DNA of 37,431 nt from Pseudomonadota bacterium. Its GTDB lineage: Bacteria > Desulfobacterota > Desulfarculia > Desulfarculales > Desulfarculaceae. A model generated the notes under the pieces. The model saw only the letters and a program-made list of their open reading frames with translations, did no database searches and was not told where the DNA came from. The position numbers and the translations under genes are program-made. Where the stretch lies: contig JAHJPG010000029.1 of assembly GCA_018819925.1 (NCBI GenBank), positions 1-37,431 on the forward strand. Reading direction: 5' to 3'. Positions 1 to 37,431 of this stretch are shown piece after piece; positions within the stretch are counted from its first letter, which is position 1; each line of letters starts with the position of its first letter.

Positions 1-261
1 CAGGACGAGACCCAGGGCGAGGACGGCCGGCGGGTGCGCAACTGGGACAGCTGCATGAGCTGGCTTTTCACCATGCACGGCACCGGCCACAACCCCCGTG
101 GGACCAAGCTGGACCGGGTGCGCCAGCGCTTCATGCACAAGTTTAAATACATCCCGGCCAAACGTGGCGGGGAGATCGGCTGCGTGGGCTGCGGGCGTTG
201 CGTGCAGCTTTGCCCGGTGAACATCGATGTGCGCCGCGTGGTCAACGACATGAACGCTTAA
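1..261 (+). CDS. C-terminal end of an AsrA/HydB-like 4Fe-4S subunit (5' truncated)
   Basis: Reading frame 1 is open from the first base to a TAA stop, so the gene begins outside the window. The visible 86 residues contain a DSC-x-x-WLFTMHGTGHNPRG stretch and a CVGCGRCVQLCP ferredoxin motif. This pattern matches the C-terminus of anaerobic sulfite reductase subunit A, sulfhydrogenase beta subunits and FlxB/FlxC-type proteins (family knowledge). Such subunits carry electrons through [4Fe-4S] clusters between a flavin subunit and a partner enzyme in the cytoplasm. The next gene, 17 bases downstream, encodes exactly the expected flavin subunit, which supports a beta-gamma electron-input pair. Which enzyme they serve cannot be decided without the upstream sequence; the HdrD-like gene that follows favours an Hdr/Flx-type complex over a sulfite reductase. 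Confidence 0.8.
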   Translation, partial: QDETQGEDGRRVRNWDSCMSWLFTMHGTGHNPRGTKLDRVRQRFMHKFKYIPAKRGGEIGCVGCGRCVQLCPVNIDVRRVVNDMNA

Positions 262-278
262 GGCAAGGTCCAATAGCT

Positions 279-1118
279 ATGCGAAATACGTATATACCCT
301 ATCCGGTGCGCATCAAGCAGACGCGGGTGGAGACCGAGGACAAGATGCTCAAGTCATTTTTGCTTGAGTTTCTTAACGACTCGGACGCCGAGGCCTTTGC
401 CTACACCCCCGGCCAGTTCGCCGAACTGAGCGTCTCCGGCTATGGCGAGATTCCCATTGGTATCGCCTCCAGTCCCACCGAGGGCAACGACTTGCTGTTC
501 ACGGTGAACAAGGTGGGCAGCGTGACCAACAAGCTGCACACCATGTCCGAGGGAGACATCATGGGGGTGCGCGGCCCCCTGGGCAACAGCTATCCCCTCA
601 AGGACATGGAGGGCAAGAACGTGGTGATCGTGGCCGGCGGCTTCGCGGTGACCACCCTGCGCTCCACCATGAACTGGTTGCTGCACCCGGACCACCGCGA
701 CAAGTACGGCGACATCACCTTCATCTACGGGGCGCGCACCCCGGGCATGCTGCTCTACACCGAGGAGTGGACCGAGTGGCAGAACAGCGGCCAGGCCAAC
801 GTGAACGTGACCATCGACCGCGAGGCACAAGGCTGGGATGGCCTGGTGGGCTTCGTGCCCACGGTCACCGAGCAGGTGGCGCCCAAGCCCGACAACGCGG
901 TGGCGCTTATCTGCGGCCCGCCGGTGATGATCCGCTTCACCCAGCCGGTTTTCGACAAGTTGGGCTGGCAGCCGGAACAGATCGTGATGAGCCTGGAGAA
1001 CCGGATGAAGTGCGGCATCGGCATTTGCGGCCGCTGCAACGTGGGCCCGGAGTACGTTTGCAAGGACGGCCCGGTTTTTACCAAGGCCCAGCTGGATAAG
1101 CTGCCGAAGGAATACTAG
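279..1118 (+). CDS. FAD/NAD(P)-binding [2Fe-2S] oxidoreductase subunit (AsrB/HydG/FlxA-like)
   Basis: A 279-residue protein starting at ATG 279. An in-frame upstream extension to 198 overlaps the previous gene and is not needed. It has a ferredoxin-reductase-like FAD domain (TPGQFAELS, EIPIGIASSP), an NAD(P)-binding half beginning at VVIVAGGFAVTTLRS, and a C-terminal [2Fe-2S] motif CGIGICGRCNVG...VCKDGPVF as in PyrK/AsrB/HydG proteins. The expected role is to pass electrons between NAD(P)H and the Fe-S subunit encoded just upstream. In Flx-Hdr complexes of sulfate reducers (family knowledge) such a subunit feeds heterodisulfide-reductase-type proteins, and an HdrD-like gene follows here. The nucleotide-binding glycine loop is GGFAVTTL rather than the common GGIGLAPL type, so NAD versus NADP preference is not predictable by eye. 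Confidence 0.88.
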   Translation: MRNTYIPYPVRIKQTRVETEDKMLKSFLLEFLNDSDAEAFAYTPGQFAELSVSGYGEIPIGIASSPTEGNDLLFTVNKVGSVTNKLHTMSEGDIMGVRGPLGNSYPLKDMEGKNVVIVAGGFAVTTLRSTMNWLLHPDHRDKYGDITFIYGARTPGMLLYTEEWTEWQNSGQANVNVTIDREAQGWDGLVGFVPTVTEQVAPKPDNAVALICGPPVMIRFTQPVFDKLGWQPEQIVMSLENRMKCGIGICGRCNVGPEYVCKDGPVFTKAQLDKLPKEY

Positions 1119-1129
1119 AAAGCACGCCG

Positions 1130-1163
1130 CCCGGCGCCGGTCCCGAGGTTCTTGCGCGCCGGG
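1130..1163 (+). other. Hairpin in the gap before the HdrD-like gene
   Basis: The arms CCCGGCGC (1130-1137) and GCGCCGGG (1156-1163) are exact inverse complements around an 18-base loop. No U-run follows, so this is not a standard terminator. It lies in a 158-base non-coding gap inside what otherwise looks like one operon and might be an mRNA-processing or attenuation element. Confidence 0.3.
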
Positions 1164-1276
1164 AGGGATTGAGATAGGCTATCACTTCACCCGTTTAGTG
1201 TCGGGATGAGGACAACCGAAGGCTCCATGACAGGGGTCCGGTTGGCCGGCGATTAGAGATTTTGGGAGACAACCTA

Positions 1277-2599
1277 ATGAGTCAAGAGCCGATCAAACTG
1301 GGGAAGCGCGAATCCAAACTTCGCGTTGATCCCAAATGGGCCGATGTGTGCCTCACATGCGGCACGTGCGCCGGCGGCTGTCCGGTCACCGGAGTCGACG
1401 GCATGGACCCCCGCAAGGCGGTGCGCATGGCTGCCTTGGGGTTGGACGACGAACTGATCAACTCTCGCTTCCCCTGGATCTGCACCCTGTGCGGCCGCTG
1501 CGAGCGCGCCTGCCCCATGGGTGTGGAGATCCTGGCCATGATGCGCACGGCCCGCGGCCTGCGCGAGCGGGACAAGGTGCCGGGCCCCATCCACAAGGGC
1601 ACCATGATGTCCATGGAGCGGGGCAACAACCTGGGCATCCCTTACGACGACTGGCTTTTCTTGCTTGCCGACATGGGCAAGGAGATGGAGGACGAAGGGT
1701 TCCCCGGCTTCTACGTGCCCGTGGACAAAGTGGGCGCCCGGGTGATCTCAACGGTCAACTCCAAGGAGCCCTTCGGCGAGCCAGACGACATGAAGTTCTG
1801 GTGGAAGATATACTACGCCGCCAAGGAAAACTGGACCATTCCCAGCGAGAAATGGGAAGGCGTGACCTGGGGCCTGTTCGGCGGGGACGACGAGTCCATG
1901 AAGGAGCAGGCCCGGCGGGTGGTGGAAAACGCCCGCAAGGTGAAGGCCGAGGTCTTACTCTTACCAGAGTGAGGCCACGCCTATTATGGAACTAGGCTTA
2001 GTTTCAAAAAGTGGTTCCCCGAGGTTTTCGAAGAGTTCAAAGTCATGAACATCTTCGAGTTGATGATGGAATACATCAAAGAGGGCCGGGTCAAGATTGA
2101 CCGCGAAAAATTCGCTGGCAAGCTGGCCACGGTTCACGATCCCTGCAACTACGGCCGTAAGAGCGAAAAGGCCTTCGGCAAGGCCTATTACGACGAGATC
2201 CGCTGGATCACCGACCAGATTTGCGACACCTGGGTGGATACCTATCCCACCAAGGAAAACAACTTCTGCTGCGGAGCCGGCGGCGGCGCCTGGGCCATGC
2301 CCTACACCAACGAGCGGCTCTACTACGGCCGCAAGAAGGCCCAGCAGATCGCCGACACCGGCGCCGAGTTGGTGATTGCTCCTTGCCATAACTGCCGCGA
2401 CCAGATCATGAAGGCCTTGACCAAGGAATTCGACTTGGAGATCGAGACCTTCTATCTTTGGGAGCTGTTGGCCGAAGCCATCATCGTCGAGCCCTGGAAC
2501 GAGGAAGAGGTGGAAAAGGCCCACGCCGAGGCGGCGGAGCAGTGGGAGCGCTTTGGCGTCGAGCTGGAAGACGAAGAAGAATGGACGCCCCCCGAATAG
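1277..2599 (+). CDS. HdrD/DsrK/TmcB-like CCG-domain Fe-S oxidoreductase, predicted selenoprotein (UGA at codon 232)
   Basis: ATG 1277 follows GGGAG by 8 bases. The frame runs to TAG 2597-2599 if the in-frame TGA at 1970-1972 is decoded, giving 440 residues. Domains: two [4Fe-4S] motifs C25-x2-C28-x2-C31-x3-C35-P and C69-x2-C72-x2-C75-x3-C79-P; a linker; Sec232 in PE-U-GHAYYG; then C290 (HDPCNYGR), C331-C332 (FCCGAGGG) and C370-x2-C373 (PCHNC), the PF02754 pattern of HdrB/HdrD/DsrK. Relatives carry Cys at position 232 in PECGHA (from memory). The likely role is thiol/disulfide or quinone-linked electron transfer through a non-cubane cluster, supplied by the flavin and Fe-S subunits upstream. 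It is shorter than typical DsrK and lacks obvious membrane segments. The alternatives, a nonsense mutation or two separate genes, are much less likely because the frame is intact, homology continues across the UGA and a SECIS-like hairpin follows. Confidence 0.85.
1970..1972 (+). other. Recoded UGA, selenocysteine codon
   Basis: This in-frame TGA replaces the Cys codon of the family motif PE-C-GHA. Codons on both sides (TTA, CCA, GGA, ACT, AGG, CTT, AGT) are ones the surrounding genes avoid. That is the expected footprint when the coding sequence must also fold as an RNA signal. Confidence 0.85.
1984..2009 (+). promoter_or_regulatory. Bacterial SECIS-like stem-loop
   Basis: The core stem pairs 1987-1994 (TGGAACTA) with 1999-2006 (TAGTTTCA), eight pairs including one G-U, and closes a four-base loop GGCT at 1995-1998. 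Beyond an A-A mismatch, two more pairs (1984-1985 with 2008-2009) extend it. The loop starts 22 bases after the UGA and begins with GG, matching the known bacterial SECIS rules for SelB binding (loop about 16-37 bases downstream, G in the first two loop positions). A competing stem GCCTA/TAGGC at 1979-1983/1993-1997 is also possible. Confidence 0.75.
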
Positions 2600-2621
2600 A
2601 CCGCTAGAAGGTTAGCACTCC

Positions 2622-2656
2622 AAGGGGCCGCCTCTCCGGGGCGGCCCCTTTCCCTT
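2622..2656 (+). terminator. Rho-independent terminator of the Hdr-like operon
   Basis: An 11-bp perfect stem, AAGGGGCCGCC (2622-2632) with GGCGGCCCCTT (2640-2650), encloses a 7-base loop. It is followed by TCCCTT, so the U-tract is interrupted. It lies 23 bases after the stop of the selenoprotein gene. Confidence 0.75.
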
Positions 2657-2671
2657 GGAGAGACGTAGTTT

Positions 2672-3199
2672 ATGGCCGAGATAAAATCAGCCCTGGAGAT
2701 AGCCCTGGAGCGGGCCGCCGCCTTGGGGTCCGGCGAGGACGACAGCAAACGCGAGGCCCAGGAAAAGGGGCAGGCCCTGGCCAGGCAGAGCCTGGGGGGC
2801 GACTTGGCCCCCACGGACATGGCCGAGCAACTGGCCGGCTTGCCCACCGCCTCCACCGGAGCGGCGGCCCGGGCCCTGCTGGAGGCCCTGGAGCAGGGCC
2901 GCGAGGGGGCCTTGCCCGGTCTAGAGGCGATATGCCCCCCGGGGCCGGCCCGGGAGGCCTGCCAAGGGTTGACCCAGGCCCAGGCCCGGCGGGAGCAGAC
3001 CCGCCTGGAGGTTGAAGCCGAACTGGCCAAGGAGATGGCCGGGGAGTTGGCCGCCAAGGGCATCGGCGGCAACGCCATACGGCCCAATCCCCTGGCCCAC
3101 CCCGAATACGAGGCCCGCCGCGGTGCGGCCATGGCCGGGGCCGAGGCGGAGCTTAAGGCGGCGGGGGAAAGGCTTGTGATCGCAATGGGTTGTGGGTAG
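2672..3199 (+). CDS. Uncharacterised Ala/Glu-rich protein
   Basis: A 175-residue reading frame from ATG 2672, preceded by GGAGAG at a workable spacing. I do not recognise a family. The product is soluble-looking and rich in Ala, Glu, Gly and Leu, with long amphipathic helical stretches and a conserved-looking segment near residue 140 (IGGNAIRPNPLAHPEYEARR). There is no signal peptide, membrane helix or cysteine cluster. Codon use matches the GC-rich neighbours, which argues that it is coding. It sits directly behind the terminator of the Hdr-like operon and before a minus-strand gene, so it is probably its own transcription unit. Minus-strand frames over the same span look like shadows. Confidence 0.55.
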   Translation: MAEIKSALEIALERAAALGSGEDDSKREAQEKGQALARQSLGGDLAPTDMAEQLAGLPTASTGAAARALLEALEQGREGALPGLEAICPPGPAREACQGLTQAQARREQTRLEVEAELAKEMAGELAAKGIGGNAIRPNPLAHPEYEARRGAAMAGAEAELKAAGERLVIAMGCG

Positions 3200-3204
3200 T
3201 CAGC

Positions 3205-3237
3205 CAAAAAATACCGGGCACTGCACGCAGCGCCCGG
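3205..3237 (-). terminator. Terminator-like hairpin for the minus-strand NYN gene
   Basis: CCGGGC at 3214-3219 pairs with GCCCGG at 3232-3237, and an inner CTG/CAG stem extends it past one mismatch. On the minus strand the stem is followed by TATTTTTTGG, a U-tract. It lies about 130 bases beyond the NYN stop codon and may also halt plus-strand transcripts. Confidence 0.5.
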
Positions 3238-3368
3238 CGGTTGATTTCTCCCTAAGGAGGCAAGCCCCGTTTCCAAAGCTTACGATTAGATAATACGGTC
3301 CCCCAGAATCGATGTCAAGGTGTATGTCAAGTGGAAATAAGGCATGGAATGAATTCCAATGAACTAAA

Positions 3369-3977
3369 TTAGTACGCTTGACACTCGTTAACCGTCATTT
3401 GATCAACTGGAATTGCTGCATTGCAGGCTTTGCCCAACGTGCCGTACTTAGACCCCTTCGGAGCAACAAGGAATACTTTTTTCCCCAGCCCGCGTACGTA
3501 GTTGACCACGGGGACGAAATCAGCGTCACAGGAAAGTAGGTAGATGACATCCGTCCGGTTTTCTGTAGCCAATTTGGCCATGGTTATTGCCAGGAGGACA
3601 TCCACCCCTTTTTCCTGCCGGAAATTTTCAACCGCACCACATGCGGGGCACCTTCTTTGGCGCTGAACCAAAGTTCCTTCTCTGATTTTTACACCGGACT
3701 TATGCAACTCTGAAAAGAAGCGCCTCTGTTTTTGAGTTTCTGGGCTGTCGGCTGGTTGAACGGAACAAATGAAAAACTCGAGCGATACGATAGCCCGGTC
3801 CATCGCGAGATGTTCCGCCAATCTCTTGAAATTCAAGTGACCCTTGGAAATGCCAGATCCCTGGAGACTATAGTAAAAATTGCTTCCATCAATGACGAAC
3901 GCAGCGCGTTCGTTAATCCTTGGCTCATTATTCAAATTACTCACCCCAATGCCCAAATTACCTATAAGCCGTCCCAT
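3369..3977 (-). CDS. NYN (LabA/DUF88-like) PIN-fold nuclease domain protein
   Basis: A 202-residue frame; the first dozen residues are uncertain because no clear ribosome site precedes ATG 3977, and GTG at codon 12 is an alternative. NYN/PIN-fold features: AAFVIDGSNFYY with Asp30, KGVDVLLAITMAKL with Asp126, and SCDADFVPVV with Asp151/Asp153, the acidic residues expected to bind metal in this nuclease fold. A CPAC pair at 110-113 is probably structural. Family members are inferred RNases, some linked to toxin or antiphage functions, but nothing adjacent specifies a role here. Base composition is clearly lower in GC than the flanks (30 of 60 bases at 3421-3480 against 43 of 60 at 4201-4260), suggesting recent acquisition. 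Confidence 0.82.
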   Translation of the reverse strand: MGRLIGNLGIGVSNLNNEPRINERAAFVIDGSNFYYSLQGSGISKGHLNFKRLAEHLAMDRAIVSLEFFICSVQPADSPETQKQRRFFSELHKSGVKIREGTLVQRQRRCPACGAVENFRQEKGVDVLLAITMAKLATENRTDVIYLLSCDADFVPVVNYVRGLGKKVFLVAPKGSKYGTLGKACNAAIPVDQMTVNECQAY

Positions 3978-3998
3978 GGTGGTTTACCATTACATAAC

Positions 3999-4661
3999 CT
4001 AGAGCATGGGGAAGTAAAACTTTTCGATAAGCTCGAAATTTTTCTGCACCTGCTCCTTGCTCCTGACGATGGGGCCGTGGCCGGGCAGCACCAGTTCTAT
4101 ATCTAGGGCGGCTACCTTCCTGATTGAATCCTTCAGCTGCTCGCCGTTGCCTCCGGGGAAGTCCACCCGGCCCACCCCCTGGGCGAACACCAGGTCTCCG
4201 GCGATGAGCGCCTTGTGCCGGGGCCAATAGAGGCAAACGTGGCCCGGGCTGTGGCCGGGGGTGTGGATCACCTGCAGGGTCTCCTGGCCCAAGGTCAGCT
4301 CGCCCTCGCCCATTATCAGGTCAAAGGTTATCTCGGGAACGTTCATGCCCAGGGCGGAGGCCAGGGCTCGGCCCTCGCCGTTCATGTAGGCGATTTCGTC
4401 GGCGTGCATGGCCAGCTTGGCCCCTTGCCGCTGCAACTGGGCCGCAGCCTCCAGGTGGTCCGGATGGCAGTGGGTCATCAGCACCAGACTGGGGATTTCG
4501 CGGAATCCATCGCCCGCCAGGCCGTTCTCCACGTGCCCGTAGAGCTGGCTGTGTCCCGGGTCGATCAGGGTGAGCGCCCCGCCGGAGATGAGCGCGCTGT
4601 TGCAGTTGTTGACGGTGGTCTGGGTCCAGGGGTAGAAATACAAGTCTTTGGCTAGTTCCAT
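3999..4661 (-). CDS. Metallo-beta-lactamase-fold hydrolase (glyoxalase II-like)
   Basis: A 220-residue protein beginning MELAKDLYFYPW at ATG 4661, chosen because AAGGAGG lies just upstream; a frame extension to 4775 has no such support. It has the full metal-site series THCHPDHL, TPGHSPGH, GDLVF and LPGHG of the MBL superfamily, so two metal ions should be bound. The compact length and lack of extra domains resemble glyoxalase-II-like hydrolases acting on small thioesters or lactones, but the substrate cannot be read from sequence. It has no evident operon partner. The NYN gene lies 21 bases downstream on the same strand, so readthrough into it is possible. Confidence 0.87.
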   Translation of the reverse strand: MELAKDLYFYPWTQTTVNNCNSALISGGALTLIDPGHSQLYGHVENGLAGDGFREIPSLVLMTHCHPDHLEAAAQLQRQGAKLAMHADEIAYMNGEGRALASALGMNVPEITFDLIMGEGELTLGQETLQVIHTPGHSPGHVCLYWPRHKALIAGDLVFAQGVGRVDFPGGNGEQLKDSIRKVAALDIELVLPGHGPIVRSKEQVQKNFELIEKFYFPML

Positions 4662-4743
4662 GTTGCCTCCTTGGGGCAGCGGTTGTCCTAGGCGATCAGT
4701 TTGCCAGGGGCGGGACAAAGGGTCAAGGATGGGGCTTAAGGGT

Positions 4744-4772
4744 TTGACCCGGACGGCTGGCACCATTATGCT
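4744..4772 (+). promoter_or_regulatory. Sigma70-type promoter for the small Cys protein/Yip1 pair
   Basis: TTGACC (4744-4749), a 17-base spacer and TATGCT (4767-4772) lie about 50 bases before ATG 4821, in the gap shared with the divergent hydrolase gene. Confidence 0.5.
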
Positions 4773-4820
4773 CAATTATACCCAAGGGCGTCCCCCAAAG
4801 GCGGACGCGGTGGAGAAGCC

Positions 4821-5087
4821 ATGACCCCCCAGGCCAATTCCAACCGCCCGGCATGTTTTGGCGATCTGGAACGGGTGTTCCCCAACGGCTCCAAGGGGCT
4901 GCGCGAGGTGGCCGCCGGCTGTTGGGACTGCAACCACCGGCTGGACTGCCTGCGGGTGGCGGCTTCGGGCCAGGGGGGCGAGGCTCTGGCCGAGGAAAAG
5001 GCCCGCCGGGGCGATCCCGAGGGCATGGTTGGTTTCATGCGGCGTTGGTCGCGGCGCAAGACGGCGTCACGCCGGGAGGATAGTTGA
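4821..5087 (+). CDS. Small cysteine-containing protein of unknown function
   Basis: An 88-residue protein from ATG 4821. It has a short pattern ACFGDLERVFP followed by GCWDCNHRLDCLR, giving four cysteines in the first half that could hold a metal or Fe-S cluster. The C-terminus is basic (RRWSRRK). I do not recognise a named family. Its stop codon shares one base with the start of the next gene (TGATG), so the two are translationally coupled and probably work together. Codon use fits the neighbourhood. Confidence 0.65.
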   Translation: MTPQANSNRPACFGDLERVFPNGSKGLREVAAGCWDCNHRLDCLRVAASGQGGEALAEEKARRGDPEGMVGFMRRWSRRKTASRREDS

Positions 5088-5890
5088 TGGGAGTCTTTTG
5101 CCCCTTTTGCGGCAGCGACGTGGACCCTGACCAGGCCCAGCCCGGCTCCCTGCCCGGAACGGTGCACTGCCCCACCTGCCGCCAAGAGATCGACCTTCCC
5201 GGCTCCACTTCGCCTTTTCCCCAGGGCCCGCCAATATTGACGCTCCCCCCATTGGCTGTGCCCGAGGAACCGGCATCGCCCGAGCCCGGGCCGCCCTGGG
5301 AAGGCGAGGGCGGTTTCTTCTCCCGCCTGCTGCGAACCACGGGACAAGTTCTTTTTCACCCGGTGCGCTTCTTCAGCGCTCCGGCCCGGCCGGGCTACGC
5401 CTGGGCTCTCAGCTACGGCCTCATTCTGGGCACCTTGGCCCAGGCCTGCAACGTGTATTGGGGCCACGCCCTGGGGCGCGAATATTTATCTTTTCGATCG
5501 GCCATCCTGGGCCTGATATTCGCCCCCCTTCTGGCCTTCGTCACCACCTTTGTCACCACCTGGGTGGTTCACCTGTGCCTGTTTATCCTGCGGGGGACCC
5601 ACAACGGGGTCCAGGCCACCTTCCGGGTCATGGCCTATGGCCAGGCCACGGGCCTGTTCATGGCCATACCCTACGTGGGGGTGCCCCTGGCCGCGGTGTG
5701 GGGCCTGGTGGTGGCCATCGGCGGCCTGGCCGCGGCCCATGGCACGGGGCGCTGGCGGGCCTTTTGGGCCATGTTCCTGCCCCTAGCCCTCTTGTGCGTC
5801 CTGGCGGTGGTCGTGGTGCTGATAATGCTGGCCGTGGGGGTGGGCGCGGTGTTTTGGGAGCACCTGCGCAGTTTCCCCAACTATATCTAG
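5087..5890 (+). CDS. Zinc-ribbon plus Yip1-domain membrane protein
   Basis: A 267-residue protein. ATG 5087 is preferred over the adjacent in-frame TTG because GGGAGGA lies 6-7 bases upstream. Residues 1-40 hold a zinc ribbon (CPFC...CPTC). A proline-rich linker follows, then from about residue 85 a Yip1-like domain with roughly five hydrophobic segments (for example in YALSYGLILGTLAQ, LAFVTTFVTTWVVHL and LFMAIPYVGVPLAAVWGLVV). Bacterial Yip1-family proteins are integral membrane proteins of undefined function. The start overlaps the upstream stop, and the 3' end overlaps the convergent dinG-like gene by four bases. Confidence 0.8.
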   Translation: MGVFCPFCGSDVDPDQAQPGSLPGTVHCPTCRQEIDLPGSTSPFPQGPPILTLPPLAVPEEPASPEPGPPWEGEGGFFSRLLRTTGQVLFHPVRFFSAPARPGYAWALSYGLILGTLAQACNVYWGHALGREYLSFRSAILGLIFAPLLAFVTTFVTTWVVHLCLFILRGTHNGVQATFRVMAYGQATGLFMAIPYVGVPLAAVWGLVVAIGGLAAAHGTGRWRAFWAMFLPLALLCVLAVVVVLIMLAVGVGAVFWEHLRSFPNYI

Positions 5891-7830
5891 CCTTCCGCTT
5901 GGCCCTCTGCCGCGAAAAAGCGGGCCACCTGGTCCAGGTCGTGGGTCAGGGGCACCGGCTCCAGGGCCTTCAGGAAACGCCGGCCGTAACCCTTGCTCAC
6001 CAGGCGCGCGTCCAGCACCGCCAATAGCCCCCGGTCGGTGGGGGTGCGCAGCAGGCGGCCCAGCCCCTGCTTGAGGGAAAGGATGGCCTCGGGCACCAGT
6101 AGATGGGCGAAGCCGCTCTTGCCCTCTTCTTCTTCCAGGCGCTGACAGCGGGCGGCCACCAGGGGGTCGTCGGGCGGGGCAAAGGGTAGTTTGTCCACGA
6201 TCACCGCACTTAGCGCCGGGCCGGGTACGTCCACTCCTTGCCAAAAACTGGCCGTGGCCAAAAGCACGCAGGGGCTTTCGGCCACAAAGCGCCTGAGCAA
6301 CTCCAGGCGGGGCGCCTGGCCCTGCACCAGCATGGGGTAGGGCAGGTGGCCGTCCAAGAGCCCGCTTACGGTTTCCAGGTTGCGGTGGCTGGTGAACAAC
6401 ACGAAGGCCCGGCCCCGGCTGTGGCCCAAAAGCTCGGCCACCTGCTGGGCCACCGCTCCGGGGAACTGGCTGCTGGCCGGGCCGGGCATATGGCGGGGCA
6501 CGTAGAGCAGGGCTTGGGAGGCGGGGTCGAAAGGCGAGGCCACGATCTTGCGCCTGGTCTCGCCTGGCAGGCCCAGGCGGCGGCAAAAAGGCTCCAGGTC
6601 ATCGGTGGCCGCCAGGGTGGCGCTGGTGAACACCAGGCGGCTCTGAAGGGCGTAAAGGGCCTCTTGCAGGTGAGGGCCCACCTCCACCGGCGACAAGTGC
6701 AGGCTGGCCCCGCCCCGGGACTCGGCCCAGGCCACGCTGTGACCTGGCACCGGCCGGGCCGCCGCCTGCAAGTCCAGGGCCAGGGCCTGGGCCCGCCCCG
6801 CCAGGGCCTCGGAGACCTCGTCGTTGCCCGGCAGGCTTTGGGCCAGGGCGTCCAGGGCCGCCTGCAACTCCCCGCTGGCCGGTGACAGATCTTCCAGTTG
6901 TTCTGGGCTGAGGCTGATCCGGCCCCCCGGCCCCAACAGGCGGCGCAACTGGCCAAAGAGGCGCTTGCCCGCGGCCTCCACCCTCCCGGCCGCCTGGGCG
7001 CTCTGGGCCTGACCGGGCGCCTCGCGCAACAGGTCGCGCAAAAAAAGGGACAGGCGCTGCTGGCCGAGGCTCACCCCAAAACTCTGGGTGGCCACCTCGG
7101 GCAGGATGTGGGCTTCGTCGAAAATGACCGCCTGGTAGCGGGGCAGGGCCTCGCCGTGGCCCCCGGCCCGAAGCACCAGGTCGGCCAGGAACAGGTGGTG
7201 GTTGACCACCACGATCCGCGCCTCCGAGGCCCGGCGGCGGGCTTCCATGAGAAAACAGTCTTGGCGAAGGGGGCAGCGCCCCCCCAGGCACTGCTCGCTG
7301 TTGGAGCTTATCTCTCCGGCCAGGGCGGCGGGTAAACCTTGACCGCGCACCTCGTCCAGGTCGCCGCTGGAGGTGCTCTCCAGCCAATCCTCCAGGAAAG
7401 ACAGGGCGCCGGACAGCCCGGGCAGGGAAAGGTCCGGCTGGGCGCTAAGGCCCAAAAAACGCCGCCTGCACAGGTAGTTGGTACGGCCTTTCAGCACCGC
7501 CCAGGTCAGCTCCGGGGCCAGGGCCTGGCGCAGCAGGGGCAACTCCTTGCCTTGCACCTGGTCTTGCAAGGTGCGGGTGCCGGTGGAAACCACCACCTTG
7601 AGCCCGCTGGCCGCGGCCGGGGCCAGATAGGCCAGGGTTTTGCCGGTGCCGGTGCCCGCCTCCACCACCAGGGGCACCTGCTGGCGAAGGGCCTGAGAAA
7701 CCGCCGCGGCCATCTCTATCTGGCCCGTACGGGGGGCGAAACCATCTATGAATCGGGCCAACGGGCTGTCCGGACCCAGCATCAGCTGGGCCATCATGGC
7801 ATCATCAGGCGTTTTGGCTTCGTCCGTCAC
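5887..7830 (-). CDS. dinG: DinG/XPD-family Fe-S DNA helicase
   Basis: A 647-residue superfamily 2 helicase. Walker A is EAGTGTGKT (about residues 57-65) and the DEAH box is FDEAH (237-241). Between them are four cysteines, C121, C181, C186 and C192, in the arrangement that holds the [4Fe-4S] cluster of XPD/DinG helicases. The C-terminal motor half contains LVFTSATLAA, FVLFTSHRNLE and the motif VI-like stretch LKQGLGRLLRTPTD. The family unwinds DNA 5' to 3' and acts on R-loops, G-quadruplexes or damaged forks. There is no N-terminal exonuclease domain, so it is the short DinG/YoaA-like form. It is transcribed away from the CBS-ACT gene, and its stop overlaps the Yip1 stop in a tail-to-tail arrangement. 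Confidence 0.9.
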   Translation of the reverse strand: MTDEAKTPDDAMMAQLMLGPDSPLARFIDGFAPRTGQIEMAAAVSQALRQQVPLVVEAGTGTGKTLAYLAPAAASGLKVVVSTGTRTLQDQVQGKELPLLRQALAPELTWAVLKGRTNYLCRRRFLGLSAQPDLSLPGLSGALSFLEDWLESTSSGDLDEVRGQGLPAALAGEISSNSEQCLGGRCPLRQDCFLMEARRRASEARIVVVNHHLFLADLVLRAGGHGEALPRYQAVIFDEAHILPEVATQSFGVSLGQQRLSLFLRDLLREAPGQAQSAQAAGRVEAAGKRLFGQLRRLLGPGGRISLSPEQLEDLSPASGELQAALDALAQSLPGNDEVSEALAGRAQALALDLQAAARPVPGHSVAWAESRGGASLHLSPVEVGPHLQEALYALQSRLVFTSATLAATDDLEPFCRRLGLPGETRRKIVASPFDPASQALLYVPRHMPGPASSQFPGAVAQQVAELLGHSRGRAFVLFTSHRNLETVSGLLDGHLPYPMLVQGQAPRLELLRRFVAESPCVLLATASFWQGVDVPGPALSAVIVDKLPFAPPDDPLVAARCQRLEEEEGKSGFAHLLVPEAILSLKQGLGRLLRTPTDRGLLAVLDARLVSKGYGRRFLKALEPVPLTHDLDQVARFFAAEGQAEG

Positions 7831-7861
7831 GGGGTTATCATGTCCAGCCGTTTGAAAAAAC

Positions 7862-7892
7862 TTGACAACGAACTAGGCCGGGATTGTATCTT
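7862..7892 (+). promoter_or_regulatory. Possible promoter upstream of the CBS-ACT gene
   Basis: TTGACA at 7862-7867 is followed by TGTATCTT at 7885-7892, giving a 17-19 base spacer depending on which hexamer is used. A second -10-like TATAAT at 7921-7926 has no good -35 at normal distance. Confidence 0.4.
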
Positions 7893-7912
7893 GTGAGAAG
7901 CGCACGCACAAG
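7890..7912. promoter_or_regulatory. Dyad CTTGTG-N11-CACAAG, possible operator
   Basis: CTTGTG (7890-7895) and CACAAG (7907-7912) form a perfect inverted repeat. It lies between the first -10-like element and the TATAAT at 7921, in the divergent gap between dinG and the CBS-ACT gene. The geometry fits a dimeric regulator site, but no regulator gene is adjacent. Confidence 0.3.
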
Positions 7913-8007
7913 TTTTGGGCTATAATCCCGTGCGGGACGGACCGTGGGGAGTGGGTCCGAACTTTTATTCTGGCTCGATGCGTTCCCCAAGCTGGGAGGA
8001 AATTAGC

Positions 8008-8676
8008 ATGTTGGTGAAATATTGGATGACCTCCGACCCCATAACCGTGACCCCAGACACCTCGGTGATGAAGGCGTCCCAGTTGATGAAGGAAAACAAT
8101 GTGCGGCGTCTGCCGGTCATTGACGACAAGGGTGTCCTGGTGGGCATCGTCAGCGACCGGGATCTGAAGGAGGCCAGCCCAAGCAAGGCCACCACCTTGG
8201 ACGTGCATGAGTTGTATTACCTTCTCAGCGAACTCAAGGTGAAAGACATCATGAGCCGCAAGGTGATGACCATATCCCCCGAAGACACGGTGGAAAAAGC
8301 GGCGGTCATCATGCTGGAGCACAAGATTACCGGCCTGCCGGTAACCGAAGGCGGCAAGGTGGTTGGCATCCTGAGCCAAGGCGACGTGTTCCGGGTCTTG
8401 ACCAGCATAACCGGCGTGTACCGGGGAGGGGTTCAGTTCGCTCTTAACCTGGAGGACCGTCCGGGCTCCATCAAAGAGGTGGCCGACGTAATCCGCAAGC
8501 ACGGCGGACGCATGGTTTCCATACTCACCTCTTACGACATGTGCGAGGAGGGCTGCCGCAACGTCTATATCCGCATCGCGGACATGGCCGAGGACAAGTA
8601 CAAGCCCCTGGTGGAGGAACTGGAAGGCAACTTCACCGTGGTGCAGGTGAGCAAGGAGCAGCTCCAAGACATCTAA
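8008..8676 (+). CDS. CBS-pair plus ACT-domain protein (AcuB-like)
   Basis: A 222-residue protein. ATG 8008 is chosen because GGAGGA ends 7 bases upstream; an earlier in-frame start at 7915 lacks a ribosome site. Two CBS domains occupy about residues 1-135 (VKYWMTSDPITVTPDTS and VKDIMSRKVMTISPEDT, each with a following GLP/RLPV segment), and an ACT domain begins at FALNLEDRPGSIKEVADVI. CBS pairs bind adenine nucleotides and ACT domains bind small ligands, so this is probably a cytoplasmic energy or metabolite sensor. AcuB proteins share the architecture, but no acetoin genes are nearby, so the name is structural only. A strong terminator follows at once. Confidence 0.85.
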   Translation: MLVKYWMTSDPITVTPDTSVMKASQLMKENNVRRLPVIDDKGVLVGIVSDRDLKEASPSKATTLDVHELYYLLSELKVKDIMSRKVMTISPEDTVEKAAVIMLEHKITGLPVTEGGKVVGILSQGDVFRVLTSITGVYRGGVQFALNLEDRPGSIKEVADVIRKHGGRMVSILTSYDMCEEGCRNVYIRIADMAEDKYKPLVEELEGNFTVVQVSKEQLQDI

Positions 8677-8702
8677 AGCGCTTCCCAACCTAAGAGATAA
8701 CG

Positions 8703-8732
8703 CGGCCTCCCCCATGCGGGGAGGCCGTTTTT
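8703..8732 (+). terminator. Rho-independent terminator after the CBS-ACT gene
   Basis: A perfect 10-bp stem, CGGCCTCCCC (8703-8712) with GGGGAGGCCG (8718-8727), has a 5-base loop and is followed by TTTTT. Confidence 0.9.
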
Positions 8733-8746
8733 ATGTCCCGGCGGCC

Positions 8747-11191
8747 CTATTGTTGGGCGGATGGTTGGGAGGGGGCCGCAGGGGCTGGGCTGGGGGCCGC
8801 GTTAAAGGATTCGCTACGCAAGAAGTCCTGGGGCTTGCCGTCCTGCCCGCCGGCCTGGCCATGGCCCGGGCTGGGCTGGCGGCCTTCCTTGAAGGACTCG
8901 AAGAAGCCTCCGTTGCCGCCGGCGGCGATGGGCAGGCCGGTGTCGCGGTTAACCCGGACAAAGACCACGCCGTCGGGAACCGGGAAGTCTAGCGCCGGTT
9001 GCCCCTTTAGGGCTTGGCCCATGAACTCTTGCCAGATGGGTCCGGCGGCCCGGGCTCCGGTTTCCTTTTTGCCCAGGGGCTGGTTGTCGTCCTGGCCCAC
9101 CCACACCCCGCAGATCAGCTGGGGGCTGTAGCCCACGAACCAGGCGTCGCGCAGGTCGTTGGTGGTGCCGGTCTTGCCGGCCAGGGGGCGCTTCAGGGCC
9201 CGCATGCGCCGGCCGGTGCCATCTTCAACGACCCCCTTGAGCAGATGGGTGACCAGGTAGGCGGTCACGGGGGAGATGACCCGCCGCTGTTGGGGTGAGG
9301 CCAGATATATCTCTCCCCCGTCACGGTCGATCACTTTTTCCACGAACACGGGGTCCATGAGGATGCCCTGGTCGGCGAAGACCCCGTAGGCCCGGGTCAG
9401 TTCCAACAGGCTCGTTCCGCTGGTGCCCAAGGCCAGGGATAGGTTGGGAGCCAAGTCGCTGGCGATCCCCAGGCGGTGGGCGTAGTTGATGGCGTAACCG
9501 AGCCCCAGCTCGCTCAGGAGCTTCACCGTGACCACGTTTCGCGAGTGGGCCAGGGCCTGGCGCATGGTGGTGGGCCCATAAAAGCGGCTGCTGTAGTTCT
9601 TGGGCCGCCACTTTTCACCGGGGTTCACCGGGTCGTCGTAGGTGACCGGCGCATCCAAAATCTGGGTGGAAGAGGTGTAGACCAGCTTGGGGTGGTCCAG
9701 GGCCGAGGCGTAGATAAAGGGCTTGAAGGCGCTGCCCGGCTGGCGGCGGGCCTGTAGGGCCCGGTTGTATTGGCTTTTGCGGAAATCATACCCGCCGATC
9801 ATCACCCGAACCCGGCCGCTGACGTTTTCCATGGCCAGCAACGCCGCCTGGGTCACCGGCTCTTGCAACAGCTCCAAGCTCCAGGACCCGCTCTGGGGCG
9901 AGAACTTGAGAGGGCGCACCAACACCACATCGCCGGGGGCGAGCACCTCCTTGATGTCTTTTAGCCCCGGGCGGGGGGCGGAAAGATCTTTGACCGGCGG
10001 CCGGGCCCAGCGCACGTCCTCTAAGCTGATGTAGCCCCGGGCCGGGCCCAGGCGCAGCTCGGCCCGCTGACCCTGGCCGTCCACCGCCACCACCACCGCC
10101 TGGCGCTTACTACCCGGCTCCAAGTCGCCCGGCCCCACCGGCTCCGCCTTGGCCTGGGCCAGCTCCGCCGGGCCCAGGCGCTTCAGGGGCCCGAAATAGC
10201 CCTGGCGGCGGGTGAGTTGAGCCAGGCCCATGGCGATGGCCGTTCGGCCGGCGGCGCTCAGGCGAGGGTCGCAAGCGGTGTGGACCGTGAGGCCGCCTTC
10301 GTATAGCAGCTTGCGTCCGTAGCGCTCCTCCAGCCATTGGCGCACCGTCTCTTCATAGTAGGGCGCCACCACGGTTTGGGGCTGGTGCAACTGCACGTCC
10401 ACTGCCTGGTTGGCGGCCGCCTGGGCCTGCTCCTTGGTGATGAAGCCTTCTTCGGCCATGCGCCCGATGACATAGACCTGGCGGGTGCGGGCCCGGCGGG
10501 GGTGCCTCAGGGGGCTGTATCGGCTGGGGGCCTGCACCAGGCCGGCCAAAAGCGCCGCTTCGGCCAGGTTCATATCCTTGGCCTGCTTGCCGAAATAGGT
10601 CCGGGCGGCGGCTTCCACCCCGTAGGTCCCATGTCCCAAATATATCTGGTTGAGGTAGATGTAGAGGATCTCTTCCTTGTTTAGGTTTTGCTCCATTTGC
10701 CAGGCAAAGACCATCTCCTTGAGCTTGGCCAGCCAAGCCTTGGCCGGGGTGTGCAAGAGCCCCTGGGCCACCTGTTGGCTGATGGTGCTGGCTCCCTGCA
10801 CCACCCGGCCGGCCCGGAGGTTGGCCAGGGCGGCGCGCAGGATGCCCGTGAGGTCGATGCCCTGATGCTTGAAGAAGCTGCCGTCCGCGGCGGCCACGAA
10901 GGCCAAAACCACATGGCGGGGCACCTCGTTCATGGGCACCAGATAGCGGCGTTCCAGGTAGTAGCGGGCCATGAGGGAGCCATCGGCGGCCAGCACCCGG
11001 GTCACCGTGGGGGGCCGGTAGTCGGTGAGGCTGTCCACCCGGGGCAGGTTGTCGGTGATGTAGAACCAGCCCACCACCCCGGCTCCGGCGGCCAGGATGG
11101 CCAGCACCAGCAGGGCGGAGCCCCCCCAAAGCAGCAGACGCATCAGCCGGCTTTTGCGGCGCCGAGTTGGTTTCGTTTGAGAAGTTGGCAA
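8747..11191 (-). CDS. mrcA: Class A penicillin-binding protein (PBP1A type) with altered glycosyltransferase site
   Basis: An 814-residue inner-membrane protein. It starts at TTG 11191 behind GGAGG (6-base spacing), followed by a basic tail and one membrane anchor (residues 17-45). The GT51 domain (about 60-230) keeps GASTISQQVAQ and EEILYIYLNQIYLG. Its first motif, however, reads AADGSFFKHQG, with Ala102 (GCG, 10886-10888) where the catalytic Glu of the usual ED-x-x-F motif should be. An OB-like insert spans about 330-440. The transpeptidase domain is intact: S487-A-F-K490, S550-R-N552 and K673-T-G. The protein should crosslink peptidoglycan, while glycan polymerisation is doubtful. The C-terminus is a low-complexity Pro/Ala/Ser tail. 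It is divergent from hypA. The symbol is by family. Confidence 0.9.
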   Translation of the reverse strand: MPTSQTKPTRRRKSRLMRLLLWGGSALLVLAILAAGAGVVGWFYITDNLPRVDSLTDYRPPTVTRVLAADGSLMARYYLERRYLVPMNEVPRHVVLAFVAAADGSFFKHQGIDLTGILRAALANLRAGRVVQGASTISQQVAQGLLHTPAKAWLAKLKEMVFAWQMEQNLNKEEILYIYLNQIYLGHGTYGVEAAARTYFGKQAKDMNLAEAALLAGLVQAPSRYSPLRHPRRARTRQVYVIGRMAEEGFITKEQAQAAANQAVDVQLHQPQTVVAPYYEETVRQWLEERYGRKLLYEGGLTVHTACDPRLSAAGRTAIAMGLAQLTRRQGYFGPLKRLGPAELAQAKAEPVGPGDLEPGSKRQAVVVAVDGQGQRAELRLGPARGYISLEDVRWARPPVKDLSAPRPGLKDIKEVLAPGDVVLVRPLKFSPQSGSWSLELLQEPVTQAALLAMENVSGRVRVMIGGYDFRKSQYNRALQARRQPGSAFKPFIYASALDHPKLVYTSSTQILDAPVTYDDPVNPGEKWRPKNYSSRFYGPTTMRQALAHSRNVVTVKLLSELGLGYAINYAHRLGIASDLAPNLSLALGTSGTSLLELTRAYGVFADQGILMDPVFVEKVIDRDGGEIYLASPQQRRVISPVTAYLVTHLLKGVVEDGTGRRMRALKRPLAGKTGTTNDLRDAWFVGYSPQLICGVWVGQDDNQPLGKKETGARAAGPIWQEFMGQALKGQPALDFPVPDGVVFVRVNRDTGLPIAAGGNGGFFESFKEGRQPSPGHGQAGGQDGKPQDFLRSESFNAAPSPAPAAPSQPSAQQ

Positions 11192-11266
11192 CTTAAACCT
11201 CCAAAACCGCTATTGGTCAAGTCTACCAGACCCCGGCGGCCCAGCCAAGCCGGGCGGGAGGCCGCC

Positions 11267-11296
11267 TTGACCCTCTTCGGCCCAGCGTGCTAAATT
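11267..11296 (+). promoter_or_regulatory. Candidate promoter of the hyp operon
   Basis: TTGACC (11267-11272), an 18-base spacer and TAAATT (11291-11296) lie 38 bases before the GTG start of hypA. Confidence 0.5.
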
Positions 11297-11334
11297 CAAA
11301 AGTCCCTTAACATGTTCAGCTTGCGGGAAAAAAC

Positions 11335-11676
11335 GTGCATGAACTATCCATCGCCCAATCGCTGCTGGGCATAGTCCTTCAAGAAGCCGGCCGCCACGGG
11401 GCGAACCGGGTGACCAAGGTGGCGGTGAAGATCGGGGCGCTGGCCAGCGTGGTGCCCAGCTCGCTGACTTTCAGCTTCGATTTAATCAAGGAGGGCACTC
11501 CGGCCGCCGATGCGGTGCTGGAGATAGAGCGGGTGCCGGCCATGGGGATTTGCCGGGCCTGCGGGGCCCGGATGGACATGAGCGGCCTGGTGGAGGCCTG
11601 CCCGGACTGCGGCTCCAAGGAGATCGAACTCAGCTCCGGCCAGGAGCTTTACGTGGATCACATCGAGGCGGAATAG
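11335..11676 (+). CDS. hypA: Hydrogenase nickel-insertion protein HypA
   Basis: A 113-residue protein starting at GTG 11335. The start is fixed by biology, because the family needs His as residue 2 (MHELSIA) to bind nickel. A zinc site is formed by two CxxC pairs, CRAC near residue 73 and CPDC near residue 88. HypA delivers Ni to the large subunit of [NiFe] hydrogenase together with HypB, whose gene follows 18 bases later. It heads the maturation operon. It is of normal family length. Confidence 0.95.
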   Translation: MHELSIAQSLLGIVLQEAGRHGANRVTKVAVKIGALASVVPSSLTFSFDLIKEGTPAADAVLEIERVPAMGICRACGARMDMSGLVEACPDCGSKEIELSSGQELYVDHIEAE

Positions 11677-11694
11677 ACCGCCGGGAGGGCTGGC

Positions 11695-12345
11695 ATGGCC
11701 GAGATCGAGGTGGGGCGCAACATCCTGGAAGCCAACCAGACCCTGGCCGAGGCGCTTCGGAAGCGTTTCGCCGCCCAGGGCATCAAGGTGCTCAACCTCA
11801 TCTCCAGCCCCGGGGCGGGCAAGACCAGCGTCTTGGAGCAGACCCTGAGGCGCCTGGGCGGGCGGCTCAGGTGCGCGGTGATAGAGGGGGACATCCAGAC
11901 CGACGAGGACGCCCAGCGGGTGGCCGCCTGCGGGGTTCCAGCGGTGCAGATCCAGACCCAGGGGGCCTGCCACCTGGACGGCCCCATGATCGGCGAGGCC
12001 CTGGATGCCCTGGAACTGGAGGGCTTGGAGTTGCTCATCATCGAGAACGTGGGCAACTTGGTGTGCCCGGTGGACTTTGACCTGGGCGAGGACATGAAGG
12101 TGGCGGTGCTATCGGTGACCGAGGGCGACGACAAGCCCTCCAAGTACCCGGCCCTGTTCCGGGCCGCCGGGGTGCTTCTGGTCAACAAGATAGATCTGCT
12201 GCCCTACATAGACTGCGACCTGGAGCGCATCCACGCCACTTGCCGGACGCTCAATCCCCAACAGAAGGTGTTCGACATCTCCTGCCGCACCGGGGAGGGG
12301 CTGGGGGACTGGGTGACCTGGCTGGAGAGCTGGGTCAGGGGTTAG
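11695..12345 (+). CDS. hypB: Hydrogenase nickel-incorporation GTPase HypB
   Basis: A 216-residue SIMIBI-class GTPase with ATG 11695 behind GGGAGG. Visible motifs are P-loop SSPGAGKTS (about residues 38-46), IEGDIQTDEDA, the metal-binding ENVGNLVCP and the base-recognition NKIDLLP. The N-terminus is short: it lacks both the poly-His stretch and the CxxCGC nickel site found in some HypB proteins, so only the GTPase-domain metal site remains. HypB drives nickel transfer from HypA in the cytoplasm using GTP. It sits between hypA and hypF with almost no gap. Confidence 0.95.
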   Translation: MAEIEVGRNILEANQTLAEALRKRFAAQGIKVLNLISSPGAGKTSVLEQTLRRLGGRLRCAVIEGDIQTDEDAQRVAACGVPAVQIQTQGACHLDGPMIGEALDALELEGLELLIIENVGNLVCPVDFDLGEDMKVAVLSVTEGDDKPSKYPALFRAAGVLLVNKIDLLPYIDCDLERIHATCRTLNPQQKVFDISCRTGEGLGDWVTWLESWVRG

Positions 12346-12348
12346 ACA

Positions 12349-14724
12349 TTGAATTCAGGGCGGGCGCGCGGCCAAGCCCAGGTGAAGGGCGTGGTGCAGG
12401 GGGTGGGCTTCCGCCCCTTTGTCTACAACCTGGCACGGGGCCTGGGGCTCACCGGCTGGGTGGGCAACACCGCCGCCGGGGTGGAGTTGGCCGTGCAGGG
12501 GAGCCCTCAGGCGGTGGAGGAGTTCTTTGGCCGCCTGATTTCCCAAGCCCCGCCCCTGGCCGACATCCACGAGGTTAATCGCAACGAGGCCGCGCCCGAG
12601 CCGGGCGAGAGCGAGTTCACCATCCGGGCCTCCCAGGCCGGCAGGCGCAGCACCCTGATCAGCCCGGACGTGGCGGTGTGCGAGGCCTGCCTGGCCGAGA
12701 TGAACGACCCCGCCGACCGCCGCCACGGCTACGCCTTCATCAACTGCACCCACTGCGGCCCCCGCTACACCATAATCCAAGACCTGCCCTACGACCGGCC
12801 CCAGACCACCATGCGCGCCTTCACCCTGTGCCCCGCCTGCCGGGCGGAGTACGAGGACCCCGGCGACCGCCGCTTCCACGCCCAGCCCAACGCCTGCCCG
12901 GTCTGCGGCCCCCGTTTGTGGCTGGCCGACGCGGCTGGCAGTGAGCTTGACGAGCCCGATCCCGCCGCGGCGGCGGCAAGGGCCCTGGCCAACGGCAAGG
13001 TGCTGGCCGTCAAGGGCCTGGGCGGCTTTCACCTGGCCGTGGACGCCAGGAACCCGGAGGCAGTGGAGCGCCTCAGAAGCCGCAAGCACCGCGAGGAAAA
13101 GCCCCTGGCGGTGATGACCCCCGACCTGGAAGCGGCCCGCGCCCTGGCCGACCTGGACGACGACAGCGCCCAAGCCTTGGCCAGCCGGGAGCGGCCCATC
13201 GTGCTGGCTCCCCTGCGGCCCGAGGCCGGGCTGGCCCCGGGGGTGGCCCCGGGCAACCGTCTGCTGGGGCTGATGCTGCCCTACACCCCGCTGCACCACC
13301 TGCTGCTGGCCGAGGTGGCTCGCCTGGGGCTTACCGCGTTGGTGATGACCAGCGGCAACATCAGCGACGAGCCCATCTGCCTGGACAACCAAGAGGCGGC
13401 GCGCCGTTTGGGGACTTCGGCGGCGCGGGGGGCCATCGCCGACCTGATGCTCTTGCACGACCGGGATATCTACCTGCGCAGCGACGACTCGGTGGTGCGG
13501 GTGGTGGGCGGGGCCATGCGCCAGTTGCGCCGCTCGCGGGGCTTCGTGCCCTCGCCCCTGATCCTGCGGCCCGGGCTGATTCCCCAGGGCTGCCCGCCCA
13601 TCCTGGCCGTGGGCGGGCACCAGAAAAACACCCTGTGCCTGCTCAGGGGCCGGGAGGCCTTTGTCAGTCAGCACGTAGGCGATTTGGACGATTTGCGCAC
13701 CCTGGAGTTTTTCGAACTCACCGCCGGGCATTTGAGCCGCATCCTGGAGGCCCAGCCGGAGGTGATAGCCTGCGACCTGCACCCGGACTACCTCTCCAGC
13801 CAGTGGGCCGCCCGCCAGGGCCTGCCCCTGGTGAGGGTGCAGCACCACCACGCCCACGCGGTGGCGGTGATGGCCGAGCACGGCCTGGACGGCCAGGTGC
13901 TGGGCCTGTGCCTGGACGGCACCGGCTACGGCGACGACGCCAAGGTGTGGGGCGGCGAACTTTTGCAGGCCGGGCTGGCCGGGTATCGCCGCTTGGGGCG
14001 GCTGCGTCCCTTTTCCCTGCCCGGCGGCGAGGCGGCGGTCAAGGAGCCCTGGCGGGTGGGCCTGGCCCTGCTCATCGAGGCCATGGGGGCGGAGAGAGCG
14101 GCTGCATTGGATCTAAAAGTGCTGCGCGCCCACGGGGACAAGCTGGGCCTGGTGGGCAAGATGATGGGCCGTGGCCTAAACACCCCGCGCACCTCCAGCC
14201 TGGGGCGGCTGTTCGACGGCGTGGCCGCCCTGTGCGGCCTGCGCCTGGCCGTGGCCTACGAAGGCCAGGCGGCGGTGGAGCTGGAGCAGGCCATGACCGG
14301 GCCGGGCGAAACCGGCTATGGCTTTGCCCTGCGCGAAGACGGCGGCCTGTTGGAACTGGACTGGGCCTCGGTGATGGAAGAGATCGTGACTGACGTTTTG
14401 GCCGGGGCTGACCCGGCCAGGGTGAGCGCCCGTTTCCACGCCGGGCTCCTGGCCGGCCTGGCCGCCTGGGTGCTGGCCGGGGCTGAGTCCAGCGGCCTGG
14501 GCCGGGTGTGCCTGGGCGGGGGCTGCTTTATGAACGCCTGCCTGCTGGCCGGGCTGCCGCCTCTGTTGGAGGCCGCCGGGCTGGAGGTTTTTTCCGCCGC
14601 CCAGGCCCCGAGCAACGACGGCGGCCTGAGCCTGGGCCAGGCGGTGGCTGCGGCCAATGCCTGGGGGCAAGGCAGGCTGGCCGGAGACGTTACCGTTTTG
14701 ACCAGCGAGGAGGGCCCGGCGTGA
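12349..14724 (+). CDS. hypF: Carbamoyltransferase HypF
   Basis: A 791-residue protein, full length for the family, starting at TTG 12349 three bases after the hypB stop. Domains in order: acylphosphatase-like (GVVQGVGFRPFVYNLA, residues about 12-27), paired zinc fingers (CEACLAEM, CTHCGPRY, CPACRAEY, CPVCGPRL, about 108-190), a YrdC-like domain (roughly 200-390), and a Kae1-like carbamoyl-transfer domain with HHHAHAVAVMAEH and a C-terminal LGGGCFMNACL...SNDGGLSLGQA. HypF makes the thiocarbamate on the C-terminal Cys of HypE from carbamoyl phosphate and ATP, the precursor of the active-site CN ligands. Its stop overlaps the hypD start. Confidence 0.95.
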   Translation: MNSGRARGQAQVKGVVQGVGFRPFVYNLARGLGLTGWVGNTAAGVELAVQGSPQAVEEFFGRLISQAPPLADIHEVNRNEAAPEPGESEFTIRASQAGRRSTLISPDVAVCEACLAEMNDPADRRHGYAFINCTHCGPRYTIIQDLPYDRPQTTMRAFTLCPACRAEYEDPGDRRFHAQPNACPVCGPRLWLADAAGSELDEPDPAAAAARALANGKVLAVKGLGGFHLAVDARNPEAVERLRSRKHREEKPLAVMTPDLEAARALADLDDDSAQALASRERPIVLAPLRPEAGLAPGVAPGNRLLGLMLPYTPLHHLLLAEVARLGLTALVMTSGNISDEPICLDNQEAARRLGTSAARGAIADLMLLHDRDIYLRSDDSVVRVVGGAMRQLRRSRGFVPSPLILRPGLIPQGCPPILAVGGHQKNTLCLLRGREAFVSQHVGDLDDLRTLEFFELTAGHLSRILEAQPEVIACDLHPDYLSSQWAARQGLPLVRVQHHHAHAVAVMAEHGLDGQVLGLCLDGTGYGDDAKVWGGELLQAGLAGYRRLGRLRPFSLPGGEAAVKEPWRVGLALLIEAMGAERAAALDLKVLRAHGDKLGLVGKMMGRGLNTPRTSSLGRLFDGVAALCGLRLAVAYEGQAAVELEQAMTGPGETGYGFALREDGGLLELDWASVMEEIVTDVLAGADPARVSARFHAGLLAGLAAWVLAGAESSGLGRVCLGGGCFMNACLLAGLPPLLEAAGLEVFSAAQAPSNDGGLSLGQAVAAANAWGQGRLAGDVTVLTSEEGPA

Positions 14725-15809
14725 AGCACGTTGACGAATACCGCGACCCGGCCATGGCCAAAGAGCTGGCCGCCCAAATCCGGCGCGCCAGCAAGACCCC
14801 GGTGCGCTTCATGGAGCTGTGTGGCACTCACACCATGGCCCTGGCCCGCCACGGCCTGCACACCATGCTGCCGCCCACCGTGGCCATGGTCTCCGGGCCG
14901 GGCTGCCCGGTGTGCGTAACCGCCACCGAGGAGATAGACCGGGCAGTCAAACTGGCCCAGACCCCCGGGGTGGTGGTGGCCACCTTTGGCGATCTGGTGC
15001 GGGTGCCGGGCAGCCACGGCTCCCTGGCCGCCCAGCGGGCCGCCGGGGCCGCGGTGGAGGTGGTGTATTCGCCCCTGGACGCGGTGGCCCTGGCCGAGAG
15101 GCGTTCCGGCGAGCAGGTGGTGTTTCTAGGCATCGGTTTTGAGACCACCGCCCCCACCGTGGCCGCCGCTCTGCTTACCGCCGAAAAGCAGGGTCTGACC
15201 AACTTCAGCGTTCTGAGCGCCCACAAGCTGCTGCCCCCGGCCCTGGCCGCTCTGTTGGCCGGGCCGGACCTGGGGCTAGGCGGCTTTTTGTGCCCCGGCC
15301 ACGTGACCACGGTGATCGGCACCGCCTGCTACCAGCCGGTGGCCCATGAGCGGGGCCTGCCCTGCGTGGTTGCCGGATTCGAACCAACGGATGTGCTGGC
15401 CTCCATCCTCATGCTGGTCAACCAGGTGGAGCAGGGGCGCAGCGAGGTGGAAATTCAATACAAGCGGGCGGTGCATGCCCAGGGCAATCCGGCGGCCATG
15501 GCCCTGATGAACCAGGTTTTTGAGCCGGTGGACGCGCCCTGGCGGGGCCTTGGCCATATCCCCGCCAGCGGCCTGGCCCTGCGGGAGGCCTACGCCCACC
15601 TGGACGCGGCGAGGCGCTTCGACGTGGATGTGCCGCCGGCCAAGGACCACCCCGGTTGCCGCTGCGGGGACGTGCTGCGCGGGCTCATCCCTCCACCGGA
15701 GTGCAAGCTCTTCGCCGGGGTGTGCACCCCCTCTTCGCCGCTGGGGCCCTGCATGGTTTCGGCCGAGGGCACCTGCGCGGCCTGGCACCGCTACCGGCGC
15801 GACGAGTGA
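14721..15809 (+). CDS. hypD: Hydrogenase Fe(CN)2CO assembly protein HypD
   Basis: A 362-residue protein, the normal length, starting at GTG 14721 within the hypF stop (GTGA overlap), so translation is coupled. It has the conserved cysteine motifs ELCGTHT and GPGCPVCVT for ligand and iron handling, GFETTAPT, and a C-terminal Cys-rich region (HPGCRCGDVLRG, PPECKLF, GVCTPSSPLGPC, GTCAAW) that holds the [4Fe-4S] cluster. HypD works as a complex with HypC to assemble the Fe(CN)2CO unit. Unusually, no hypC precedes it: the gene touches hypF directly. Confidence 0.95.
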   Translation: MKHVDEYRDPAMAKELAAQIRRASKTPVRFMELCGTHTMALARHGLHTMLPPTVAMVSGPGCPVCVTATEEIDRAVKLAQTPGVVVATFGDLVRVPGSHGSLAAQRAAGAAVEVVYSPLDAVALAERRSGEQVVFLGIGFETTAPTVAAALLTAEKQGLTNFSVLSAHKLLPPALAALLAGPDLGLGGFLCPGHVTTVIGTACYQPVAHERGLPCVVAGFEPTDVLASILMLVNQVEQGRSEVEIQYKRAVHAQGNPAAMALMNQVFEPVDAPWRGLGHIPASGLALREAYAHLDAARRFDVDVPPAKDHPGCRCGDVLRGLIPPPECKLFAGVCTPSSPLGPCMVSAEGTCAAWHRYRRDE

Positions 15810-15857
15810 CAGGTCGAAACCTGGACAACCTGGCAAGGCTAAGAATGGACAGCACCC

Positions 15858-17387
15858 ATGGCTGAAAACAACCCCCTGACCCTTTTGCTGCACCCAGACG
15901 ACGACATCCTGGTGGCGTTGAGCGATTTGCCCGCCGGGACCGAACTGGAGGCATACGGCCTCGCTTGCCGCGAGGACATACCCGCCGGGCACAAGGTGGC
16001 GCGGCGCGACCTGGCCGCCGGCCGGGCGGTGCGCAAGTACGGCCAGATCATCGGGGCCACTTCCCAGGGCGTGGCCGCCGGAGCGCATGTGCACTCCCAC
16101 AACCTGCACTTCGAGCAGTTCGCCCGGGACCTGGCCATCGGCAGCGAGACCAAGCCCACGGCCTACGTCGCGCCCGAAGAGCAGGCCACCTTCCAAGGCT
16201 ACTTGCGGGCCGACGGCCGGGCGGCCACCCGCAACTACCTGGGGGTGCTGGCCACGGTCAACTGCTCCGCCTCGGTATGCCGTTTCATCGCCGACGCGGT
16301 GGGCCCGGAACTGCTGGCCCAGTATCCAGGGGTGGACGGGGTGGTGGCCCTGGGCCACGGCACCGGCTGCGGCCAGTCGGCGGCCAGCGTGGGCTTCAAC
16401 TACTTGCAGCGCTGCCTGGCCGGTTACGCCCGCCACCCCGACTTCGCCGGCGTCCTGCTGGTGGGCCTGGGCTGCGAGGTGAACCAACTAAGCTCCCTCA
16501 TGGAGAACATGTCCCTCAGCGAAGGGCCGCTGCTCAGGACCATGAACATCCAGGAGGCGGGAGGCACCGCCAAAACCGTGCAGTGGGGGGTGGAGATCAT
16601 CAAGGAGATGCTGCCCCAGGCGGGCCAGGCCCGGCGCCAAGCCCTCCCGGCCAGCCACCTGGTGCTGGGCCTGGAGTGCGGCGGCTCGGACGCCTACTCC
16701 GGGCTAACCGCCAACCCGGCCCTGGGCGCGGCGGTGGACCTCTTGGTGAGCCACGGCGGCACGGCGATCCTCAGCGAGACGCCGGAGATCTACGGGGCCG
16801 AGCACCTGCTCACCCGCCGGGCGATTAGCCAAGAGGTGGGCGACAAGCTGGCCCAGCGCATCAAATGGTGGGAGCAATACACCGCCCGGCAAGGAGCCAA
16901 CCTGGACGTCAATCCCTCGCCGGGCAACAAGGCCGGCGGCCTGACCACCATCCTGGAAAAATCCCTGGGCGCGGTGGCCAAGGGCGGCACCGGCAACCTG
17001 GTGGAGGTGTACGAGTACGCCCAGCCGGTAAGCGCCAAGGGAATGGTGTTCATGGACACCCCCGGCTACGACATGGTCTCCATCACCGGCATGGTGGCCG
17101 GCGGGGCCAACCTGGTGTGTTTTACTACCGGCCGGGGCACGGTGTGCGGCTCCAAGCCCACCCCCAGCCTGAAGCTGGCCACCAACAGCGCAATGTACGG
17201 GCGCATGGCCGAGGACATGGACATCAACTGCGGGCCCATCGCCGACGGCGAGGCCACGGTGGAGGATATGGGCCGGGCCATATTCGAGCTGATACTCATC
17301 ACCGCCTCGGGGCGTCCCACCAAGAGCGAGGCCCTGGGCTTTGGGGACAATGAGTTCGTGCCCTGGCAGGTGGGGGCCACCCTGTGA
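15858..17387 (+). CDS. UxaA/GarD-family sugar-acid dehydratase inside the hyp operon
   Basis: A 509-residue protein from ATG 15858, about the usual length of UxaA altronate dehydratases. It has an N-terminal SAF domain (residues about 1-95) and a C-terminal UxaA-type catalytic region with GYLRADGRAATRNYLGV, GHGTGCG, GLGCEVNQ, ECGGSDAYSGLTANPALG and TTGRGTVCGSKPTPSLKL. Family members dehydrate altronate or galactarate to 2-keto-3-deoxy acids and need Fe2+. No other hexuronate genes are present. Instead it lies between hypD (48 bases upstream) and hypE (30 bases downstream) on the same strand. It may be a simple passenger, or it may depend on a shared promoter for another reason; the substrate is unproven. 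Confidence 0.88.
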   Translation: MAENNPLTLLLHPDDDILVALSDLPAGTELEAYGLACREDIPAGHKVARRDLAAGRAVRKYGQIIGATSQGVAAGAHVHSHNLHFEQFARDLAIGSETKPTAYVAPEEQATFQGYLRADGRAATRNYLGVLATVNCSASVCRFIADAVGPELLAQYPGVDGVVALGHGTGCGQSAASVGFNYLQRCLAGYARHPDFAGVLLVGLGCEVNQLSSLMENMSLSEGPLLRTMNIQEAGGTAKTVQWGVEIIKEMLPQAGQARRQALPASHLVLGLECGGSDAYSGLTANPALGAAVDLLVSHGGTAILSETPEIYGAEHLLTRRAISQEVGDKLAQRIKWWEQYTARQGANLDVNPSPGNKAGGLTTILEKSLGAVAKGGTGNLVEVYEYAQPVSAKGMVFMDTPGYDMVSITGMVAGGANLVCFTTGRGTVCGSKPTPSLKLATNSAMYGRMAEDMDINCGPIADGEATVEDMGRAIFELILITASGRPTKSEALGFGDNEFVPWQVGATL

Positions 17388-17417
17388 ACCCGGCCCACAC
17401 GAAATCGGAGAGGTGAC

Positions 17418-18431
17418 ATGGCCATGAAGGGAAGCATCATGCTGGACCACGGGGCCGGGGGCAAGGCCAGCGCCGAGCTGGTGGGCGGCCTTTTCGCCAA
17501 GCACCTGGGCAACGAGGTGCTGGGCCAGATGGACGATGCCGCCGTGCTCTCGCCGCCCCCGGGCCGCCTGGCGGTGAGCACCGACAGCTTCGTGGTGGAC
17601 CCCATTTTTTTCCCGGGCGGGAACATCGGCTCCCTGGCGGTGCATGGCACGGTGAACGACGTGGCCATGCGCGGGGCCACGCCCCTTTACCTCACCGTGG
17701 GCTTCGTCCTGGAGGAAGGCCTGGCCATCAGCGACCTGGAGCGGGTGGTGGCCTCCATGGCCGAGGCGGCCAAGGAGGCCGGGGTGATGGTGGTGGCCGG
17801 GGACACCAAAGTGGTGGGCCGGGGTCAGGCGGACAAGCTGTTCATCAACACCACCGGCATCGGGGTGATTCCCGACGGCCTGGAGATCGGGGCCAGCCAG
17901 GCCATACCCGGCGACGCGGTCTTGGTGTCGGGCACGGTGGGCGACCACGGGGTGACCATCATGGCCTCCCGGGAGGGCCTGGGCCTGGATGCGCCCATCG
18001 CTTCGGATTCGGCCTCTTTGAACCACCTGGCCGCCGGGCTCATCGCTGCCTGCCCGGGCTTGCGCACCCTGCGCGACCCCACCAGGGGCGGCCTGGCCAC
18101 CGCCCTCAACGAGATAGCGGCCACCAGCGGAGTTAGCATCGAGCTGGACGAGGCGGCCATTCCCATCGACCCGGCGGTGGCCGGGGTGTGCGAGCTTTTG
18201 GGCCTGGACCCCCTGTATCTGGCCAACGAGGGCAAGCTGATCTGCATCGTGGAGGCCGAGCAGGCCCCGGCGGCCCTGGCGGCCATGCGGGCCGATGCCC
18301 ACGGCAAGGGCGCGGCCATCATCGGCCACTGCGGCGGGGAGCGGGCGGGCCGGGTGTGGATAAACACCAGCGTGGGAGGGCGGCGCATCCTGGACATGCT
18401 CTCCGGCGAGCCCTTGCCCCGCATCTGCTGA
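17418..18431 (+). CDS. hypE: Hydrogenase maturation protein HypE
   Basis: A 337-residue AIRS/PurM-fold ATPase with ATG 17418 behind GGAGAG. Typical elements are LDHGAGGKAS, MDDAAVL, STDSFVVDPIFFPGG, HGTVNDVAM, VVAGDTKVV and RDPTRGGLATALNEIA. The C-terminus ends PRIC, and this terminal cysteine is the residue carbamoylated by HypF and dehydrated to thiocyanate before CN transfer to HypC-HypD. It shares its fold with SelD but has no SelD-type N-terminal Cys/Sec motif. It is the last hyp gene in the run. Confidence 0.95.
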   Translation: MAMKGSIMLDHGAGGKASAELVGGLFAKHLGNEVLGQMDDAAVLSPPPGRLAVSTDSFVVDPIFFPGGNIGSLAVHGTVNDVAMRGATPLYLTVGFVLEEGLAISDLERVVASMAEAAKEAGVMVVAGDTKVVGRGQADKLFINTTGIGVIPDGLEIGASQAIPGDAVLVSGTVGDHGVTIMASREGLGLDAPIASDSASLNHLAAGLIAACPGLRTLRDPTRGGLATALNEIAATSGVSIELDEAAIPIDPAVAGVCELLGLDPLYLANEGKLICIVEAEQAPAALAAMRADAHGKGAAIIGHCGGERAGRVWINTSVGGRRILDMLSGEPLPRIC

Positions 18432-18541
18432 TGGCCGGCTAGCCGGACTGAAGCCGCCTCGAAGATCGCTTGACCCGGATGGGATTGTGGCGCAAGAATC
18501 CTCTGTGCCGTGGACGTAATTTCCTTGGAGGACCACGCAAG

Positions 18542-19540
18542 ATGTTCAAGCCCAAGTTCCTGTTGATCGCAATGCTGGCGGCTCTCACCGCTTTGGCGCC
18601 GCAACTCGGTTCGGCCTGCTCCGAGGTCTTTCTGGCCGAACCCGTGGTTTCCGCCCGCAACTTTGATTTCATGACCAGCCTGGGTGAGATTCGCGTCTCC
18701 CCGCCGGGACAGGCCAAGGCCTCGACCTACGTGGCCAAGGGCCTTTCTCCCCTGCGCTGGACCTCCAAGTACGGCAGCGTGGCTTTCAATATCCTGCTTC
18801 CCGCCAAGAACCAGGCCTACGGCGTGGAGCAGGTGGCCGCCGGGGTGGACGGCATGAACCAGGCCGGGCTCAAGGTGGGCTCCTATTATCTATTTGAAGG
18901 CCGCTTGCCGGCCCAGGACGCCCGGCCGGTGCTGGATGTGGCCGATTGGGTCCAATACCTGTTGGACAACTTCGCCACCGTGGGCGAGGCAGTGGCCGAC
19001 GCCCGCAGCGGCCGCTATCGCCTGGCCTCGGTAGGCACGGACATGGTGGAGATAAAGCTGCATCTGTTCGTGCATGACCGCGGCGGAAACTCGGCCGTGT
19101 TGGAGTACCTGGACGGCAAGCTGGTGGTGCAGGAGAACCCGGCGGTCAGGGTGTTGACCAACTCGCCTTATGCCCTGTGCTACGCGGCCCTGCCCGCCAA
19201 GGGTAGCGCCTGGAAGTCGGTCCCCGGCGGGGCCGGCTCCCTGGACCGCTTCTTGCGTGGGGCGTACTACCTGGCCCACGTGCCCCCCCTGGCCAAGGGG
19301 CGCGAGGCGGTGGACACCGGGCTGGCCGTGATCCAGATACTATCCATCTCGCCGGTGATCGATCACATAAGCACCCAATGGACCGTCGTCTCGGACATCC
19401 CCGGAGGGAAAATCCATTACCGCACCCTGCACTCACCATCCATCAAGACCATCGACCTCCAGGAGTTGCGGCGGGGAGGCTGGGCTCCCCGTAGCACCCC
19501 CTTGGGCGCGGAAAAGGCGGGCGGCGGTTCCGCCTCCTAG
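18542..19540 (+). CDS. Secreted Ntn hydrolase, choloylglycine-hydrolase/penicillin-V-acylase family
   Basis: A 332-residue precursor. ATG 18542 is preferred over an upstream in-frame start at 18470 because GGAGG lies about 10 bases before it and a proper signal peptide follows (KPKFLLIAMLAALTALAPQLGSA). The next residue is Cys26, so signal-peptide cleavage would expose the N-terminal nucleophile this family requires. Further support comes from SARNFDF, GVDGMNQAGL, LTNSPY and TQWTVVSDIP. Members cleave amide bonds in bile salts, penicillin V or N-acyl-homoserine lactones; the substrate here is unknown. The enzyme should act in the periplasm or outside the cell. It stands alone between hypE and a bidirectional terminator. 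Confidence 0.87.
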   Translation: MFKPKFLLIAMLAALTALAPQLGSACSEVFLAEPVVSARNFDFMTSLGEIRVSPPGQAKASTYVAKGLSPLRWTSKYGSVAFNILLPAKNQAYGVEQVAAGVDGMNQAGLKVGSYYLFEGRLPAQDARPVLDVADWVQYLLDNFATVGEAVADARSGRYRLASVGTDMVEIKLHLFVHDRGGNSAVLEYLDGKLVVQENPAVRVLTNSPYALCYAALPAKGSAWKSVPGGAGSLDRFLRGAYYLAHVPPLAKGREAVDTGLAVIQILSISPVIDHISTQWTVVSDIPGGKIHYRTLHSPSIKTIDLQELRRGGWAPRSTPLGAEKAGGGSAS

Positions 19541-19552
19541 ACCGGCGGGCGT

Positions 19553-19582
19553 AAAAGAGGGGCGGGGAAAACCCCGCCCCTC
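19553..19582. terminator. Bidirectional terminator between the Ntn hydrolase and queD
   Basis: A perfect 11-bp stem, GAGGGGCGGGG (19557-19567) with CCCCGCCCCTC (19572-19582), has an AAAA loop. On the minus strand it is followed by TTTTA, so it best fits the convergent queD transcript. Confidence 0.75.
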
Positions 19583-19608
19583 GTCTGAAGCCTGCCGTTA
19601 GTGAAGGG

Positions 19609-19977
19609 CTAGATGTCCGAATAGGTGGCCCGGCTGTCGTCCGATTCCCAGGCCGAAACCGAGCGCATGCGCACGTGCTCGGGCAGCCCCAGGGCGATTG
19701 TTTCGAAAAGGTGCTTGGCGATCAACTCGCTGGATGGATTCACTTGGTCAAATGGCGGCACCTCGTTGAGGTGGCAATGGTCCAAGCGGTCCATGGCCTG
19801 GTTCATGAGCTTCTTCAGCTCGCCGAAGTCCATCAAGAGGTCGGCCTTGTCCAGCTTTTCGCCCTCAACCACCACTTCCACCCGCCAGTTGTGGCCGTGC
19901 AGGGCCTCGCAGCGGCCCTTGAAGTTGCGCAGGCTGTGGGCCGCGGCGAAGCGGCCGGTGACCATGAGCCGGTACAT
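19609..19977 (-). CDS. queD: 6-carboxytetrahydropterin synthase QueD / PTPS family
   Basis: A 122-residue protein; ATG 19977 is chosen because MYRLMVTGRFAAAHSL is the family N-terminus, and a longer frame to 20190 would overlap the upstream gene. Zinc ligands are in AAHSL and LHGHNW, and the catalytic Cys is in GRCEALHGH. DFGELKKLMNQAMDRLDH, NPSSELIAKHLFE and SVSAWESDDSRATY complete the pattern. It converts dihydroneopterin triphosphate to 6-carboxytetrahydropterin in queuosine or 7-deazapurine synthesis (family knowledge). No queC, queE or queF is nearby. It lies 13 bases after a zinc-ribbon gene on the same strand, so the two are cotranscribed. Confidence 0.92.
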   Translation of the reverse strand: MYRLMVTGRFAAAHSLRNFKGRCEALHGHNWRVEVVVEGEKLDKADLLMDFGELKKLMNQAMDRLDHCHLNEVPPFDQVNPSSELIAKHLFETIALGLPEHVRMRSVSAWESDDSRATYSDI

Positions 19978-19990
19978 GAACTGGCCGCCC

Positions 19991-20344
19991 CTACTCGGCA
20001 GGGCCGGTGTAGGGCTTGCCGCACTCGGTGCATTTGCCGTCCGGCCCGATGATTCCAATGCAACTGCCGTCGCTGCAGGCGGTGCGCTTGCCGGGGTCAA
20101 AACCCTCGCCGGCCTCCTCCTCGTCGGGTTCCGCGAGGGACTCGCCGCATTGGGCGCAGTAGTTGGCCGCGGGCGGTGACTCGTGGCCACAGGAGGCGCA
20201 GGTCAACAGCTTGGGCGGCTCGCCCTCCGGGGCGGGCAACTGATGGCCACAGTTATGGCAAAATGCTGCGCCGGTAAGGGCCTTTTGGCCGCAGGTGGCG
20301 CAGGGCAGGGCGGGCAGTTCCTGTTGGCAGTGCGGGCACTCCAT
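19991..20344 (-). CDS. Multiple zinc-ribbon protein
   Basis: A 117-residue protein from ATG 20344 (preceded by AAGGGA; a 15-residue upstream extension is unlikely). It is almost entirely zinc ribbons: CPHC...CATCG, CHNCG...CASCG, CAQCG, then an acidic linker and a distinctive C-terminal unit CSDGSCIGIIGPDG-KCTECG. No membrane segment or catalytic motif is visible. Such proteins often act as adaptors or nucleic-acid/ribosome-associated factors, but no function can be assigned. It is the first gene of a two-gene unit with queD. Confidence 0.75.
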   Translation of the reverse strand: MECPHCQQELPALPCATCGQKALTGAAFCHNCGHQLPAPEGEPPKLLTCASCGHESPPAANYCAQCGESLAEPDEEEAGEGFDPGKRTACSDGSCIGIIGPDGKCTECGKPYTGPAE

Positions 20345-20414
20345 GCCGGGCTCCCTTGTTACTGGTAAACTATATAACTTGTGCGCCACGGTGGGGCGTG
20401 ACGCGCCATAGCTG

Positions 20415-20444
20415 AATTGTGGTGCCAGGGCGGGCTTGTGTCAA
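20415..20444 (-). promoter_or_regulatory. Possible promoter for the zinc-ribbon/queD unit
   Basis: Read on the minus strand: TTGACA (20444-20439), an 18-base spacer, then ACAATT (20420-20415). The -35 is perfect and the -10 weak. It lies about 70 bases before ATG 20344. Confidence 0.35.
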
Positions 20445-20468
20445 GTCGTTGGGGCCACGGCCCTTTTC

Positions 20469-20498
20469 TTGACGCCACCGCCGAGACCGTGTTACAGC
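20469..20498 (+). promoter_or_regulatory. Possible promoter for the TolB/FG-GAP-like gene
   Basis: TTGACG (20469-20474), an 18-base spacer and TACAGC (20493-20498) lie about 65 bases before ATG 20563. Confidence 0.35.
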
Positions 20499-20562
20499 TT
20501 GGCAGTCCATGCCAGATTTTCGCCCTGGAGGGCGGAGCAGAGGTGGGAGGAGTATTTTTTTT

Positions 20563-22239
20563 ATGAAGCGCAGCCTTGTATTGTGGGCCGTCGTGGCCCT
20601 ATTGGCGGTAACCGGACCGATGTCCGCCGCCGGCACTTCCTGGGCCGCCAGCCCCGCCCGGGTGGCGATCTTGCCCTTCACGGCCAACAGCCAAGAGGAC
20701 ATTTCCTTTTTGACCAAGGGCCTGCGGGACATGCTGGCTTCCCGCCTACCCTGGCAAGACAAGGTGACAGTGGTGGAGCCGGATCTTGTGGCTCCCCTGC
20801 TCAAGAAATTCCCCCCGCCCTACAACGAGGCCAAGGCCCGCCAGATCGGCAAGGACCTCAGCGCCCAGGTGGTGGTCTATGGCTCCATAACCAAGTTGGG
20901 CAAGACCATCAGCGTGGATGCCCGGGTGGTCAAGGTGGACCAGCCGGGCCAGGCCCTCACCGCCTTTGTGCATGCCAAGGACCTGGACGCGGTGATCCCC
21001 CAGGTCAACCAGTTCGCCCAGCGCATCAACGCCGAAATATTCAAGCGGCCCGATGCCATCGCCGCCCAGAACGAGGCCAAAGAGGGCGCCAAGACCGCCG
21101 CGGTGGGCGGCTCCAGCGGCTTGGAGAAACTGCCGGCCAACATCAGCCCCTTGAACCCGCTGTTCCTCAAGGAGCTCTCCGGCGTGGAGAGCGACCGCTA
21201 CTGGCGCAGCCCCCGCCTCAATGGCATCCTCAATTCGGTGGCGGTGGCGGATATTGACGGCGACGGCAAAAACGAGCTGTTGGTCCTTTTCGCCGATCGC
21301 CTGCGTTTCTATCGCCTAACTGGCGACGCCTTCCGCCTGATGTATGAGTTTAAGAACGGGCCCAAGGGCGACTATCTTTTCGTGGATTGCGCCGATATCG
21401 ACGGCGATGGCATCCCGGAGATATACGTGTCCAACCGCCTCTTCGAAAGCGTGGACAGCTTCGTGTTGGAGTGGCGTGACGGCGGCCCCCGCATGAAGGT
21501 TAAGGACGTTCCATATTATTTCCGCGCCCAGCCCAACCCTCTGGGCAAGGGTGATTGGCTCTTCGCCCAGGGCTCGGCCGTGGACAGCCCCTTCTGGGGG
21601 CCGGTGTTCAAGATGCACTACAAAGGCGGCAAGCTGGAGAAAGAGCGGGTGATGAATTTGCCCGAGCCGGCCATGATCTTCAACTTCGTGCTGGCCGACT
21701 TGAACAATTCGGGCCGTCTCTACACCATCTTGATCGGCCCCACCATGCACATGAGGGTTTACAACGACAAGAACCAGCAGATGTGGATCAGCGGCGAAAC
21801 CTATAATGCCTCAAGCAAGTTCCTTAAATACATGGAATTGCAGGGTACTGACTACGAGTCCTCCTGGTGGTATCTCTACAGCCGGTTCTATCTCACCGAC
21901 ATGAACAAGGACGGCCGCCACGAGATCCTCTGCCTACAGGTCAAGGGGCGCTTCGGCATGATAATGGAGCACACCCGCATGATCTACGAGGGCACCATCT
22001 ACGGCATGTCCTGGAACGGGCTGTCCATGGTGGAGGATTGGCGCACCCCGCGCATCCAGGGCGACGTCGCGGATTATGTGATCGGAGACGTGGGCAACGT
22101 GGGCCGGCCCGCCCTGGTGCTCGGCTTCACCCAGAGGGTCTTCGGCGGCATGATGGACAAGGGCGTGAGCAACGTGGTGGCCTTCACCCTCAAGCCCACG
22201 GTGGCCAAGAAAAAGACTCCGGTGAACAAGGGCCTCTAG
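20563..22239 (+). CDS. Exported protein with TolB/CsgG-like N-domain and FG-GAP/VCBS repeats
   Basis: A 558-residue precursor; ATG 20563 follows GGGAGGAG at a somewhat long spacing and begins a clear signal peptide (KRSLVLWAVVALLAV...SWAAS). Residues about 30-170 resemble the TolB N-terminal/CsgG-like fold (ARVAILPFTANSQEDISFL, AQVVVYGSITKLGKTISVDARVV). The remainder carries FG-GAP-type units with calcium-binding loops DIDGDGKNELL, DIDGDGIPEIY, DLNNSGRLYTIL and DMNKDGRHEIL, probably forming a beta-propeller. It should be periplasmic or surface-exposed. The combination suggests an envelope-associated assembly or scaffold protein, but its partner is unknown. It is a single-gene unit ended by a strong terminator. 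Confidence 0.8.
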   Translation: MKRSLVLWAVVALLAVTGPMSAAGTSWAASPARVAILPFTANSQEDISFLTKGLRDMLASRLPWQDKVTVVEPDLVAPLLKKFPPPYNEAKARQIGKDLSAQVVVYGSITKLGKTISVDARVVKVDQPGQALTAFVHAKDLDAVIPQVNQFAQRINAEIFKRPDAIAAQNEAKEGAKTAAVGGSSGLEKLPANISPLNPLFLKELSGVESDRYWRSPRLNGILNSVAVADIDGDGKNELLVLFADRLRFYRLTGDAFRLMYEFKNGPKGDYLFVDCADIDGDGIPEIYVSNRLFESVDSFVLEWRDGGPRMKVKDVPYYFRAQPNPLGKGDWLFAQGSAVDSPFWGPVFKMHYKGGKLEKERVMNLPEPAMIFNFVLADLNNSGRLYTILIGPTMHMRVYNDKNQQMWISGETYNASSKFLKYMELQGTDYESSWWYLYSRFYLTDMNKDGRHEILCLQVKGRFGMIMEHTRMIYEGTIYGMSWNGLSMVEDWRTPRIQGDVADYVIGDVGNVGRPALVLGFTQRVFGGMMDKGVSNVVAFTLKPTVAKKKTPVNKGL

Positions 22240-22263
22240 CCTCGCTCCCCAACGGAACCTGAC

Positions 22264-22299
22264 AGCCCGGCGCTAATAAACGGCGCCGGGCTTTCTTTT
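22264..22299 (+). terminator. Rho-independent terminator after the FG-GAP-like gene
   Basis: A perfect 10-bp stem, AGCCCGGCGC (22264-22273) with GCGCCGGGCT (22283-22292), has a 9-base loop and is followed by TTCTTTT. Its right arm lies inside the last codons of the convergent transpeptidase gene. Confidence 0.8.
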
Positions 22300-23529
22300 G
22301 GCGTAGAGGTCGGTGCGGAAGGCTTCCTTGAGCATAAGGCGGGCCAGGTGGCGGGGGTTGGCGTGGCGCACCTTGCCATGCACCACCAGGGCGGCCACCG
22401 CCAGGGTGCGGCCGCTAACCGGGTCGCGGCCATAGCCGGCGAACCACTCGAACAGCTCGCTGCGGTCCAGGCCCCGGATGGTGCCGGTCTTGCCGCCCAA
22501 CTCCAGATTTTTTAGCACCTTGTCGCGGTTGAGGCGGCGGAAGGCCCTGCGGGCGGTGCCCGTCTCCACGGTGGCCTCGAACAGCGATTGCATCTGGCCG
22601 CAGGTCTCCTGGCTGACGATGGCCGGTCCCAGGTGGGGCTTGCCCAGGTAGTAGACCAGGCCGTCGGCCCGGGTAAGGCGCTTGACGATATAGGGCTCGG
22701 GCAAGTGGCCGCCGTTTATAAAGGCGGAAACCAGCAAGGCCGCGTGCAAGGGGCTCATGGTGGTGATCCGGTTGAAGCCGCTGGCCATCTCGCCCACCCC
22801 GTAGTCGCTGGCCGGACGCACCAGGCAGCTTTGCTCCATGGGCAATTCAAAGGGCAAGCGCTTTTCAAAGCCCAGAGAGTGGGCATAACTGGTGAGCAGG
22901 CCGCCGCCCAACTGGAAGATGCCCAGGCGGGCGAAGACCGGGTTGTTGGAGGAGGCGAAGCTCTTGGCCAAGCTCACCTGCTGGGGCCGGTAGCGCGGCT
23001 TCTCACTGAGCTGAAAGCGGTACAGGGTGTGAGGCCGGCCCACGAAACCCAACGGGCTTGCGGCCTCCAGACCGGCTTCCTGCAAGGCGGCGGCGGCGGT
23101 GACCATCTTGAATAGGCTGGCCGCCGGGGGATTGGCGTCCAGGGCCACTCCCGGGTCCATCCGGCCATGGCGCACTCCGGCCAACACCAGCACCTTGCCG
23201 CTGCTGGGCTCCACCACCACCAGGGCGGCTCGCCGGCTCTTCAGGGGTCTTAGCCAGCCTTCGGCCCTGGCCTGCAAAAAGGGGCTTATGGTGGGCTCCA
23301 GGCGCATGCGCCCCAGCTTGTCGTGCTTTAGCTCCAGGGTGTAGCCCGCCGCCAGACGGGGGACCCAGCTTCCCCCCAGAATACGGGCCAGTTGGTCCTT
23401 GTCCAGGGACTCTTGCCCGGCCAGGGAAGGGGCGGCCGACAATAGGAGCGCGGCCAGGGACAAACAAAGCGCCGCCGCCCGCCAGGGGCGGCAAGCTGAG
23501 GCTAACCAGCGAGCTAGGGGTGCTTTCAC
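22273..23529 (-). CDS. Monofunctional PBP-type transpeptidase, exported
   Basis: A 418-residue protein. GTG 23529 is the best start because it lies 8 bases after the serS stop, a GGAGG is inside the serS end, and it gives a signal peptide (WRAAALCLSLAALLLSAAPSLAG). The long upstream in-frame extension overlaps serS and is spurious. The catalytic triad of the penicillin-binding fold is present: S138-L-F-K141, S193-S-N195 and K347-T-G-T350. There is no glycosyltransferase or PASTA domain, and the region before the active site is short (about 100 residues). It resembles an FtsI/PBP2-type transpeptidase domain in isolation, probably acting on peptidoglycan in the periplasm. The operon with serS is unusual and functionally unexplained. 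Confidence 0.82.
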   Translation of the reverse strand: MKAPLARWLASACRPWRAAALCLSLAALLLSAAPSLAGQESLDKDQLARILGGSWVPRLAAGYTLELKHDKLGRMRLEPTISPFLQARAEGWLRPLKSRRAALVVVEPSSGKVLVLAGVRHGRMDPGVALDANPPAASLFKMVTAAAALQEAGLEAASPLGFVGRPHTLYRFQLSEKPRYRPQQVSLAKSFASSNNPVFARLGIFQLGGGLLTSYAHSLGFEKRLPFELPMEQSCLVRPASDYGVGEMASGFNRITTMSPLHAALLVSAFINGGHLPEPYIVKRLTRADGLVYYLGKPHLGPAIVSQETCGQMQSLFEATVETGTARRAFRRLNRDKVLKNLELGGKTGTIRGLDRSELFEWFAGYGRDPVSGRTLAVAALVVHGKVRHANPRHLARLMLKEAFRTDLYAKRKPGAVY

Positions 23530-23537
23530 GGGCGTTG

Positions 23538-24818
23538 TCAGTCCTCCGGGGTAATGACTTCCATCCCACCCATGTAGGGGACCAGGGCGGGGGGCAACTT
23601 CACCGTGCCGTCGGCCTGCTGGCCATTTTCCAATATGGCCACCAGGGTGCGGCCCACGGCCAGGCCCGAACCGTTGAGGGTGTGCAGCAAGGTGGTGCCC
23701 TTGGCGCCCTTTTCCTTGAAGCGCAGACCCGCACGCCGTGCCTGGAAGTCCTCGAAATTGGAGCAGGAGCTTATTTCGCGGTAGCGGTCCTGCCCGGGCA
23801 GCCACACTTCCAGGTCGTAGGTCTTGGACGCCGAGAATCCCAGGTCGCCGGTGCATAGCACCACCTTGCGGTAGGGCAGCCCCAGGCGGCGCAGCACCTC
23901 CTCGGCGTTGGCGGTCAACTCCTCAAGATGCTGGTAGCTCTCCTCCGGACGCACCAGGCGCACCAACTCCACCTTATCGAACTGGTGCTGCCGGATGAGG
24001 CCGCGCACGTCCTTGCCGTGGCTGCCGGCCTCGGCCCGGAAGCAGGGGGTGTAGGCGGTGTATTTGAGCGGCAGGCGCTCGGCCTCCACCACCTGGCCCA
24101 TGTGCAGGTTGGTCAGCGGCACCTCGGCGGTGGGGATGAGCCAGTAGTCGGTGCCCTCCAGCTTGAACAGGTCCTCGGCGAACTTGGGCAACTGGCCGGT
24201 TCCGGTCATGGCCTGGCTGTTGACCATGAACGGCGGCAGCACCTCGCGGTAGTCGTGCTCGGTGGTGTGCATGTCCAGCATGAAGCTGGTCAGGGCCCGC
24301 TCCAAGCGGGCGCCGGCCCCCTTGAGCACCACGAAGCGGCTGCCGGTCATGCGGGCGGCGGCTTCGAAATCTATGATGCCCAGGGCCTCGCCGATGTCCC
24401 AGTGATTCAGAGGCTCAAAGTCGAACTTGGGCGGTTCGCCCCAGGTTTCGGCCACCGGGTTGTCCTCTTCGCCCTTGCCCACGGGCACCGAGGCGTGGGG
24501 CGGGTTGGGGATGGTGAGCAGAACGTCTTTTATGGCCTGCTCCACCCCGGCGATGTCGCCCTCCAACTCCTTGATGCGCCCGCCCACCTGTTTCATCTCG
24601 GCGTAGACGCCGCTTGGGTCGCCGCCCTCGCGCTTGACGCGGCCCACCTCCTGGCTCACCTCGTTGCGCCGGGCCCTGAGGCTCTCCAACTCGGGCAATA
24701 CCTCGCGCCGCCGGGCGTCCAGGGCCTCGAAGCCGGCCAGGTCCACACTGGCCTGGCGCTGGGCCACGGCGGTTTTTACCAACTCCAGGTTTTCACGGAG
24801 AAACTTGAGATCGAGCAC
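23538..24818 (-). CDS. serS: Seryl-tRNA synthetase
   Basis: A 426-residue class II synthetase starting at GTG 24818, with GGGAGG 8 bases upstream. The N-terminal coiled-coil tRNA-binding arm covers about residues 25-110. The catalytic core shows [30 protein letters not shown] (motif 2), [15 protein letters not shown] and [18 protein letters not shown] (motif 3). It charges tRNA-Ser and, in selenoprotein-making bacteria, also tRNA-Sec, which is relevant to the predicted selenoprotein at 1277-2599. It is the first gene of an operon with the transpeptidase gene and has a well-formed promoter. Confidence 0.97.
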
Positions 24819-24894
24819 GGGGAAGACCTCCCAAGCGGTCCGGCCCGCCGTCCAACTCCCCGGGTGGGCGCCGGATGACCAGGGCCTATTTTAT

Positions 24895-24910
24895 GCCCAA
24901 CATGTTGGGC
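24895..24910. repeat. Perfect 16-bp palindrome GCCCAACATGTTGGGC at the serS promoter
   Basis: The sequence is self-complementary with no spacer and lies just downstream of the serS -10 element, where the transcript would start. It could be a repressor operator or a short leader hairpin. Confidence 0.6.
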
Positions 24911-24916
24911 TGTAAA

Positions 24917-24946
24917 AATCTAACACAACAACATAGAGGGTGTCAA
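24917..24946 (-). promoter_or_regulatory. serS promoter
   Basis: On the minus strand: TTGACA (24946-24941), an 18-base spacer and TAGATT (24922-24917), about 100 bases before GTG 24818. Confidence 0.65.
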
Positions 24947-25046
24947 AGGGAGCGCCACAGGCTTTCAGGAGGCGTCCCCACCCGCTTGATTTCATAATCT
25001 AACGATTTTTCGGTGGATTACCAGGGCTTTTTGTTTGCGGCCGGGC

Positions 25047-26443
25047 CTAGGGGCGGGGAAAGATATTGGGATAGAGCTGGTGGGCGCACTGGGGGCACAG
25101 GCCGTGGCTGAACTCGGCCTGGGAGTGCTTTTGCAGGTATTCCTCGATTTTTCGCCAGTAGCCCGAATCATCGCGTATTTTTTTGCAGTTGGAGCAGATG
25201 GGCAGCAGGCCGGACAGGGTCTTGACCTGGGCCAGGGCCTCTTGCAGGGACTCGATCAGCTTTTCCCGCTCCTGGGCATATTTTATACGCACGGTAATGT
25301 CCAGACCGCTGATAACCACCCCCAGGGCCTGGCCTTGGCTGTCGTCAATGCGGGTGCAGTTCCACAGAATGTGGTGGGCCCGCCCTTGGCGGTCCAGCAT
25401 CACGCTGTCCACCGCGCGCTGCGGGTTGCCCGCCAGCGCTTCGCCAAGTACGCGTTCCACCGTTTCGGCCTGGGCGGGCGGAATCATGGTTTGTAAAAAG
25501 TTCCGGGCCAATACCTCGCCCCGCTGCCAACCAAAGGTTTCTTGGGCCCCTAGATTGAACTCGTGCATTTTCCAATCCGGGGCCAGAAACACCACCAGGG
25601 CCGCGGCGTTGCTCAGGATGGCCCTGAGGCGGCCCTCGCTGGCCCGCAAGCGCCGCTCGCGCACTCCCAGGTCGCGGAAGAGCACTTCGTAGGGCCGCTT
25701 GAGGCTGGCGGCCACGCTGGCCTGGTAAATGAGGTAAAAGGATATGATCTTGAGATAATGGCCTACTTGGTTGGCCATGCCGTAGACGCTGGCATAGGCG
25801 GTGAAGCAAATCTCCGAGGCGATGGTGCGGCGATGGAGGCCATGATCAGGCGCAGCACCGTGGGGTCCAGCACGGCGGCCCGCCGCCAAAAGGCGATTCC
25901 GGCCACCGCCAGCAGCAGGCAGATGGCGTATTCGCTGAAAATCTTGAAGGTGGTGAGCCCGTCAGCCGGGCTGTAGCAGACAGGAAAGTGGCCGCTGAAG
26001 ATGGCCCACAGGATCAAGGCGGCCAACGCTCCGTAGACCAACAAAAGCAGCTCGGCTTTTACCCGGCGCAGGGCCAGCAGGGCGGCCGCCAAGAGCGAAA
26101 CCGCCTCCAGGTAGCGGGCCGCGATCCAAAGCTGGGTGGCCAGGTCGGCCCCCGGAGAGTGGAAAACCCCCATGCCCTTATAGGCCAGGGTGTGCAAGAG
26201 GTCCAGCCCGGCCACGAAAAGGTAGGCCACCCCAAGGAAGATGAGATGCGGCGTGCGGTTGAAGCCGCGGGTGTTCCAGGCCACCATGAAAATGCCGCAG
26301 GCCACCACCACCGAAAAGATCTCGGCCAGGCTATGGAAAAGATTATAGGAGTACAGAACGGTCAGGTGAAGCCCGGTCAGAATAAGCAGCCAGCCCGCCG
26401 CCTCGCCCACCATGCGCAATGAGCCGATTTTGGCCAGAGGCAT
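25047..26443 (-). pseudogene. MASE3-PAS sensor protein broken by a one-base frameshift
   Basis: Two overlapping minus-strand frames together make one protein. The first part starts at ATG 26443 (AAAGGTAGG upstream) and holds the multi-helix MASE3 membrane sensor (YSYNLFHSLAEIFSVVVA, GVAYLFVAGLDLLHTLAYKG, FSEYAICLLLAVAGIAFW). It loses frame after RLIMASIA. The second frame resumes with TIASEICFTAYASVYGMANQ, the expected continuation of MASE3, then a PAS domain (LRAILSNAAALVVFLAPDWK...), a coiled segment and a C-terminal ICSNCKKIRDD-x-GYW...FSHGLCPQC unit known from PAS sensor proteins. One missing base near 25824-25832 explains the break. No kinase, GGDEF or other output domain is present. It may be a true pseudogene or a sequence error. 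Confidence 0.75.
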
Positions 26444-26541
26444 AGGCCTACCTTTCGGACGAAGGGGCCGGGTCTGTCGTGGCGGGTGGCACGGCCCGGC
26501 ATCCGGAAAATTATTTTTCCGATCTTAGCACAACTGCCCGA

Positions 26542-26565
26542 GTCCTGGCATCCAAGCGCCAGGAC
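26542..26565. repeat. Inverted repeat GTCCTGGC-N8-GCCAGGAC
   Basis: Perfect 8-bp arms (26542-26549 and 26558-26565) lie in the 251-base divergent gap between the broken sensor gene and the thiolase. It could be an operator. A -10-like TATAAT at 26623-26628 lies downstream without a convincing -35. I see nothing else in this gap. Confidence 0.35.
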
Positions 26566-26694
26566 GGCGGCCGGGCGGCGGTTTTGCTTGTGCCGGGCGG
26601 AAAATTGAACTATGCTCCCGGCTATAATGCAGCTATTAAGTGAGCCTGGAGCGCGGATCGCCGCCTCCGGCCAACAGGTCAAAAGGAGTTAAGG

Positions 26695-27849
26695 ATGCCC
26701 AAAGTTGCCGTTATCGGGGTGGGTCAGTCGGCCTTTGTGCGCGGCTATCCCGGTTCCATCCGTGAGTTGGCCTTCGATGCCTATGCCGAGGCCATGGCCG
26801 ACGCCAAGGCCCAAAACAGCGACATCGGGGCCACGGTGATCTGCTCCTCCCCGGAGTATGACAAGCAGCGTTCCCCGGCCGGGGTCATCGCCGAATATTG
26901 CGGCCTTAACCCCCAGCCCACCTTCTACGTGGAGACCCTGTGCTCCAGCTCCTCCACCGGGCTCAAGCTGGCCTATTCCCTGGTGGCCAGCGGGTTGCAC
27001 GAGAGCGTGATGGTGCTGGGCTTCCAGAAGATGAGCGAGATAAGCAGCGCCGAGAGCCAGGAGCGCATGGGCCGTGGGGCGGACATCCAGTGGGAGAGCC
27101 CCTTCGGCACCATGATGCCCGCCTACTACGCCATGCACGCCAAGGCCTATCTGAACCAGTTCGGGGCCAGCGAAGAAGACTTGGCCTTGATCCGAGTCAA
27201 GGCGGCCACCTACGGGCAGATCAACGAAAAGGCGGTTTATCGCAAGCCGGTGGAGCTGCAGCAGTGCCTGGACGCGGACCCGGTGTCCAAACCCCTGAAG
27301 GTGATGGACTGCTGCGCCAACGCCGACGGCAGCTCCTGTGTCATCGTGGCCAGCGAAAAGCGGGCCAAGGAAATGGGCATCAAGAAGCCGGTGTGGATTC
27401 TGGGCATCGGCGCGGCCAGCATGCCCATCAACATGAGCTGCCGCGAAAAGTTCCACGGTCTGGCCGTGGCCGAGGAGGCGGCACGCCAGGCCTACAAGAT
27501 GGCGGGCCTGGGCCCCAAGGACATCAACGTGGCCGAGGTGCACGACTGCTTCACCATCGCCGAGATGATGGCCTACGAGAACCTGGGCTTTGCCGATCCG
27601 GGCCAGGGTCCGGCCTTGATTCGGGCCAAGGAGACCTACAAGGAGGGCTCCATCCCGGTGAACGTGGACGGCGGCCTGCTATCCAAGGGCCACCCCATCG
27701 GAGCCACCGGCGGCAGCCAGGTGCGCACGGTGGTGCTGCAACTGCGCGACGAGGCCGGAGCCATGCAGGTCAAGGATCCCCAGTTCGGCCTGGTGCACAA
27801 CATTGGCGGCGTGGGCCTCTACGGCAACGTCACCATCTTTGGGAGGTGA
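26695..27849 (+). CDS. Thiolase-family acyl-CoA acyltransferase (SCP2-thiolase/BbsB type)
   Basis: A 384-residue protein with ATG 26695 behind AAAGGAG. Thiolase-fold features: nucleophile Cys83 in VETLCSSSSTG, EVHDCFTIAEM with His283, GGLLSKGHPIGATGG with His333, and a final HNIGGVG loop. The lack of the second classical Cys and the HDCF motif place it with SCP2-type thiolases rather than FadA. The next gene, three bases away, is a DUF35 zinc-ribbon/OB protein. Such pairs form thiolase-DUF35 complexes, as in benzoylsuccinyl-CoA thiolase BbsAB and archaeal acetoacetyl-CoA thiolases (family knowledge). Substrate is unknown: fatty-acid, ketone or aromatic catabolism are all possible. Confidence 0.88.
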   Translation: MPKVAVIGVGQSAFVRGYPGSIRELAFDAYAEAMADAKAQNSDIGATVICSSPEYDKQRSPAGVIAEYCGLNPQPTFYVETLCSSSSTGLKLAYSLVASGLHESVMVLGFQKMSEISSAESQERMGRGADIQWESPFGTMMPAYYAMHAKAYLNQFGASEEDLALIRVKAATYGQINEKAVYRKPVELQQCLDADPVSKPLKVMDCCANADGSSCVIVASEKRAKEMGIKKPVWILGIGAASMPINMSCREKFHGLAVAEEAARQAYKMAGLGPKDINVAEVHDCFTIAEMMAYENLGFADPGQGPALIRAKETYKEGSIPVNVDGGLLSKGHPIGATGGSQVRTVVLQLRDEAGAMQVKDPQFGLVHNIGGVGLYGNVTIFGR

Positions 27850-27852
27850 GGC

Positions 27853-28281
27853 ATGGCTAAACCCGAAATAGACGCCCGTTTCAAGAAGTTCGGCACGGTG
27901 AGCTTCACCGCCACCACCAAGGTCAACGACTTCATCGACTATTTGGAAAAGGGCCAAGTGGCCGGCACCAAGTGCGCCAAGTGCGGCCAGGTGTTTTTTC
28001 CGCCCCGGGCCGACTGCTTCCGCTGCCCCGGCGAGGCGGTGGAGTGGTTCGTGGTGGAGGGCACGGGCAAGCTGGCCACCTTCAGCGAGCTGATGTACGC
28101 GCCCATAGGCTTTGGCGAGGATCTGCCCTATGCCATCGCGGTGTTGGATTACGGCGACTTCAAGGTCTTCGGCCGCATCGGCCAGGTGCCCTTCGAGGAT
28201 CTCACCATCGGCATGGACATGGTGGCTCGGGCCAACGAGTTGCCGGGCGGCAACCTGAACTACGTGTTCGAAAAAGCCTAG
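27853..28281 (+). CDS. DUF35 zinc-ribbon/OB-fold partner of the thiolase
   Basis: A 142-residue protein whose ATG lies three bases after the thiolase stop. It has an N-terminal helix, a rubredoxin-like zinc ribbon (CAKCGQVFFPPRADCFRCPG, about residues 39-58) and a C-terminal OB fold (KLATFSELMYAPIGFG, YAIAVLDYGDFKVFGRI). DUF35 proteins bind acyl-CoA and scaffold the neighbouring thiolase, so it most likely forms a complex with the product of the preceding gene. A strong two-way terminator follows. Confidence 0.9.
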   Translation: MAKPEIDARFKKFGTVSFTATTKVNDFIDYLEKGQVAGTKCAKCGQVFFPPRADCFRCPGEAVEWFVVEGTGKLATFSELMYAPIGFGEDLPYAIAVLDYGDFKVFGRIGQVPFEDLTIGMDMVARANELPGGNLNYVFEKA

Positions 28282-28303
28282 GCCCCGGGGCTGGACAATA
28301 AAA

Positions 28304-28346
28304 ATCGGCCCGCTCCTGCCTGGCGGCAGGGGCGGGCCGATGCTTT
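28304..28346. terminator. Bidirectional terminator between the DUF35 and LysM genes
   Basis: ATCGGCCCGC (28304-28313) pairs with GCGGGCCGAT (28332-28341), and an inner CCTGCC/GGCAGG stem extends the hairpin. GCTTTT follows on the plus strand and TTTTATT on the minus strand, serving both convergent genes. Confidence 0.85.
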
Positions 28347-28362
28347 TGTGTGAGGCCCGGCC

Positions 28363-29088
28363 TTATTTGTAGATGACCAGCTTCTGGCCCACCATGACCA
28401 TGTTGCTCTTGAGGCTGTTCCAGGCCTTGAGGTCGCGCATGGTCACCTTGTAGCGCTGGGCGATGGTGAACAGGGTGTCCCCCCGGCGCACGGTGTACAC
28501 CTGCTTGGGCCGTTCCGGCTCCTGGGGCGGCTCTTGGGCCTTTGGCTCTTCCTTGGCCGGGGCGGCCACCGGGGCGGCTTTTTCCCGGGGCGGGGCCGTT
28601 GGGGCCTTCTTTTCCAGGCCGGCGATCTTGCGCTCCAAGGTCAGGGCGTCCAGGCGGTCTTGCAATCCGGCCATCCGGTTGGATATCTCGGTGAGCTTGG
28701 TCACCGAGCCGGCCTTGGAGGCCACGGCCTTGATTTCCTTTTCCAGGGTGACCATGCGCAGCATCAAATCGCCCACGTCCTTTTCCAGCTTGGCCACCCG
28801 TTCGGCGGTGGCTCCGGGCACCACCGAGGACGACATCGGCGGCGGCGGGATCATCTCCGGCTGGCTCAAGATGGCCCACATGGCCACTGCCAGGGCCAGC
28901 AGGGAGAGCATAAGGCTCACCAGGCCCAGGGCGCCGGGGCCGCTCTTGGGGGCTGGCCCTGGGATAGTCGGAGCCGCGCCGGGAGTTCTGGGCGGTGTGG
29001 GGTTCCAGTTGCCGGCGGCCGGTCCGGAGGCCGGCGTCTCGCCCCCCAGGTCGATGCGGGGCCCCATGTCGTCGTAGGAGGAAATCAT
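28363..29088 (-). CDS. Membrane-anchored LysM-domain protein
   Basis: A 241-residue protein; ATG 29088 has AAGGGA upstream, and the longer frame to 29385 runs into the radical SAM gene. It has a Pro/Gly-rich cytoplasmic N-terminus, one membrane helix (LGLVSLMLSLLALAVAMWAIL), a coiled coil rich in Lys/Glu/Leu (about residues 90-150), a Pro/Ala/Glu linker, and a C-terminal LysM domain (VYTVRRGDTLFTIAQRYKV...MVGQKLVIYK). It should sit in the inner membrane and bind peptidoglycan from the periplasm. It has no catalytic domain, so a structural or anchoring role is likely. Confidence 0.83.
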   Translation of the reverse strand: MISSYDDMGPRIDLGGETPASGPAAGNWNPTPPRTPGAAPTIPGPAPKSGPGALGLVSLMLSLLALAVAMWAILSQPEMIPPPPMSSSVVPGATAERVAKLEKDVGDLMLRMVTLEKEIKAVASKAGSVTKLTEISNRMAGLQDRLDALTLERKIAGLEKKAPTAPPREKAAPVAAPAKEEPKAQEPPQEPERPKQVYTVRRGDTLFTIAQRYKVTMRDLKAWNSLKSNMVMVGQKLVIYK

Positions 29089-29140
29089 GCCTGTCCCTTC
29101 TTGAATCCGCCCGGCATCCGGCGCGGACGGCTGATTTTGC

Positions 29141-29169
29141 TTTATAACACCCCGAACCCGGCTACTCAA
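29141..29169 (-). promoter_or_regulatory. Promoter of the LysM gene
   Basis: On the minus strand: TTGAGT (29169-29164), a 17-base spacer and TATAAA (29146-29141), about 50 bases before ATG 29088 and just after the radical SAM stop. Confidence 0.6.
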
Positions 29170-29177
29170 GGGGAGGT

Positions 29178-30062
29178 CTATTGGGCGCCCACGAAATCCG
29201 CCCGGAATGCGCTCCGGGGCAGCTTGCGCGCGGCCTCGATCTGCCCCAAGAGGCGTTCCCGGTCCTCGGGCAGCCGCCCGGCCAGGTCGAGGTAATTGGT
29301 GTAGTGGTCGCTGTGCAGGCTCAGGGGGCCGCTCAGGGCGGCGATGATGGCTCCTGCCTCGGACAGCACCTGGTGCGGGGTGCATAGGGTGAAGCGGCCC
29401 TTGTTGATCTGGTGCAGCAGCAGGGTGTTTATCTTGGGCAAGAGGGTCCTGAGGCGCAGGACCGGCTCGCCGGCCTGGTTGATGTCGCCCACCACCCGGG
29501 CCGTGGCCTCGGCGTGGGCCAGGGAGTCATCGGGTCCGGCCAAGCCCAGCATCACGTACAGGCTGAGTTCCAGGCCCGCCTCCAGGGCCATGCGCCCGGC
29601 CTGGATCTGCTGGGCGCTGGTTACCCCCTTTTTCGCCCGCAACAGGGTGGGGTCGTGGCCGCTTTCCAGGCCCACGTGCAGGCGCATGAGCCCGGCCTCA
29701 CGCAGCCGACGCAAGCCCTCCGGGCCATGCCCCAGGATGCTTTTCACCCCGGCGTAGACGGTGATGCGCTCCAGTTGGGGGAACATATCCCCGGCTCGGG
29801 CGCAGACCCGGGCCAACTCCTCGGTGGGCATGGCCAGGCTGTCCCCCGCCGGGAGGAACAGGGTGCGCACCCCTGGGCCAAGCTCGCGCCGGGCCTCGGC
29901 AAGGTCCTCCACGATCTCCGCCACCGGGCGCACCCGGAAGCGGGGGCCCCGTTTGTAGGTCATGCAAAAGCTGCACTTGTTGTGGGGACAACCCACCGTG
30001 GCCTGCACCAGCAGGCTGTCGGCCTCGGAAGGTGGGCGGTAGATGGGGCCTTGGTAGCGCAT
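29178..30062 (-). CDS. Radical SAM protein of unassigned function
   Basis: A 294-residue protein from ATG 30062 (MRYQGPIYRPPSEADSLL); the extension to 30506 overlaps the divergent gene and is spurious. The cluster motif is GCPHNKCSFC, a CX4CX2C variant, followed by the SAM-binding barrel with LFLPAGDSLAMPT, ITVYAGVKSIL, RLHVGLESGHD and LSLYVMLGLAGPDD. This matches a widespread group of short Elp3/HemN-superfamily radical SAM proteins that lack an extra C-terminal domain. The reaction is unknown. It is divergent from the RACo-like gene with about 100 bases between them, so shared regulation is possible. Confidence 0.85.
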   Translation of the reverse strand: MRYQGPIYRPPSEADSLLVQATVGCPHNKCSFCMTYKRGPRFRVRPVAEIVEDLAEARRELGPGVRTLFLPAGDSLAMPTEELARVCARAGDMFPQLERITVYAGVKSILGHGPEGLRRLREAGLMRLHVGLESGHDPTLLRAKKGVTSAQQIQAGRMALEAGLELSLYVMLGLAGPDDSLAHAEATARVVGDINQAGEPVLRLRTLLPKINTLLLHQINKGRFTLCTPHQVLSEAGAIIAALSGPLSLHSDHYTNYLDLAGRLPEDRERLLGQIEAARKLPRSAFRADFVGAQ

Positions 30063-30162
30063 GATCTGAAAAATACACCCCCTGGCGGTGGGCGGCCAAT
30101 GGTTTGACTTTAACGGCCCATGCTGCCAACATTTGTCAACACGCCCGCGCCGAGGATCATTC

Positions 30163-31773
30163 ATGAACGACTGCCGCAAATACTTTTTGGAACTGACTCC
30201 GCCCAGCCTGGGCGACAACACCGCGACCATGGACCGCCTTTGCAAAGCCCTGTCCCGCCAGGAGGGGCTATGGCCCGCCGCGCCGGTGGGCCGTTTGGAC
30301 GGCTTCGCGCAGGTCATGCGCCAGGCGGGGTACAAGGTGACCGCCACGGTCTGCACCGGCCCGGCCGGACCGGTTTTGGTAGAGGTGGAGCCCGGAGACG
30401 CCGCCGCCGCCTCGCCCGGACCGGAACTGGCCTCGCGCGCCCGGGAGGTCCCCGGCGCGCTCTGGGGGAGCGAAGGTTTGGGCGTGGCCCTGGACGTGGG
30501 CTCCACTCACTTGCAGGCCTCCCTGCACGACCTGGCCGGCGGAAAAGAGCTGGCCAGGGGCACCTGCCTGAACCCCCAGACCCAGGTGGGGGCGGACATC
30601 CTCACCCGCATCCACGCGGCGGCCCAGCCCGGCGGGCAACAGCGCTTGCACAGCATGCTGGTGCAGGCCGCCGGGGAGGTCATAGCCGGGATGTGCGCCC
30701 AGGCCGGGCGGCGGGTGGAGGAGGTGACCGGCATGGTGGCCGCCGGCAACACCACCATGACCCACTTTTTTCTGGGCCTGGACGTGCAGTCCATCCCCCG
30801 GGAGCCCTACATCCCGGTGGTCAACCGGCCCAGCCCTTTCTATGCCCAAGACATCGGCTTGGATCTGGCCCCCGGGGCGGTGGCCTGGGCCCTGCCCAAC
30901 GTGGGCTCCTATTTCGGCGGCGACCTGGTGGCGGGCATCGTGGCCGCGGACCTGCACCAGCGGCCGGACCTGGCCATCTTGGTGGACGTGGGCACCAACG
31001 CCGAGGTGGTCCTGGGCAACCGCGAATGGCTGGTGGCCTGCGCCGGGGCCGCCGGCCCGGCCCTGGAGAGCGGGGTGGCCAAGATGGGCATCCTGGCCCA
31101 GCCCGGCGCCATCGAAGGGGTGAGGATAGACCCGGCCACCTACGAGCCCACCTTGAAGATCATCCCCGGACCTGACGGCCATGAGGAGAAACCCAAGGGC
31201 CTGTGCGGCTCGGGCCTGTTGCAACTGTTGGCCCAGCTCTACCTGACCCGTATCATGGACATGCGGGGCAAGTTCCGCGTCCACGGCCACCCCCGCATAT
31301 TCGAGAGCGAGGAGGGCTGGGCCTACGTGGTGGCCACGCCCCAGGAATCGGCCACCGGCCAGGCCATCTATGTGGACGAGGTGGAAATAGACATTCTCCT
31401 GCGCTCCAAGGCGGCCATGTACACCATCCTGAGCACCGTGCTGCGTGAAGTGGGCCTGGATTTCAGCGACCTCAGCGCCTTTTTCGTGGCCGGGGCCTTT
31501 GGCAACGTCATCGATCCGGAAACGGCCATCACCTTGGGCATGCTGCCGGACCTGCACCGGGAGCGCTTCATACCCCTGGGCAACTCCTCCCTGGCCGGGT
31601 GCCGCAAGCTGCTGCTGGAGCCCGAGACGCGGCCCCAGGTGGAGGCGGTGGTGGGGCGGCTCACCTACCTGGAGCTGAACGTCAACCAGGCCCTGATGAA
31701 CCGCTTTTCCGCCGCCCGTTTCATCCCCCACACCGACCCCGGCCGCTTTCCCAGCGTGCCGGTGTGGCACTAG
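30163..31773 (+). CDS. RACo-like ASKHA-domain protein without the ferredoxin domain
   Basis: A 536-residue protein from ATG 30163, with GAGGA about 7 bases upstream. Residues 1-100 resemble the linker part of reductive activators of corrinoid proteins (LELTPPSLGDNTATMDRL). Then comes the RACo middle and ASKHA region: GVALDVGSTHLQASLHD, GMVAAGNTTMTHFFLGLD, LAILVDVGTNAEVVLGNR, CAGAAGPALESGV, GLCGSGLLQLLA and VAGAFGNVIDPETA. RACo proteins use ATP to reduce Co(II) corrinoids through an N-terminal [2Fe-2S] ferredoxin domain, and that domain is absent here. Either another protein supplies electrons, or the protein activates a different target. The kinase-fold gene starts 9 bases downstream. Confidence 0.85.
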   Translation: MNDCRKYFLELTPPSLGDNTATMDRLCKALSRQEGLWPAAPVGRLDGFAQVMRQAGYKVTATVCTGPAGPVLVEVEPGDAAAASPGPELASRAREVPGALWGSEGLGVALDVGSTHLQASLHDLAGGKELARGTCLNPQTQVGADILTRIHAAAQPGGQQRLHSMLVQAAGEVIAGMCAQAGRRVEEVTGMVAAGNTTMTHFFLGLDVQSIPREPYIPVVNRPSPFYAQDIGLDLAPGAVAWALPNVGSYFGGDLVAGIVAADLHQRPDLAILVDVGTNAEVVLGNREWLVACAGAAGPALESGVAKMGILAQPGAIEGVRIDPATYEPTLKIIPGPDGHEEKPKGLCGSGLLQLLAQLYLTRIMDMRGKFRVHGHPRIFESEEGWAYVVATPQESATGQAIYVDEVEIDILLRSKAAMYTILSTVLREVGLDFSDLSAFFVAGAFGNVIDPETAITLGMLPDLHRERFIPLGNSSLAGCRKLLLEPETRPQVEAVVGRLTYLELNVNQALMNRFSAARFIPHTDPGRFPSVPVWH

Positions 31774-31782
31774 GCGGGGCCC

Positions 31783-32751
31783 ATGCGTGACGCACCCGAG
31801 CTGCTCGAGCGCGCCCGGGAGCTTACCGGCCGCCGCCTGACCCGGGTGCGCCTGGTCACCGACACCACCGAGTTCATGAAACTGGAGTCCGGCGACGTGC
31901 TGGAGCTTGAGGGGCGGCGCTTCGTGCTCAAGGGAACCGAGTACGAGGGGCGCTTCGGCCTGGACGAGCAGCCCAAGTACTGGGTCAAGCGGGCCCTGGA
32001 CTGGGAAGACGGCAGCGCCAAGATCATCAAGCTGGTGTTCTTCGAGGAGTTCGAAATGGCCCTGGGCGCATTCAAGGTGCGCTGCTTCCGCTCCCCGGCC
32101 AAGGAGGCCCGCATACTGGCCCTGGTCAGAGGCAACCCCAACTTCATGCAGGGCGAATCCCTACAGGACACGGCGGGCAACCAGGTGCGCGTGTTGGATC
32201 GCATCCATGGCGGCCCCCTGGATCATCATCTGCAAGAGCTGGAATGCGGCCACCAGGAGTATTTCGAGCGCCATTTGCGCCGGGTGCTCACCAAGCTATC
32301 CGTGGCCTTCGGGGCCATCGGTTGGCTGCACACCCAGGGCGAGCGTCACGGCGACGTCCGGCGGGACCACCTGTTCGTGGACACCGACAGCGGGGCCTGG
32401 CCCTGGATCGACTTTGACTACAACTTCGAGTTCAAGCAAAATCCCTACGGCCTGGATCTATTCGGCTTGGGCAACGTGCTCGCCTACGCCGTGGCCCGGC
32501 GCGACGTGACCTATCAGCTGGTGCAGCAAGAAAATCCCCAGGCGGCACAGGACCTGCGCTCCGAGGATTTTTCCCTGATAATCAAAAACCGATTGATGAA
32601 CCTGAGAAAAATTTATCCCTATCTGCCGGCCAGCCTGAACAACGTGTTGTTGCACTTTTCCAGCGGGGCCACGGTATTCTATGAGAGGGTGGATGAATTG
32701 ATGGCCGAGCTGACTCCGGCCATAGCCGAGCTTCCCGAGGAGGAAGACTGA
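31783..32751 (+). CDS. Atypical protein-kinase-fold protein
   Basis: A 322-residue protein from ATG 31783. A kinase-like core is visible: glycine-poor N-lobe with YWVKRA (Lys69), catalytic loop H189-G-D-VRRDHLFVD, and metal-binding D210-F-D212 in WPWIDFDYNF. This looks like an ABC1/aminoglycoside-phosphotransferase-type or atypical Ser/Thr kinase rather than a Hanks kinase. The substrate is unknown. The stop codon shares one base with the universal stress protein start (TGATG), so translation is coupled. The RACo-like gene ends 9 bases upstream, so the three genes may form one operon. Confidence 0.75.
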   Translation: MRDAPELLERARELTGRRLTRVRLVTDTTEFMKLESGDVLELEGRRFVLKGTEYEGRFGLDEQPKYWVKRALDWEDGSAKIIKLVFFEEFEMALGAFKVRCFRSPAKEARILALVRGNPNFMQGESLQDTAGNQVRVLDRIHGGPLDHHLQELECGHQEYFERHLRRVLTKLSVAFGAIGWLHTQGERHGDVRRDHLFVDTDSGAWPWIDFDYNFEFKQNPYGLDLFGLGNVLAYAVARRDVTYQLVQQENPQAAQDLRSEDFSLIIKNRLMNLRKIYPYLPASLNNVLLHFSSGATVFYERVDELMAELTPAIAELPEEED

Positions 32752-33206
32752 TGCCCATTTGGAACCGCATTCTGGCCACGGTGGACGAGCATGAAAGCTC
32801 CTTGCAGGCGGTGCGCTATCTGGCCGGGGTGCTGGGCGGCTCCGACGCCTGCCGGGTCCGGATCATGGCCGTGTACCATGCTCCCGAGTCCAACGGCCAT
32901 CCCGCCCCGGAGCAACGGGCCGAAGCGGCGGCCCAGCGCAAGGAGCTGCTGTTGGGCCGCCTGCATGTGGCCCGCCAGATATTGGTGGAGGCCCGCCTGC
33001 CCGCCTACAACGTGAGCACCCGCATGGAAGAAGCCGGTGGCCGCACCATCGCCGAAACCATCATGGCTGCCCAGCGCCAGGGCGGGTTCGGCACCATCGT
33101 GGTGGGCCGGCGCGGCGTGTCCAAGGCCGAGGAATTTCTCTTCGGGTCGGTGAGCAGTTCCATCGTGCATCAGGCCACGGACTGCGCCATCTGGGTTATC
33201 AGCTAG
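32751..33206 (+). CDS. Universal stress protein (UspA family), ATP-binding type
   Basis: A 151-residue single-domain Usp starting at ATG 32751 inside the upstream stop. It opens with WNRILATVDEHESSLQAVRYLA and ends with TIVVGRRGVSKAEEFLFGSVSSSIV, which keeps the G-x2-G-x9-G-S nucleotide motif, so it should bind ATP. A conserved insertion of about 25 residues (SNGHPAPEQRAEAAAQRKEL) separates the halves. Coupling to a kinase-fold gene suggests that the two proteins act together in stress signalling, possibly with the Usp as phosphorylation target or nucleotide sensor. Confidence 0.88.
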   Translation: MPIWNRILATVDEHESSLQAVRYLAGVLGGSDACRVRIMAVYHAPESNGHPAPEQRAEAAAQRKELLLGRLHVARQILVEARLPAYNVSTRMEEAGGRTIAETIMAAQRQGGFGTIVVGRRGVSKAEEFLFGSVSSSIVHQATDCAIWVIS

Positions 33207-33332
33207 AACGGGGTCCGTCAGAGGGCCCAAATCCCGCACCGTCCGCCCGGTTCGTCCGTCAGCCGGCATTCCCCCCCGCTTCGGCGGGCATGAAAGTCGA
33301 GAGCATTTCCCTGACCGGCAAGTGGGCGCTTA

Positions 33333-34640
33333 TTATTGCAGGCCCATCTGGGCCAGGCGCTTTTGAGACGCCTTGCCGTAGTTGCTCTTGGGAGAGGCCT
33401 TTGCCACTTTGCGGTAGTAAGTGGCCGCATTCTTGCGCTGCCCCACCTTGTCGTAGGAGTAGGCCAGGAAAAAGTTGTTGACCACGTGGTCGGGCATCAG
33501 GCGGGCCGCCCGATGATGAGCGGCCAGGGCCCCCCGATAGTTTCGGTTGCTCCGCTGCACCAGGCCCAGGATAAAGCTGGGGTAGAAGTTGCCGCCGCTG
33601 AGGCGGGCTCCCTTTTGGGCGCTGGTCAGGGCTTGGCGGTATTGCTTTTGTTGCATCTGGGCGATGGCCAGGCGGGAGTGGAACATGCCCTCCTGGGGAT
33701 AGGCGGCGATGGCCCGTTGGTACATGGCCGCGGCCGGGCCCCAACGCTTCTTCCGGGCCAGGGCGTTGCCCTTGTCCATGGCCGCGTAGGCCGGGGCCAG
33801 GCGCTTTTGCTTGGCCAAACGGCGGTTGAACTCGGCGGTGTTGAAGGGCCGGTTGCTCAACGGCGAGGCCAGAGCCCGTTTTTCGGCGGCGGCGATACGC
33901 TCCCGGGGCAGGGGATGGCTGGAAAGCCAGCTCTCGATTTCGCTGGGCTCGGTCTTTTGCATCTTCTTGAACAACTCGAAGGTGCTGACCATGGCCACGG
34001 GGTTGTAGCCGGCCCGGGTCATGTATTCATAGCCCAACTCGTCACACTGGCGCTCCTGGTCCCGGGAGTAGCCGAGCATCATCAGGCTGCCGGCCACCCC
34101 GGCGGCGGCCAGGGCCGCGGGGGCGTATTCGTTGTCGCCCAGGGCGATGGCCAAGCCCAACAGGGCCCCGGTCATGAGTATCTGCCGGGTGTAGCCGGCC
34201 ACGGCGTGGCGGGCGGTGACATGGCCGATCTCATGCCCCAGCACCCCGGCCAACTCGTCTTCGCTGCTCATCTTGGAGATGAGCCCCCGGGTGATGGATA
34301 TTTTCCCCCCGGGCAAGGCGAAGGCGTTGACCTGGCTGGAGTTGACCACCGTGAATTGCCAGGGAAGGTTGGGCCGGTGACTGATCCTGGCCAGGCGGCG
34401 GCCCAAACGGTTCACGTAACCCTGCAATTGGGGGTCGCCCGGAGTCAGGCCGTGATTGAGTTGGATCACCTGGGGATAGTAGTTGGCCCCCATGGCGACC
34501 TCTTGAGATTCGCTCATGAGCACCAGTTCGTCCTGGCCGGTTACCGGGTTCTTGGCGCAGGCGGCCAAGGACAGGCACATCACCAGGGCCAGGAGCGCTA
34601 TGGCTCTCCAGCATCGCCAAGCACGGCTCAACAAAACCAT
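33333..34640 (-). CDS. M48-family metalloprotease lipoprotein with TPRs (BepA-like)
   Basis: A 435-residue protein from ATG 34640. The N-terminal signal ends in a lipobox LSLAAC28, so it is a lipoprotein, probably at the outer membrane facing the periplasm. The zinc protease domain has H136-EIG-H140 (GHEIGHVTARH) and a likely third ligand Glu196 in YSRDQERQCD. Residues about 290-430 form TPR-like helical repeats (ALARKKRWGPAAAMYQRAI, ALTSAQKGARLS, AATYYRKVAKASP). This matches BepA/YfgC-type proteases that clear misassembled outer-membrane proteins. The gene is a single unit convergent with the Usp gene. Confidence 0.88.
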   Translation of the reverse strand: MVLLSRAWRCWRAIALLALVMCLSLAACAKNPVTGQDELVLMSESQEVAMGANYYPQVIQLNHGLTPGDPQLQGYVNRLGRRLARISHRPNLPWQFTVVNSSQVNAFALPGGKISITRGLISKMSSEDELAGVLGHEIGHVTARHAVAGYTRQILMTGALLGLAIALGDNEYAPAALAAAGVAGSLMMLGYSRDQERQCDELGYEYMTRAGYNPVAMVSTFELFKKMQKTEPSEIESWLSSHPLPRERIAAAEKRALASPLSNRPFNTAEFNRRLAKQKRLAPAYAAMDKGNALARKKRWGPAAAMYQRAIAAYPQEGMFHSRLAIAQMQQKQYRQALTSAQKGARLSGGNFYPSFILGLVQRSNRNYRGALAAHHRAARLMPDHVVNNFFLAYSYDKVGQRKNAATYYRKVAKASPKSNYGKASQKRLAQMGLQ

Positions 34641-34706
34641 GGCTTCACTCTCCGTTGAGGACGAGAAGCATCAACCAAAATATAGCACATGGCCCAGTGG
34701 GGCGGG

Positions 34707-35003
34707 CTAGAGCTTCTCGCGCACGCTTTTGAGCTTTTGCTCCATGCTGCCGGCCTTGTCCCGGCGGTCGTCGATGTTTATAAGGGTCATGACTCTTTGG
34801 GAGCCGGCCAGGAAGGGCAGCTCGTGCATCTTGCGGATAACCGCGAGCAGCTCGTCCAGGGGGCCTTCCAACACGGTGCCCATGGGGGTCAGGGTGTTTT
34901 TGACCCCGGATTCCTCCAGGGCCTGATGCACCTGGGCCACATAGGCGCTCAAGCTGGTGGAGCCGGTTCCCAGGGGGACGATGGTGAACTGAACCACGGC
35001 CAT
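34707..35003 (-). CDS. MTH1187/YkoF-type thiamine-binding protein
   Basis: A 98-residue protein from ATG 35003 behind GGAGGA. It matches the small MTH1187 (DUF77) family: AVVQFTIVPLGTG-STSLSAYV, YVAQVHQALEESGVK, LTPMGTVLEGPLDELLAVI and RVMTLINIDDRRD. These ferredoxin-like-fold proteins assemble as tetramers and several bind thiamine or its pyrimidine part. No thiamine synthesis or transport gene is adjacent, so its role is not defined by context. Confidence 0.88.
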   Translation of the reverse strand: MAVVQFTIVPLGTGSTSLSAYVAQVHQALEESGVKNTLTPMGTVLEGPLDELLAVIRKMHELPFLAGSQRVMTLINIDDRRDKAGSMEQKLKSVREKL

Positions 35004-35041
35004 AATGTTTTCCTCCGGTCCTTGGTGGCGGGCGGGATTGG

Positions 35042-35070
35042 TTGTGCGCCCCAGGGGGCTGGGGTATAGT
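35042..35070 (+). promoter_or_regulatory. Promoter of the HEAT-like gene
   Basis: TTGTGC (35042-35047), a 17-base spacer and TATAGT (35065-35070) lie in the divergent gap. A 7-bp hairpin (GCGCCCA/TGGGCGC, 35090-35106) follows in the leader. Confidence 0.5.
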
Positions 35071-35137
35071 CTGTAATTGAGGCAGCATAGCGCCCATGCT
35101 GGGCGCCTTGGTGCTTTCCTTGTCTGGAGAGTGCACC

Positions 35138-36031
35138 GTGGAGCGAGATTACTACGCCGGGCTGGCCGATGACCAGCTTTTCGAGGCCCTGTTCACCGCC
35201 GAGGACCGTCTGCCCCGGGCCGCGGTGGAGGAAGTGGCCTTCCGCGATAGCTTGGCCCCCTATTTGGGCCAGATGGTCATGGACAAACAGAGCTGGCTGG
35301 CCGACCTGCCGGACTGGTGGGCGGTGGTGCATGCCACCTACGCCCTGGGCCTGAGGGGAGGCGAGGAGTCGGTGCTGCCCCTGGTGGCCGCCCTGCGCTG
35401 GTCGGATGCCTTTGACTGCGACTGGGTCACCGAGCTTTTGCCCTCCATCTTCGGCAGCCTGGGGCCGTCGGCCATTCCCTGGCTTACCGCCATGGTCCGG
35501 GACCAGGCGGCCGGCTGGTCGGCCCGGGACTTGGCCCTGCGCTCCCTGGCATCCATCGGCCTGAAGCATCCGGACAGCGCCGAGCACGTGTTCAAGATCA
35601 TCGGCGAGCGCTTGATGGACGAGGGCGAGGATCGCCTGGTGCGCCAGTTGGCCGGTCAGGTGCTCTTGGACTTTCGCCAAAAGGGCTACCGCATGGCCTT
35701 GCTCAAATTCTCCCGGGAGGACTGGGCCCTAAAGGACCTGGACTACCTTTACCCCACCGGCATCGACCCCGAAGAGGTGGAGTTGGCCTTCAAGCAGGGC
35801 GAGCCGGAGTTGTGGCATTACCAGGAAGACTGGATGCGCTTTTACGATCCCGGCGAGATTCAGCGCCGCCATAAGCGCTGGACCCGGGAGCGCCTGAGCG
35901 GCACCGGCCAAAACCGCCAGATCAAGCCCCCGCCCGGAGGCGGCCGGGTGCTGCCCTTGTGGCGTCATGGCAAGGGCCCCTTCGAACCCGTCGAGCCCGG
36001 CGAGGGCGGCACTCCCGAGGGCGGGGAGTAG
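35138..36031 (+). CDS. HEAT-repeat-like protein of unknown function
   Basis: A 297-residue protein. GTG 35138 is chosen because GGAGAG lies 6-7 bases before it; an upstream in-frame ATG at 35096 adds 14 unlikely residues. The body is alpha-helical with repeats of HEAT/PBS-lyase style (YALGLRGGEESVLPLVAAL, SAIPWLTAMVRDQAAGWSA, LALRSLASIGLKHPDSAEHV), resembling DUF1186-like proteins. The C-terminus is basic and proline/glycine-rich. It is probably a cytoplasmic scaffold; no catalytic residues are recognised. It stands alone before the dnaX promoter. Confidence 0.7.
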   Translation: MERDYYAGLADDQLFEALFTAEDRLPRAAVEEVAFRDSLAPYLGQMVMDKQSWLADLPDWWAVVHATYALGLRGGEESVLPLVAALRWSDAFDCDWVTELLPSIFGSLGPSAIPWLTAMVRDQAAGWSARDLALRSLASIGLKHPDSAEHVFKIIGERLMDEGEDRLVRQLAGQVLLDFRQKGYRMALLKFSREDWALKDLDYLYPTGIDPEEVELAFKQGEPELWHYQEDWMRFYDPGEIQRRHKRWTRERLSGTGQNRQIKPPPGGGRVLPLWRHGKGPFEPVEPGEGGTPEGGE

Positions 36032-36139
36032 ACGCCGCATGGGAGGCGGCATGGGCCGAGCCCTGGCCGTGGCCGGGGGTTGTCGGTCAGCGGCCTCGGC
36101 ATCCCCTTGGATTATCAGCGAGGGCGATCCCGGCGTCAT

Positions 36140-36169
36140 TTGACAACCCCTGGGGGACGATGCTATCTT
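36140..36169 (+). promoter_or_regulatory. dnaX promoter
   Basis: TTGACA (36140-36145), an 18-base spacer and TATCTT (36164-36169) with an upstream TG (extended -10). It lies 70 bases before GTG 36239. Confidence 0.7.
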
Positions 36170-36238
36170 TGCCGTGGCGATTCTGTTGTATTGGCCTGAA
36201 ATAACGGGCAATTATCCACCCCAGCCCTGGAGGGGCGC

Positions 36239-37431
36239 GTGAGCTATCTGGTCCTGGCCCGCAAGCACCGGCCCGCCACCTTTGAACAAGTGGTTGGTCA
36301 GGAGCACGTGACCCGGACCCTGGCCGGGGCCCTGGAAAGCGGCCGCCTGGCCCACGCCTTCTGTTTTACTGGCCCACGAGGGGTGGGCAAGACCACCGTG
36401 GCCCGCATCCTGGCCAAGGCCCTGAACTGCGAACAGGGCCCCACCGCCACCCCCTGCGGCAAGTGCGTGCATTGCCTGGAGATCAGCGAGGGCCGCGCGG
36501 TTGACGTGCAGGAGATCGACGCGGCCAGCAACTCCCGGGTGGAGGACGTGCGCGAGCTGCGGGAGATGATCCGCTATCATCCCCAGTCGGGCCGCTTTCG
36601 GGTGACCATCCTGGACGAGGTGCACATGCTCTCCAAGGCGGCGTTCAACGCGCTGCTCAAGACCTTGGAGGAGCCGCCGGAGCACGCGGTGTTCATCCTG
36701 GCCACCACCGACGTACACAAGGTGCCCCTGACCATCCTCAGCCGTTGCCAGCGCTTCGACTTCCGCCGCCTGCCGCCCAGGGTCTTGGCCGAACACCTGG
36801 GCAAGGTGCTGGCCGCCGAGGGCCTGAGCCTGCCAAGCGAGAGCCTGGCCCTCATGGCCCGTGAGGCAGATGGCAGCGTGCGCGACGCGTTGAGCCTGCT
36901 GGACCAAGTCTTGGCGGCGGGCAAGGACTCCATGACCCACCCCGAGGTGGTGGAGCTGCTGGGCCTGGTGGACCGGGAGTTGGTGGGCGCCACGGCCACG
37001 GCGGTGCTGGCCGGCCAGGCAGGGGAAGTCTTGGACCTGGTGAGCCAGGTCTATGCCGCCGGCGGGGAGATGCAGGCCTTTTACGCGGCCCTGCAGGAGC
37101 ACTTCCGCAACCTGGCCGCGGCCAAGGCCGCTCCGGAGGGGGCCGATCTTTTCGGGCTGACCCTGGAGGAGATGGCCGGACTGCGCACCCAGGCCGGGCC
37201 CCACAGCCCCGAGACCCTGCACGAGATTTTCGACCACTTGGCGGCCAGCGAGGATTTGTTCCGCCGGGCTTCTCAGCCCCGCCTGGTCATGGAGATGACC
37301 CTGCTCAAGCTCACCCAGGTGAAGCCGGTGGTGAGCCTGGCCGAGATAATCTCCGGCCTGGAGCGGGCGGGCGGCGACCAAACGGCGGCCACCGAATCCC
37401 GGCCCAGCGCCAACCCGGCCCCGGCCCGGAC
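36239..37431 (+). CDS. dnaX: DNA polymerase III gamma/tau subunit (3' truncated)
   Basis: Starts at GTG 36239 (VSYLVLARKHRP) with TGGAGGGG just upstream and stays open to the right edge, giving 397 visible residues. AAA+ clamp-loader features: GPRGVGKTT Walker A (about 45-53), the zinc module C64...C73-x2-C76-x2-C79, LDEVHML Walker B, LSRCQRF sensor region and GSVRDALSLLDQ. It loads the sliding clamp during replication. Neighbouring gene order (often dnaX-ybaB-recR) cannot be checked because the window ends. The last residues visible are a low-complexity Ala/Pro/Ser linker leading toward the tau C-terminal part. Confidence 0.97.
   Translation, partial: MSYLVLARKHRPATFEQVVGQEHVTRTLAGALESGRLAHAFCFTGPRGVGKTTVARILAKALNCEQGPTATPCGKCVHCLEISEGRAVDVQEIDAASNSRVEDVRELREMIRYHPQSGRFRVTILDEVHMLSKAAFNALLKTLEEPPEHAVFILATTDVHKVPLTILSRCQRFDFRRLPPRVLAEHLGKVLAAEGLSLPSESLALMAREADGSVRDALSLLDQVLAAGKDSMTHPEVVELLGLVDRELVGATATAVLAGQAGEVLDLVSQVYAAGGEMQAFYAALQEHFRNLAAAKAAPEGADLFGLTLEEMAGLRTQAGPHSPETLHEIFDHLAASEDLFRRASQPRLVMEMTLLKLTQVKPVVSLAEIISGLERAGGDQTAATESRPSANPAPAR

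Follow-up and report, generated by a model that had tools for sequence, protein, structure and literature searches.

The window analysed here, a stretch of 37,431 nt from the genome of a Desulfarculaceae bacterium of the sulfate-reducer type, contains close to its 5' end a single frame of 440 codons, which runs from the ATG at 1277 to the TAG at 2597-2599 and is interrupted by one internal stop, the TGA of codon 232, within VLLLPE-U-GHAYYGTR. Standard ORF calling splits this gene into 1262-1972 and 2045-2599. It turned out that Pfam places Fer4 (4Fe-4S dicluster) domains N-terminal of codon 232 and a CCG domain (residues 285-377) C-terminal of it, and that homologues of about 35-100% identity align across the TGA. 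The earlier note had described two open stretches of one frame, divided by TGA 1970-1972 alone, with homology unbroken past it and two fragments expected from gene callers; its coordinates and description were right, and the domains on both sides, the spanning homologues and the two called ORFs bear it out. The features of the locus are collected in Table 1.

Table 1. Features predicted at the locus (positions in the window)
Feature	Position	Strand	Basis
AsrA/HydB-like 4Fe-4S subunit, 3' end, cut by the contig start	1..258	+	96.5% identical to asrA342 protein of L114; full L114 gene has Fer4_22
FAD/NAD(P)-binding subunit (AsrB / sulfhydrogenase-gamma / FlxA-like), same operon	198..1118	+	NCBIfam matches
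Predicted selenoprotein gene, fused HdrC+HdrB-like, 440 aa with UGA as Sec	1277..2599	+	Single-TGA frame; Pfam Fer4_8 and CCG above gathering scores; homologues
The same gene: superfamily HdrD/HmcF/TmcB/DsrK; literature name GlpC / Fe-S oxidoreductase-like	1277..2599	+	
Two 4Fe-4S motifs (C25-C35, C69-C79), HdrC-like domain	1349..1516	+	Pfam; 8 Cys invariant in alignment; PDB HdrC chains
UGA codon 232, predicted selenocysteine	1970..1972	+	81/83 TGA, 2/83 TGC; Cys/Sec-only column in 50 proteins
Predicted bacterial SECIS hairpin, 16-33 nt after UGA; loop GGCU 1995-1998, bulged U 2004	1988..2005	+	47-sequence alignment
C-terminal CCG domain, five Cys (C290, C331, C332, C370, C373) of predicted noncubane 4Fe-4S site	2129..2407	+	Pfam CCG 285-377; Cys invariant; HdrB/EtfD structural matches

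The AsrB-like gene adjoins the selenoprotein gene in the Desulfarculaceae loci whose contig extends that far. In a congener whose genome is one contig (L114), the gene order is hdrA(Sec)-mvhD(Sec)-4Fe-4S subunit-AsrA/HydB-like-AsrB/HydG-like-hdrD(Sec). Since hdrA (11013-14036, minus strand, 1008 aa, U in NDCAMUIIS) and mvhD (10551-10988, minus strand, U in GUHPGDCHY) also carry an in-frame TGA, each at the known Sec position, this operon comprises three selenoprotein genes. The Sec of MvhD is kept in six further loci (L101, L049, L050, L113, L056 and L067) and replaced by Cys in L062. The operon of L114 has the gene content of the Flx-Hdr type, namely HdrA, an MvhD/FlxD-like protein, an NAD(P)H-binding FlxA-like subunit and FeS subunits, and we take the complex of the window protein to be comparable to Flx-Hdr complexes, with the fused subunit in the place that HdrBC occupies there. 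This arrangement suggests an NAD(P)H-linked, HdrA-based complex, which may bifurcate electrons. The neighbours vary by clade; elsewhere hdrA and mvhD come after the selenoprotein gene (e.g. L074, L076, L092 and L094), which is the published operon arrangement glpC-hdrA-frhD (PMC1794560). Besides, in Desulforhabdus sp. TSK (L112:4001-5600) a frame passes from the N-terminal half of the selenoprotein (PEUGHAYY) into HdrA (LVEKQSAIGG), and a scrambled hdrA lies further along; this merged frame arose either by fusion through a deletion or by faulty assembly.

To figure out how the UGA is read, we compared the gene with its relatives in a scan of the phylum (395 genomes, with matches in 201) and in a second collection, which yielded 67 loci. 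The best relatives in the phylum scan have TGA in every case, and of the 83 distinct sequences on which codon 232 was mapped, the most remote being about 52% identical, 81 had TGA and the other two TGC. All eight genomes of the genus that were examined carry the in-frame TGA, which together with the 81 relatives rules out chance or a sequencing error. The column of residue 232 holds nothing but Cys or Sec in an alignment of 50 proteins, among them paralogues that have only Cys (37-53% identity). The machinery for selenocysteine is complete in the genome, with tRNA-Sec (selC, 73.2 bits), SelB (389.5 bits), SelA (621.3 bits) and SelD (369.5 bits) all over their curated cut-offs, and the selD gene itself has a TGA. 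In the two relatives with a Cys codon (L087 and L091), the neighbouring hdrA is also without Sec, having SSMC or CSMC in place of CAMU. A paralogue with Cys (G000:C109:44545-46344; 47% identical) is TGA-free and lies directly 3' of a TGA-free mvhD, and is possibly a selenium-free counterpart.

Downstream of the UGA, the relatives share a hairpin that appears in two subtypes, differing in register, inside one protein family. Subtype 1 (47 distinct sequences, the window among them) has a loop of GGCU, GGUU or similar; its stem closes at +17/+33, and the bulged U at +32 is invariant. In subtype 2 (24 sequences) the loop has five bases and the bulge is absent. The GG of the loop is found in nearly all relatives. 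In subtype 1, changes on both sides occur at three pairs, C-G to U-A (n=18), G-C to A-U (n=6) and C-G to G-C (n=11), giving 35 doubly changed cells against a mean of 11.8 in shuffled alignments, none of 500 shuffles being as high. Such covariation counts are inflated by the kinship of the sequences; slid controls, which have equal kinship, are 20-47% paired, against 90.3% for the subtype 1 structure. The C-G to U-A change of the stem coincides with a Gly/Ser change at residue 242, which would be expected of codons constrained by RNA pairing. At residue 240, nearly all relatives with Sec have Arg and both relatives with a Cys codon have Leu; because of this replacement the latter two lack the GG of the loop.

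In the window, the 81-nt stretch has a minimum-energy fold other than this hairpin, which is thus supported by comparison. Among the relatives, the SECIS region did not stand out by synonymous-site conservation alone, because the two subtypes use different codons; covariation did detect it. We also considered an 11-bp perfect hairpin at about 1951-1976 with the UGA in its 3' arm. It is specific to the window, its pairs are not kept in the relatives and controls with synonymous codons gave a mean z of -0.37 (80 sequences), and it is probably due to chance.

The features by which a bacterial selenoprotein is recognised were thus found together, namely a UGA aligned with Cys, a downstream SECIS with loop G and covariation, and selA, selB, selC and selD. 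On these comparisons, UGA232 is almost certainly decoded as Sec by SelB and tRNA-Sec with the help of the hairpin about 16-33 nt downstream. The earlier note had predicted a selenoprotein with the UGA at the Cys of the PECGHA motif of relatives, and had named a homologue alignment, a search for the four sel genes and a SECIS search as checks; the prediction stands on all three, as no residue besides Cys or Sec occurs at position 232, all four genes are present and compensatory changes support the hairpin. Under the standard code the frame does end at the TGA and gene callers yield two ORFs, but a true stop or nonsense mutation, with a truncated protein or a pseudogene as its result, is extremely improbable in view of the identical TGA in nearly all distinct relatives, the strong conservation of the CCG domain 3' of it at the protein level and the covarying SECIS. 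Reading of the UGA as another amino acid, e.g. as Trp by a near-cognate tRNA or under genetic code 4/25, could open any frame, yet we give it next to no credence, for the homologues show Cys at the site and never Trp or Gly, the complete Sec machinery and a SECIS are present, and further genes of the lineage, e.g. mvhD, appear to terminate at TGA.

For the assignment to a family, the closest NCBIfam models are HmcF (207.2 bits against a cut-off of 750), TmcB (183.7 against 735) and DsrK (128.7 against 400), all far below their cut-offs. The window protein shares with these proteins the domain order and the Cys position of the PECGHA-type motif, but it has Sec where they have Cys and scores only 129-207 bits against cut-offs of 400-750. 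HmcF, TmcB and DsrK are subunits of membrane complexes. The label HdrD/DsrK-like in the earlier note therefore holds for an HdrD-type protein of the DsrK superfamily, and not for DsrK, TmcB or HmcF proper. In the literature, a "Fe-S oxidoreductase-like protein" (PTHR43551/COG0247, GlpC) with the motif UGH is listed among the selenoproteins predicted with high confidence, its function being uncharacterised (PMC13188914, PMC9312934), and a count of 2006 has it in Syntrophobacter, Desulfotalea and Desulfovibrio (PMC1794560). Its published reference sequence is WP_174406253.1. The window protein has this motif, as PEUGHA in a Fer4+CCG protein, and resembles the family (PMC13188914, PMC1794560) in Sec-Gly-His, in its occurrence in Deltaproteobacteria and in the adjoining genes for Sec-HdrA and Sec-FrhD/MvhD. 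It differs in that, in the genus of the window, the gene ends an operon that also encodes AsrA/AsrB-like subunits and in which no gene for an FrhG/FrhA hydrogenase was seen. The genome paper of Desulfobacterium autotrophicum HRM2 names a Sec-containing HdrD4 (PMC2702500), which by its published description also has domains homologous to HdrC and HdrB in one soluble Sec protein. We have little doubt that the window protein belongs to this catalogued UGH family, and the kind of selenoprotein is not new, the family having been catalogued since about 2006.

As for the fold, the PDB contains HdrC chains that match residues 23-126, and the counterparts of the C-terminal part are HdrB and EtfD. With a mean pLDDT of 90.5, the AlphaFold model is closest to mycobacterial EtfD (Z 25.3 over 381 residues) and matches HdrB with Z 18.6-19.8 over about 240 residues; Foldseek/VIA matches to racemases (Z ~6) were taken as a common arrangement only. 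The protein is a fused HdrC+HdrB-like, HdrD-type soluble subunit, which shares with HdrB/HdrC of HdrABC and with EtfD the HdrC-like ferredoxin part and the CCG fold (Z 8 to 25). Both CCG sites are complete in HdrB, whereas in the window protein only the C-terminal one is. Between C79 and C290 there is no Cys, position 232 being Sec, so the N-terminal half is unable to bind a noncubane cluster of its own. Sec232 is not among the five Cys of the intact C-terminal site; as judged from sequence and fold, it alone is left of the degenerate N-terminal one. It lies at a helix start after a strand and a turn, and by motif and secondary structure its counterpart would be the first Cys in the CxxC of the N-terminal CCG half. 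EtfD, which differs in having a linear 3Fe-4S cluster beside the noncubane one, has Cys581-x-His583-Cys584 in the equivalent stretch; His583 is a ligand of the other, noncubane cluster, which is thereby rendered non-catalytic (PMC13083937). In the register given by motif spacing, His234 would match His583 and Ala235 the lost Cys. A loss similar to that of the other N-terminal CCG Cys has been reported for FadF and DgcB (PMC13083937).

Taken together, the best explanation, which we hold to be very probable, is a Sec-containing, soluble fused HdrC-HdrB-type iron-sulfur subunit, presumably of an HdrA-based complex. Within such a flavin-bifurcating complex, the protein would be the disulfide-reducing or electron-exit arm. 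Electrons of NAD(P)H would enter through the AsrB/FlxA-like subunit and be split by HdrA(Sec) together with MvhD(Sec), and the HdrC-like half would hand them to the noncubane 4Fe-4S cluster of the C-terminal CCG domain. We consider this route, with its substrate and partner read from the neighbours only, to be reasonably likely. Standing for the single Cys left in the degenerate N-terminal half, Sec232 would face the C-terminal noncubane cluster or complete its pocket, and could act as a low-pKa nucleophile or a reversible ligand in disulfide or electron exchange; this placement and role are put forward tentatively, the chances leaning slightly against them. A catalytic role of Sec beside the noncubane cluster is plausible, and Sec may alter the chemistry of that site, as the earlier note proposed.

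Since His234 would occupy the position of the ligating His of EtfD, the CCG cluster of the selenoprotein could instead be an electron relay, with Sec tuning its potential or oxygen tolerance and a flavoprotein or ferredoxin, not a disulfide, as the partner. EtfD being the closest fold, the His that closes its D2 cluster and the missing other N-terminal CCG Cys, as in FadF and DgcB, argue for such a relay, but Sec is usually retained for catalysis and the HdrA/MvhD neighbours indicate Hdr-type complexes. We regard a pure relay as rather doubtful, though it carries appreciable weight. Returning to the disulfide-reducing or electron-exit arm, its fullest form would be an HdrA-based NAD(P)H complex of Desulfarculaceae with three Sec subunits (HdrA, MvhD and the fused HdrD), in which a lone Sec replaces a whole second noncubane cluster and forms with the remaining one an active site for the reduction of a disulfide or of DsrC. 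In all its parts this is unlikely, and we mention it as a speculation.

In conclusion, automated annotation will split such genes in metagenome-assembled genomes and thereby lose a main redox subunit. For two decades the GlpC/UGH family has been listed without a characterised function; from the operon and the comparison of folds comes a testable proposal, in which a lone Sec would face one noncubane cluster in an HdrA-based complex.
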